A DNA stretch of 46,266 nucleotides from a virus: positions 1 through 46,266 of the IMG/VR virus record IMGVR_UViG_3300044796_000038; one strand, given 5' to 3'. A program made the translations under genes and the position numbers. Numbering within the stretch: position 1 is the stretch's first letter; each line of letters opens with the position of its first letter. This document shows, in pieces, positions 1 to 46,266 of the stretch. Below the pieces are notes generated by a model. That model saw only the letters and a program-made list of their open reading frames with translations. It did not search any database and had not been told where the DNA came from.

Positions 1-148
1 TATCTTCAACAGAACAAAGGAGAAATTTACGCGAAAATGGCTAAACGTAGATCACTAAAAAAGAATGCTATAGCTATTTGGGCGAACGTGAAGAAGATAC
101 AGACGATTTACGCTGAAAGCGTGAGACTAACTAAAGAAACAGGGATCG
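1..148. repeat. Terminal overlap, left copy
   Basis: These bases recur at 46119-46266. Alignment by eye is ungapped with one difference: G at base 22 and A at 46140. The stretch from base 23 to 148 is identical. The copy lies inside one open reading frame that continues in frame from the right end of the window. The simplest reading is the overlap left when a circular or permuted genome is written as a line. A true short direct terminal repeat placed inside a gene is less likely. Confidence 0.9.
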
Positions 149-282
149 AGTATCACGTCGATCACGTTATACCTTTGGTTTCCAAATTCGTTTGCGGCCT
201 GCATTGTGAAGATAATCTCCAAATACTGACCGCCTCCGAAAATTCCACCAAATGTAATAGGTTTAAACCCTATTCATACTAA
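1..282 (+). CDS. HNH endonuclease, C-terminal part (gene crosses the window join)
   Basis: The frame is open from base 1 and is the continuation of the gene starting at 45723, giving about 225 residues when the ends are joined. This part carries the HNH (beta-beta-alpha metal) nuclease signature: a VDHVIPL segment with the Asp-His pair, then EDNLQ with the middle Asn, and a final N-x3-K with the last Asn. Such proteins nick or cut DNA and in phages are often free-standing homing endonucleases. The gene lies on the plus strand between minus-strand capsid and head-completion genes and ends 8 bases from the capsid gene's 3' end. An internal ATG at 37 would give an 81-residue fragment, but the upstream frame is clearly coding. 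Confidence 0.88.
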   Translation, partial: YLQQNKGEIYAKMAKRRSLKKNAIAIWANVKKIQTIYAESVRLTKETGIEYHVDHVIPLVSKFVCGLHCEDNLQILTASENSTKCNRFKPYSY

Positions 283-290
283 TTGTACAT

Positions 291-1403
291 TTATATTCCA
301 GCGTACCGAACAACGGCGTAAGGACGCTTACACATAACGCCTGCTGTGGCGTTTGAGTAGTCTTCCTCGTAGGCTTTGGCAAGCTGCTGGACGCCCAGTA
401 CCATGAATTTCGCTGGTATCGGCTGAATGAATGTCCGTCCGCCATCTGTGGACATGTCATTGATCTTGTCCGCGTACAGGTAGAAAACATTGGTGCTTGA
501 ATGTGCGCTGTTAAGCTGCGGGGCAGAAACAACACGCATCCGTGGGTAAGCGTTACGCATCCAGTCACGAACCGAAATACCGAAATCGGAAGTGGTGGAA
601 AGCCAGTCAACCGAATCGGTCGCAACGGCCAGCGTAAGGTCTACCATTTCAGGGTCAATGGTGTCCTGTGAATTGGTACGCAATGCCACGATCGCGGTAC
701 GAATGTCCTTGCAGATTTCCAGAAAGGTTTTCGTTGACCACAAAGGGGATGCCGACGCGCCATTTGGGACGGTGCCATAGTTCGGCAGGCCCGGATCGTT
801 CAGGAATCCATACGTGTTGTTGTCGCCACTGTTGAAACCGTTGAATCCGACATTGTTACGCTGGATTTCAAGCTCAAGGGCGGCGGCTTCACGCTTCATG
901 CCGGAATCGTCAACGCGCATTCTTGCGGAGCGTGCGGCTTCAAGTACCCCGACTTTCATCCCTTCTTCAAAGCGGATGACGGTACGGTAATTAAAGTTTA
1001 CGTTCCAGCTTGAAAGCGGGACGTTGGTATAGTCACCGTAAGGAACGGCAGTACCGACCCTTTCGAGAATACCCTGGACGACCTGTTCGTCTTCCCATGC
1101 GCCAGTGGTCATAATTCCCACAAGCTCATCAATCTTTCGGGCGGCGGTAATGACGAACACAAAGCCGGGCAGCCATTCCTGCAAGAACTGAACAGGGGTG
1201 GCGACCGATGCCGTGGTGATGGTCGGTTGCAGCGAATCGGCGGCAAAACGGTAATTTGCCATCCGACGCAATGCTGATCCGTCAATACCGTCAAAGCTGA
1301 TACCCAGCTTTTTCAGGCCCTGATACTGTTTGGGGTCGAAATTTTCCAGTGACCGAACGTCCCGCCCCGATAAAAAACTAAGCTCTTTGCTAACTTGATT
1401 CAT
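291..1403 (-). CDS. Major capsid protein, DUF2184 family
   Basis: This 370-residue protein has the pattern of DUF2184 capsid proteins: an N-terminal arm, then a segment on the target phrase EEGMKVGVLEAARSARMRVD near residues 145-165, followed by EREAAA-like helices and a long beta-rich half ending in VMCKRPYAVVRYAGI. DUF2184 proteins adopt the HK97 fold and build the icosahedral shell. It follows the cement and protease genes in the usual head order. The ATG is preceded by AAGGA at a suitable distance. Length matches the family. Identification rests on recognising the family pattern and on gene order, not on a search. Confidence 0.88.
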   Translation of the reverse strand: MNQVSKELSFLSGRDVRSLENFDPKQYQGLKKLGISFDGIDGSALRRMANYRFAADSLQPTITTASVATPVQFLQEWLPGFVFVITAARKIDELVGIMTTGAWEDEQVVQGILERVGTAVPYGDYTNVPLSSWNVNFNYRTVIRFEEGMKVGVLEAARSARMRVDDSGMKREAAALELEIQRNNVGFNGFNSGDNNTYGFLNDPGLPNYGTVPNGASASPLWSTKTFLEICKDIRTAIVALRTNSQDTIDPEMVDLTLAVATDSVDWLSTTSDFGISVRDWMRNAYPRMRVVSAPQLNSAHSSTNVFYLYADKINDMSTDGGRTFIQPIPAKFMVLGVQQLAKAYEEDYSNATAGVMCKRPYAVVRYAGI

Positions 1404-1424
1404 GGTGTCATGTCCTTATCGAGA

Positions 1425-1943
1425 TTAGGTGGGTACGCCCAGGCCTGGGTTGACCTGAATCACTGCAAGCCCCGCACCGCTAACGGTGTACTGGGTCACA
1501 ATGGCATTTGCCCATGACTTGCCGCTGGGCAAGCCTGCGCCGGAGGCCACGGTTTCCAGTGCGCCAGTGGTGTTGTCGTAAACTACCCAGTCGCCAATTG
1601 CAGCGGCCCCGGGCAGTGTCACCACGATAATTCCCATGGACAGCAATTCGCCTTGTGCATAATTCGGCAGTACCAGCGTCGGGGAGAGGGGAGCGCCACC
1701 CGCTGCACCGAAAAGGGCCTGATTCTTTGGATCAACCAGAATCCCGGCGAACCCGAGGGCGCCACCAGAACCAGCCTGTGCAAAGCCCTGTGAAGTCACA
1801 GTGAAGGCAGCCGCGCCGATCACGTTATAGCTGGCTAAAGCCGAATTCAGGGTGTAGGACTGCACGATCGATGGTGCGTCCTGGTATAGTTCCCCGGGAA
1901 CCCCGAAGCCAGTGAAAATCTGTACCGATGACTGGAAACCCAT
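1425..1943 (-). CDS. Head decoration / structural cement protein (Gp24-like)
   Basis: The 172-residue product is rich in Ala, Gly, Val and Thr with almost no Lys or Arg, typical of a small beta-rich capsid cement protein. It resembles the Gp24-type cement proteins that are encoded directly before DUF2184 capsids, with phrases such as GFAGILVDPKNQALFG and GDWVVYDNTTGAL. Such proteins bind the shell exterior and stabilise it after expansion. AAAGGGAG precedes the ATG. The gene sits between protease/scaffold and major capsid genes, 21 bases from the capsid start. The family call is moderate; a virion structural role is strongly implied by position. Confidence 0.72.
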   Translation of the reverse strand: MGFQSSVQIFTGFGVPGELYQDAPSIVQSYTLNSALASYNVIGAAAFTVTSQGFAQAGSGGALGFAGILVDPKNQALFGAAGGAPLSPTLVLPNYAQGELLSMGIIVVTLPGAAAIGDWVVYDNTTGALETVASGAGLPSGKSWANAIVTQYTVSGAGLAVIQVNPGLGVPT

Positions 1944-1944
1944 G

Positions 1945-3327
1945 TTATTTGCTCCCTTTCAGATAGGCGTCAATATCGCTGGATACTGGTGCCTGTGTGT
2001 CCATTGCGCCCTTGACAGGTTCGAGACTCGCACGCGCCCCAGCCAAAAACCCGTTGATGGTGGCTTCTTCGTGTCCGGGCTTGCATGTCAGACCCAGCTT
2101 TTTCACTCCATAGACGACCACTTCGTTCAGGGTCTTTTCGGAATGATCGAAAACGCCGATATGCTGCGAGAGTTTTTCGGCAACCGCATTACGCCGAGAA
2201 ATCTCTTTAAGCAAAGTTTTGGTGCCCATCTTCTTCAGGGCCTGGACTTCTTTGGAAAGCTGCACAAGCTGTGCATCCATACCTTTTTTGTCGGCTGGCT
2301 TTTCCATGTCGCCCGGTTTCAAATCTTTGGCTTCTTTCTTTTCCTCGTCCTCGTCTTCCATCTCTTTTTCGCCGTCGCCGTATTCGTCTTCGACTTCAAA
2401 CTCTTTCACAAAAGAAGCGGGTTTGTTTTCGTCTTTCGCATCGCCTTCTTTCGCTGCCTTCTCGGAATCCTCTTTTTTACCTTCTTCCTCTGCGTCTGCG
2501 CCGTGCATACTTTTCACACGCTCGGCAAGCTCACGCACGGTTTTGCATAATTCTGACAAAGACATTTCTTCGCCTTCGTCTTTGGCCTTGTCTTCGGGAC
2601 GTTTTTCGTCGGGCATTTTTAAATCCTTACTGTCAAAAGTGATCTTTAGATGATCCAGTACGGCCACATCAGACCCCGACCGTCCCTCGTCTACCAGTGC
2701 CAAATGATTCCCGCGTATATTACGCTGAATCGCGTCGTATGGCACCCCGTTGAACATTCCGCTCTCAATATCGTACTCGCACCGATACCCGATTGACAAC
2801 TCTCTTTTTCCGTCTTCTATCATGTCCGCAAGGCGATCGGAAAACACCTTGATGTTGCCCTTCAGGTAGCCATCCTCAAAAAACACATCCTCGCCAATTA
2901 CGCCGTGGATTCCCTTCTGTTCGGCGGGTAGCATCCCCTCGTCCTCCCTGCCCAGCATCGCGTGTTCATCCGTCCACGGCAGCAACCGAAACGACGCGAG
3001 AGTATCGGGATTGTTTAATTCTTCTTCGGGCCGATAGACGTAATATATTTTATCGGGTTCCAGGTCGGCACTGATCTGCGCCCCTGAATAGGGGAAAACC
3101 CCAACCTTGGAAATAGGGTTTCCCTTGATCTCCGCCCAGCCGTTAATATCGTGCTGTCGCGCAGACCCCCCAGAAATATTTTTCTCAGTGTCCAGTCTTT
3201 CATCTTTTGACTTTCTCGCCTCACTCTCTGCAATCGCTATACTCTGTTTCTCCGGGTGTCCCGCATGACGCAATTCTGCGATGTTTGCGCTGATCGCCTT
3301 CTGACTTGACCCTTGCTGTAATGGCAT
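1945..3327 (-). CDS. Prohead protease fused to scaffold-like tail, DUF2213
   Basis: This 460-residue protein has three parts. Residues 1-45 form a basic module ([19 protein letters not shown]) that in many phages is encoded as a separate short protein. Residues 60-225 match DUF2213, an S78-type prohead protease: candidate catalytic His122 (TDEHAMLG) and Ser178 (ELSIGYR), followed by [13 protein letters not shown]. Residues 230-400 are extremely charged ([21 protein letters not shown]) and probably act as the internal scaffold. The protein would sit inside the prohead and cleave head proteins during maturation. GGGAGGGA precedes the ATG. The His/Ser assignment is inferred from the family pattern. 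Confidence 0.85.
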
Positions 3328-3339
3328 TGTCGTCCCTCC

Positions 3340-4221
3340 CTATTCCTCAAATCTCACAACGGCTTTCATCACGCACTTGCAGTTTACCGGGGTTCCCGGC
3401 AATCCCCTGTCGGCTTCAGGCACGCCCAGCGCCGCCTGTTCTTCGTGTAGATTCTCGAAACTGAAAATTTCACCACTGATTTTGATATGCGACGCCCGGG
3501 GGTGCTGGCCTCCGCCACTATGTATCCACTCAAACTGTTTGACCCCATGGGACTGCATCCGTAGCTTGTTGATCGAATTGTACGCCTTCCGGGTCTGGTC
3601 AAGTGCAAGATTTCTCGCTCGCCGGTCGGTCTGTCCGTCATATTTGCGAATCTCCGGAATCAGGTCGGCAATCCCGGCACCTGCCGTGATTGACCGCATG
3701 ACCGATCCGGTTACCTTCGTGAAATACTCCGACGGTATGGATTTGATCAGCGAGACATTCTCGGCAATCGATGCACGCACCACGTCTTCCATGCCTTCCG
3801 GCACGTTGCTGGTCTTGAGGGACAGGCCGCCGCTTAACTGCTTCAGGCTGGCGTGTAGTGATGCCGCGCTGCTGCGTTCGGCCTGATATACCATGCGTTC
3901 GGCGTAGGGTTCGGCCTTCGCTGCGAATAGCCCCTCAAACTTGCGTGTCAATTTCCCCATCAGGCGTTTTGCCAGTACGGATATGCTGGCGGCGTCCATG
4001 GCGGAGGCTTCTTTCTGCTGGTCGAAATAGGATTCCGAAATCTGACCGTTAAACAACCGGGTGACCTGTGCCTTTGTTTCGTCGGTCATGTCACGCACCA
4101 GCCGGTTCAGTGCCCGGACATACCGCAATTGCTGGGCGGCATTGTAGTACAACGCCTTACCCTGCAAGGTCGTTTCCCGGTTTTTGATCCATCGCTTTCG
4201 TTTTTCGGACAAACGCAACAC
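3340..4221 (-). CDS. Minor head protein, phage Mu gpF-like
   Basis: The 293-residue product has the C-terminal signature of the Mu gpF / SPP1 gp7 head morphogenesis family: PRASHIKISGEIF at about residue 240 and GTPVNCKCVMKAVV near the end, with the paired cysteines of the NCKC motif. These proteins are present in few copies in the head, bind the portal and help assembly or DNA delivery. It starts with GTG one base after the portal stop, and the GAGGGGG just before the portal stop serves as its ribosome site, so the two are probably translationally coupled. Confidence 0.85.
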   Translation of the reverse strand: MLRLSEKRKRWIKNRETTLQGKALYYNAAQQLRYVRALNRLVRDMTDETKAQVTRLFNGQISESYFDQQKEASAMDAASISVLAKRLMGKLTRKFEGLFAAKAEPYAERMVYQAERSSAASLHASLKQLSGGLSLKTSNVPEGMEDVVRASIAENVSLIKSIPSEYFTKVTGSVMRSITAGAGIADLIPEIRKYDGQTDRRARNLALDQTRKAYNSINKLRMQSHGVKQFEWIHSGGGQHPRASHIKISGEIFSFENLHEEQAALGVPEADRGLPGTPVNCKCVMKAVVRFEE

Positions 4222-4222
4222 G

Positions 4223-5704
4223 TCACGCCCCCTCGGGATCGCTTAATTCTTTCTCGGGCATTTCGTCGTCTATCCCGGTATACCCACTCACAGGGTCGTT
4301 GATGATGCGGTTGCGCTCGTCCATGCCGTCAATTGCGCCGGACTGCATCAGGATTGCCCCTGTTTCCGCCTTCATCTTGTTAAGCTCGGCCTGTTCTTTC
4401 GCCGTCATTGCATCGAGCGAATTCCACTCGATCGAGGTCTCGAATGGTGCAATTTTGTACTTCGGCGCTATCTCGGAGCGGATCAGTAACAGGTGATGCC
4501 GTTCCAGCAACGGGGAGAGGTCGTGATACTGGATGCTTTCCAATTCTTCGTGGTAATTGGATTCCTCGTACTCACCTGTCGAATTGAAGCCTTTGGGGGT
4601 GGTTCCGAGCAATTTCGTGGCCGGGACGTTGGCGGCAGCCGCGACAAGCTGGTACTGGGTCATAATCACGGCGTCCAGGTCGGTCAACGACGTATCGAAC
4701 TCGATCATGTCGTCTTCACGGTCGATAAACTTTATCCCGTAATTGTCACGGTTTGCGACCCAACGCGCCATTTGCTGTGCGAACTCGGGTTCGTTCGCCA
4801 GCCCTTGCGCGAGGTCTGTTTTATAAATGTCCATTCGTTTCGTCAACACCAGCATGGGCGCTTCGTTCGCGGTGCGCTCGGCAGCATAGACCCGTTCGTA
4901 TATTTTCTGGGGAATCGGGATACCGCCGTATATGTAGGTCGGTTTCAGAATGTCCGCGACTTCTTCCGTCTTGAATATGACCAAATGCGAACGGTGAACC
5001 AGTAGCCCGTTGATCATCCACCACGTTGGTTCATAAAAATTGATGCTTGCCGGATCGCCTGCGGCCTTGTCGTCAAGCTGGGGAGTAATCCAGTACGGGT
5101 CGATCTGGGAAATACCCTTATACGACCCCGGTTTTATCCCGTCCGGATTAAAGGGTTTCTTGTAGTAGTCTGCGGGGTTGTCTGTCTCAATAATGAACAT
5201 AGCGACCCGGATTCCGAAAACACGCCCCATTTGTACAAATTCGATCAGGTTTTTGTTGACCTTGTATTTCAGGTCAAGTTTACGGATTTCGTCCATAATT
5301 TTCGGATCGACTTCGGTTCCGTCATCGACGGTGATCTCATAGCCATTGCGGGTGGCGTCCTTGGCAGGCATAAGGCAGGCTTTCGACACCAGCCAGTTTT
5401 GTGCCATCAATGCCGCGAACTGGTAACCGATAAACGACTGGGACGAATACCAGAGACTTTGCGCCGTCGGTACGACCCACGATCCGCCATACTGACTTTT
5501 GACGCTTAACTGGTTGTCCATTGCGAAACCCGGACGGGCAGCCTCAATGGGTTTCAGCGCGTCCTTGAAATTTCCGGCCCATGCCTGTTCGAGCAATGCC
5601 ATCTGACTCGAACGCATGTCGTCAGTGCTGAATACCTGCCGGGGGCGTTCCTTCTTTTCAGGCTCCGGGGATGCTGCGCTTTTACGTTTCCATAGGTTCC
5701 ACAC
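4223..5704 (-). CDS. Portal protein, DUF1073 family
   Basis: The product of 493 residues is a DUF1073-type portal, the dodecameric ring at the head vertex through which DNA passes. Recognisable segments are [30 protein letters not shown] and the later [20 protein letters not shown], all typical of this family. The frame extends to an ATG at 5740, but the better start is GTG at 5704, because AAGGGGG lies exactly seven bases upstream while the ATG has no such site. With this start the gene overlaps the terminase by 23 bases. The 505-residue version remains possible. Confidence 0.9.
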
Positions 5705-7319
5705 TGAAAAACCCCCTTGCAATCCGTGGTTGTGGTGCAAACGCTATCATAACCGCGTCTGCTGCGTTAGGCGAACGCCCTCCGTCGGGTATTTTGTCAA
5801 TGACCAGCTTGCCGACGGAATTCTGGGAATACGTCGGCTGTGACAATTCACTGACCAATTTGCGAAAGTCGGTGATGCTGCTGGAAATCGAGATAATATC
5901 GTCCGGGTTGTAGGGGAGTTTTTCAATAACGGCACGATATGTGTACTGGAAGCGACGACGCAATGACCACCACGCCTGCGCCTTGGCATTGTGGAAAAAA
6001 TCCTCATTCGTCCGGCCCTTCTCCCGGTCGCGGTGTTCTCCACTGTGAAGAAACGGATTGCCTTCGGGATTGACTACCGCCCCCGACCCCCGGAACGGCT
6101 CAAACTTTATGCTCCGCTGTCGGTTAGCGATGCGTCGATTGTTAATTGTTCGTGCATCACCACGCGCCCCGGCTCCGAGACCATCCGCATCATAATCAAC
6201 GCGAGGATAATCAAGCAGGTCGCATAGATTAAAAACCTTTTCAATGCTGGCATATATGTCCCCGCCTTTCCCTGACCATAGTTCGAGGTACTCAATGAGG
6301 ATACCATAGCGCCCACAGTAGCAATTTTTATCCACCCCCTCGTCGGCTATATCAAGGCCGACTTTCCTGACTCCTGTGGGGGTTATCCCCAGCTTGACAT
6401 GCGCGTCAACGGCAGCACTGACCCACGCGGCGGGAATCAACACACCTTCCATCGACGCCGTATAGTCGAGGTCGATTTCCTGTGCTATGACAACCGGGTC
6501 GTCAATGTCGTGGCATGTCTTCTGGTACCACTCGTCGTCCTTCCGGGGATCGTCGCGCCAGTGAAACGTGAACACGTCCACCTTGTTGCCGAACCGTTTA
6601 CGGGCAAAGGGGTTATTCATGCCACGGGGGGTGCTGAGGTCAATACGGCAATTCGTGGTGTTTGACAGCGACGCCTCGATAAGCTCCGGGCGCGGAAGCC
6701 ATGCCGATTCGTCCACCATATAAATTGAGGTACGCGCACCGCGCCCGATACCGTCGCCACTCTCTCCGGCAATAACCGACTGACTGTCGGGGAACTCGAT
6801 ACGCATGTACGGCGCGTGTTTCTTCGCGTCCCACTTGCCACGGAACTCGACCGGCAATAGCGAAATGTACTGTCGGGCTTTGTATAGCAGGGATTTCGGA
6901 TCGCCTTTCGTATCGACGTATTCCTCTTTTCGGGAACCAACGCCGATTGACATTCCGTCGTAAAATAAACAGAGGGTAGAGGCCGTGGCCATGAACAGCC
7001 ATGACATGCCCATGTCGCGGGATTTTTCGATCAGGCCCGGTTTCTGGGATTTCCAGTGGTCAAGAAGCCATTGCACCCATTCTTCCTGCTTCTCGAACAG
7101 AAGAAACGGAACGATTGCAGGCAAGCCGCGCTCGACGTTTCTGGGGTCGGCAGTCACACCCCAGTCGATGATGAACTGTGCGGGGTTGTCCTTATAGAAT
7201 CGGCGTAAACCCGGAAGGCAATCAGGGTTTTTCCGTATACGTTGCAGCCTTTCCGCCCGCCATTGAAACACTGAAATATAATCGGGGTTCCTGAAGTCGA
7301 ACGGAAAGGGCAACGGCAT
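5682..7319 (-). CDS. terL: Terminase large subunit
   Basis: This 545-residue protein is the DNA-packaging motor and nuclease. The Walker A-like motif KSRDMGMSW is at 99-107, the Walker B VDES at 202-205, and the coupling motif STPRG at 229-233. The RNase H-like nuclease starts with VGLDIADEG near 320 (Asp323), followed by [10 protein letters not shown] further on. It would assemble on the portal, hydrolyse ATP to pump DNA, and cut concatemers. The start is ATG three bases after the stop of the preceding small gene, with only a weak ribosome site, which suggests coupling. It is about 6.6 kb away from the small subunit gene. Confidence 0.95.
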
Positions 7320-7322
7320 ACT

Positions 7323-7733
7323 TTACGCTGCGGCTTCTGAATCTTCGGCTGGGGCGGTCGCTGTTTCAAGCTCCCCCTCCAATGACGCTACCTTGGCATT
7401 GAGGTCAGCATTCTGGGCAGTCAGCATGGCCACCTGTTTGGTGAGGTCGGCTACCTGTTCCTGTGCCTTGGCAAGATCGGACGTTAATGTGCCGTTTTGT
7501 ACGTTAAGCTGGACGATCTGCTGAGACTGTTCGTTGTTTTGCTTTTGGTGAAGAATAGTCGCGGCTCTCAAATTGAGATTGGCGTTTATCACTTCGCCGA
7601 TCATCTGGTTCGATGATTGATTCTTTGCCATCTCTACATTGAGCGCGTCTTGGACTTTCGCAAGCTCGGCTTTTGCTGCGCCCAACTCCGCATCGACTGC
7701 GGCTACTTCTTCGACTTTGGGTGTATCTGTCAT
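7323..7733 (-). CDS. Small coiled-coil protein, unknown function
   Basis: The 136-residue product is acidic and almost entirely helical: Ala, Glu, Gln, Leu and Asn rich, with heptad-like Leu/Val spacing from about residue 15 to 125 (for example VADLTKQVAMLTAQNADLN). No known domain is recognised. It is encoded immediately upstream of the large terminase with a three-base gap, and its leader AAGGAAAACCGAAA before ATG is nearly the same as those of two other genes here. A structural, scaffold or spanin-like role can be imagined, but the sequence has no signal peptide or membrane helix. Confidence 0.75.
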   Translation of the reverse strand: MTDTPKVEEVAAVDAELGAAKAELAKVQDALNVEMAKNQSSNQMIGEVINANLNLRAATILHQKQNNEQSQQIVQLNVQNGTLTSDLAKAQEQVADLTKQVAMLTAQNADLNAKVASLEGELETATAPAEDSEAAA

Positions 7734-7748
7734 TTTCGGTTTTCCTTA

Positions 7749-7988
7749 TTAACTGGCAGCGGGTTCAACGGGTGCGGAAGGAGCGACGGCAGCCTGTTCG
7801 CTGGCAATCAGACCCTTCACGACGTACATGGCGACCTGTTCAAGCGAAGTAAAGGCCAACGCCATGTTGCGACTTGCAACGCTTCCGATCAACGCCTCAA
7901 GCGCGGCAAATGCGCCCTCAACATCTGCAAGCAGTGCGGAGTTTGCGGGGGAAAGTAATGCTTCCAAATCTTTTAAAATGACTGACAT
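7749..7988 (-). CDS. Small helical protein, unknown function
   Basis: The 79-residue product is alanine rich and helical (ALLADVEGAFAALEALIGS) with a Pro/Ala tail. The frame opens further upstream, but the ATG at 7988 is chosen because AAGGAAAACCAAA stands directly before it, the same leader seen for the next gene down. No family is recognised. It pairs with the downstream coiled-coil gene, 15 bases away, so the two may act together. Confidence 0.7.
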   Translation of the reverse strand: MSVILKDLEALLSPANSALLADVEGAFAALEALIGSVASRNMALAFTSLEQVAMYVVKGLIASEQAAVAPSAPVEPAAS

Positions 7989-8046
7989 TTTGGTTTTCCT
8001 TCGGTAGTATTGCCTATGGATCGTTATCACTATGGGAGATTATAGA

Positions 8047-8142
8047 ATGTACTGGATTATTGCAATACCTGCGGTATGGTTCGTCAGCGTAATAGCTGCG
8101 GGAATGTGGGCAACCCACACAATGCACGATCGCTTCCCATGA
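8047..8142 (+). CDS. 31-residue membrane microprotein (candidate)
   Basis: ATG at 8047 opens a 31-residue frame whose first two thirds form one membrane helix (YWIIAIPAVWFVSVIAAGMW) followed by a short polar tail. GGGAG lies about nine bases before the ATG. The stop overlaps the start of the next plus-strand frame as ATGA. It sits on the opposite strand to the surrounding late genes in a stretch of about 235 bases with no convincing minus-strand gene. Holin-like or other lysis roles are possible but unproven. Confidence 0.45.
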   Translation: MYWIIAIPAVWFVSVIAAGMWATHTMHDRFP

Positions 8143-8228
8143 TTGACGGAATCGTGCTGGGAATACTGGGGATTGGCATTCTGGTATTCGTGCTGGTCGT
8201 CGGTCTGCTTTGGCATTGCGTCCACTAA
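8139..8228 (+). CDS. 29-residue membrane microprotein (candidate)
   Basis: This frame begins at the ATGA overlap with the previous one and encodes 29 residues that are nearly all membrane helix (GIVLGILGIGILVFVLVVGL) with a WHCVH tail. Its TAA lies inside the stop of the convergent fibre gene, where four bases (8225-8228) serve both genes. Coupled translation with the upstream microprotein is likely if either is real. No family is recognised. Confidence 0.45.
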   Translation: MIDGIVLGILGIGILVFVLVVGLLWHCVH

Positions 8229-9922
8229 TTGCCGATCGGAATCCATTGTACAACCGCGTTTCCGTTCGCAATCGTGACTTTCCAGTAATTGCCCTTGATA
8301 ACCGGCATTGTAAGTGTTCCATGGACACCGCCTGTCGTGACCTGCGTGGAAATCAGGCGTGTCGTGGTAGGCGGATTTGATGCGTCGGTCAGACCCGTCA
8401 GGATCACGTTTGTGCCACTGGTGTTCGTGGAATACGCCACCACAAAACCATCAGTCGCGGCGAGATACGCGGTGCCCGTTGTGTACGAACTTGCGTCCCA
8501 CGCGCCCAGACGTGCGGCGGAAGTCACAAAGGCCGTTGTCGCGATCTGCGTTGTGTTGGTTGCAGCGGCAGCGGTAGGGGCGGCAGGTGTTCCCGTAAAC
8601 GTCGGGGACGCCGTGGGTGCCATCGTGCCAGCAACCAACGTCACACTGGCGTCCGGAAAAGTCAGAACCCTGTTTGCGGTCGGTGCCATGCTAAATGAGA
8701 AGGTAAAGCCCCCATTCGCAGAAATAGCCACAGGGGTCGTGCTGGCACCCAGCGAACCAATAACGATACCGCCGCCACCCTTCGCCAGAAGCGACCAGGA
8801 CGCGTCGGTATTTGAACTCGTTATTTGAAGAACGCCACCATTCGCCGTGCCGTTTGAAATCGTGAAATAATCAGTCGGAGTGCCCCCGGAATAAGTAAAC
8901 GCCAGGAGGTTATATCCCGCAGTGTCCTGAATGGCCGTCGGCTGTCGCAAAGACCCACTCAAGCCAGTCATTGACGTTATATTGGCATTGGCCCCGGCGG
9001 TCGCCATAGTGCCACTTACAAGCGTGACGTTGGCGTCTGGCAGGGTTAGCGTGCGGCTACCGGTAAGCGTCGCGGAAAGTGAAAATGTGTTAGACCCGAC
9101 CTGAAGGATAAGCGGAACGGTCGTCGCACCCTGCGAGCCAACAATAACGCCGCCTGTACCCTTGCCTAGAAAAGCGGAAGTGATATTCGCGTCACTTCCC
9201 AATGCCAGCAATGCCGGAGTATTGCCGGTCGAGGCATTCTGCATCGAAAAGTAATTGACCGCAGTTGATGAGGTCGCGAACAACAATAAATTGGCACTGT
9301 TGCTGTCAAGAATCGCGGGAGTGATCAGACTGCCCGACGTTTGAAGAACGACGGCACCGCTGCCAGTGGTCGTATTGCTGAGGTCGGATGCTGCCAGTTG
9401 ACCAACGGTAATCGCTGCGCCACTGGATACCTGTTTTAGAACCTGCGACGTTCCACCTGTCGAACTAAGGTCGGCATTCGTTCCGCCGTACAGAAGGCCG
9501 ATTTTCGTGGCGTGCCAGGTACCCGTCGCAATAGTCCCGAGCGTGGTGATAGATGCTGCGCCAGTGTAGGTACCACCCGCAACCGCATCCAGTACGGCGC
9601 TCCAGGCTTCGACGTTACTTCCGATAGCCACGCCGAGATTGGTACGCGCACCCGATGCTGTGGTCGCTCCGGTTCCACCGTAAAGAACCCCGACGGCGGA
9701 ACCCTGCCACGTACCGGTGCCGATTGTCCCCACTGTGACAATTGACGACGCCCCGGTATAGGTTCCCCCCGTAACCGTATCCAGTACGGCGCTCCACGCC
9801 TGAACATTGGTGCCGATAGCCACGCCGAGATTGGTACGCGCACCCGATGCTGTGGTCGCACCCGTTCCCCCGACGGTAACGCCGAAAGGGATCGAGGTAT
9901 CCAGCATGTTATTAGTGGTCAA
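8225..9922 (-). CDS. Tail fibre protein with duplicated 64-residue unit
   Basis: This 565-residue protein is Gly/Thr/Ala/Ser rich and nearly free of Lys, typical of a beta-structured fibre shaft. Two consecutive 64-residue units (about 13-76 and 77-140) share GGTGATTASGARTNLGVAIG and WSAVLD; a third, degenerate unit follows. Further on are TLTLPDANVTLVSGTMA repeats and the fibre motif TNTTQIATTAFVTSAA. The start is TTG, with GAGAGGA seven bases ahead. It is supported because the next fibre upstream begins with the same MTTNNM from an ordinary ATG. It overlaps that gene's stop. It probably binds the host surface. Confidence 0.82.
   Translation of the reverse strand: MTTNNMLDTSIPFGVTVGGTGATTASGARTNLGVAIGTNVQAWSAVLDTVTGGTYTGASSIVTVGTIGTGTWQGSAVGVLYGGTGATTASGARTNLGVAIGSNVEAWSAVLDAVAGGTYTGAASITTLGTIATGTWHATKIGLLYGGTNADLSSTGGTSQVLKQVSSGAAITVGQLAASDLSNTTTGSGAVVLQTSGSLITPAILDSNSANLLLFATSSTAVNYFSMQNASTGNTPALLALGSDANITSAFLGKGTGGVIVGSQGATTVPLILQVGSNTFSLSATLTGSRTLTLPDANVTLVSGTMATAGANANITSMTGLSGSLRQPTAIQDTAGYNLLAFTYSGGTPTDYFTISNGTANGGVLQITSSNTDASWSLLAKGGGGIVIGSLGASTTPVAISANGGFTFSFSMAPTANRVLTFPDASVTLVAGTMAPTASPTFTGTPAAPTAAAATNTTQIATTAFVTSAARLGAWDASSYTTGTAYLAATDGFVVAYSTNTSGTNVILTGLTDASNPPTTTRLISTQVTTGGVHGTLTMPVIKGNYWKVTIANGNAVVQWIPIGN
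9586..9859. repeat. Direct repeat in fibre gene, 192-base period
   Basis: A 47-base stretch at 9621-9667 recurs exactly at 9813-9859, and flanking bases (9586-9607 and 9778-9799) also match closely. The period of 192 bases equals the 64-residue protein unit, so this is an in-frame tandem duplication in the fibre shaft that could expand or contract by recombination. Confidence 0.85.
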
Positions 9923-10737
9923 CCGGAAATCCTCTCAATAACCACAATACCACCAGCTCCCGCGCCACCCGACGCGGACGAGGCTACCGCCCCGCCACCG
10001 CCTGCCCCCGGTGACGAAGCTGGGCGACCCGCTCCGAAAAACGACGCACCACCCTGACCACCACCGCCCCACGGCCCCTCGCCACCCTTGCCGCCGAGGA
10101 TGAAACTGGTACCGTTCGTGGTTCCAGTGAAACCCACATTGCCCGGGAGCGCAAGCGTCGGTGACCCCGTAACGGTACCGCCCGCACCCCCGGCACGAGT
10201 AATACCACCCGATCCATTCGTGCTGCCGAGGCCGCCGCCGCCCCCGCCTGCGGTGATAGCCACGGGGGTTCCGATAGAACTTGCGCCACCTGCCCCGCCC
10301 GTTCCCCCACTCGTGGCACCTGCCGTTCCGCCTGCGCCAACCGATACTGAAATGCCCGTACTCGGTGCAATTCCGGTAAATGTCCCCTCACAGTAGGCAC
10401 CCGATCCACCACCCCCGCAGGTTGCCCATGCGCCGTTTGCACCCCCGCCACCACCCCCGGCACCGACTATGCGGTATCGGTATATGGTTTCGGCTGTGCT
10501 GTCCGAGGGAGTAGTAAACGTCCCGCCAGCGAGAAATTCAGTTACCGCGTACAGGCTGGAAGCACTGCCCACGGCGGCGGATACGAAAGCCGTGGATGCC
10601 AGTTGTGTTGTATTCGTTCCAGGTGCGGCAGTGGGAGCGGTAGGGGTGCCAGTCATGGCGGGCGAATCGGAACCAACGAACGACCCGGTGCCCGTTGCGC
10701 CCTTCAGACCCACATCAATCATGTTGTTTGTGGTCAT
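9919..10737 (-). CDS. Glycine-rich fibre / adhesin protein
   Basis: This 272-residue protein starts MTTNNM like its downstream neighbour, carries the short fibre motif GTNTTQLASTAFVSAA near residue 45, and then a glycine-rich domain from about residue 95 to the end with many G-G-G-G runs and a closing IVVIERISG. The pattern fits the glycine-rich tip domains of phage fibres and adhesins, which pack as polyglycine helices and display variable loops to receptors. AAGGG precedes the ATG, which follows three bases after the upstream stop. The receptor is unknown. Confidence 0.8.
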   Translation of the reverse strand: MTTNNMIDVGLKGATGTGSFVGSDSPAMTGTPTAPTAAPGTNTTQLASTAFVSAAVGSASSLYAVTEFLAGGTFTTPSDSTAETIYRYRIVGAGGGGGGANGAWATCGGGGSGAYCEGTFTGIAPSTGISVSVGAGGTAGATSGGTGGAGGASSIGTPVAITAGGGGGGLGSTNGSGGITRAGGAGGTVTGSPTLALPGNVGFTGTTNGTSFILGGKGGEGPWGGGGQGGASFFGAGRPASSPGAGGGGAVASSASGGAGAGGIVVIERISG

Positions 10738-10740
10738 GGT

Positions 10741-12720
10741 TTACGCCCTTGTCAGACCCTGCGATACGACGTTTGAAACTTCCCAGACCGTATTGGCAAC
10801 GATACACGTCACCATTGCACTGTCGCTGCCATCAGTTGATGAAAACGAACCACCCGACGTTGACGAAACACTGCCGAATTGCAATGTCTGTCCCGTGTTG
10901 CCGGTAAGCGTCCAGCCACCTGAAGCGGCCAGACCCTTGAACACGATAGTGTCGCCCAGCGCGGCACTGGCCGGGAGTGTAACGACACAAGCGGTCGAGG
11001 CATGATTCAAAACATACCCGCTGCCGACAACCGCGTTAAGTGTTGCTGCGGTTACGGTTGACCATGCGCGGGGAACGGCACTGGCGGAAATGGTGATTGA
11101 ATTCGCGCCCGGGGTAACGGTGATGCCAGTGCCGCCAGTGATCGAACCGGCGAGAGGTGCGCCCGAACTGGAACCGATAACAATTTGACCATCCGTCAGC
11201 GCAAGCCAGGTCGGTACTCCGCTGGCATTGGTGCTTAACGATGCTGAATTGACCGTCGCGAGCGCGGCCATGACGTTGGCGCTGCTGGCATAGAGCAACG
11301 TATTCACGGCATTAGTGGTCGGATAGGTACTGGTAGACCATAACGGCGTCGTGGACGATCCGGACATCAAAAGCTGGTGGGCCGTTGCCGTCCCATTGAG
11401 GATTGCAAGCTGGGTGGCATTGGAATACACGATGCCGCCGTTGCTGGCAGTGAGACTGGCGTTTGTTCCACCATTCATCAACGAAATGGGATAGCTGATC
11501 GTGCCAAACTGAATGTAGGTGATAGCCGTTGTACCAATTGTCACGACGATGGTGCTGTTGTACCAGCCCGTCCCGCCGTTGGCCGTACCATTCAGAACCG
11601 GAATCAAGCCAGTGGCGTTGATCTCGCTGGGGGTGTCGTAATCCGTGGCACGGGTCAGGACGGCAGGTGATCCGCCGGAACTGGTCGTCAGGGTATAGAT
11701 ACCGTTGTACACGCCCGATCCGGTTGTATCGTTCTTATACAATATTCGGGAACTGACCGGCGGCGTCACGCCATCGATCGTAAACACCCCATTGCCCGGC
11801 GCGGTCAGTGTTGCACCAACGCCCGCCGTGCCGTTGTTGTACGTATACCCGGTGAGGTCTGCCGTGGACGCGGCATACACTGGCGCTGCGCCACCGCTCG
11901 CAATGCTGTCAACGTAGCCCTTCGTCGCGTAATCGGTTGAAACACTGGGCAGGGCGCCATTCGTGATCTGGAAGCCGCCCATATTGAGCGCCTGCGCCTG
12001 TACGCCCAGGGTCGTTATATTGCCCTGGACGGCAGCCGGGAGGGTGCTGGAAATCGAGGGATTGCCCGAGCTATCTGTGATCAAAACGCCGTTGTTGCCC
12101 GTGGCGAGAAACGCCATGGCGTCGGCTGTGCCATATACGAGGCTTTTCGGACTGGCGGTCAGGTTCGCATTCGTTCCGCCCAGTGAGAGTGGCAGGAAGT
12201 CATCCCACACTAGCGCCCCGGCCACTGCGGTCAGAACGCCTGTCGTGGGTGTTACCAACCCCTCAACCAGCGCACCGTCGGCTGGATAAAATGCAAGCTG
12301 GTGGGTATCTCCGGCGTCAACGGTACCGGTGCCTGGCGCGATGGCCCACTGGGGATTTGCCGCAGCGCCCAGCGTTTGCAGGAAATAACCACTGGTGCCA
12401 GGTGCCAGCACGACCCATGAGGTCGCGTTGCGGTACATTATGTCGCCCTGTGTACCGCCGATAACCGTGTCAATCAGTGCGGACAGGCCAGACCATGACG
12501 GCGCAGAATTCGATCCCGAGACAAATACTTCGTGCGCTGTGGCTGTCCCGGCAAGTATCGAAAGATGCGAAGGCCCAGAGTAGAGGACACCCCCATTACT
12601 GGCCGTCAGTGCCGCCCCGGTACCGCCCTGTGCGAGCGATACCGGAATGGTCACGGCGTTGGGGCCAAATTCGACGTGGAACACTTCACACCATTTCAGG
12701 AACTCTGCCGCACTGATCAT
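10741..12720 (-). CDS. Long tail fibre protein
   Basis: This 659-residue Gly/Ser/Thr-rich protein contains two copies of a shaft unit, SLAQGGTGAALTASNGGVLY near residue 28 and LMNGGTNASLTASNGGIVYS near residue 410, each followed by a similar GTATAH segment and a W-S end. A central part reads DYATKGYVDSIASG, a common fibre phrase. The C-terminal 110 residues (VVTLPASAALGDTIVFKG) look like a beta-prism or tip domain. AAGGAAA precedes the ATG. It is the longest fibre gene here and lies in a fibre cluster between the two terminase subunits. Confidence 0.8.
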   Translation of the reverse strand: MISAAEFLKWCEVFHVEFGPNAVTIPVSLAQGGTGAALTASNGGVLYSGPSHLSILAGTATAHEVFVSGSNSAPSWSGLSALIDTVIGGTQGDIMYRNATSWVVLAPGTSGYFLQTLGAAANPQWAIAPGTGTVDAGDTHQLAFYPADGALVEGLVTPTTGVLTAVAGALVWDDFLPLSLGGTNANLTASPKSLVYGTADAMAFLATGNNGVLITDSSGNPSISSTLPAAVQGNITTLGVQAQALNMGGFQITNGALPSVSTDYATKGYVDSIASGGAAPVYAASTADLTGYTYNNGTAGVGATLTAPGNGVFTIDGVTPPVSSRILYKNDTTGSGVYNGIYTLTTSSGGSPAVLTRATDYDTPSEINATGLIPVLNGTANGGTGWYNSTIVVTIGTTAITYIQFGTISYPISLMNGGTNASLTASNGGIVYSNATQLAILNGTATAHQLLMSGSSTTPLWSTSTYPTTNAVNTLLYASSANVMAALATVNSASLSTNASGVPTWLALTDGQIVIGSSSGAPLAGSITGGTGITVTPGANSITISASAVPRAWSTVTAATLNAVVGSGYVLNHASTACVVTLPASAALGDTIVFKGLAASGGWTLTGNTGQTLQFGSVSSTSGGSFSSTDGSDSAMVTCIVANTVWEVSNVVSQGLTRA

Positions 12721-12735
12721 CCGGTCATTTCCTTA

Positions 12736-13548
12736 TCAGGTATTCTGGGCCACCAGTGGGAGGTAGTACGCTACCCCGTCAACGCTGATTTTCAGAACCT
12801 TGCTGGGGGTGGGAGGCGTTGCGTTGCCCCATGACCCGGCAGTGGTGCCAGCATTTTTAAAGTATGTCACTCCGGAAAGCCCGGCGTTTGTCTGTAACAA
12901 CATGAGATTTTGAGCGCCACCGTAGAGATACAGTTGACCGGCCAGAACTGCGGCGGTCGTGTTGGTCATGGCGATACCGTACAGGCCAGTCTGGTCTGTC
13001 AGGGTATGAGAGGCGCTGCCGTAATCGCCCCAGATTGGAGCCATCTGGCCTGCGTTAATGGTAGCGGCGGAAATATCAAGCTGCCCGAACACCCCGGCAT
13101 TCCATGAACTGCCGGAAACCGTGCCGGATGGTATGGCCTTGCCCTGTACGCCGTACAGGAAGCCTGCCGAAGCCCCAACGTAGTTTACTACGCCACGGAC
13201 ACCGACAAGGTTACCCGATGTCATGGTGGTTGCCGTTCCGGTCATGCTGCCGACAAGGGCGCGAATGGTGCCAGGCCCGGCAGAAGCTGTGGTGTCCGCA
13301 ACACTTCCCGTCACGGCAGTCAGACCACCCGTCAGGGTAAGGCCGGTAAATGTGGGGGAATCCGCAGTGCCCAGCCCGAGGTTGTGCGCGGCAGCGGACG
13401 GACTGGAAATGTCAGACAGGTTACTGGCGGCGAATAACCACGAAGAAGCATTGAAACGCTGGTTTGCAGTACCACCCAGCAATCCGACAAGCACGTCACC
13501 ATTAACGGCGTCCTGTGCGGCGGGAAAACCTGTCCATGCAATAGTCAT
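12736..13548 (-). CDS. Fibre or tail-spike associated protein
   Basis: This 270-residue protein begins with MTIAWTGFPAAQDAVNGDVLVG. Its central region has aromatic/Gly repeats reminiscent of trimeric fibre domains (GVRGVVNYVG, VFGQLDISAATI, IWGDYGSA). It ends in a short beta-rich segment. The cluster position and composition indicate a virion fibre component. No enzymatic motif is visible. GGAG lies eleven bases ahead of the ATG. Confidence 0.7.
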   Translation of the reverse strand: MTIAWTGFPAAQDAVNGDVLVGLLGGTANQRFNASSWLFAASNLSDISSPSAAAHNLGLGTADSPTFTGLTLTGGLTAVTGSVADTTASAGPGTIRALVGSMTGTATTMTSGNLVGVRGVVNYVGASAGFLYGVQGKAIPSGTVSGSSWNAGVFGQLDISAATINAGQMAPIWGDYGSASHTLTDQTGLYGIAMTNTTAAVLAGQLYLYGGAQNLMLLQTNAGLSGVTYFKNAGTTAGSWGNATPPTPSKVLKISVDGVAYYLPLVAQNT

Positions 13549-13555
13549 CTGATTT

Positions 13556-13825
13556 TTACTCCGTAGTCATTAAAACGCCATTCTCGTCAACCATGGGAAC
13601 GCCGCCCTGATCAGTCATGATCTGCATACCTGCCGGAGCGTTGGAATTAACCCAGTTGGAAATATAAATGATATTCGTCCCGTCGTTGAGAAAGGTCTGG
13701 ACGAAGGTTTTACCCTGATAGTTCACGGTGATTGTGCTGATAAAACTACCGGAAAAAATAAAAGTCTGGGGGACGCTATCCAGCGGTATCATTGTCCCGT
13801 CGTTTGCCTGAACTGTTGCGCCCAT
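13556..13825 (-). CDS. Small fibre-cluster protein
   Basis: The 89-residue product has a beta-rich pattern (TFIFSGSFISTITVNYQGKTFVQTF) and an acidic C-terminus (MVDENGVLMTTE). GGGAGAG precedes the ATG. It is the first gene of the fibre cluster after the small terminase. Its function is unknown; a small fibre connector is a reasonable guess from context only. Confidence 0.65.
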   Translation of the reverse strand: MGATVQANDGTMIPLDSVPQTFIFSGSFISTITVNYQGKTFVQTFLNDGTNIIYISNWVNSNAPAGMQIMTDQGGVPMVDENGVLMTTE

Positions 13826-13884
13826 TGATAGCTCTCCCTGATAGCTGGTTAATCGTACACCTGACGGGCGAGGGTTTCCAGACG

Positions 13885-14397
13885 TCAGGTCGGGTCGGTC
13901 TGCATTATTTCCTGATAGATTCTGGACGCTTCCACGGGGTCTGTGACGGCTGTTGTCAGCGTTTGTACCCGGGCATTCACAGTGGCGTCAACCTGCGTCC
14001 TGTCGCCGTAAACCTTCGGCAGCACTTTACACGCAATCCACTTGCGGGTGTCAACTCTCAACTTTGAACGCTGGATAACATCCACGCGGGTTTTCTCGTT
14101 GCCGTCCTCGTCTTCATACGTGTCGTTCAGCCCGTCGTCGGCGATTTGGAGCAATTCGTCCACCATGAAATCCGCTTGTTTCATCTTCGCGCAACGGTAT
14201 AACTTGCAAAAATCGTCCCGATCTCTCCAACGGTTAATTGTTGCATAGTCGGGCCAATGGTCATTTTCAGCACACATACTTTTTATGCTGCGACTGGTTG
14301 ACGCGATCGTGTCGCAAATTTCCTTTGCGAGTACGTTGGTATACTTTGTCGGCCTCCCCATTTTCTTTCTGGGCTGGCCCTCTTTTCTTCTGCCCAT
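13885..14397 (-). CDS. terS: Terminase small subunit
   Basis: The 170-residue product has the features of phage small terminases: a basic N-terminus (GRRKEGQPRKKMGRPTKY), a helix-turn-helix region (ICDTIASTSRSIKSMCAEN, with TINRWRDR as the recognition helix, residues 30-65), a helical ring-forming middle and the phrase RKWIACKVLPKVYGDR at about 130-145, common in this family. It recognises the packaging site. A GTG ten codons upstream is also in frame; ATG at 14397 is preferred because it has a weak GGA ahead and begins the basic segment. Confidence 0.85.
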   Translation of the reverse strand: MGRRKEGQPRKKMGRPTKYTNVLAKEICDTIASTSRSIKSMCAENDHWPDYATINRWRDRDDFCKLYRCAKMKQADFMVDELLQIADDGLNDTYEDEDGNEKTRVDVIQRSKLRVDTRKWIACKVLPKVYGDRTQVDATVNARVQTLTTAVTDPVEASRIYQEIMQTDPT

Positions 14398-14446
14398 TGT
14401 CAATCCATCTGTGCTGTAAATAATCACAGGTTATCACTGGGGCGCA

Positions 14447-14475
14447 TTGACGCCCTATAGTCCATCGTCTATACT
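14447..14475 (+). promoter_or_regulatory. Sigma70-type promoter with CTATAG box (copy 1)
   Basis: TTGACG at 14447 and TATACT at 14470 are separated by 17 bases. CTATAG occupies spacer positions 3-8 and GTC the last three. The same arrangement occurs at 26683 and 27157. It points at the small HTH gene at 14500. Confidence 0.8.
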
Positions 14476-14499
14476 CGCATTTTTTAAACAGAGGTGACC

Positions 14500-14676
14500 A
14501 TGACGACCAAACGACTGACAACCAGGGAGGTGGCGAAACGGCTGAAGCTCTGCCCGCAGCGTATTGCGGCAAAGATAGAACAAGGCCATTTTCCGGGCCA
14601 TGACTGGTGCGAATGCAAGCGCAGCATTCTCATACCTGAGAGTGATTTAAAACTGCCAGTAAACCAGAAAAAGTAA
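14500..14676 (+). CDS. Small HTH DNA-binding protein (excisionase/MerR-like fold)
   Basis: The 58-residue product begins TTREVAKRLKLCPQRIAAKI, the winged-helix pattern of HTH_17/AlpA-like proteins, with the usual R-x-F/S-I-L-I-P-x-D-L end (RSILIPESDL). Such proteins bind DNA as transcription regulators or accessory factors. A GTG six bases upstream is also in frame; ATG is chosen, with GAGGTG just before it. It is expressed from the promoter at 14447 and stands directly beside the DnaA-box-like pair and the large dyad, so it may control or serve that region. This link is inference. Confidence 0.8.
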   Translation: MTTKRLTTREVAKRLKLCPQRIAAKIEQGHFPGHDWCECKRSILIPESDLKLPVNQKK

Positions 14677-14679
14677 AAG

Positions 14680-14702
14680 TTATCCACAGATTCTGTGGGT
14701 AA
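14680..14702. other. Inverted pair of DnaA-box-like 9-mers
   Basis: TTATCCACA at 14680-14688 matches the DnaA-box consensus TTATNCACA exactly. TGTGGGTAA at 14694-14702 is the complement of TTACCCACA, one base from consensus. They face each other across five bases just after the HTH gene stop. Confidence 0.55.
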
Positions 14703-14737
14703 TTCCGGTATAACTTAAAACATGGGGATAAGTACAA

Positions 14738-14914
14738 ATGAGTTTGAATTCAAGTTTATGGGAAAGGATCGATATACAACATCACGTCACTAATACTTTC
14801 CGTTTGAAGATACCCGGAGGGTGGCTAGTAAGAGTGCGGTCAGCGGATAGGGACTGCATGTCGTTCGTCAGTGACCCTGACCACCTGTGGAATACCCCTG
14901 CGATTCCTTACTGA
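14738..14914 (+). CDS. 58-residue protein, unknown function
   Basis: ATG at 14738 opens a 58-residue frame with GGGGATAAG ahead. The product (MSLNSSLWERIDIQHHVTNT at its start) has an amphipathic strand pattern and a core FRLKIPGGWLVRV followed by FVSDPDHLW. GGWLVR segments of this kind occur in small phage proteins, but I cannot assign a family. Codon use is like that of the neighbours, and a hairpin follows 17 bases after the stop. It belongs with the HTH gene in a short plus-strand unit. Confidence 0.65.
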   Translation: MSLNSSLWERIDIQHHVTNTFRLKIPGGWLVRVRSADRDCMSFVSDPDHLWNTPAIPY

Positions 14915-14930
14915 CAATCCGTAATATACA

Positions 14931-14951
14931 CACCGGGGGCAATCCCCGGTG
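14931..14951 (+). terminator. Hairpin, possible terminator
   Basis: CACCGGGG and CCCCGGTG form a perfect eight-pair stem around a five-base loop, shortly after the plus-strand gene ends at 14914. No strong T run follows, so it may be a weak terminator or only an RNA structure. Confidence 0.5.
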
Positions 14952-14969
14952 CATCTGTTCTACCCCCTG

Positions 14970-15298
14970 CCGTCCGAATGCCGTCCTGATCTGACCGAAT
15001 AAAATTTTCTATTCGGACGGCACCTATCCTATTGTTTATATTACTATATATATACTATCCGTCCGATACCGTCCTAATAAATAAAGTAATAGCAGACACC
15101 CATCCCAGTGTATAACAGGTATACAGTACGAGTGTACAGTAGGTACACAGTGGGGGATGGTGTGTGGGGGCGGTGGGAGTATGTCGTATATTCGGACGGT
15201 ATCGGACGGCAGGGTGATATTTGGTAATAAAATCAAGACGTTAAGAGGCGACCGAATAGAAAATTTTATTCGGTCGCCATTCGGTCGGTATCGGACGG
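14970..15298. repeat. 329-bp imperfect palindrome, candidate replication origin
   Basis: This non-coding stretch is an ungapped diverged inverted duplication centred on base 15134. Exact arm pairs are 14970-14977 with 15291-15298, 14993-15016 with 15252-15275 (24 bases), and 15059-15074 with 15194-15209 (16 bases). The 42 bases between the two long arms still match at 24 of 42 positions. Each 24-base arm is itself a small palindrome around AAAATTTT. The heptamer CGGACGG or its complement occurs six times. The left half holds an A+T-rich run at 15022-15058. It ends directly at the primase stop codon. Origin, termination or structured-RNA roles are all possible. Confidence 0.75.
15119..15151 (+). 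repeat. Three iteron-like 9-mers
   Basis: GTATACAGT (15119), GTGTACAGT (15132) and GTACACAGT (15143) are direct repeats spaced 13 and 11 bases at the centre of the large dyad. About one helical turn separates them, as expected for protein-binding iterons. Confidence 0.5.
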
Positions 15299-17626
15299 CT
15301 AGAGTATTTGTGCTTTTTCGTAAGCGGAAGGAATGGCCGTACCTGTCAGGCCACAATCAGGGTGATCGCGCTTAATGTACAGTCTTGGCCGGGATTTTCC
15401 AAGGGGGGTCATTACATCCGAAGTGGCTCGCCCGTCGTCCAGATTGGGGTGAGGTACATATCCCATCTCAAGGAGAAGTTTTCGTCGGCCCTTGCGCGGG
15501 CATTTACTGACCATCCTGGCGCGTGTCAATAGATCGGCAAGGGAAGCGGAGTCAATCCAGCCGCCTCTAAAGCCCGGTGCGCCCTGATCGACTGCTTCCT
15601 GTACCTCTGCCGCCACCGGGGTGATGCTCTGCAAGTAGGCGTCCTGTGTGGAACTGGTGGCAGGTGCGCGGTTGCAGATACCAGCGGGGTCAAGGTCAGG
15701 GGGAATGGGCCAGTTGTCGAGGGTATTGGCTACGATGCCATAGCCGTTGTGTTTTTTAAGCCACGGCCCGAACTCGTCGAAAAATGCTTGCGTGAGGCCA
15801 TCCCGAACAAGGTCAGCGGCTGTCTGCTGCCGTGTATATAGCGGGGCGAACCGTCGTGTGTTTTCCGTAATCCGGATGCCGTCCTTGAAATTGGAAGTGA
15901 AAAAGAAGTTTGCACAAATATCAGCCATTCGTTTGTTTTTATTCTTTTCCTCTACTTCCATGCGTTCGCCGGTAATCATGGGTTTGATGATCTCCAGCTT
16001 TTCCCCATGCGGGTCGAAAAAGTCGTCAACCAGAATGACCTGTTTGTTGTCGATCCAGCCGTTGAACCGTCCGCCCAAATCCTCCGAACGAACGATATGG
16101 CAGTACACCAGCCCGATTGCGTGCATGATGCACCCGACGAGAATGCTTTTACCGTTGCCCTCTGTCCCCTGAAGATAGGGTGCCCATGTAAACTTGACCC
16201 CGGGATTCTGGACACAGGACGCGGCGAAGGCCATAAACACGGCAAGGTCACGTTCGCTGGCAAAAATCTTGCTGAGGAATTCCCGAAACAGTGAGTCGTC
16301 CCCCTTGACCCGTACAATACCGCGTGGGACGTACAGATTAACCGCGTCCCGGCCTTCAATATTCACACGGGTACCAAAGGCAAGGTCAGGCCGGAAACAG
16401 GTACGGTGGGCGCGTGGGAACAGGTAAACGCGGTTTTGGGTGAAAGCCTCCCATGCGTTTTTGGTTGTCGGGCTTCGGTCAACGAGGTCAATCGTAAACT
16501 TGAAACCGCCGTACATGACCCGGAACTGATCCTGTGTGAGTATTTCCCCGCCCGGTATCAGTATGCCGTTGTGATCCTGAATGTATGTGCAATCTTTGAA
16601 CAGCGTTTTCTGGTGTTCTATACTGCTGAAACCGTCGGCTTTTCTGGCCACCGGGTTTCCGGGTTCGACGCCTTCCTGTCTCACTTCAGGCAATACGAAT
16701 GGCGGTGAGGTACAGGAATCACAAGCCTTGATGATAGTCGGAATCAGATACCCGTCCTCGCGTTTCCATTTCTCGCGGACGAGTTTTGACTGTTTCATGA
16801 GGCGCAAGACGCGCTCGCCGTCCTTGCCTGTCATCCATGCGAGGAACCCGGCGAGGGCAATATCCACAGTGGAATCGTCGATGTTCCCGTCAGACTTTGA
16901 ATAGTTTTTTGCCAGTACCGTCGTATTGTTTTCCCATAAGTCTCGGAACAGCGCCTTGCCCGTGAACACAGAAGCGTCTTTCATTCTGAGTGCGTGCTGT
17001 ATGAGGGCGTCGTCGTCGGTATGCCCGCGCCAGCCTTCGCACGGTTCGCTGGTCAGCACCCCCGTAGCTGTTCCCGGTTTGTCCCCGGTTCGTGGTGCGA
17101 AGTGTTCGCGTGCCGTAACCGCAAGGGCGGCAGTGCAATCTGTGAGTGCGTTTCCTGTCCCGTGGGTGCCAGTGAGCGCGACGAACCGGCCATGGAAATA
17201 AAGCTCCAGGCCGCTGCCGGGTTTTCCTTTGTTTACGTGTTCAGGGATAACAGAGTACGACCCAATAATGTGAAGGCCGCGCTCACTGGCTGAAACTTCC
17301 GTATACGCCCCGGGATACGACGCATACAGGTTCGTTGCAACGTCCGACCATTTGTCGTCATGGTAGGCGTTATCAATATCAATGAAAAAAAACGGGTCTT
17401 TTTCGGTAAACACAAATCCCACATCGTATCCCGCACCCAGTCGATTGGCGTGTGCATTGGCGGTATCGAAATCCATCCATGCCTTGTCGTCGAGATGATT
17501 CGTGTTTCGTAGCGTCACAGGGTCAACCGGTACCTTGTCTTTTTTTCCTTCTGTTCCCTTTCTGTTCCTTAGTTCGTAGACAATAAACTGACGGTATGCA
17601 ATCAAGCCCTGTGGCCGCAATTCCAT
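15299..17626 (-). CDS. Primase-polymerase with SF3-type helicase domain (NrS-1/D5-like)
   Basis: This 775-residue protein joins an archaeo-eukaryotic primase domain to a helicase. The N-terminal 200 residues hold FFIDIDNAY at 80-88 (Asp83 and Asp85, the metal-binding pair), SERGLHIIG near 125 and GLELYFHGRFVALTG near 150-165, the three primase motifs of the NrS-1 type. Around 485-493 is the Walker A GTEGNGKS, and near 525 QVILVDDFF as Walker B, typical of D5/SF3 hexameric helicases. It would prime and unwind DNA at the phage fork. It is the last gene of the leftward replication unit and ends at the large dyad. Leader GGGAAAACCAAAA precedes the ATG. Confidence 0.9.
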   Translation of the reverse strand: MELRPQGLIAYRQFIVYELRNRKGTEGKKDKVPVDPVTLRNTNHLDDKAWMDFDTANAHANRLGAGYDVGFVFTEKDPFFFIDIDNAYHDDKWSDVATNLYASYPGAYTEVSASERGLHIIGSYSVIPEHVNKGKPGSGLELYFHGRFVALTGTHGTGNALTDCTAALAVTAREHFAPRTGDKPGTATGVLTSEPCEGWRGHTDDDALIQHALRMKDASVFTGKALFRDLWENNTTVLAKNYSKSDGNIDDSTVDIALAGFLAWMTGKDGERVLRLMKQSKLVREKWKREDGYLIPTIIKACDSCTSPPFVLPEVRQEGVEPGNPVARKADGFSSIEHQKTLFKDCTYIQDHNGILIPGGEILTQDQFRVMYGGFKFTIDLVDRSPTTKNAWEAFTQNRVYLFPRAHRTCFRPDLAFGTRVNIEGRDAVNLYVPRGIVRVKGDDSLFREFLSKIFASERDLAVFMAFAASCVQNPGVKFTWAPYLQGTEGNGKSILVGCIMHAIGLVYCHIVRSEDLGGRFNGWIDNKQVILVDDFFDPHGEKLEIIKPMITGERMEVEEKNKNKRMADICANFFFTSNFKDGIRITENTRRFAPLYTRQQTAADLVRDGLTQAFFDEFGPWLKKHNGYGIVANTLDNWPIPPDLDPAGICNRAPATSSTQDAYLQSITPVAAEVQEAVDQGAPGFRGGWIDSASLADLLTRARMVSKCPRKGRRKLLLEMGYVPHPNLDDGRATSDVMTPLGKSRPRLYIKRDHPDCGLTGTAIPSAYEKAQIL

Positions 17627-17645
17627 TTTTGGTTTTCCCGAGTGG

Positions 17646-17972
17646 TTAGAAAGTCTTTAGATACTCGATTGCCTTCTGTTTCAATTCCGGTTTGATCCGT
17701 TTGAAACGCGGTTCTTTCGCGGCGATTCCTTCCGCAATAATCGGGATAACTTCCCGACGAATTGCAGCGTTAAGTATATCGCGCCGCAGGTGGCCAATGG
17801 AGAGGAAATACTTTGATACAAGCGCGGTTGAGCATCCGACCTGTTCAGCGATCATTTTCCGTTTCAAATTACGGTATCCGTATTTTACGGCCATTTCAAT
17901 TGCAATCTCGAATAGCTGTTTCTTTCTTTGTGCCACGTCATCGATTCGTATGCGTTTCTTTTTGTCTGTCAT
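17646..17972 (-). CDS. Short TetR-like HTH regulator
   Basis: The 108-residue product has the N-terminal TetR pattern: LFEIAIEMAVKYGYRNLKRK, then MIAEQVGCSTALVSKYF as the helix-turn-helix, then HLRRDILNAAIRR. Typical TetR proteins are near 200 residues with a large ligand-binding half, which is missing here; the remaining 45 residues are short and basic. It probably binds DNA and regulates phage transcription. Its start overlaps the stop of the upstream gene as ATGA, so it belongs to the helicase-primase unit. Confidence 0.8.
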   Translation of the reverse strand: MTDKKKRIRIDDVAQRKKQLFEIAIEMAVKYGYRNLKRKMIAEQVGCSTALVSKYFLSIGHLRRDILNAAIRREVIPIIAEGIAAKEPRFKRIKPELKQKAIEYLKTF

Positions 17973-18172
17973 TTATATTGCCGTCCTGCCTGAGACTTTT
18001 TAAGTGTTCCGATTATTATATTTATACATTCGTGACAGCTTTCTGTTTCAGACGACATTGCGCCGTTCAGTGCTGCCGCATCAATCGTTTTCAAACAGGC
18101 GTCACCTGCCCCGATAATTTCCCCGCACCAGCTTTTCGTTTCGTCATGTATTTTTCTAATGTGGTTAATCAT
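17969..18172 (-). CDS. Small Cys-containing protein, unknown function
   Basis: The 67-residue product (MINHIRKIHDETKSWCGEII at its start) is helical with cysteines at SWCGE, DACLK and SCHEC. No family is recognised. The first base of its ATG is the last base of the upstream stop, and its own stop overlaps the next start, showing full coupling between nuclease and regulator genes. The cysteines might bind metal, but the spacing fits no known finger. Confidence 0.7.
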   Translation of the reverse strand: MINHIRKIHDETKSWCGEIIGAGDACLKTIDAAALNGAMSSETESCHECINIIIGTLKKSQAGRQYK

Positions 18173-18648
18173 TATATTGTTCCTTCCCCAGTTGCGAATC
18201 CTGCGTCACCCCCGAGGGATATAATCAACTCTATCCATGCAAGCTGTGCGCGTTCCCGGTCTGTTCCCGAGTATGTCCATTTTCCGTTTTTTACTTCACG
18301 ACTCAAAAACTGACCTATAACAATTCCCGTCATGTCTGCTGTGATTTTCACAGGTCTAATGCCGATCAGGTCGGCGGACTTGACCACGCGATTCATGTTT
18401 GCGCTGTCGTTCGCCAGACCGTAACGGAGGAAACCACCCTCGGGCGTGTTTGTTGCCCCGACGTTGTTTCGCCATAGCCTGCACCCTTTCTGTGATGCTT
18501 CCAGACGCACCCGCGCCTGTACTCCGTTTTCTGAAACCCCAGCCGCCTGAAGGAAACGCGAACGTGCCGCGAGGCCAAGCCACACTTTTAATTCATCAAG
18601 TGCGAGGTCGGAGATATTCCACTTTCTTGCCCATTGATCTATTACCAT
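18172..18648 (-). CDS. VRR-NUC-like nuclease
   Basis: The 158-residue product matches the pattern of VRR-NUC (PD-(D/E)XK) nucleases: RLWRNNVGA at about 60, a Gly-rich stretch, SADLIGIRP near 92 with the catalytic Asp, GQFLSREVKNGKW with the Glu and Lys at about 115-125, and ERAQLAWIELIISLGGDAGFA at the end. Phage VRR-NUC proteins are thought to cut branched DNA such as Holliday junctions. It stands between the SF2 helicase and the primase in a replication/recombination unit. The catalytic assignment is inferred from the motif pattern. Confidence 0.82.
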   Translation of the reverse strand: MVIDQWARKWNISDLALDELKVWLGLAARSRFLQAAGVSENGVQARVRLEASQKGCRLWRNNVGATNTPEGGFLRYGLANDSANMNRVVKSADLIGIRPVKITADMTGIVIGQFLSREVKNGKWTYSGTDRERAQLAWIELIISLGGDAGFATGEGTI

Positions 18649-18678
18649 TCGCGCGTCCCTGCCTTTGATCCGACAACC

Positions 18679-20301
18679 CTACCCCTGATTTGACAGCGCA
18701 GTCAATAGTTTTTCTTTAAGCTCGTTTGCCTCACGCGCCCCTAATGTCTGGGCCGTCATAATGTCAATACCAAAACGAAAATAAAATCTCTTGAGTATCT
18801 CCGAATCACTACATCCGGACGTATGTAAATATCCTGCCCACTGCGCGATTGTGTCCCTGAGCGCCCCCTGTGCCTGTTGCCGTTCATGGTGTCGTTTGCC
18901 TACGGCAAGCTGGGCGATCGCTGATAGCCCTTGTGGGATTTTCGCCATACCGTCGATACGATTTATCTCACCCCGGAGCGCGGCGAGCGCGTCGGCGTCC
19001 AATTCCAGCAAGTCGCCGTCCACCTGTTCGGGAGTGGAACGGGCACGGGCCACTGGTTTGAATCCGCACACTGGACATGACGACCGGGTGCGCTGGTACA
19101 CCGTGAAGCATTGCGGATTGAGACAGGTCGTCACGGGGAACTCGTCCAGAGGCTTGCCACGGGTGCGCCTGTCCCGTCGGTCGAGCGACCACACGCGCGG
19201 GGCGTCCGGCAGCCCATGGCGCATGACGTTACCGACGTGATCAATGACAATGGCGTGTTTCTTGCCAGCGAGGGGGCGCAGGGCACGCCCGAACGCCTGA
19301 CTGTACAGGGCGAAACTGTGCGTCGGACGGGCAAAACTGACGACCTGAATGGCGGGAACGTCCACCCCCTCGCCCAGCAAATCGACGTTGACCAGTTGCC
19401 TGATTTCCCCGGCCCGGAAGCGTCGCATTATCGACGCCCGCAACAGGTCGGGGGTTTTGGCGGTGACGACTTCGGCGACCACCCCGGCGGCATTGAACGC
19501 CTGTGCTATGTCGCACGCGGCCTCGACGGACACGGCAAACGTCACCCCGGACAGGCCGGGAGCGATCCGGAGGTAATGGGCCACCACGTCCCCGGTAATG
19601 TGTGACTCCCCGACGGCGGCCCGCAGGGGTTTCGGGCTGAAGTCGCCGCCCAATGCCAGCGGTACGTTTGCGAGGTCAAGGTCGCTCGGGGGTGCAAATA
19701 TACGGTAGTCGGTCAGGTATCCCATACTGATCAGGTCGCGCATGGTCGGGCCGGTAATCAACACATCGCACACCCCGTCGGCATGTCGGCCCAGGCCCTT
19801 GCCGTCCAGCCGGAGGGGTGTCGCCGTCGGGTACAGGCCCCGGGCGTTCGGGAACATTTCGGCAGCCCGTCCCCATTGGCTTTTCTTTGTGCAATGGTGG
19901 CCCTCGTCCTGCACCACCAGCCGGATTTCCCGCAGCCATGGTGTCGCCGGGTCTATCCTGACGAGGGTTGCCACCCCCGCGACGCGCACCTGTGAATGGG
20001 GGTCGTACCACGACCGGCCCAGCTCGGCCATGTGGATCGAAACGATTTCCCGAATGGATGATTTCGGCGCAAGTATATTGTGTCGGATTCCGTAACGTGC
20101 CAAAGTCAGGGAAATCTGACTGACCAATTCAACCCGGTGGGCAATAGCGATTGCGCCCCCAGTACAGGCCGCCAGTACATGACAGAAAACAACCGTCTTT
20201 CCCGCGCCGGTGGCCATCTGTACCATGACATTCTGTGCGCCAGCATCCCACGCGGAATAAATATCGTTCACGACTTTCTGTTGGTACTCCCTCAATTCCA
20301 T
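18679..20301 (-). CDS. SF2 DNA/RNA helicase (DEGH box) with zinc-ribbon-like C-terminus
   Basis: This 540-residue ATP-dependent helicase has the Walker A MATGAGKT at 29-36, the DEGH box at 132-135, PTATPLRLDGKG as motif III region, and QAFGRALRP as motif VI. Near residues 390-415 are two CxxC-type pairs (CLNPQC and CPVC) forming a probable zinc ribbon. The architecture resembles UvsW/RecG-like or SSL2-like phage helicases that remodel forks or annealed strands. It is the first gene of the leftward unit, with its own promoter at 20328-20356 and AGGAAATC before the ATG. Confidence 0.9.
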   Translation of the reverse strand: MELREYQQKVVNDIYSAWDAGAQNVMVQMATGAGKTVVFCHVLAACTGGAIAIAHRVELVSQISLTLARYGIRHNILAPKSSIREIVSIHMAELGRSWYDPHSQVRVAGVATLVRIDPATPWLREIRLVVQDEGHHCTKKSQWGRAAEMFPNARGLYPTATPLRLDGKGLGRHADGVCDVLITGPTMRDLISMGYLTDYRIFAPPSDLDLANVPLALGGDFSPKPLRAAVGESHITGDVVAHYLRIAPGLSGVTFAVSVEAACDIAQAFNAAGVVAEVVTAKTPDLLRASIMRRFRAGEIRQLVNVDLLGEGVDVPAIQVVSFARPTHSFALYSQAFGRALRPLAGKKHAIVIDHVGNVMRHGLPDAPRVWSLDRRDRRTRGKPLDEFPVTTCLNPQCFTVYQRTRSSCPVCGFKPVARARSTPEQVDGDLLELDADALAALRGEINRIDGMAKIPQGLSAIAQLAVGKRHHERQQAQGALRDTIAQWAGYLHTSGCSDSEILKRFYFRFGIDIMTAQTLGAREANELKEKLLTALSNQG

Positions 20302-20313
20302 GATGATTTCCTA

Positions 20314-20343
20314 TTGACTGGGCGGTCATTATGTCGTTATGAT
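20314..20343 (+). promoter_or_regulatory. Rightward promoter for the replication genes at 20379
   Basis: TTGACT at 20314-20319 and TATGAT at 20338-20343 are separated by 18 bases and point into the plus-strand unit. The promoter overlaps the divergent leftward promoter. Confidence 0.65.
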
Positions 20344-20356
20344 TTCCAACCGTCAA
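20328..20356 (-). promoter_or_regulatory. Leftward promoter for the helicase-primase genes
   Basis: Read on the minus strand, TTGACG (20356-20351) and CATAAT (20333-20328) are separated by 17 bases, followed 27 bases later by the helicase ATG. Its -10 box lies between the -35 and -10 boxes of the opposite promoter. Confidence 0.7.
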
Positions 20357-20378
20357 CCAATCCCGGGACTAAAAAACA

Positions 20379-21089
20379 ATGATCGAAATACGCATAACCG
20401 ACCCTCATTTAATGGACGCCGTTGTACTTCTTCGGACGGCTGAGTACCTGACTGGGCTGGCACAAAAACAGGATTATCCAGTATTGAAAGACCCGTACGG
20501 CCCGGTCGAAACGTCCGAACCTGAACCGGAAGCACCCCCGGTCGCCGCACCGTGTCCACCATCGATGCCACCAGCACCACTGCCGCCCTGTACGACATTG
20601 CCACCATCACCCATTCCCGCCGTTTCCCCGACATTCCCCGCAGCGAAGGGAACCGGCGGAGTGATTATTGACATACCCCCTACGGAAATTAACACGGAGG
20701 TTGACGCCCGTGGGATGCCGTGGGACGCACGCATCCATTCCCGAACGAAAAGCAAGACAGCCGCCGGGAACTGGAAGGCGCAGCGAGGCATAGCCCCGTC
20801 ACTTGTCAAGCAAATTGAAACCGAATCGGGTATAAATCCGACCGAACCGGTCAAGAAACCGGAGGACGTATTCAAACAGGCGCAGGCCATCGAGGAAGCC
20901 GAAAACCCGTTTCCGAAATTCATGTCTGACGTGACTGCCCTTGCGAACACAGGAAAAATCGGATTCCGTCGGGTGATAGAACTCGTCCAGTCGTGTGGCG
21001 TTCCCAACATCGCATCTGTATCCGCACGCCCTGACCTAATCCCCGAAATCATGGCGAAAATTCAGGACGACATGGCCGGTGCTGCATGA
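20379..21089 (+). CDS. Pro-rich protein next to Cas4-like nuclease, unknown function
   Basis: The 236-residue product has a short helical N-terminus, a very Pro-rich linker at about 45-90, then a conserved-looking segment GMPWDARIHSRTKSK at about 110-125 and a C-terminal helical domain ending LIPEIMAKIQDD. Proteins with a PWDxRIH motif are common in phage replication clusters beside DUF2800 nucleases, but I know no proven function. Its stop overlaps the nuclease start as ATGA, implying a joint role in DNA processing or recombination. Confidence 0.75.
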   Translation: MIEIRITDPHLMDAVVLLRTAEYLTGLAQKQDYPVLKDPYGPVETSEPEPEAPPVAAPCPPSMPPAPLPPCTTLPPSPIPAVSPTFPAAKGTGGVIIDIPPTEINTEVDARGMPWDARIHSRTKSKTAAGNWKAQRGIAPSLVKQIETESGINPTEPVKKPEDVFKQAQAIEEAENPFPKFMSDVTALANTGKIGFRRVIELVQSCGVPNIASVSARPDLIPEIMAKIQDDMAGAA

Positions 21090-22171
21090 CTGGCCACGCA
21101 CGCCTCGCGCCGTCGTCTGCTGGCCGCCGGATGGTATGCCCGGGCAGTCTTGCACTAGAAGAAAAATACAAGACAGAAGACCAGTCGCCCGCCGCTCGGG
21201 AAGGTTCACACGCGCACGAGGTCGCCCGAAGACTGCTGGAAGGCGGCCTTATCTGTATGGAACCGCAGGACATGATAGACGGCGCGAACCTGTACCGGGA
21301 TCACGTCCGCTCGATTGTCGGTGATGCCGTCCTGCATATCGAGGAACGCGTCAACGTACCGCTGGTGCATCCTGAGTGCTGGGGAACGCCCGACCTGTGG
21401 GCTTTGGTATGGTGGCAGGAAATACCGACACTGCATGTCTGGGATTATAAATTCGGGTATGGGCCGGTCGAGGTATACCAGAACTGGCAATTGCTAACGT
21501 ATGCCGCCGGTATAGTGGGAGAACTGAAAGATGCTCCTGTATCTGTCCATTTGCATATTGTCCAGCCCCGCGCATGGCACCGTGACGGGCCGATTCGTAC
21601 ATGGGTCATTAGTAATCAAATACTCTTTGAATATATCGCCAGGCTTCAGCAATCGGAATTCCTCGCCTTGCAGCCTGATGCACCGTGCATACCTTCGATC
21701 GAATGCACACACTGCACCGCCCGTCATGCCTGTAGTGCCCTCCAACGACGGGGACTGGCCTTCGCAGATTTGAGCGCGGAGACTGTGCCGCTTGAACTGA
21801 CGCCCAGCCAGACGGGGAACGAACTTCGGATATTGCATCACGCGGCGAAACTGCTGGATGCCCGGATAACCGGACTCGAAGAACAGGCCCGGTCAATGCT
21901 GGCGAACGGAAAGCGCGTGCCGCACTACCGCATGGAACCGGGCATGGGGCGTGAGATTTGGAAACGGCCAGTATCCGAAGTCGTCATGCTGGGCGAAATG
22001 CTGGACGTACATCTAAAAAAGCCTGCCGAACTCATTACCCCGAAACAGGCAGTCAAGGCAGGGATTCCCCGGGAAGTGGTCAACCAGTATTCGGAGCAAC
22101 AGAAAGGCGCACTGAAGCTGGTACCGGACGACGGGAGCAACGCAAGGAAAATATTTAATGCCGACGTATGA
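21086..22171 (+). CDS. Cas4/RecB-like nuclease, DUF2800
   Basis: This 361-residue protein has the PD-(D/E)XK motifs of the RecB/Cas4 group: REGSHAHEVAR at 38-48, GTPDLW at 100-105 (Asp103), HVWDYKFGYG at 117-126 (Asp120, Lys122) and QNWQLLTYA at 132-140. Cysteines at 18 and at 201, 207, 210 and 216 resemble the iron-sulfur cluster layout of Cas4 and AddB. It would act as an exonuclease in phage recombination or replication. It is coupled to the preceding Pro-rich gene and followed within the same unit by small genes and the ssDNA-binding protein. Confidence 0.88.
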   Translation: MTGHARLAPSSAGRRMVCPGSLALEEKYKTEDQSPAAREGSHAHEVARRLLEGGLICMEPQDMIDGANLYRDHVRSIVGDAVLHIEERVNVPLVHPECWGTPDLWALVWWQEIPTLHVWDYKFGYGPVEVYQNWQLLTYAAGIVGELKDAPVSVHLHIVQPRAWHRDGPIRTWVISNQILFEYIARLQQSEFLALQPDAPCIPSIECTHCTARHACSALQRRGLAFADLSAETVPLELTPSQTGNELRILHHAAKLLDARITGLEEQARSMLANGKRVPHYRMEPGMGREIWKRPVSEVVMLGEMLDVHLKKPAELITPKQAVKAGIPREVVNQYSEQQKGALKLVPDDGSNARKIFNADV

Positions 22172-22343
22172 GGTAACCGGATCGATACTGACTTCCCTGC
22201 GAACCAGATTCGTTATAACGACGGAAAGCGAGGACGATATTGACGACGTGCTGAATGACGCAATCAGAAATTCAGTCAGCATGGTCGAAGGATCGACCCT
22301 CGCGTTCGCGGTTGAAAAAATCGAACAGATAGAGGTGCAATGA
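22158..22343 (+). CDS. Small protein, unknown function
   Basis: The 61-residue product starts at ATG inside the last codons of the nuclease gene, 14 bases of overlap. It alternates a beta segment (TYEVTGSILTSLRTRFVITT) with an acidic helix (ESEDDIDDVLNDA) and a final strand. No family is recognised. Overlap and codon pattern support it as real. Confidence 0.7.
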   Translation: MPTYEVTGSILTSLRTRFVITTESEDDIDDVLNDAIRNSVSMVEGSTLAFAVEKIEQIEVQ

Positions 22344-22344
22344 T

Positions 22345-22491
22345 ATGTTTGAATGGCTAACGTGTTTATTGTATGGACATGTGTTCAACATGAACGACGT
22401 GCGGCGAGTATGGAAGAATGAAAAAAGCCCGGGCGTTCTTCAGGCGTGGTGCAAACGCTGTGAAAAATACAGGAAATTAAAGGATATTTAG
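22345..22491 (+). CDS. 48-residue CxxC protein
   Basis: ATG at 22345, with GAGGTG about ten bases ahead, opens a 48-residue frame. It holds LTCLLYGHVFN near the start and AWCKRCEKY near the end; the CxxC pair with an upstream Cys and His suggests a small zinc-binding fold, as in many short phage proteins that begin with a membrane- or CxxGH-like motif. The stop is four bases before a promoter -35 box. Function is unknown. Confidence 0.65.
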   Translation: MFEWLTCLLYGHVFNMNDVRRVWKNEKSPGVLQAWCKRCEKYRKLKDI

Positions 22492-22494
22492 CTA

Positions 22495-22523
22495 TTGACT
22501 CGCGGGTAACTGTTGATTATCAT
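22495..22523 (+). promoter_or_regulatory. Promoter for the ssDNA-binding protein gene
   Basis: TTGACT at 22495-22500 and TATCAT at 22518-22523 are 17 bases apart, 34 bases before the ATG at 22557. The upstream context CTATTGACT is shared with the promoter at 20314. Confidence 0.75.
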
Positions 22524-22556
22524 CCATAGAAATTCAACCATAGCAGGGAATAAAAA

Positions 22557-23411
22557 ATGAGTAACCGTACTGACCTATTGACTCCAATCGGAAGACTGGT
22601 ACAGGGATCACTTTACGAACCGAAAACCACGGACGCCGAAAACAAGCCTCTCATATACAAGACCGGCCCGAACGCCGGACAGCCCAGAGTGGAATACTAT
22701 TTTGCTCTTGCCGTGCCTAAAGGAACGGAACAGCACTGGAACCAGACCGAATGGGGTGGCAAGATTTGGGCAGTGGGTCAGGCTGGGTTCCCGAATGGTC
22801 AGGCAAACAGCCCGGCGTTCGCCTGGAAAATAACCGACGGTGACAGCACGATTCCGAACCGCGTCGGAAAGAAACCGTGCGATTTTGAAGGGTATGCGGG
22901 CCACTGGATTCTGAAGTTTTCCGGCGGGTTTGCCCCGAACATCTATAACGCCGACGGCACCCAGCAATTACTCGAACCGAACCACGTCAACCTCGGCGAC
23001 TACATACAGGTGTACGGAAACGTAGCCGACAACGAAAGCCAGCAACAGCCCGGTGTGTATCTTAACCATTCAATGGTCGCGTTCGCCGGTTACGGTACCA
23101 GAATATTCATGGGCGCCGATCCGAAGTCGGTCGGATTCGGTAACGCCCCGTTACCCCCGGGAGCAAGCGCCACGCCATTGCCACAGGGGTTCAACCCGGC
23201 AACGCCCACCCCAGCCCCGACGCCACCGGCCACCGCGCCAGCGCCCTACCCGCAAATACTCACACCGGGCACGCCGCCGATGCCACCCGCACCCCCGGCA
23301 GCACCAGCCCGTGTGATGCTTCCAGCCGCGCAGGGTGCTACCTATGAGTCATTAATCGCGGCAGGCTGGACAGACGGTTTGCTGGTACAACATGGAATGA
23401 TGCAACCCTGA
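22557..23411 (+). CDS. ssDNA-binding protein, DUF2815-like
   Basis: This 284-residue protein matches the pattern of phage DUF2815 single-stranded DNA-binding proteins (OB fold): an opening TPIGRLVQGSLYEPK, an aromatic-rich EYYFALAVPKGTEQHW, then PNHVNLGDYIQVYGNVA and KSVGFGNAP. The last 90 residues are a Pro/Ala-rich linker and a short conserved tip (ATYESLIAAGWTDGLLVQHG). It would coat ssDNA at the fork. It has its own promoter, in keeping with a need for high amounts, and sits between the nuclease and polymerase genes. Confidence 0.82.
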   Translation: MSNRTDLLTPIGRLVQGSLYEPKTTDAENKPLIYKTGPNAGQPRVEYYFALAVPKGTEQHWNQTEWGGKIWAVGQAGFPNGQANSPAFAWKITDGDSTIPNRVGKKPCDFEGYAGHWILKFSGGFAPNIYNADGTQQLLEPNHVNLGDYIQVYGNVADNESQQQPGVYLNHSMVAFAGYGTRIFMGADPKSVGFGNAPLPPGASATPLPQGFNPATPTPAPTPPATAPAPYPQILTPGTPPMPPAPPAAPARVMLPAAQGATYESLIAAGWTDGLLVQHGMMQP

Positions 23412-23545
23412 GTTAATGGCCGACGATACTGGCGAAATGTGCCCTAGAAGGGCCGGAAGGGTAAAGCCGTTGACGCGCAAAACGGTGTGTACCGACCTAC
23501 ACTGGGAAAATAGGCCACCATTTTGGAAACGACGGAGGTGTCGAA

Positions 23546-23719
23546 ATGTCTCTACGGATTGGCGACAAGGTAAAAACTTACGACAAGAATGGCCCAGAGG
23601 AACACGGGCATATAGTCGATATAAAATGGAACATGATCAAGGTCGCGTTCCCCAATGAACACAGGTGGATAGATTCCCGGTATGTCAATCACGATTCCCC
23701 CTCCGCCCCCAAAACTTGA
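23546..23719 (+). CDS. Small SH3/KOW-like protein
   Basis: ATG at 23546 is preceded by GGAGGTG, one of the best ribosome sites in the window. The 57-residue product reads RIGDKVKTYDKNGPEEHGHI and on through VAFPNEHRWIDSRYV, a small beta-barrel pattern similar to SH3/KOW-type modules. It overlaps the polymerase start by 38 bases. The 23412-23545 gap before it holds no convincing gene. Function is unknown; a partner of the polymerase is conceivable. Confidence 0.72.
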   Translation: MSLRIGDKVKTYDKNGPEEHGHIVDIKWNMIKVAFPNEHRWIDSRYVNHDSPSAPKT

Positions 23720-25958
23720 AGACCTGCGGGCCGGTACGAAACTCCGTGCCGGTCTGGGTCACTCAACGATTATCGCGGATATAGATTTTGAAACGTATAG
23801 CGAAGCCGGGTATTACTTCAACCCGGAAACGCAAAAATTCGACCCGCCACACGGTTCAAAGGTTAAGGGCCTCCCGACCATAGGGGCAGCCGTTTACGCA
23901 AGGCACCCGTCTACCCAGGTGCTTTCGCTGGCCTACGATCTCAAGGACGGCGACGGAAAACGCTTGTGGCACCCTGACAGTACCAACGGCTGGCCACTCG
24001 ATTTGTTCGAGCATGTGGTCAGGGGCGGACTGATCGAAGCGTGGAACGTCGCATTTGAACGCTGGATATGGAGTTACGTCTGTGTGCCACGCATGGGCTG
24101 GCCTGTTGTCGATCCGAAGCAATGGCGGTGCGCCCGTGGCAAGGCGCAAGCGTTTACCCTTCCACCAGGACTAGAAACCGCTGGAAACGTCCTTGACATA
24201 AAAAACAAAAAGCTCAAGGACGGAAGGCGGTTACTGACCAAATTTTCAATGCCACGCAATCCGACGAAACACGATCCGAGAACGCGCGTGCTGCCGTCCG
24301 AAGACCCCGCCGACGCCCGGTTACTTTATGAGTACAATTTGCGGGACATCGAGGCCGAGGCCGAACTGTCCAGCCTGATTCCCGACCTGTCAGATTTTGA
24401 ACTGGAATTCTGGCAGTGCGACCAGGCAATCAACACACGGGGCGTCCAGCTTGATCTGGCCGCAATACGCGACTGCATTGTGGTCATTGAACAAGCGTAC
24501 CGTCGGTATGACGCCCGTATATCGGAACTGACCGGGGGTGCCGTTCCCGCAGCGTCCGAACTGTTCAAGATGCGCGGCTGGTTGATGCGGCAGGGGGTAC
24601 ATGTCGATTCGCTTGACCAGGCCAGCATTACGGAACTTTTGACCCGTGACGACCTGTCTTCCGCTGTTCGGGAAGTGCTGCAACTACGTGAACTGACCGG
24701 GCTGGCCAGCGTTAAAAAACTGTACGCCATGGTCAATCAGGCGACCGACGACGGCAGGGTGCATGACCTCTTTGTGTATCATTCCGCCCGGACAGGTCGC
24801 GCCGCAGGGTCAGGGCCGCAGCCCCAGAACCTGCCGAACAGTGGGCCAGAGGTTCGTCTATGTACCGAGTGTGAGACTCATCACCGCACGGACTATGAGT
24901 ATTGCCCGACGTGCGGTGCGGACAGTACGGGGAAACCCGTCGAATGGAACGCCAGCGCCGTTCAGGACGCAATCGACACACTGGGCACGCGTTCCCTCGA
25001 TCTTGTGGAACTTCAATGGGGGACTGCCCTTGATACCGTGTCCGCCTGCCTGCGAGGAATGTTTGTCGCTGCCCCCGGGCATGATCTTGTCTGTTCGGAC
25101 TATAGCGCCATCGAAGCCGTGGTGCTGGCAGAACTGGCCGGGGAGACTTGGCGTCAGGAAGTTTTCCGCACGCACGGGCAAATTTATGAAATGAGCGCGT
25201 CCAAAGTGACCGGGATTCCGTTTGACGAATTCCTGTTAGAGAAAGCCACCAGCGGCAAGCACCACCCAAAACGCAAGCTGGGAAAAGTGGCAGAACTGGC
25301 GTCCGGGTACGGCGGCTGGATTGGAGCGTGGAAAAACTTCGGTGCCGACAAGTTTATGAGCGAGGAAGAAATCAAACAGGCGATTCTCGCGTGGCGGCAG
25401 GCAAGCCCGGCGATTGTGGAATTCTGGGGCGGTCAGCAACGAAACTGGAAACCCGAACTGTATGGACTGGAAGGCGCAGCCGTGAACGCCATCAACAGCC
25501 CGGGGCAGGTGTTCGCGTACCGTGGCCTATCCTATAGGGTTGTCCAGGATATTCTGTATTGCACCCTTCCGTCCGGGCGTCATATCGTGTACCACCGGCC
25601 CAGACTGGCGAATAGTTCCCGGCGTCCGGGCACGCTGGAAATCAGTTACGAGGGGTGGAACACGAACCCGACGCAAGGGCCGACCGGCTGGATTCGCATC
25701 AACACCTATGGCGGGAAACTGACCGAAAACGTCGTACAGGCCGTGGCCCGGGACATACTTGCAAATGCCGTTGTCTTGTTGGAACGCGCGGGCTATCCCG
25801 TCGTCCTGCACGTTCACGACGAGATTGTGAGCGAGGTACTGGAAACCTGGGGATCACTGCTTGGGTTTGAACAGATAATGTCCACAATGCCAGCGTGGGC
25901 AGCCGGGTGGCCGGTTGTGGCAAAGGGCGGCTGGCGAGCGAAAAGGTACCGGAAATAA
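23682..25958 (+). CDS. DNA polymerase, family A
   Basis: This 758-residue protein carries an N-terminal DEDD-like exonuclease start (IADIDFETYSE at 31-41) and the three polymerase motifs: motif A CSDYSAIEAVVLAEL near 472, motif B region KLGKVAELASGYGG near 530 with its conserved Lys and Tyr-Gly, and motif C HVHDEIVSE near 709. Between exonuclease and palm, near 395-415, four cysteines in two CxxC pairs form a likely zinc ribbon inserted in the thumb region. It would be the replicative polymerase, working with the prim-pol/helicase, the SSB and the nuclease encoded around it. Confidence 0.95.
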   Translation: MSITIPPPPPKLEDLRAGTKLRAGLGHSTIIADIDFETYSEAGYYFNPETQKFDPPHGSKVKGLPTIGAAVYARHPSTQVLSLAYDLKDGDGKRLWHPDSTNGWPLDLFEHVVRGGLIEAWNVAFERWIWSYVCVPRMGWPVVDPKQWRCARGKAQAFTLPPGLETAGNVLDIKNKKLKDGRRLLTKFSMPRNPTKHDPRTRVLPSEDPADARLLYEYNLRDIEAEAELSSLIPDLSDFELEFWQCDQAINTRGVQLDLAAIRDCIVVIEQAYRRYDARISELTGGAVPAASELFKMRGWLMRQGVHVDSLDQASITELLTRDDLSSAVREVLQLRELTGLASVKKLYAMVNQATDDGRVHDLFVYHSARTGRAAGSGPQPQNLPNSGPEVRLCTECETHHRTDYEYCPTCGADSTGKPVEWNASAVQDAIDTLGTRSLDLVELQWGTALDTVSACLRGMFVAAPGHDLVCSDYSAIEAVVLAELAGETWRQEVFRTHGQIYEMSASKVTGIPFDEFLLEKATSGKHHPKRKLGKVAELASGYGGWIGAWKNFGADKFMSEEEIKQAILAWRQASPAIVEFWGGQQRNWKPELYGLEGAAVNAINSPGQVFAYRGLSYRVVQDILYCTLPSGRHIVYHRPRLANSSRRPGTLEISYEGWNTNPTQGPTGWIRINTYGGKLTENVVQAVARDILANAVVLLERAGYPVVLHVHDEIVSEVLETWGSLLGFEQIMSTMPAWAAGWPVVAKGGWRAKRYRK

Positions 25959-26284
25959 TGCGAGAGATTTTACAAAAGCTGCACCCTGACATAAACAAGT
26001 CAATCGACGAACTGCTGGACACGTTCAACGATTTCAAGAAGTCGGAACAATTGAACCAGTACAAGGACGACGCCCGTGTGTGCATTGAAGCGTTAATGTT
26101 TGTCATGGCAACCTTTGTCATGGGTGAGATTAACGGCATGGCGAAACGAACCAAAATCGTTTTGGATAACGGCTCTGTCCTGACCTACGAAGAAAAGATG
26201 CGAACCATTCTCGACCGTTATACGGAAATTCAACAGGACGTAATCGACCGGATGAGCCAAATTGAAAAAAAATCGACTGATTGA
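25958..26284 (+). CDS. Helical protein, unknown function
   Basis: The 108-residue product starts at the TAATG overlap with the polymerase stop. It is mostly helical, with amphipathic stretches such as INKSIDELLDTFNDFKK and a Met/Ala/Val-rich central helix (ALMFVMATFVMGEI) that is too interrupted to be a clear membrane span. The C-terminus is a charged helix. No family is recognised. Translation is probably coupled to the polymerase. Confidence 0.7.
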   Translation: MREILQKLHPDINKSIDELLDTFNDFKKSEQLNQYKDDARVCIEALMFVMATFVMGEINGMAKRTKIVLDNGSVLTYEEKMRTILDRYTEIQQDVIDRMSQIEKKSTD

Positions 26285-26696
26285 ACTGCCCTATCTGTAT
26301 GACCTTTCATTCAAGGATCAGAACGGATTGCCCGTTTTGGTCAATGAGGAAAGCCCGCCATCCCTGCCGAAAGCCGTGGAGAAGCTCGCCATATACTGCC
26401 GGTATGAACTGCATATAGATTTCCCCCAGTACACTGCCCGCACGGACGTGACGCATCCGGACGTTTCGGCGTGGTTGTGGACTGACTACGACTGGGAAGG
26501 CGTTTTCGCTGTGGGCGGCTGTTCGTTCCGGCGCGACATTCTCGAATGGGTCTGGATACACCCATACTACCGGGGGCGCGGTCTGCTGAAGAAGGCATGG
26601 CCCGTATTTATCGACCTGTACGGAAACTTTGCTATCGAGCCACCCCTTAGTCATGCCATGCAAGGTTTCGTAAAAAAAGTAGTTGACGGTCTATAG
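26262..26696 (+). CDS. GNAT-like acetyltransferase (candidate)
   Basis: The 144-residue product has a segment typical of GNAT motif A: LEWVWIHPYYRGRGLLKKAW at about 90-110 (beta strand then Arg-Gly-x-Gly for acetyl-CoA), followed by PPLSHAMQGFVKK as in phage GNAT proteins. The only good start is TTG at 26262, with GGATGAG upstream; it overlaps the preceding gene by 23 bases. Substrate is unknown; modification of a host protein is one possibility. Confidence 0.65.
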   Translation: MKKNRLIELPYLYDLSFKDQNGLPVLVNEESPPSLPKAVEKLAIYCRYELHIDFPQYTARTDVTHPDVSAWLWTDYDWEGVFAVGGCSFRRDILEWVWIHPYYRGRGLLKKAWPVFIDLYGNFAIEPPLSHAMQGFVKKVVDGL

Positions 26697-26711
26697 ATAA
26701 TGGTCTATACT
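26683..26711 (+). promoter_or_regulatory. Promoter with CTATAG box (copy 2)
   Basis: TTGACG at 26683 and TATACT at 26706 are 17 bases apart, with CTATAG at spacer positions 3-8 and GTC before the -10 box, as in the copies at 14447 and 27157. It overlaps the end of the GNAT gene and drives the LPD29-like gene at 26746. Confidence 0.85.
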
Positions 26712-26745
26712 TCATTTCATCAACTAGCCAACAGGAACCGACGAA

Positions 26746-27156
26746 ATGACAGATATGACCGCCGCCAAGCTGATCCGAATTGAACTGAAAGAGAATTTCA
26801 GAGGGATCAAGTTTTCCGTAACCAGCGACCACAACAGCGTGAGAATTAAATGGACAAACGGGCCGTCCGAAAGACAGGTCGCATTGCTGGCAGAAAAATA
26901 CAAAAACGAATACCCGGGCGGTTGCCAGACCCGATACGTCAGCACTGCCCGCACCATCACGGACGACATATACCACGAAGCATTTGTGTTCATGAAATCG
27001 TATTTCGGCGGCTGTGACCACCTGCTGCACCTTGAACAGGTTTGCGAAAAACTGAATGCCAAATGGCACGCATGGACACCGCAAAATTTCCTCTACCGCC
27101 GACTGAATAAAATCGATCTGTCAAATGGGCTGAATGTGGAAATGTTAAAAGTATAG
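26746..27156 (+). CDS. LPD29-like protein, copy 1
   Basis: The 136-residue product starts MTDMTAAKLIRIELKENF and continues with KFSVTSDHNSVRIKWTNGP, a pattern I associate with the LPD29 domain of large polyvalent phage proteins (IR-x-ELK then KFSV and a W-x-x-GP core). The C-terminal half, with CDHLLHLEQVCEKLN, is not in its neighbour. AGGAA precedes the ATG. LPD29 proteins have no proven function; they are early, accessory genes in many mobile elements. The next gene is a shorter paralogue. Confidence 0.7.
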   Translation: MTDMTAAKLIRIELKENFRGIKFSVTSDHNSVRIKWTNGPSERQVALLAEKYKNEYPGGCQTRYVSTARTITDDIYHEAFVFMKSYFGGCDHLLHLEQVCEKLNAKWHAWTPQNFLYRRLNKIDLSNGLNVEMLKV

Positions 27157-27185
27157 TTGACAATCTATAGAGGGCGGTCTATACT
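27157..27185 (+). promoter_or_regulatory. Promoter with CTATAG box (copy 3)
   Basis: TTGACA at 27157 and TATACT at 27180 are 17 bases apart; CTATAG and GTC occupy the same spacer positions as in the other two copies. The TAG stop of the upstream gene ends one base before the -35 box. It serves the second LPD29-like gene. Confidence 0.88.
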
Positions 27186-27218
27186 GCCCTCATAGACAAC
27201 GAACACGGAGCAACGAAA

Positions 27219-27497
27219 ATGAAATCAACACAAGCACAAGCCGCCGCCCTCATCCGCAAGGAACTGAAAGCCGCTTTCAAAGACACGAAATTTTCGGTGA
27301 CCAGCGAATCCTACTCCATGGGCGATTCCGTGAGTGTTTGCTGGGAAAACGGCCCGAATCGTGAAGCCGTCCACGCCATCGTCGGCAAATACCAGTACGG
27401 CCATTTCGATTCAATGACGGATTGCTACGAACACTCAAACGGCAACGAAAGCATCCCACAGACAAAGTTTGTACAACTATACCGGAGGGCAGCATAG
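27219..27497 (+). CDS. LPD29-like protein, copy 2
   Basis: The 92-residue product repeats the pattern of the previous gene: ALIRKELKAAFKDTKFSVTS, then VSVCWENGPNREAVHAIVGKY. It lacks the long C-terminal part. Each copy has the same type of promoter and a similar spacing to its ATG, so promoter and gene were probably duplicated as a cassette. Function is unknown; the sequence similarity of the two first halves is visible by eye. Confidence 0.72.
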   Translation: MKSTQAQAAALIRKELKAAFKDTKFSVTSESYSMGDSVSVCWENGPNREAVHAIVGKYQYGHFDSMTDCYEHSNGNESIPQTKFVQLYRRAA

Positions 27498-27799
27498 TGG
27501 AACTGCAATTGACGGACAGCAAGGAAATAAACGACTTGGGGTTTAGTATCCTGAAACGGTTGATGACAACCTTCGAGAAGAAAGTCAAAGGGCGAAAGTT
27601 TAACGAAGCGGAAGCCCTGACGCTGGTTGCTGGGCTTTCAATGTCATTCACAAATTCATTGATTTTTCACTCACTACAGAATCACCCGATAATGGACGAC
27701 TTCAAGAACTACCGGCAATTTTTGACAAAAGCATTCAACCACGCAATGGACAATCTCGAACGGGACATTGCAAAACGAAAGTCACAGGGGGCGCACTAA
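27497..27799 (+). CDS. Helical protein, unknown function
   Basis: The frame starts further upstream as a chance extension, but GTG at 27497, overlapping the TAG stop of the previous gene and preceded by GGAGGG, is the likely start. The 100-residue product is helical with phrases ILKRLMTTFEKKVKGRKFNE and ALTLVAGLSMSF and a basic end. No family is recognised. Its stop overlaps the next ATG (TAATG). Confidence 0.68.
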   Translation: MELQLTDSKEINDLGFSILKRLMTTFEKKVKGRKFNEAEALTLVAGLSMSFTNSLIFHSLQNHPIMDDFKNYRQFLTKAFNHAMDNLERDIAKRKSQGAH

Positions 27800-27951
27800 T
27801 GGATCGGGTATCACTGACAGAAGCGGTGGCGATTGTTTGCATGGTAGTCATTGCCATTGCCATATTTGCGATAGAACTGGAATTGCACGCGCTGGTTCAA
27901 AACGGCGTAGGTCTGGCAATGGTAATGCCGGAAAGCTCAAAGGACGATTAG
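27799..27951 (+). CDS. 50-residue single-span membrane microprotein
   Basis: ATG shares a base with the previous stop (TAATG). Residues 8-28 form one membrane helix (EAVAIVCMVVIAIAIFAIEL) flanked by polar ends. The protein would sit in the inner membrane. It starts a run of membrane microproteins in this region. Confidence 0.62.
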   Translation: MDRVSLTEAVAIVCMVVIAIAIFAIELELHALVQNGVGLAMVMPESSKDD

Positions 27952-27953
27952 AA

Positions 27954-28088
27954 ATGAAAATACCCATCGGATTATTACTGTGTTTGACAATCCTTTATCT
28001 GGCGTTGATCTGCTCCCTGCAAAGTCTGGATCATAAACTGGATAGAGTTATAAAACAGCTCGACCGAATAGAGGCTAAAACCGCATGA
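27954..28088 (+). CDS. 44-residue membrane protein with short coiled-coil tail
   Basis: The product begins MKIPIGLLLCLTILYLALIC, one membrane helix or uncleaved signal anchor, followed by a heptad-like polar helix with DHKLDRVIKQLDRIE. Size and layout resemble small phage anchor proteins. ATGA overlaps the next gene. The ribosome site is weak, so coupling to the previous gene, two bases upstream, is likely. Confidence 0.62.
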   Translation: MKIPIGLLLCLTILYLALICSLQSLDHKLDRVIKQLDRIEAKTA

Positions 28089-28369
28089 TCCAAAAGCACA
28101 AAACGGAAATAACAAAGATCGTCGAAAGCGAGTGGCTTCCCGTTTTAAGAAACAACAGACGAATACTCAGCCCGGAACATGTATTCTGCCGGTTGACCAA
28201 AAAGAACCCAAAAAGTAAAAACGGAGGGTACTTTATAAAATTGTCTATCGGGTGTGCCATAACAGACGTACTCGACTACAAAGACAGACAGAATGTAGTC
28301 ATAACGATAAACCGTAACCGACCGCACCTGTATCTGGTTAAAAAAAAACTCAATCAAGCGGGTACGTGA
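28085..28369 (+). CDS. Basic protein, unknown function
   Basis: The 94-residue product is Lys/Arg/Asn rich (QKHKTEITKIVESEWLPVLR, then KKNPKSKNGGYFIKLSIGCAI) with a beta-rich end (NVVITINRNRPHLYLVKKK). No family is recognised. It starts at ATGA with the previous gene and its stop overlaps the next ATG as TGATG, so it is part of a coupled run. Confidence 0.68.
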   Translation: MIQKHKTEITKIVESEWLPVLRNNRRILSPEHVFCRLTKKNPKSKNGGYFIKLSIGCAITDVLDYKDRQNVVITINRNRPHLYLVKKKLNQAGT

Positions 28370-28527
28370 TGGACAAAGCGAATACCGTTTCGCCCAATGT
28401 CATGACTGTAGATTTTCCGGCGGAACGTAACGACCTGCTACCAATAGGGAAAACAGTCTCTGTGACGTTCGATATTTTCAGCGGCAATTGCCTTGTTTTC
28501 GACCTTTCAAAAATTATGGACTATTAA
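28369..28527 (+). CDS. 52-residue protein, unknown function
   Basis: ATG at the TGATG overlap opens a 52-residue frame ending two bases before the next ATG. The product (TVSPNVMTVDFPAERNDLLP, then VSVTFDIFSGNCLVFDL) looks like a compact beta fold. No family is recognised. It is supported mainly by tight packing. Confidence 0.6.
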   Translation: MDKANTVSPNVMTVDFPAERNDLLPIGKTVSVTFDIFSGNCLVFDLSKIMDY

Positions 28528-28529
28528 AC

Positions 28530-29081
28530 ATGAAAAAAACTTTAGTGATTGCGGCAATGATTGCATCCAGCGTGGCGTGTGCTAATCGGTACGAAAACAA
28601 GATTGTGGAGTCAGATTACAATTTCCAGTTAAGCCCCGGAGCGGTCGGGGGGATAGAACGAAGCGAATACAAAATGTGGGAAATGTCGGCAAAGGAAAAA
28701 TCAGAAGCATTGCAGGCGTACAAACGGGCCGTGTCCCCTATTGTGCCCATTGCATACGGGCAAACGACACAAACAACGGTTTACCATGCCGGGAAAATGA
28801 CGGGAACCCATCAGGTCTGTTTCAATAATCCATGGCCCCTTGCGGCGACGGCAAGCTACGTTTTCACCATTAACGACTCGCACCATTCGGCAAAATTAAC
28901 ACAAACGCTGTCGGTGGCCGGAAACCATACCCTGTGCGTATCGCATCAGACCTATCTGGTTTTCACTCCCATGGCCCCCGGACGGTATGCGTTCAGGGTT
29001 ACTACCTATGGCCAAATGTCCGCCGTCATGGGAACGCTACAGGGTAACGCATTCGGCAACGGCTTTCTGGTGGCGTCATGA
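28530..29081 (+). CDS. Secreted protein, paralogue A
   Basis: The frame extends upstream, but ATG at 28530 begins a signal peptide (MKKTLVIAAMIASSVACA) and is the likely start, giving 183 residues. The mature part has a helical N-terminal region and a beta-rich C-terminal domain with two cysteines separated by 38 residues, then the phrase GRYAFRVTTYGQM. The next gene has the same cysteine spacing and end phrase, so they are paralogues. It should be exported to the periplasm, or beyond, where a disulfide could form. A lipobox (VAC) reading is possible but poor. No family is recognised. Confidence 0.75.
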   Translation: MKKTLVIAAMIASSVACANRYENKIVESDYNFQLSPGAVGGIERSEYKMWEMSAKEKSEALQAYKRAVSPIVPIAYGQTTQTTVYHAGKMTGTHQVCFNNPWPLAATASYVFTINDSHHSAKLTQTLSVAGNHTLCVSHQTYLVFTPMAPGRYAFRVTTYGQMSAVMGTLQGNAFGNGFLVAS

Positions 29082-29575
29082 AAAAACTAATCCCGGCTTT
29101 ATTGATACTCGCCAGTAGTGCCGCCCTTTCCACGGTCGTCGGCAGCATGAAGGTCGAACAGTTGAACGAGGACAATACCGTCCAAAGCACCTACCAGGCG
29201 CAGGTGCTAGAGGACGAAAGTTTTGATATTCCTCCCGTGTTCGTCCGTTCCTACGGGCAGGAAATCCACGTACCGCCAAATGTCGATATGTACGTCCGGG
29301 GTTCCCACTTCGCCTGTTTCCGGAATATCGGCACGGGAACCCTCGTCGCGCATTATGTGATGATTGTGCGTGGAATGGGGAAGGAAGCAAAAACCGAAGG
29401 TGATCTAACCCTGACGAAACATTCGGCCCTGTGTGCCGGAAGCCAACCGATGCCGAATTTTATATGGCATAGCGGAAACGCCGGACGCTATGGGTATGAG
29501 GTAATAACACAAGGGCGAATGGGACGGGAAACAAAAACGTCAACCGCACACGGCACCGTATATGTGGGGCAGTAA
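29078..29575 (+). CDS. Secreted protein, paralogue B
   Basis: The 165-residue product begins with a signal peptide (MKKLIPALLILASSAALS) at an ATGA overlap with paralogue A. Its C-terminal domain has two cysteines separated by 38 residues, exactly as in A, followed by GRYGYEVITQGRM. It lacks the longer N-terminal region of A. Both are probably small periplasmic beta-sandwich proteins acting together. Superinfection exclusion or envelope modification would fit the context, but there is no direct evidence. Confidence 0.75.
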   Translation: MKKLIPALLILASSAALSTVVGSMKVEQLNEDNTVQSTYQAQVLEDESFDIPPVFVRSYGQEIHVPPNVDMYVRGSHFACFRNIGTGTLVAHYVMIVRGMGKEAKTEGDLTLTKHSALCAGSQPMPNFIWHSGNAGRYGYEVITQGRMGRETKTSTAHGTVYVGQ

Positions 29576-29759
29576 GCGAAAAATAGGTTTTCTGTTAAAC
29601 CTGATTTCCTATCTGCTGTCGGTCTATCTTGTGGTCTGGCATTATGTGGCCTCGAAAAACGGGTCGGAATGGGAGATAGCTGTCACGTCGGCTTTGCTGG
29701 GATTCCTGTGTTTTCCGAAGATTCAGAAAATAATGTTTCGGGGGCACCGCAATGGGTGA
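29562..29759 (+). CDS. Membrane protein with two helices
   Basis: The 65-residue product starts inside the end of the previous gene. It has a basic N-terminus, a membrane helix (IGFLLNLISYLLSVYLVVW), a short loop and a second hydrophobic stretch (IAVTSALLGFLCF), then a basic tail. Two spans and small size are compatible with a class II holin, but the endolysin is far away on the other strand, so the role is open. Confidence 0.65.
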   Translation: MWGSKRKIGFLLNLISYLLSVYLVVWHYVASKNGSEWEIAVTSALLGFLCFPKIQKIMFRGHRNG

Positions 29760-29895
29760 CTGGTCGTCGGGACTGGCGGTTTTCAGTTTTCTGGTGTGCT
29801 GCTATTTGATGGATCAGCATGTGGATAACCTGAAAAACCGACTGGAAACACTGGAAAACCTACACCACATAGAGGTAATCCATGACACAGAATGA
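29752..29895 (+). CDS. 47-residue anchored protein
   Basis: ATG at 29752 overlaps the previous gene. Residues 6-20 are a membrane helix (GLAVFSFLVCCYL) followed by a heptad-like helix HVDNLKNRLETLENLHH. Membrane anchor plus coiled coil is seen also in the gene at 27954. Its stop overlaps the next gene. Confidence 0.6.
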   Translation: MGDWSSGLAVFSFLVCCYLMDQHVDNLKNRLETLENLHHIEVIHDTE

Positions 29896-29992
29896 CATGT
29901 TTATCCGGGTGGTCTGTGGGGCGCTCGGGCTTATAGGGGGATGCACGATCATCTGTGCATTGTGTCTGGTGAAAATCGCTTTTGGAAACTAA
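29882..29992 (+). CDS. 36-residue membrane microprotein
   Basis: ATG at 29882 lies within the end of the previous gene, with GAGGTAA about eight bases ahead. The product is one membrane helix (VVCGALGLIGGCTIICALCL) with short polar ends. The next ATG follows one base after the stop. Confidence 0.58.
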   Translation: MTQNDMFIRVVCGALGLIGGCTIICALCLVKIAFGN

Positions 29993-29993
29993 T

Positions 29994-30191
29994 ATGCCGC
30001 CTATCGACGATAACGTACCGCCCGAAGTCTTAGGGCCGTTGATCAACTCAATGAAAGCCTACCGGGACGGCGTAATCGACTGCCAGAAGATGATGAACGC
30101 GCCGGTCGAAGCACTGATTGACAGGTGCAATGTGAACATCGCTGAACTGGAACAAAGATTGCATAACGCACTGGGAAGAAACACGCAATGA
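29994..30191 (+). CDS. Small helical protein, unknown function
   Basis: The 65-residue product (MPPIDDNVPPEVLGPLINSM, then VNIAELEQRLHNALGR) is acidic at the start and ends in a coiled-coil-like helix. ATG at 29994 is preferred to an upstream frame opening because it follows the previous stop directly. The stop overlaps the next ATG (ATGA). Confidence 0.65.
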   Translation: MPPIDDNVPPEVLGPLINSMKAYRDGVIDCQKMMNAPVEALIDRCNVNIAELEQRLHNALGRNTQ

Positions 30192-30379
30192 AATTGACGC
30201 AAGAGTTAAAAAAAGAAATTGACGGGTTCACGCTGTCTAAAATTGCATCTCTGTTTCGATTCTTCCCTTCCGACTATACGACGGGGGAGACAGGAAAATA
30301 TTTACAGGAGAAAGCAAAGAGAAGTCAACCGGAAAAACAAATATCTCCACCACCGAGCGCGGGTTCCCCCCAATTGTGA
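30188..30379 (+). CDS. Small basic protein, unknown function
   Basis: The 63-residue product starts KLTQELKKEIDGFTLSKIAS and ends in a Lys/Pro/Gln-rich tail without structure. No family is recognised. It is the last of the coupled small genes before a break of 55 bases. Confidence 0.62.
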   Translation: MKLTQELKKEIDGFTLSKIASLFRFFPSDYTTGETGKYLQEKAKRSQPEKQISPPPSAGSPQL

Positions 30380-30434
30380 ATATTTGCGCCAGGATCAATG
30401 CTCACGGTCTAACCTAATTTCCGGAGCAAAAAAC

Positions 30435-31634
30435 ATGGACGCAATTGTATCCTCGAACAACCGTCACGGTCACGGTAACGGCTATCACGAACTTTCCGAG
30501 CAATTACTGGCAACCCAGAACGTGCTTAGTAACCAGGTCGAAGCCAGCACCAATGACGTGAAAGCCACCGCCCAGCGTGATGCCATTGCGGGTTCCCAGC
30601 AAGCGCAGGCAATCGGCATGGACGCGAACGGTACTGCCCAGCGCCTTTCCGCCCAGGGTACGGAAGAAGTCGAACGCATGGGTATCATGAATCGTGATGC
30701 TATCGAGCATAATGGCGATGTAGATCGAAACGTGGCAGAACAGTTTGCGCTGAACAACCTGTCAAATCAGGGCCGCATCAGTGACAACCTGTCCAGCGAA
30801 GTCGAACGATTCGGCATGGCGAATCAGGCCGCCACCCATGGCGTGGGCGAGAAAGTCGAAAAGTTTGGTCTGTACAATGCTGGCGTCAGCCAGTCTGTCG
30901 GCGACAAGGTAGAGGAACACGTCGAACGCTCCGGCCAGTCAAATCAAAGCAAAACCCAGTTTTACGGTCACGAAAACTTCAAGGCCATCAAGGACGGTTT
31001 GAAAGATACACTGCTCCAGGGTTGCGGGAATACTGACAAAATCCTACTTAATCAGGTCAGCGGTTTCAAAGACGGTCTGTTAAAAAGCTGTGAAGACACT
31101 GCCTCGATCATTCATGGTCAGACGGTCGGATTTAAGGACGGCTTGTTGCAGAATTGTCACGACACTGCATCAATCATTCAGAACGAAAACAGCAATTTCA
31201 AGGATACCGTACTCCAGGCCGCCAACAACGCATCAGCGATTCAGGCTACCGTCCGCGATGGTGTGTGCAAGATCGAGAAAGAAATTGCCTTTGTTAAAGG
31301 CTCCCTTGAACTTCAGGCAGCAAACAACAAGGCATGTCTTGAACTGGACGCTGCAAAAAATCTGGCAAGTATCCAGTTGACCGCCACCATCAATGCGAAA
31401 GATGCCGCCCTCACCGCAGCCCAGAATGCCGCAGCCATAGCGAAACAGCTTGCAGAATGCTGCTGTGAGAATAAGGAACTCATCAGGGAAAGCCGTTGTC
31501 ACACTGACGAACTGGTACGAAAACTGGACGAAAACCGCGTCCGTGACGAACTGGCGAAAACCCGTGAAGAACTGACCGCCCTGCGGCTCCGCGCTTCACT
31601 GGCACCGCCTCCGGTCGCCGCTGTAAATTTGTAA
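30435..31634 (+). CDS. Helical 22-residue-repeat protein
   Basis: ATG at 30435, with CGGAG ahead, begins a 399-residue protein. From about residue 185 to 275 a 22-residue unit recurs four times with decay: FKDGLLKSCEDTASIIHGQT, then FKDGLLQNCHDTASIIQNEN, flanked by looser copies. Twenty-two residues equal two hendecads, the pattern of right-handed coiled coils. An earlier region has VEKFG-like repeats. Near the C-terminus is a CCCENKELIRE cluster and a charged helix. Similar CCC-plus-helix ends occur in phage proteins I remember without a function. A strong terminator follows directly, so it is the last gene of this transcript. Confidence 0.8.
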   Translation: MDAIVSSNNRHGHGNGYHELSEQLLATQNVLSNQVEASTNDVKATAQRDAIAGSQQAQAIGMDANGTAQRLSAQGTEEVERMGIMNRDAIEHNGDVDRNVAEQFALNNLSNQGRISDNLSSEVERFGMANQAATHGVGEKVEKFGLYNAGVSQSVGDKVEEHVERSGQSNQSKTQFYGHENFKAIKDGLKDTLLQGCGNTDKILLNQVSGFKDGLLKSCEDTASIIHGQTVGFKDGLLQNCHDTASIIQNENSNFKDTVLQAANNASAIQATVRDGVCKIEKEIAFVKGSLELQAANNKACLELDAAKNLASIQLTATINAKDAALTAAQNAAAIAKQLAECCCENKELIRESRCHTDELVRKLDENRVRDELAKTREELTALRLRASLAPPPVAAVNL

Positions 31635-31649
31635 GCAAGGCTCGACGGA

Positions 31650-31679
31650 AATGGGCAGACTTTCTCTGCCCATTTTTTT
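31650..31679 (+). terminator. Rho-independent terminator
   Basis: AATGGGCAGA and TCTGCCCATT form a ten-pair stem around CTTTC, followed by seven T residues. It stands 15 bases after the repeat-protein stop and is the clearest terminator in the window. Confidence 0.92.
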
Positions 31680-31757
31680 ATGTGTTTATTTCGGAGGTAA
31701 TCATCCGTTCAATTGAGTATTATTTTAAAATTCATTGACCGTGGAGACTGCCCTATA

Positions 31758-31964
31758 ATGGATGCGCTGGAAAGACTGTATAGAAAAGCAACAAAAGAGG
31801 ACGCACGATTTCAACTCCGTTTCGACTCGACCGGGCCAAAAGAATCCGCGTGGCACGTAAAATATTTTCCGAATCCTGATTCAAACGGCAACTACTGGGC
31901 CGAAGCCGATACCCTTGACGCAACCGTGCGGCAATTGCTGGACGAGATAGAGGGCATGGCATGA
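31758..31964 (+). CDS. Small protein, unknown function
   Basis: The frame opens with TTG at 31713, but ATG at 31758 with GGAG upstream is the likely start. The 68-residue product has a charged helix (MDALERLYRKATKEDARFQL), a beta region (WHVKYFPNPDSNGNYWAEAD) and a final acidic helix. No family is recognised. It overlaps the next gene as ATGA. Confidence 0.65.
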   Translation: MDALERLYRKATKEDARFQLRFDSTGPKESAWHVKYFPNPDSNGNYWAEADTLDATVRQLLDEIEGMA

Positions 31965-32626
31965 AACGAAAGCTGATCCTCGCTGTTGTCCTTTCCTCCC
32001 TCATTGCGTCAAGCGTAGCCGATGCCGGGTACTCATCCGGACGGAGTGGATTTTCCGGAGGTCGGTCGTCGTATAGTTCAAGCTCGTTTCGTTCCGGTGG
32101 ATACAGTAGCGGTTCGGCGCGGTCTGGTTATAGTTCGGGTGCCCGAAGTGGTTACAGTACAGGCACGTCTGGCCGAAGTGCTGCCCCTTCTGCAAGCCGT
32201 TATTCTCGGACGTACACACCGCCCCCTTCTGCTGTCCGTTCGTCTGTACGGACTGACTCCACCACCAGTCACCAGACTGTCATTCACAATCACAACCACG
32301 CTGGCGGGGGCGGTGGGATCGGTGGGGGTGGGTTTTGGTCTGGAATGCTAGGCGGCTACATAGGCGGCAGCATGGCGAACCATGGCGGAGGATACGCCCA
32401 GCCAGTCATTGTCACCCAGCCCGGTGCCGTGGTTCAGGGTGTCGCACCTGCCGTAATGGAAGGCGGAGGGGTAGCCATGCCCCCGGCGGTACAGTACGAA
32501 TCCCCTTTAGCGGGGGTATGGTTCATTATTGGTCTGGTCATTTTCCTGTTTGTGTTGCTGTGTATGTTTCGTGTGGTCTGGTGGATGTTTTTTCGTGAGG
32601 ATACGTGCCGCCATGACCGGTGGTAA
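31961..32626 (+). CDS. Ser/Gly/Tyr-rich exported membrane protein
   Basis: This 221-residue protein has a signal peptide (LILAVVLSSLIASSVADAG), then about 60 residues of YSSG/RSG repeats, a Pro/Ser region, a GGGGGIGGGGFWSG run, and near the C-terminus a strong membrane helix (VWFIIGLVIFLFVLLCMF) followed by a basic tail. The topology is probably extracellular or periplasmic low-complexity domain with a cytoplasmic end. No family is recognised. Its composition is unlike the neighbours'. It may be a host-envelope modifying or adhesive protein. Confidence 0.75.
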   Translation: MKRKLILAVVLSSLIASSVADAGYSSGRSGFSGGRSSYSSSSFRSGGYSSGSARSGYSSGARSGYSTGTSGRSAAPSASRYSRTYTPPPSAVRSSVRTDSTTSHQTVIHNHNHAGGGGGIGGGGFWSGMLGGYIGGSMANHGGGYAQPVIVTQPGAVVQGVAPAVMEGGGVAMPPAVQYESPLAGVWFIIGLVIFLFVLLCMFRVVWWMFFREDTCRHDRW

Positions 32627-32645
32627 TATACGGGAGGTTTCAGGG

Positions 32646-32951
32646 ATGAAATATCGTATTCATAGTGTGGTCGAAACGTATACACAGGGGGTCGCGATGA
32701 AGCCAGGCCAACATCCAATAGTCGAAAGCAACAGTGACGATTTAAAAGAAGAAAAAAGCGATTCGTCGGACGGTCAGTCACACTACCATCGTTCGGAAGC
32801 TACGGGGGACAGAAACGGTTTTTTCCACCGGGTTAAGCACGAACACAAGGGAATCAAGCAAATCACAAATGTCAATGTACACATCGAACAACAAAAGGAC
32901 GATGGTTGTTCGGGATGTTTTAAGGCTTTAACCAGCATCTTCAAGAGGTAG
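32646..32951 (+). CDS. Charged protein with His/Asp/Ser-rich middle
   Basis: GGAGG eight bases before ATG at 32646 sets the start of this 101-residue product; the longer frame upstream is a shadow of the previous gene. The N-terminus is short beta (YRIHSVVETYTQGVAM), the middle very acidic and Ser rich (SNSDDLKEEKSDSSDGQ), and the end carries CSGC and a basic helix. No family is recognised. Confidence 0.65.
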   Translation: MKYRIHSVVETYTQGVAMKPGQHPIVESNSDDLKEEKSDSSDGQSHYHRSEATGDRNGFFHRVKHEHKGIKQITNVNVHIEQQKDDGCSGCFKALTSIFKR

Positions 32952-32955
32952 ATCG

Positions 32956-33294
32956 ATGACCGAATTTGATCCCGTGAACCGCCCACGTCATTACAACAGC
33001 GGATCGGCGAAGTGCGCCGAATGCGGTCACAGTATCCAGTGCATAGAATTATGCCGCACGCTGAATTTTAATCTCGGAAATGTCGTCAAATATGTCTGGC
33101 GTGCCGAACACAAAAACGGCATTCAGGACTTGCAGAAGGCGGCATGGTATCTCAACGACGAAATCAACCGTTTAATGCTCGCCGAATCCATCCGCGCAGG
33201 TTCGGAAGCTGCGAAAGGTTGTGGTCAACCAGCCCCAGATAATAACGGCATTCCTCAAGGCGTAGTGTGTTTACGAAAAGACGTGGAGTGCTGA
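32956..33294 (+). CDS. DUF3310 protein with Cys insert
   Basis: The 112-residue product has the DUF3310 pattern: DPVNRPRHYN at the start, ECI-like segment CIELCRTLNFNLGNVVKYVW, then DLQKAAWYLNDEINRL. Members occur in many phages near nucleotide-metabolism genes and are sometimes called SaV-like or nucleotide-kinase associated; their activity is uncertain. Here a CAECGH segment is inserted after the first motif. The 3' end overlaps the convergent endolysin by 131 bases. Confidence 0.82.
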   Translation: MTEFDPVNRPRHYNSGSAKCAECGHSIQCIELCRTLNFNLGNVVKYVWRAEHKNGIQDLQKAAWYLNDEINRLMLAESIRAGSEAAKGCGQPAPDNNGIPQGVVCLRKDVEC

Positions 33295-33661
33295 GGGCGT
33301 TTATCCGGGCGATTGTGACCGGCCCCATATATCCATCAACGGATATGGCGGGGAGTATCCCATAATCGTTGACGGCATTCTGTACGACTTTCGCCGCGTC
33401 GGTCGGATCGGTATTTACGAACAACAGAAAAATTCGGTTTGCCGCATTCTGGTCGTTGATCGTTCCGATATGATAAAAATCCCAGAAATCCCGCTTCATG
33501 ATCACCGCTGCTTCCATCTGGGACAGGTTCGCAATATCCACGTGGGGGTATGACCGTTTGCTGATTCCGTATTTTGTCTCGCCTCCGCTGTCAGTCGCCG
33601 AGTTTGAATATCCGCCCTCGGCGATGAACAACGGCTTGACTGCCAGGTCAAAGTCGGCCAT
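33164..33661 (-). CDS. Endolysin, GH108 muramidase with peptidoglycan-binding domain
   Basis: The 165-residue product has the GH108 start: LFIAEGGYSNSATDSGGETK (catalytic Glu in EGGY at about residue 15) and YGISKRSYP, followed by a MEAAVIMKRDFWDFYH segment, then a C-terminal PG_binding_3-like region with SVDGYMGPVTIARINAL. It would cleave the glycan strand of the cell wall at the end of infection. No signal peptide is seen, so a holin is needed. Its start overlaps the collar fibre stop (TGATG), and its last 131 bases are antisense to the DUF3310 gene. Confidence 0.88.
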   Translation of the reverse strand: MADFDLAVKPLFIAEGGYSNSATDSGGETKYGISKRSYPHVDIANLSQMEAAVIMKRDFWDFYHIGTINDQNAANRIFLLFVNTDPTDAAKVVQNAVNDYGILPAISVDGYMGPVTIARINALSTPRLFVNTLRLEECRYYLGLVDHNLSQLPNLRGWIRRALNG

Positions 33662-34725
33662 CAGGTTTTGATGATCTTGTTGACGATCGTGCCAAGCTGC
33701 ATCACGTTGAACGGCGTGCTGCTTCCGGTCGTGCTGGACGTTCCCGCATCGTTCGGGGAATTCCTGCTGGCGGCGGGTGAATTTTCTGAAGTGCCCCCGC
33801 TTGTAGAACTGAAGGTATGGTGACTATGCGCTACCAATTCGGAAGTCGTCATGGTGTGGACTTCTTCACCACCTGTCTGCCCCAGAACGCTGCCGGTAAA
33901 TGCCGGACTGCTGGGTGACCCACCCGAAGCGACCGTGATTTTACGATTCAGCGACGGCACGTTAAACGTGGTTGATGCGTTACCATTGCCCCAGTTGAAG
34001 AACCGCAACGACTGCGCCCCGCCTGCCGTGGCCGCATTGGACATGGTGATAGAGGTTCCGCTGTCCACACTCAGAATGGTTGTGCTTGCTGGAACGCCCG
34101 TGCCCTCAATTGGCATACCGGCGTACATCTGGGCAGTGCTGGATAGCCCGGTAACAGACGCCGACGTATTTGTCAGTGTTCCGGTTTGAAGCTGCGTCAA
34201 TGCGGCAAACAGGGTGACGTAGGTTGTACGACTGACCGCGCTGCCGTCGCACGCAAGATACCCGCCCGGCGCAGTCGCTCCGGCGAAATCGATAATGGTT
34301 CCGGTCGGTACGCCATTGGCCTCGCCACTAATCAGCAACCATGTGGAATCGGCACCGGGGGTGGCAGTATTTCCCTGCACCTGATTTTCGTATAGCAGGA
34401 AACTGGAAGCGACGAGCGGAGTCGCACTGTAACGCACACGCGCATAAATATCGTATGCGTATGCCGATCCACCGTTGTCTGACGCCGTGATCCAGTTGGG
34501 AACGCCGTGCTGCTGGTAATTCTGCAATTCGAGCGTGATCGCGTTGAAAACTTCATTCATCTGCCCGCGAGGAACTGGAAGCGCCGACGGATCGGTGGCA
34601 AGGTTTAATTCATAATTCGGGGTAAACCCGGCCTGCCATGACATTGACCCACTGTTTGACCCAGTGTTCGGAACGGCAGTCGTGTCACCGCTAACGGCGA
34701 ACGGGTATTTAAAATAATAGGCCAT
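33661..34725 (-). CDS. Tail collar fibre protein
   Basis: The 354-residue product contains a tail-collar domain: GTIIDFAGATAPGGYLACDG at about 140-160, SRTTYVTLFAAL just after, and a Ser/Thr/Gly-rich shaft and tip ending NVMQLGTIVNKIIKT, the last part of a typical collar fold. The insertion LTNTSASVTGLSSTAQMYAG adds an extra beta segment. It is the host-facing short fibre at the baseplate and follows the DUF2612 gene, as in related myoviruses. Confidence 0.87.
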   Translation of the reverse strand: MAYYFKYPFAVSGDTTAVPNTGSNSGSMSWQAGFTPNYELNLATDPSALPVPRGQMNEVFNAITLELQNYQQHGVPNWITASDNGGSAYAYDIYARVRYSATPLVASSFLLYENQVQGNTATPGADSTWLLISGEANGVPTGTIIDFAGATAPGGYLACDGSAVSRTTYVTLFAALTQLQTGTLTNTSASVTGLSSTAQMYAGMPIEGTGVPASTTILSVDSGTSITMSNAATAGGAQSLRFFNWGNGNASTTFNVPSLNRKITVASGGSPSSPAFTGSVLGQTGGEEVHTMTTSELVAHSHHTFSSTSGGTSENSPAASRNSPNDAGTSSTTGSSTPFNVMQLGTIVNKIIKT

Positions 34726-34740
34726 GTGTGCATTTCCCCT

Positions 34741-35466
34741 CTAGGGTACGTAAATAAAATTTCCGTTTTCAAAATTCTGGTTCAACGGGCCGAATCCCCA
34801 GATTGTACCATTATTGACAATATACTTTATCCCAACGCCCGCCGGTCTGGGCAACAGGTCATAGCCGCTTTGGGTGGAATCCGGGTCATACTTTATCGCG
34901 TCGAACAGATTGGCGGATATGTCAAAATTAAACACATACGTCATGCTCATATCGAGGTCGTCGAGCGCGTATATTGCGCCAATTGGTGTAAACGACGAGG
35001 TTAAAATCAGATAGTTCAGAAACGAATTGATCTCCGGAATAGCTCCCCGCGTGACAAGCTGGAAATACCGGAGGCGCAGAATAAACCGCTGTTCCTCAAG
35101 GGTCAAAGTGATCGGGGGTACCTGATTTGAAAAATTACCAAATCCGAAATTGAAATACCCGTTTTCGAGCGTTGGGAATGACGGATTGTAGGCATTGAAT
35201 CCCCAAATCGGTTTACCGGGCGGATCAGGGTTCAGGGGAACGAATAGCGGAACACCCAGAATAATCGACCATACCGAAAGCCCGAACAGGTTTGCCGTGC
35301 GAAGGTCAAACACGTTTGTATACCAGTCTGTCCAGAACTGCGTTTGATTCACGTCGTACCAGGCTTGTTTCTGGTTTAACAGGCTGGTAAGACTGGTCGC
35401 GTTCCCGTACTGCCACAAAAGCGACTGTACAAGGTTCACGCTATAGTCGAACTCCTGAATCTTCAT
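34741..35466 (-). CDS. Baseplate/tail protein, DUF2612
   Basis: The 241-residue product matches DUF2612, a baseplate periphery family in AP22/Pam3-type phages: FDYSVNLVQSLLWQYGNATS at the start, WYDVNQTQFWTDWYTNVFDL, then RLRYFQLVTRGAIPEINSFL. Its start overlaps the J-protein stop by four bases. It likely connects the baseplate wedge to the fibre encoded next. Confidence 0.85.
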   Translation of the reverse strand: MKIQEFDYSVNLVQSLLWQYGNATSLTSLLNQKQAWYDVNQTQFWTDWYTNVFDLRTANLFGLSVWSIILGVPLFVPLNPDPPGKPIWGFNAYNPSFPTLENGYFNFGFGNFSNQVPPITLTLEEQRFILRLRYFQLVTRGAIPEINSFLNYLILTSSFTPIGAIYALDDLDMSMTYVFNFDISANLFDAIKYDPDSTQSGYDLLPRPAGVGIKYIVNNGTIWGFGPLNQNFENGNFIYVP

Positions 35467-36677
35467 GACGTGGTAATCACAATGGCGGACAGGATGATTG
35501 TGGGAATTTCAAAGATCGCAATTGCAATCTCGTCTGTCGAGAACGACCCTCCGCTGGTTTTCTTTGTCTCAAGCTGGTGAACGAAAATACCCGGATTCTG
35601 ACTGACGATTGCCCCGGCAAGCTCGAACGGGGAAACAGCGCCACCGATAACAAATCCGGGTTCCTGACTGATTCCGCCCGACGCATACAACAGGATCGCA
35701 TTCTGGGATGCCGTTTCGGGATTCTGTACGGACGTGCTGGCCGAAACGGTACCCTGTACGGAAATTGCCACATTGTCGGCAATGTCAAATAGCACGGTAA
35801 TAGTCTGGCCGCTGTACGGTTCGACGACGGCAACACTCACGGGGGTCATTGACGCCCCGTTGTTGAAATTCGCACCCGCGCTTTTCTTCGACAATATGGC
35901 CGAAGCAACGGCAGCATTTGAAAACGTACCGGCGACACACACGTAAATCGAATGCGCGACCATCGTGACACCGCTGATTGTCTGGGTGGTGTTCGCCACG
36001 TTTTCCAGAAACGAAACGCTTGTCACCCCTTCAACAGCGGTCACGGCGGCGATAATAGCCTGCGCGGTGGACTGACCTTGACTTGCGAGGGTTTCCAGCC
36101 GGTACTGGCGGGCGGCAACGTCGGATTGCGTACTGACACCCAGCACGGCGGCAGTGTTCGAGGTGATGCCTTCCCAACCCAGAACGGCGCTAACAATAAC
36201 TGTCAGGGTATTAACTTCGGCAGGAATCGGCCCCGTATCGACTGACTGGAACGAAACGGCAGGCGTGACGCCCCCCGTGGGAATTGTCACATCATTGAGG
36301 GTTTCAAAAATCATGCCGCTTGCAGACGCCTGCGACCCTGCCGGGATGGTCGTACCTGGAACCCCATTGAGTATGGCGGTCAGGGTGGAATGCGTGGCCG
36401 CTGTCCGGGCAATCCCGGTCAATGCCATGATCGCATCAAGAAACACACCCCCGGCAAGGTTCGGGTTGATCTGATTGGCGACGGCGGCGTTGTTGTCTGC
36501 CACCGCAGCGCGTGCCAGAGATTCCCCAACGATTAAAACGCCCTGGGGGGTGCTGGGACTGGTGTTCAGGTCTGACCCCAGCGCAGTCTGGAATTCGGTT
36601 TGTACTTCGGTTTGAATGTCTGCCGTGTCCGGTATGATCAGACCCGTTGACGTGTTGTAGGTATAAAGGTCAGCCAC
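35463..36677 (-). CDS. Baseplate J-like protein
   Basis: This 404-residue protein has the J/gp6-like pattern: NTSTGLIIPDTADIQTEVQT, NAAVANQINPNLAGGVFLDA, RTAATHSTLTAILNGVPGTT, then SDVAARQYRLETLASQGQST and a VEGVTSVSFLENV segment. These proteins form the baseplate wedges. GTG at 36677 is the start, overlapping the W-like gene stop, with a GGGGG just ahead. Confidence 0.92.
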   Translation of the reverse strand: MADLYTYNTSTGLIIPDTADIQTEVQTEFQTALGSDLNTSPSTPQGVLIVGESLARAAVADNNAAVANQINPNLAGGVFLDAIMALTGIARTAATHSTLTAILNGVPGTTIPAGSQASASGMIFETLNDVTIPTGGVTPAVSFQSVDTGPIPAEVNTLTVIVSAVLGWEGITSNTAAVLGVSTQSDVAARQYRLETLASQGQSTAQAIIAAVTAVEGVTSVSFLENVANTTQTISGVTMVAHSIYVCVAGTFSNAAVASAILSKKSAGANFNNGASMTPVSVAVVEPYSGQTITVLFDIADNVAISVQGTVSASTSVQNPETASQNAILLYASGGISQEPGFVIGGAVSPFELAGAIVSQNPGIFVHQLETKKTSGGSFSTDEIAIAIFEIPTIILSAIVITTS

Positions 36678-37017
36678 TGATTGCCCCCGATCCGTAAACC
36701 GTCCGTATGACGGCGGTATAGCTCAATACGTCCCCATTCTGCGATGTTATCAGGGAGACAATTTCGACAACATCCGGCACGGACAGGATAGCCGTGCGGA
36801 GGCCAGCGGTAAACTGTTGGACATTCGGGGAGCCGTTCCAGACTGTCTCGAAATAGGGCACCCCCAGTGTGGTATTAAGCACACATTCGCCCAGCAAGGT
36901 TTTCGCCACCTGTTCGCAGGTTTGCAGCACGGCGTCCAGGCCAGACACAACGACAAGATTCCCCGACGAATCGAGGTAAATATCATCACTGCTGTTTACT
37001 CCCAAAGTCTGCGCCAC
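36670..37017 (-). CDS. Baseplate wedge protein, gp25/W-like
   Basis: The 115-residue product has DIYLDSSGNLVVVSGLDAVL, then TCEQVAKTLLGECVLNTTLG and a PYFETVW segment, the pattern of gp25/W-type wedge proteins in Pam3-like phages. It starts with GTG seven bases after AAGGA. Placed between spike and J, as in other contractile tails. Confidence 0.85.
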   Translation of the reverse strand: MAQTLGVNSSDDIYLDSSGNLVVVSGLDAVLQTCEQVAKTLLGECVLNTTLGVPYFETVWNGSPNVQQFTAGLRTAILSVPDVVEIVSLITSQNGDVLSYTAVIRTVYGSGAISG

Positions 37018-37026
37018 TGGCCATCC

Positions 37027-37725
37027 TTACACGAAAGGTGTGATTGATCCTGTTGCCCCAATGTTACCTGTTACCAGCATGTCACCTGTCATTCCGAATG
37101 CGCCGGTCATACTGAAATCGCCAGTGATGTTGATACCTGCGCCCCCACTGACCCCGATGCCTCCCTGACCTGTGATTATTCCTGTAACGGTTAGATTGCC
37201 GTTAATCAGGGTAAGGGGCGCGGTTATTGTAACCTGACCCACGCCGAGGGCGATACTGACCGCCCCGTCGAGACTGGACAGCACCACATCGTCGGACAAG
37301 CCAGACCCGATTGTGAAATTTCGCATCACGTCGGGAATAAACACGCCGTCACTAAAATTCTTTACCCGGTGGGTGTTCGGGGGTTCGTTGGTGTAGCTTT
37401 GCAGGAAAAGGGATATATCCCGGTCATTCGCGATAATCCAGCCGAGGTCGCCCGTTTTTAGCGGAAAGCTCAGAAAGTAGCCACCCCCGCCAGCCACCAA
37501 TACCGGCACACTGGCAAGCTGGGGACGAGGTACCTGCGTTCCTCCGGTCGTTACCACGGCAATCAGCAATTGGACACTGACCCGGTTCGTGGTGCGGTCG
37601 TAGTTTATGACCTGCGCCGGGAGCATTCCGTCGGTTTGCTGCATCATCTTGCTAAATGCGAACTTGATCGCACCGGCGAGTGTATCCTGATTGGCGGGGT
37701 CAATGGATGGATTAAAATTGCTCAT
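37027..37725 (-). CDS. Baseplate spike protein, Gp138/V-like
   Basis: This 232-residue product has the Gp138 N-terminal domain (MLPAQVINYDRTTNRVSVQL, then GYFLSFPLKTGDLGWIIAND at about 90-110), an OB fold, followed by a Gly-rich repeat tail (TGQGGIGVSGGAGINITGDF) typical of the beta-helical spike tip. It punctures the outer membrane when the sheath contracts. Confidence 0.88.
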   Translation of the reverse strand: MSNFNPSIDPANQDTLAGAIKFAFSKMMQQTDGMLPAQVINYDRTTNRVSVQLLIAVVTTGGTQVPRPQLASVPVLVAGGGGYFLSFPLKTGDLGWIIANDRDISLFLQSYTNEPPNTHRVKNFSDGVFIPDVMRNFTIGSGLSDDVVLSSLDGAVSIALGVGQVTITAPLTLINGNLTVTGIITGQGGIGVSGGAGINITGDFSMTGAFGMTGDMLVTGNIGATGSITPFV

Positions 37726-38552
37726 TTCAGCCGCGCCGCCTCCGCTATGTAATAGAATGGCACGTCACGGGTCGAAATCTGGAATCCCAGTTTGTATATT
37801 ACGTAATCGCCATTCGCTGCCGGGTACTGGGTGCTGGTGATCCGGATTCGTCCGCCCAGCACGGTATTGTTATCCACAAGAAATTTAACTTTTATCCCCT
37901 GTTCGGTGAACTCGGGAATGCCGATCATGCCGGTTGACGAATTGATAATTTTCACAGTGTTGCCACCGGTCAGGAACGCCCCGGCATTCTTGACGACCAG
38001 CACGTTGTCGTCGAGGTACGCATTCACACCCCCGGCAGCATTCAATAGCTCAACCTGTTTGAGTGCCCCGCCCGCGAACTGGTAATTGCCAATATTCTTG
38101 TCGTCCGCCTGAAAATTCAGATTTGCGCTCAAGACCTGCGCCAGTCGGGTGGATACCTGCAAGAGTGTCGCCTGTCCGGGCTGGTTCGTCGAAATGATGT
38201 TTCCCTTGAAAAAATTACCAGTGAGACATTTTAACGCAATCCCAATATCTGGCGGCTGGGAAACAATCGAACTGACGATATTGCCCACGAAGATCACCGT
38301 CGTGCCAGTCGATACACGGCCCGCCTCAAGTGTGACGATTTTGGGAGTGGTGTTCAGATTGTACGGACTGGTTTCGGTGAGCAAGTAATCCTGGGTCGCA
38401 CGGTCGAGATTCTCTATCAGGATTTCCGCTTCGTTTTGGAGAGAATTCGCGAATTTCATCCCGTTGGCCGTAATGGAAAACGGCGACGCATAGGTTTTTT
38501 TCGATCCGTTGACTTCGACCGTGACCTTTACGACGCGGGGATCAAGTGCCAC
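37722..38552 (-). CDS. Baseplate hub protein
   Basis: The 276-residue product begins with ALDPRVVKVTVEVNGSKKTY from GTG 38552, which has GGAG just ahead and overlaps the upstream gene. It resembles the hub proteins of Pam3/AP22-like phages that sit between tube and spike (NLDRATQDYLLT, then KCLTGNFFKGNI). It probably forms the trimeric hub on which the spike stands. Its stop overlaps the spike start as ATGA. Confidence 0.72.
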   Translation of the reverse strand: MALDPRVVKVTVEVNGSKKTYASPFSITANGMKFANSLQNEAEILIENLDRATQDYLLTETSPYNLNTTPKIVTLEAGRVSTGTTVIFVGNIVSSIVSQPPDIGIALKCLTGNFFKGNIISTNQPGQATLLQVSTRLAQVLSANLNFQADDKNIGNYQFAGGALKQVELLNAAGGVNAYLDDNVLVVKNAGAFLTGGNTVKIINSSTGMIGIPEFTEQGIKVKFLVDNNTVLGGRIRITSTQYPAANGDYVIYKLGFQISTRDVPFYYIAEAARLK

Positions 38553-38895
38553 GAAGTATCTCCAATTCGGTCGCGCTGGCGTATATCAACGACTGATCAA
38601 TGCCGAATTTTCTATAATCCGGGTAATCCCCCTCCGACGTGAGAAACTGGAAATTTCCGGAATTTGCCTCAAGGTACTGATAGGGAATGATCGGCGTTCC
38701 GTCCACCGCCCGAAATCCTGAAACGATGGTCACGTTGTTGCGGACAATATCCACACACATCAGCACGTCTGCTGCCACAGTGCCGTTGTCGGCAGTCGTG
38801 GACATGGTTGCGGCAATCTTTATGTCGTACTGGTTATTATCAAGCTGTACGGACAGGGTTTGATTCGGTATGGCCTGCAAGGGAATTTCCAGCAT
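38542..38895 (-). CDS. Baseplate plug protein, Pam3 gp18-like
   Basis: The 117-residue product (MLEIPLQAIPNQTLSVQLDN and DYPDYRKFGIDQSLIYASAT) matches the small plug-type baseplate protein known from cyanophage Pam3. It lies between the Dit-like protein and the hub, and overlaps the hub gene by 11 bases. Confidence 0.78.
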   Translation of the reverse strand: MLEIPLQAIPNQTLSVQLDNNQYDIKIAATMSTTADNGTVAADVLMCVDIVRNNVTIVSGFRAVDGTPIIPYQYLEANSGNFQFLTSEGDYPDYRKFGIDQSLIYASATELEILRGT

Positions 38896-38898
38896 CTA

Positions 38899-39426
38899 CT
38901 AGCCTCCGGTGATCCAGTTTAAGGTTGTGGACGCGGTGGGCGCGGTCGTGGCCTGCTGGGTGCCCCGGTTGACCGTGGTGGCGTTTGTGCTGTCACGCGG
39001 TACCACGGCAGTCGATGCGGTGACGAACTGTACTTGCTTTAGGCTCAAGGCCAGCGTTAGCGCGTTGTACTGGTCGGGGTCTTCCTGGTGGGGCATGGAT
39101 GAAATGATCTGGTTTTCGTAGATGCCCGATCGTGTCTGTACCATCAGCACTGTGCCGTTGAAATAATACGATCGGATCGCCCTGTAAACGTCCTGATAGT
39201 CGGGCGCTTGCAAAACCATGGAAAGCTCAATTTCCACGGGGAGAATGACCCGGTGATCGGTTATCACGGCCCCCGTTTCGACCGGGTGTTCCATGAGTTT
39301 TGCCTGTTCCTTGACGATTGCCTTTATCGCCCGGGCCTGCCTGAAAACCTGATTGAAATTGCTGTCAAACACGGCCACATAATCGACGGTAGAGGACGGC
39401 AAAAGATTGTCGATTATGGTCGCCAT
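38899..39426 (-). CDS. Dit-like baseplate/tail protein
   Basis: The 175-residue product opens with a segment typical of Dit-like N-terminal domains: FRQARAIKAIVKEQAKLMEH, then VETGAVITDHRVILPVEIEL and YQDVYRAIRSYYFNGTVLMV. The C-terminal 35 residues are Thr/Ala rich. It would link the tape measure and tube to the hub. ATG overlaps the tape-measure stop. Confidence 0.78.
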   Translation of the reverse strand: MATIIDNLLPSSTVDYVAVFDSNFNQVFRQARAIKAIVKEQAKLMEHPVETGAVITDHRVILPVEIELSMVLQAPDYQDVYRAIRSYYFNGTVLMVQTRSGIYENQIISSMPHQEDPDQYNALTLALSLKQVQFVTASTAVVPRDSTNATTVNRGTQQATTAPTASTTLNWITGG

Positions 39427-40643
39427 CAGATAGCCTGCCCGTCGTCAAAATAGCTGTTGGAATACCGGGCGTGTTCCTGAATGCCTTTGCCCAGCCCTGC
39501 GGCCAGCCCATATGCGTCGGTCGCCTGCGTGTGTATTGTGATCGGCCCAGTGTTGACGGACTGGTTTCGCTGGTTCGACTGCGACGAAAAAATACTGTTT
39601 GAGGTCTGGGAGTTTATGGACGAACCCGACGCGGCATTCAGTTGGCGCTGGGCTTCCAGTATGCGATCGGCCGATCCGTCGTCCTGAAAAAACCGTTTGA
39701 TCGGGGCGGGAATCTTCGCAATTATCCGTCCGGTCAGTGAGTTTATTCCGTCGAAGTATCCCTTTATGTCCTCATAGACAAGCGCAAACGCCGCGCCGAG
39801 TGCCGTTATCAGTGCGATCAAGCCGATAACTGGCGCGGCGGCTATGATAAGGGGAGCCACGAAAAAAGCCGCTGCCGCACCCATTGCGATAAACGCCCCG
39901 ACAACCAAATCCTTGTGCGACGTAAGATACTGAACAATCGGGGTGATCGCGTTGTACACTTTCGTCAACGACGGCAGGAATGTGAAAGCCAGCGTGCGCC
40001 AGAGAGAATCGAAGGCGTGCCGGGTATTCTGGGTCGCTATGGCGTAGTCTTCGGCAGCCTTGGCGTTTTCCTTCGTGACAAGACCCAGCTCTTTCTGTTG
40101 CTTCAGTACGGCGTCAACCTCCCGCCGCCCCTTCTGCAATAACAGGATCGTCGGCTCGTCCAGCCCCAGCACCTTGCCCAGCCTGAATGCGTTAATGCGA
40201 CTCAATTTCTGGAACGTGTCGGCAAGCTGCGGAAGGATCGCAAGGGCGACTTTCGGGTTCGTATTAAAATAATTTGATATGCCACGCAATGATTGCTGGA
40301 AGCCTGCCGCCGTGCCGCCAGTACGCTCGACGGCGTGACCCCATGCGTCCAGTTGCTCAACATTCACGCCTAGCTGGTCAGACAGGTATGCGAGGTCAGT
40401 CGCGTGCGCCGTGGCTTCTGCCAGCCCCTTGACGACGGTATGCAACGCCAGCCCAGCCGTGACCAGCCCGGCAGCCTGACGCGCCAGACCGATAAATGCG
40501 GACTGCACTGGATTAACGGATTTTGTGAGGGCGTTAAACGACTCTGTGGTTTTCTGGTTCGACTTGCGGACTTCTTCCTCGTCCTTGCGAAGCTGGGTCG
40601 AATCACTTTTCAGGAGCAAGTAAAGCGTTTCTATCACATTCAT
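39426..40643 (-). CDS. Tail tape measure protein (short)
   Basis: This 405-residue protein has an N-terminal helical coiled-coil region with KDEEEVRKSNQKTTESFNAL, a central helical part, hydrophobic helices at about 235-290 (AFIAMGAAAAFFVAPLIIAA and VIGLIALITALGAAFALV) and a Gln/Asn/Ser-rich end. This is the usual tape-measure layout. At about 0.15 nm per residue it would set a tail near 60 nm, short for a myovirus but in the range of this group. It starts at ATGA with the frameshifted chaperone. Confidence 0.85.
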   Translation of the reverse strand: MNVIETLYLLLKSDSTQLRKDEEEVRKSNQKTTESFNALTKSVNPVQSAFIGLARQAAGLVTAGLALHTVVKGLAEATAHATDLAYLSDQLGVNVEQLDAWGHAVERTGGTAAGFQQSLRGISNYFNTNPKVALAILPQLADTFQKLSRINAFRLGKVLGLDEPTILLLQKGRREVDAVLKQQKELGLVTKENAKAAEDYAIATQNTRHAFDSLWRTLAFTFLPSLTKVYNAITPIVQYLTSHKDLVVGAFIAMGAAAAFFVAPLIIAAAPVIGLIALITALGAAFALVYEDIKGYFDGINSLTGRIIAKIPAPIKRFFQDDGSADRILEAQRQLNAASGSSINSQTSNSIFSSQSNQRNQSVNTGPITIHTQATDAYGLAAGLGKGIQEHARYSNSYFDDGQAI

Positions 40644-41181
40644 GGTCGGCCCCGATTCTGCTTTTTCGAGTGTTCAATTGCTAGGTGTTCGTTGTACCGG
40701 CTAACGGCGATCACTTCGTAAAGGTTAAAAGCATCCTCCAGGCTGTAAACCGTCCTCAATTCGTGGAGCGTCGCCTTGCCTTCCTGGACGATAGCCCCGA
40801 TAAAGCCGTCAAAATTTGGGTACTCAATGCTCGGACTTTCTGGGCGAAATCGTCGAAGAAACTCAAGACCCGCCCGCCCTGAAAAAAACTGACGTTGTAC
40901 TCCATCATCGCCGCTTCCACGCGCATCAGGGTTTCCCAGTTGCCCGTGTGGTTGTCGATAAGTGCCGGGGTCGTCAGTCGCAGCGTGCCGTTTTCCGTGG
41001 GAATTCCGACGAAGGCCATCAGCTTGAACATGGTTTCTTCGTTCGTCTTGTAGTCTCCAAGTTTTGGCAATGCGGAAATAGGATACTTGACGACGATCTC
41101 GCGTCCCGCGATTGCCGGGAATTTCGAGAGTACAAAATTTCTTCCATCGATAACGACGGATTTTTCCTCAATCAACATCAT
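40640..41181 (-). CDS. Tail assembly chaperone, -1 frameshift product
   Basis: Reading starts at 41181, follows the chaperone frame to Phe100, slips back one base on T TTT TTT (40888-40882) and continues from 40882 to the TGA at 40642-40640, giving 180 residues. The 80-residue extension reads GFIGAIVQEGKATLHELRTV and YSLEDAFNLYEVIAVSRYNE in its middle, clearly protein-like, and ends as ATGA with the tape-measure start. This fills an otherwise non-coding 112-base gap. Such G/GT-type pairs guide tube formation around the tape measure. The slip itself is inferred. Confidence 0.85.
40756..41181 (-). CDS. Tail assembly chaperone, unshifted form
   Basis: The 141-residue product of the normal frame (SKFPAIAGREIVVKYPISAL, ETMFKLMAFVGIP) is the first part of the chaperone pair. 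Its last 41 residues after the slip site become basic and low-complexity (SGLSSRKARRRSTN), as expected where the second frame carries the selection. The ATG overlaps the tube stop (ATGA), and a second ATG follows directly. Confidence 0.85.
   Translation of the reverse strand: MMLIEEKSVVIDGRNFVLSKFPAIAGREIVVKYPISALPKLGDYKTNEETMFKLMAFVGIPTENGTLRLTTPALIDNHTGNWETLMRVEAAMMEYNVSFFQGGRVLSFFDDFAQKVRALSTQILTALSGLSSRKARRRSTN
40882..40888 (-). other. -1 ribosomal slippery heptamer
   Basis: Seven consecutive T on the minus strand in the frame AGT TTT TTT CAG present the ideal X XXY YYZ heptamer T TTT TTT. Both tRNAs re-pair perfectly after slipping one base. Confidence 0.85.
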
Positions 41182-41621
41182 ACGGAAATTATGCCTTCAA
41201 ATGAAAAATTGTACGTCCGGGTCTTGATGCGTCCGGCGCTGGCGACTGCCTTCCCGGGAATGCCGTCGGTGATAACGCCATTGATCAGGGTCACAAAACT
41301 GCCGTCGGGATAGATGCCGGTCATGGTAATCGTGTCGAGTGCCGGAAACTTGCCACGGCCTGGACGGTTTGCCTGTAACAGAATATTGAGATTCACGTCA
41401 CTAAAGCTGCCCGGGATGACCGAAATGACAGTTTTAATGGGATTGGCCTTTGACCACACGATCTGGTCGCCATTCAAGCCCATGGCGCTGTCTGCCACCT
41501 GCAAGGAGGGAAGGTCAAAGGGGTCAGAATCGTCCGCAAATTCAGTGATAAGGAACCCCACCGGGAACGTGGTCGAAGCGATACAGTTTATTTGTAATCC
41601 AAAACCTGAAATATTTTGCAT
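41178..41621 (-). CDS. Tail tube protein
   Basis: The 147-residue product (CIASTTFPVGFLITEFADDS, SDPFDLPSLQVADSAMG, then NLNILLQANRPGRGK) has the pattern of DUF3277-like tube proteins of Pam3/AP22-type phages. It is the gene between sheath and tail chaperone, the standard tube position. AAGGA precedes the ATG. Confidence 0.82.
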   Translation of the reverse strand: MQNISGFGLQINCIASTTFPVGFLITEFADDSDPFDLPSLQVADSAMGLNGDQIVWSKANPIKTVISVIPGSFSDVNLNILLQANRPGRGKFPALDTITMTGIYPDGSFVTLINGVITDGIPGKAVASAGRIKTRTYNFSFEGIISV

Positions 41622-41640
41622 GGTGTTTGTCCTTAAAAAA

Positions 41641-43221
41641 CTATATCAAAACATGGGTTCCCTGAATTTTGCGAATAACGTCGTCTTTGCTGTACACCAG
41701 GGTGTACACGGCGGTGTAAATCACCGGACTGCCTGACGGAACCATCACACAATCCACCCAGTAACCATCGGTCTGCACCTGGTAGTATGCCTGTTCGTCG
41801 CCAGTGATAGAGGTGATTTCGGCAATCTGCGCGGAAGTCAGAACCTTGCCGACGCTGATCGCGCCATTAAACAGCGCGAGATTGATCACGGACTGCAAGG
41901 CGGCAAGTATCTGGGCGCGGCCTTGTGCGTTCGCTGAAATCTTCGGGAGCGCGATCAACAGGTTCATAAGCGCGACACTGGCGGCGTCTTTCAGCCATTC
42001 CTCGTTTGCGTATACGTTCATGTCGAGCGGGTCAGTAGACTGCCCGAACAGGACGCCTTGCTGGTAAAAACTTATGAACTGCCCGGCTGTCTGGGTCTGC
42101 CCCATGTAATTCACACTCGCCGCGTCGTAACTCTGTTTCGTGGTGTCGTCTGTCACGCTCGGGGTCAGTGTGGAGGAAAGCTGGAATTCATAATTCTGCA
42201 CGGCATTTTGTGCGTTGTAGTTCGTGGCGGCCAAAATCATCATTGGCAACATTTCCGGGTATTGGCCGGACACGTTGGAAACCGTCATGCCGCACCCGCC
42301 AATTCCGCCCAACCCGGTCGAATCATTCGACCATGCGGACACGTTGGCAGCGGAACAGGGAACCATGAACATATAGACCACATTGAGGCCATAATTCCAG
42401 GTAGCGGCTTCGATATTCTGGTCAAGGGTCAATGGGGTGGCGGGACAGAATGCAAAGCTCCCGAAATTGTTGGACAGACCGGCGGAAACTTCGAGGGTGT
42501 CGGTAATGGATTCGACTGCCGATCCGGGGGCAAAAACGGCCCCCGAACCAACCGCCGGGAGAATATTGCCGTTAGTGTTGACGATAGCGGGAAACCAGCC
42601 GATCAGTTGGGAAATATCCACCCCGGATGCGCCTGCGCCAACCGAAATGGTATTGGCACCTGTCGCACCACCGGTGAACTCGAATACTCCTGTATTCGGG
42701 GCATAGCCGGGGGTAGCCACATACGCCACGGTCGCGCTGGTAAACACTGCACCTGACCCGGTACGGATAACGGTCTGCAATACTGCGGCCACATCTGCGA
42801 GGCTGGTACAGGCACTGAAATCAATATTTGTCAGGGAAAGAAGAACCCCGCCAATAGTGATCTCGAATGATCCAGTCGTTATGCCGGTGTAGTTGTGATA
42901 ATCCTGCGGCGCGGAAGTGCCGGGGTATCCGAAAATCCGGGGAGCAACGGCGGTACTAACCCAGCGTGCAAACGATATTTTCTGGGGTTGTGTGCCATTC
43001 TTGCTCACGAATCCGAAATAGTAAGCTGCTCTCAGGTACTCTACCGAACTGGTGCCGAAGTAATTACCGACCGCCGCCGCACTGCTGAATTCAATAAAAG
43101 ACTGCGGGGGCAAAAGCACGTTGTCTGTAAACATTCTGGCAATTAGCTGGCGTTGTGCGACCGCTGCGCTTGCCCCGACAACCGAGGTTATATCGACGTA
43201 CTGGTTCAGCGAAATAGCCAT
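41641..43221 (-). CDS. Tail sheath protein, DUF3383
   Basis: This 526-residue protein matches DUF3383 contractile sheath proteins: SFIEFSSAAAVGNYFGTSSV and EYLRAAYYFGFVSKNGTQP near the start, FYQQGVLFGQSTDPLDMNVY and ANEEWLKDAASVALMNLL later, and a GSPVIYTAVYTLVYSKDDVI end. It forms the contracting outer cylinder and defines the phage as a myovirus. Confidence 0.93.
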   Translation of the reverse strand: MAISLNQYVDITSVVGASAAVAQRQLIARMFTDNVLLPPQSFIEFSSAAAVGNYFGTSSVEYLRAAYYFGFVSKNGTQPQKISFARWVSTAVAPRIFGYPGTSAPQDYHNYTGITTGSFEITIGGVLLSLTNIDFSACTSLADVAAVLQTVIRTGSGAVFTSATVAYVATPGYAPNTGVFEFTGGATGANTISVGAGASGVDISQLIGWFPAIVNTNGNILPAVGSGAVFAPGSAVESITDTLEVSAGLSNNFGSFAFCPATPLTLDQNIEAATWNYGLNVVYMFMVPCSAANVSAWSNDSTGLGGIGGCGMTVSNVSGQYPEMLPMMILAATNYNAQNAVQNYEFQLSSTLTPSVTDDTTKQSYDAASVNYMGQTQTAGQFISFYQQGVLFGQSTDPLDMNVYANEEWLKDAASVALMNLLIALPKISANAQGRAQILAALQSVINLALFNGAISVGKVLTSAQIAEITSITGDEQAYYQVQTDGYWVDCVMVPSGSPVIYTAVYTLVYSKDDVIRKIQGTHVLI

Positions 43222-43232
43222 GCCATTGCCCC

Positions 43233-43769
43233 TTAAATTCCGTTAATAACAAGCCTGTCCGATTGTATCACCGGGTTTGTGCTAACTCTATCCTGTCGGT
43301 AGGTCAGCGTAAAATCAAAAGACGGGACGGCCTCGAACTGGTCGCGGTCGTCCACAAAATACGGGTTTCGCACGTCGGTCACTCTCAGAATACCGACGTT
43401 TGATGCCATCATCGTGTTGCGGGCAGAATCACTCTGCATGATCGACGCCACTTCATTCACAAGATCAGACGCGGTATATGCAATTTTCAATGGGTCTTGC
43501 AGTACCAGTGCCGAAACCTGAAATGTCGTTTCATAATATTGAACTTCCGTGTGGATATTCGCCTCCTGCGTATCGTTCCACTTGTCGTAACGGCCCAAAA
43601 AACCGTATCGACGATTCCCGATCTTGAAGAAATAGACACTCGGCGCAACGGTTGCGCTCTGTTGCGTAGGCTGATTGGATTGCCGTACCACAACGTCCGT
43701 GAACCCGTCCGCAATCAACCCGGCGTTGATTATCGGCAAAAATAGCTGAATCAGTTGGTTGTCTGTCAT
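43233..43769 (-). CDS. Tail terminator / neck protein (candidate)
   Basis: The frame opens with TTG at 43775, but ATG at 43769 with GGAG upstream is preferred. The 178-residue product begins MTDNQLIQLFLPIINAGLIA, followed by PSVYFFKIGNRRYGFLGRYD. It resembles the neck or tail-terminator proteins found just before the sheath in this group. Identification is by position and pattern. Confidence 0.68.
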   Translation of the reverse strand: MTDNQLIQLFLPIINAGLIADGFTDVVVRQSNQPTQQSATVAPSVYFFKIGNRRYGFLGRYDKWNDTQEANIHTEVQYYETTFQVSALVLQDPLKIAYTASDLVNEVASIMQSDSARNTMMASNVGILRVTDVRNPYFVDDRDQFEAVPSFDFTLTYRQDRVSTNPVIQSDRLVINGI

Positions 43770-43771
43770 GG

Positions 43772-44236
43772 TCAATTCTCCACCGGAAGGAAATTGCCAT
43801 ACCCGAAATTCACATAATCATTGACCGATGGTACCTGATTAAATCCCCACACCGCCACGTTTCCGCTGTCAAGGCCGATCCGGATGACCAGACAGCCTTT
43901 CCAGCCATCGATTGCGAACCAGTCATTGTTGGATTCCACCTGATACCGCTGGCCCTCAAAAACGATCTGGTCGCCCGATGAATCACGGTTTACGTCCAAT
44001 ACGTCATTCGAGGTATAGAACGTATAGTAATCCTTCGTGAAATCCAGCCCGTATTGCTGGTAGAGGGATCGGGGTACCGGCTGAAAACTCCCGAGAAGGG
44101 TCACAGGGGCAGCGTACTGCGTCACGTCCTGACCCACGGAATTGATGGTGTTGCCGACAAATGCGTAATAAATAATCGTCTGGGCCGATATGACTGTCAG
44201 GGCCTGATCAAGAATGTTTGAACCCGGTACACCCAT
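43772..44236 (-). CDS. Head-tail connector/neck protein, unknown family
   Basis: The 154-residue product is aromatic rich (SLYQQYGLDFTKDYYTFYTS, then NNDWFAIDGWKGCLVIRIGL) with a short C-terminal repeat NDYVNFGYGNF. It lies between the gp10-like gene and the terminator candidate, so a neck role is likely. The start overlaps the preceding stop by one base. Confidence 0.65.
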   Translation of the reverse strand: MGVPGSNILDQALTVISAQTIIYYAFVGNTINSVGQDVTQYAAPVTLLGSFQPVPRSLYQQYGLDFTKDYYTFYTSNDVLDVNRDSSGDQIVFEGQRYQVESNNDWFAIDGWKGCLVIRIGLDSGNVAVWGFNQVPSVNDYVNFGYGNFLPVEN

Positions 44237-44742
44237 TATTCATCCTCCACCCTGTAGGAAAGGCTGGACAGCATGAGGCCGGTATCGATCAACGGCTTTG
44301 TGAGCAATCCCACTGTGCGTTTGTTGGACTTTCGTGCGATACGCGCTGCAATCGTGCGCGGGCTTAACGGCGGCTCTGTGATAGACGCGATTTTCTTGTG
44401 AACGTCGCCTTGCGCCTCAAGCCCCAGCCCATTCAGCACCGTATCAATTGTGGACTTCCCCGCAACGATTGACCGTGCGCCCGACGTAGCCAGTGCCAGC
44501 CATGCCTGATTGCGTTCCGCGAACGTGGTACGCATGAACGGACGGGGAGGGATATTCTTCGAGGGCACACCGTATTCATTGATCGCCGCAGCGGTAGCCA
44601 CCGGGATTCCCCGACGTTTCTTTTCGTCAGGGTATCGGGATTCCTGAAACCAGCCGACCTTGACGACCTTGCCGTGCGTGTCCAGGTCCTTGATTATCAA
44701 TTCGAGACTTCGGGAGACTTTTCGCGTGATCGAGGCTACCAC
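44236..44742 (-). CDS. Head-tail completion protein, HK97 gp10-like
   Basis: The 168-residue product has [20 protein letters not shown], then [20 protein letters not shown] at about 50-70 and [26 protein letters not shown]-type end segments, the common HK97 gp10-like pattern. The INEYG and PPRPF motifs are diagnostic. GTG start overlaps the DUF4054 stop. Confidence 0.85.
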
Positions 44743-45194
44743 AGGCAGCCCGGAAAATATCCCGGCCCTCTAAAGGCGGCCAGTGGTGCCGACCCGCCAA
44801 TATAGAAGCCGCCCACGCTTCGGCCCTGTAACAGCGCCAAAAGCCCTTGTCCATAGGGGGTCGTGCATAGCCACCACTGCCATTCAGTCTTGACGGGCGG
44901 GGGTTCGAGAGTGACGGAAATTTTGTCGATGGTTGAGGCGCTAACAATATTCGGCACCTGACCTTTTGCGACAATCACAGACAGCGCGGTCAAATGCGCC
45001 GTCATGAGGTTAAGTGCGTATTGGCGCGACGTATCCTGCAACCGTCCGAAATTGCCCACGTCGGATACATAGACGGTTGCATTATCCCAGTACAGTTGCA
45101 GGGTAGCATCGGGGAACATTACGGGATTCATGAAAGCGGGGAACTGCACACGAAATGCGGTTACGTCGAATGTCAGAATCGCCGGGGCGACCAT
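44736..45194 (-). CDS. Head completion adaptor, DUF4054
   Basis: The 152-residue product matches DUF4054: [20 protein letters not shown] at the start, [16 protein letters not shown], then [20 protein letters not shown] and [20 protein letters not shown]. These helical proteins attach to the portal as the first adaptor ring. ATG overlaps the upstream stop as TAATG. Confidence 0.88.
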
Positions 45195-45577
45195 TACTTG
45201 CGGCCCTTGATCTTGTACGTTTTCATTCCGCTGTCAGAATGCTCGCCGGACTCGAAGTTTTTGGGAATCACTGGCGCGGAACCGTCGCGGTCTTCCATGT
45301 TTGCGGCGACCTTCTCGGGTTCGGCTTTCCGTTTTTCAACACACACAAAGCCCGCCTTGACGTGATTCTGGAAATGCACGTCCTTTTCAAGCAACGCCAA
45401 ATCCTCGTCACTGATCGCAGTCATGACGCCTTTTGCAGTAACCAGATTTTTGTTTGCGAGGCCGTGACCGCCAGCAATGGAAATTTTCTTTTTGACAATG
45501 GCCACGTCGCGATTGCCGGAATCGGCGTAAATGTGGTAATCGGTTCCGCAGGTAGCAGTTGAAAAAACGTAGTTCAT
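45194..45577 (-). CDS. Small structural-region protein, unknown function
   Basis: ATG at 45577, with GGAG nine bases upstream, is preferred to an in-frame TTG. The 127-residue product has an N-terminal beta segment ([20 protein letters not shown]), then [20 protein letters not shown] and a charged end. Proteins of this kind stand between capsid and DUF4054 in related phages. No function is known. Confidence 0.72.
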
Positions 45578-45597
45578 TATTGCAGTCTCCAAAGGTT

Positions 45598-45636
45598 AAA
45601 CGGCGGTGTAACTCCGGATCAAGAGTGCCGCCGTTT
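45598..45636 (-). promoter_or_regulatory. Leader hairpin before the head-completion genes
   Basis: AAACGGCGG and CCGCCGTTT pair perfectly over nine bases around a 21-base loop. On the minus strand the hairpin lies in the untranslated leader just before the ribosome site of the 45577 gene. It lacks a strong T run on either strand, so it is probably not a full terminator. Confidence 0.4.
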
Positions 45637-45722
45637 TCCCCACTCGTCAACCAATCTACATCTAGCGCATTTACGAAGCATAGAGTATTATCGATACCCT
45701 ACGCGGTAGTAAGGAAAATATC

Positions 45723-46266
45723 ATGCCTGAGAAAAAATGTACACGTTGCAACATCATAAAGCCTTTCGGGCTATTCAGTAAAGCATCGCGTGAGAAAGAC
45801 GGACTACAGTACCATTGCAAACAGTGCAACAAGGAACAAAGCGCGAAACATCGGGCAGAAAACCCCGAGAAAGAACGGCAAAGACATGCGGCCTACCACT
45901 CCGGAAATAAAGTCGCAGTTAATTTCCGGATTTCTCAATGGCAAAAAGACAATCCCGAAAAAGTAAGAGAAAAATCACGGCGTTTTTATTGGAATAATCT
46001 CGAAAGGGAACGTAAGAGGCAGAAAAAATGGGGCGATCAAAATAGAGACATGAAATGTGAGGTAACCCGTCAATGGCGTTTAGCAAACATCGAGTACCGA
46101 CGCCAATATGAGGCGCGGTATCTTCAACAGAACAAAGGAAAAATTTACGCGAAAATGGCTAAACGTAGATCACTAAAAAAGAATGCTATAGCTATTTGGG
46201 CGAACGTGAAGAAGATACAGACGATTTACGCTGAAAGCGTGAGACTAACTAAAGAAACAGGGATCG
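45723..46266 (+). CDS. HNH endonuclease, N-terminal part (continues at base 1)
   Basis: ATG at 45723 follows AAGGAAAATATC. The first 35 residues hold two CxxC pairs (EKKCTRCNIIKP and HCKQCNKEQ), a zinc-binding start common in phage HNH proteins. The middle is a long basic helical region of KxNPEKxRE-type repeats (ENPEKERQRHAAYH, QKDNPEKVREKSRRFYW) that may contact DNA. The frame stays open to the window end, and because of the terminal overlap continues at base 149 to reach the HNH core and stop at 282, 225 residues in all. It is the only plus-strand gene between capsid and head-completion genes. Confidence 0.88.
   Translation, partial: MPEKKCTRCNIIKPFGLFSKASREKDGLQYHCKQCNKEQSAKHRAENPEKERQRHAAYHSGNKVAVNFRISQWQKDNPEKVREKSRRFYWNNLERERKRQKKWGDQNRDMKCEVTRQWRLANIEYRRQYEARYLQQNKGKIYAKMAKRRSLKKNAIAIWANVKKIQTIYAESVRLTKETGI
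46119..46266. repeat. Terminal overlap, right copy
   Basis: This is the second copy of bases 1-148. The single difference at 46140 changes one codon of the HNH gene from GAA (left copy) to AAA (right copy). It is counted only once in the circular genome. Confidence 0.9.

Follow-up and report, generated by a model that had tools for sequence, protein, structure and literature searches.

Inverted iteron blocks with IHF sites downstream of a phage PrimPol-helicase gene: a probable replication origin

What is the function of a large imperfect palindrome at the 3' end of a phage replication gene? The DNA analysed here (the window, all 46,266 nucleotides of IMG/VR record IMGVR_UViG_3300044796_000038) carries such a block at 14970-15298, in which 196 of 329 positions are self-complementary about centre 15134. 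A preliminary description had offered an origin, a cruciform or a large RNA hairpin as explanations. Our comparative evidence favours the first of these, and neither a full-length cruciform nor a full-length hairpin proved to be the conserved feature. We propose, with a probability of roughly 0.75, that the element is a replication origin of the phage with inverted iterons, probably bound by its PrimPol-helicase.

The palindrome is real and far above chance expectation. Recounting recovered all the exact arm runs reported about 15134 (8, 24 and 16 bases), and the interval between the long arms is partially matched as described, although at 25 rather than 24 of its 42 positions. At this centre 98 of 164 arm positions pair, against a mean of 41 and a next best of 71 for all other centres in the window (z = 9.6). 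No dinucleotide shuffle of the 611-bp gap equalled the common-centre arms (mean 59.3, sd 2.3, maximum 67; n = 500). Folding of both strands as RNA, and of the plus strand as DNA, gave z = -8.7 to -9.3. A fold this strong, at the 3' end of PrimPol where convergent genes meet, would suit a structural element acting in termination or RNA stability, either a cruciform or a large RNA hairpin produced by convergent read-through. We consider this very unlikely, since a separate terminator-like hairpin is present at 14931-14951 and since relatives conserve iterons and IHF sites but not the long gapless palindrome (see below).

The block had also been described as a diverged inverted duplication. The inverted arms are real, but they are better read as mirror-image blocks of iterons. 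All six CGGACGG heptamers noted earlier were found (15014, 15193, 15203 and 15292 on the plus strand; 14970 and 15059 on the minus strand), the heptamer being part of an 11-bp iteron, (A/T)TCGG(A/T)CGG(C/T)A, present in about 12 copies when degenerate ones are counted. Five copies are exact and the remaining ones have 1-3 mismatches, one alone being no better than chance. Three iteron-like 9-mers claimed at the centre are visible, but they are weak and by eye only. The element is composed as follows:

14968-15300: whole element, running into the PrimPol stop codon (15299-15301)
14968-14999, minus strand: left outer block, three iterons, of which two are degenerate, with 2 and 3 mismatches
15012-15022, plus strand: left middle iteron TTCGGACGGCA
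15057-15077, minus strand: left inner block, two iterons
15191-15211, plus strand: right inner block, two exact iterons
15246-15256, minus strand: right middle iteron, 2 mismatches
15269-15300, plus strand: right outer block, three iterons, with the stop codon of PrimPol overlapping the last one

The blocks thus run 3-1-2 on the left and 2-1-3 on the right, on mirror-image strands, and iterons inside blocks are spaced 10-11 bp apart, about one helical turn. Clustered noncoding repeats of near-helical spacing are what an iteron origin should have, and this is the single top noncoding cluster of the window: its inverted-repeat score is 47, and that of the next noncoding cluster is 12.

Between the iteron blocks lie sites resembling the IHF consensus, for which WATCAANNNNTTR was used, together with A+T-rich DNA and a skewed core:

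15025-15037, minus strand: degenerate IHF-like site AAACAATAGGATA, differing from WATCAANNNNTTR at 2 positions, mirror of the right-arm site
15030-15056: A+T-rich stretch, 89% A+T
15080-15190: core between the inner blocks, with GTG 7 times on the plus strand vs 2 on the minus strand
15148-15180: G-rich tract in the core, candidate PrimPol start sites
15231-15243, plus strand: perfect match to the IHF consensus, AATCAAGACGTTA; the window has only one other

The left-arm site is comparable with AATCAATAGGTTA in locus L116. The A+T-rich DNA that had been reported in the block was confirmed at 15030-15056, and it would provide the opening region of an iteron origin. No 40-mer of the genome is more skewed than the C-rich complement of the core tract; across relatives, the C/G-rich strand bias of the core was not significant (22/34, sign test, P = 0.12). 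PrimPol priming takes place at GTG start motifs (PMC8718748).

The element has the following surroundings:

14494-14676, plus strand: HTH_17 gene with conserved synteny in several relatives, its product being another candidate for iteron binding
14680-14702: DnaA-box pair TTATCCACA...TGTGGGTAA, about 270 bp outside the block
14738-14914, plus strand: 58-aa ORF located between HTH_17 and the element, below the cut-off of the initial ORF list, read by eye
14931-14951, plus strand: terminator-like hairpin just outside the element
15299-17626, minus strand: PrimPol-helicase gene, 775 aa, NrS-1 HBD and DUF5906, presumed initiator

The DnaA-box-like pair named in the preliminary description does exist, at that distance. 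The stretch at 14680-14702, TTATCCACAGATTCTGTGGGTAA, consists of the DnaA-box consensus and an inverted near-copy, and it scores as a minus-strand terminator-like hairpin. The 58-aa ORF gave no Pfam match, Rfam yielded nothing, and no named phage showed nucleotide-level similarity to the window. The TerS gene also lies on the HTH_17 side. The proximity and synteny of the HTH_17 gene could suggest that the array is an operator through which its protein controls transcription. This is highly improbable, given that a sigma-70-type scan found no promoter-like site in the element, that the element sits at gene 3' ends, and that Jedunavirus gaps carry clusters without an annotated HTH neighbour. The iteron binder would most likely be the phage's own PrimPol-helicase. 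The phage is a myovirus whose genes include a ResIII helicase, an exonuclease, an annealing protein and a family-A polymerase. The GC-skew check proposed earlier gave no support for an origin here, the cumulative minimum falling near 20-21 kb, where gene orientation switches. At the start of a tail-fibre gene, 12664-12723 is near-identical (89% over 38 bp) to 4498-4557 of L019, an otherwise diverged phage, and may be a recombination joint for host-range exchange.

Is this architecture peculiar to one phage? Short repeats in both orientations were searched in loci whose PrimPol is about 35-43% identical, plus others sharing TerL, a comparison set that contains no close relative in which to follow the window's own iteron. 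Inverted-iteron clusters recur downstream of PrimPol in noncoding gaps, frequently next to terminase. The iteron sequence differs from phage to phage, and the best noncoding clusters reach z = 5-24 against shuffles. Read along the PrimPol strand, a cluster usually opens with outer iterons, an IHF-like spacer and inner iterons, continues through A+T-rich DNA that is often preceded by a C-rich tract, and closes with the mirrored series of inner iterons, IHF-like spacer and outer iterons; single phages are without some parts. Among complete isolates, a cluster occupies the TerS-adjacent gap of JD001, PEAT2, LAPP1, B2 and Scuro; among noncoding clusters it ranks first in JD001, PEAT2 and B2, and by score not first in LAPP1 and Scuro. 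Two predicted origins in these isolates are:

22924-23335: predicted origin, Klebsiella JD001
34804-35206: predicted origin, Acinetobacter LAPP1

The continuous gapless palindrome is not conserved (window z = 9.9; relatives' clusters z = 2.4-5.8, where shuffles reach 3.1-4.6), and the long hairpin is specific to this phage. Since the iteron/IHF layout recurs and the gapless palindrome does not, what the relatives conserve is not a full-length cruciform or RNA hairpin. It had been suggested that relatives keeping the flanking genes but lacking the arms would speak against the element; the literal arms are indeed absent, but the architecture is kept.

Several loci were examined and set aside. 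Large palindromes in L043, L049, L057, L069-072, L039, L025 and L085/088 were rejected as homologues because they are repeat arrays that sit inside long open frames and were interpreted as tandem repeats in coding sequence. Long tandem GCGAACCTT-type arrays lie in open frames near PrimPol in L043, L049, L057, L069-L072, L039 and L025, and their products look like pentapeptide-repeat proteins. Exact 17-mer matches in L016 and L017 were at about chance level, with no comparable palindrome. The syntenic L018 and L019 are without such a palindrome directly after PrimPol, and their clusters are located further on. Two other arrangements were seen: tandem AGCTACACGCTACAGCTCCAAGAGCTTAAA units adjoin the cluster of L124 (6660-6779), and L180, an Ignavibacteria MAG contig carrying a PrimPol relative, has a pair of IHF consensus sites, spaced 77 bp, next to AAATAGATTTTAAGT-type repeats (13150-13384).

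Within the clusters, a set selected by score and eye, the IHF consensus occurs 25 times in 11.2 kb, against 27 times in 614 kb outside, a 50-fold enrichment whose P-value is not fully independent because some of these same clusters, when read, first suggested the IHF idea. Exact sites occur in only 17 of 31 clusters. The flank test used 73 independent contigs and was framed after their noncoding IHF matches had been listed and ten of these read by eye. At least two GG(G/T)TA lay on the predicted side of 11 of the 25 noncoding matches, compared with 49 among 1338 random noncoding positions (P = 1e-9). The inverted-7-mer score around these independent sites was not raised (P = 0.30), so that only part of the architecture was confirmed there. 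For four further isolates, candidate gaps were named from annotation before scoring. The named gap was top in KsaM-C1 and joint top in CP-T1; of the two named in 7-7-1 (22194-22575, which adjoins PrimPol, and 41181-41979), the second ranked first and contains the sole IHF match within the 50 kb read. The named gap of MSW-3, cut by the record end, shows the layout and was not top.

Repeats combined with IHF sites are also known at packaging sites such as lambda cosB and P1 pac, and the clusters often adjoin TerS. They could thus mark a packaging start (cos/pac), where the repeats bind the terminase small subunit with the help of IHF. We find this unlikely, as the clusters track PrimPol and not a terminase family: among loci with the same TerL, PrimPol-positive ones outscore PrimPol-negative ones (medians 19 vs 13, P = 0.0003; with L130, a contig beginning near the gap, counted negative, P = 0.0007; L106 is treated as positive, since its contig also includes L027, which carries PrimPol). 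The TerS of the window has no detectable similarity to that of the isolates, and TerL similarity is partial and restricted to some isolates. In addition, the 7-7-1 cluster lies about 7 kb from TerS, and packaging offers no obvious role for mirror symmetry.

In the neighbouring PrimPol-helicase, the AEP primase-polymerase, helix bundle and helicase domains of the NrS-1 type were found by Pfam, by PDB profile search and by Foldseek. The structure model (pLDDT 89, pTM 0.57) matches the NrS-1 C-terminal region, SaPI5 PriRep1, pox D5/E5 and ASFV PrimPol in Foldseek. The C-terminal domain is confidently modelled and has no significant fold match; a P4-like winged helix was considered for it, and the fold search gave no support. 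We infer that replication starts at the element. The initiator would bind the 11-bp iterons as two oppositely facing oligomers, one per mirror-image arm, while host IHF would bend each arm (the right site being exact and the left degenerate) so that outer iterons meet inner ones. The resulting strain could open the A+T-rich DNA, two head-to-head helicase rings would depart in opposite directions, and the PrimPol domain may prime within the exposed GTG-rich core.

We favour a replication origin because the element is the top cluster of its window (47 vs 12), because the layout recurs in relatives, and because of the IHF enrichment, the flank test, the higher scores with PrimPol at the same TerL, the match of the PrimPol model to NrS-1 and SaPI5 structures, and the SaPI precedent. 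Counted against it are the exact IHF sites in just over half of the clusters, the unraised inverted-7-mer score, a skew that does not turn at the element, the gaps of LAPP1, Scuro and MSW-3 that are not top, and a C-terminal domain without a recognisable origin-binding fold. More tentatively, and with somewhat less than even confidence, we suggest that phages with an NrS-1-type PrimPol may share an undescribed class of origin built of inverted iteron blocks, built-in IHF sites and a skewed core, at which head-to-head PrimPol-helicase hexamers could open the duplex and prime de novo, with neither loader nor primase supplied by the host. The window would be an extreme form, its arms making a near-continuous palindrome. 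Iteron origins are already known as a kind; we found no description in the open-access literature examined of an IHF-containing inverted version for NrS-1-type PrimPol phages. The NrS-1 PrimPol is a well-studied self-priming polymerase, and we found no located origin for phages using it. Predicted origins with coordinates in cultured phages make initiation by a single primase-polymerase-helicase directly testable, and a recognisable architecture may permit origin annotation across a large phage group.

Several known systems can be compared with the element. At the ori/crr of phage P4, the alpha protein is a primase-helicase initiator with iterons; the origin-binding winged helix of P4 was not found by fold search in the C-terminal domain of the window PrimPol. 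In pSC101 and R6K, iterons, A+T-rich DNA and IHF cooperate in opening (PMC5043065). The window combines the same three parts, but those plasmids use host DnaA and a plasmid Rep, whereas here the arrays are inverted and the helicase-primase is phage-encoded. No described NrS-1 origin was found, and exact TTTGGTTA is missing from the window, which has only one-mismatch TTTGGTAA inside 15218-15230; the PrimPol domains are the same, and GTG start motifs are abundant in the core (PMC8718748). In SaPI origins, which serve the Rep or PriRep1 helicase-primase of S. aureus pathogenicity islands, the iterons directly follow the helicase gene and are thought to be bound by two hexamers, and C-terminal origin binding has been demonstrated for the related Cch2 (PMC7581432). 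Unlike a SaPI, the window is a lytic-type phage with an NrS-1-type PrimPol in which no origin-binding domain was recognised, and with IHF sites between its iteron blocks. Its iteron sequence is, to our knowledge, unrelated to SaPI iterons. Like the SaPIs, it carries its iterons directly downstream of a D5-type primase-helicase gene, and the product of that gene is predicted to resemble SaPI5 PriRep1.
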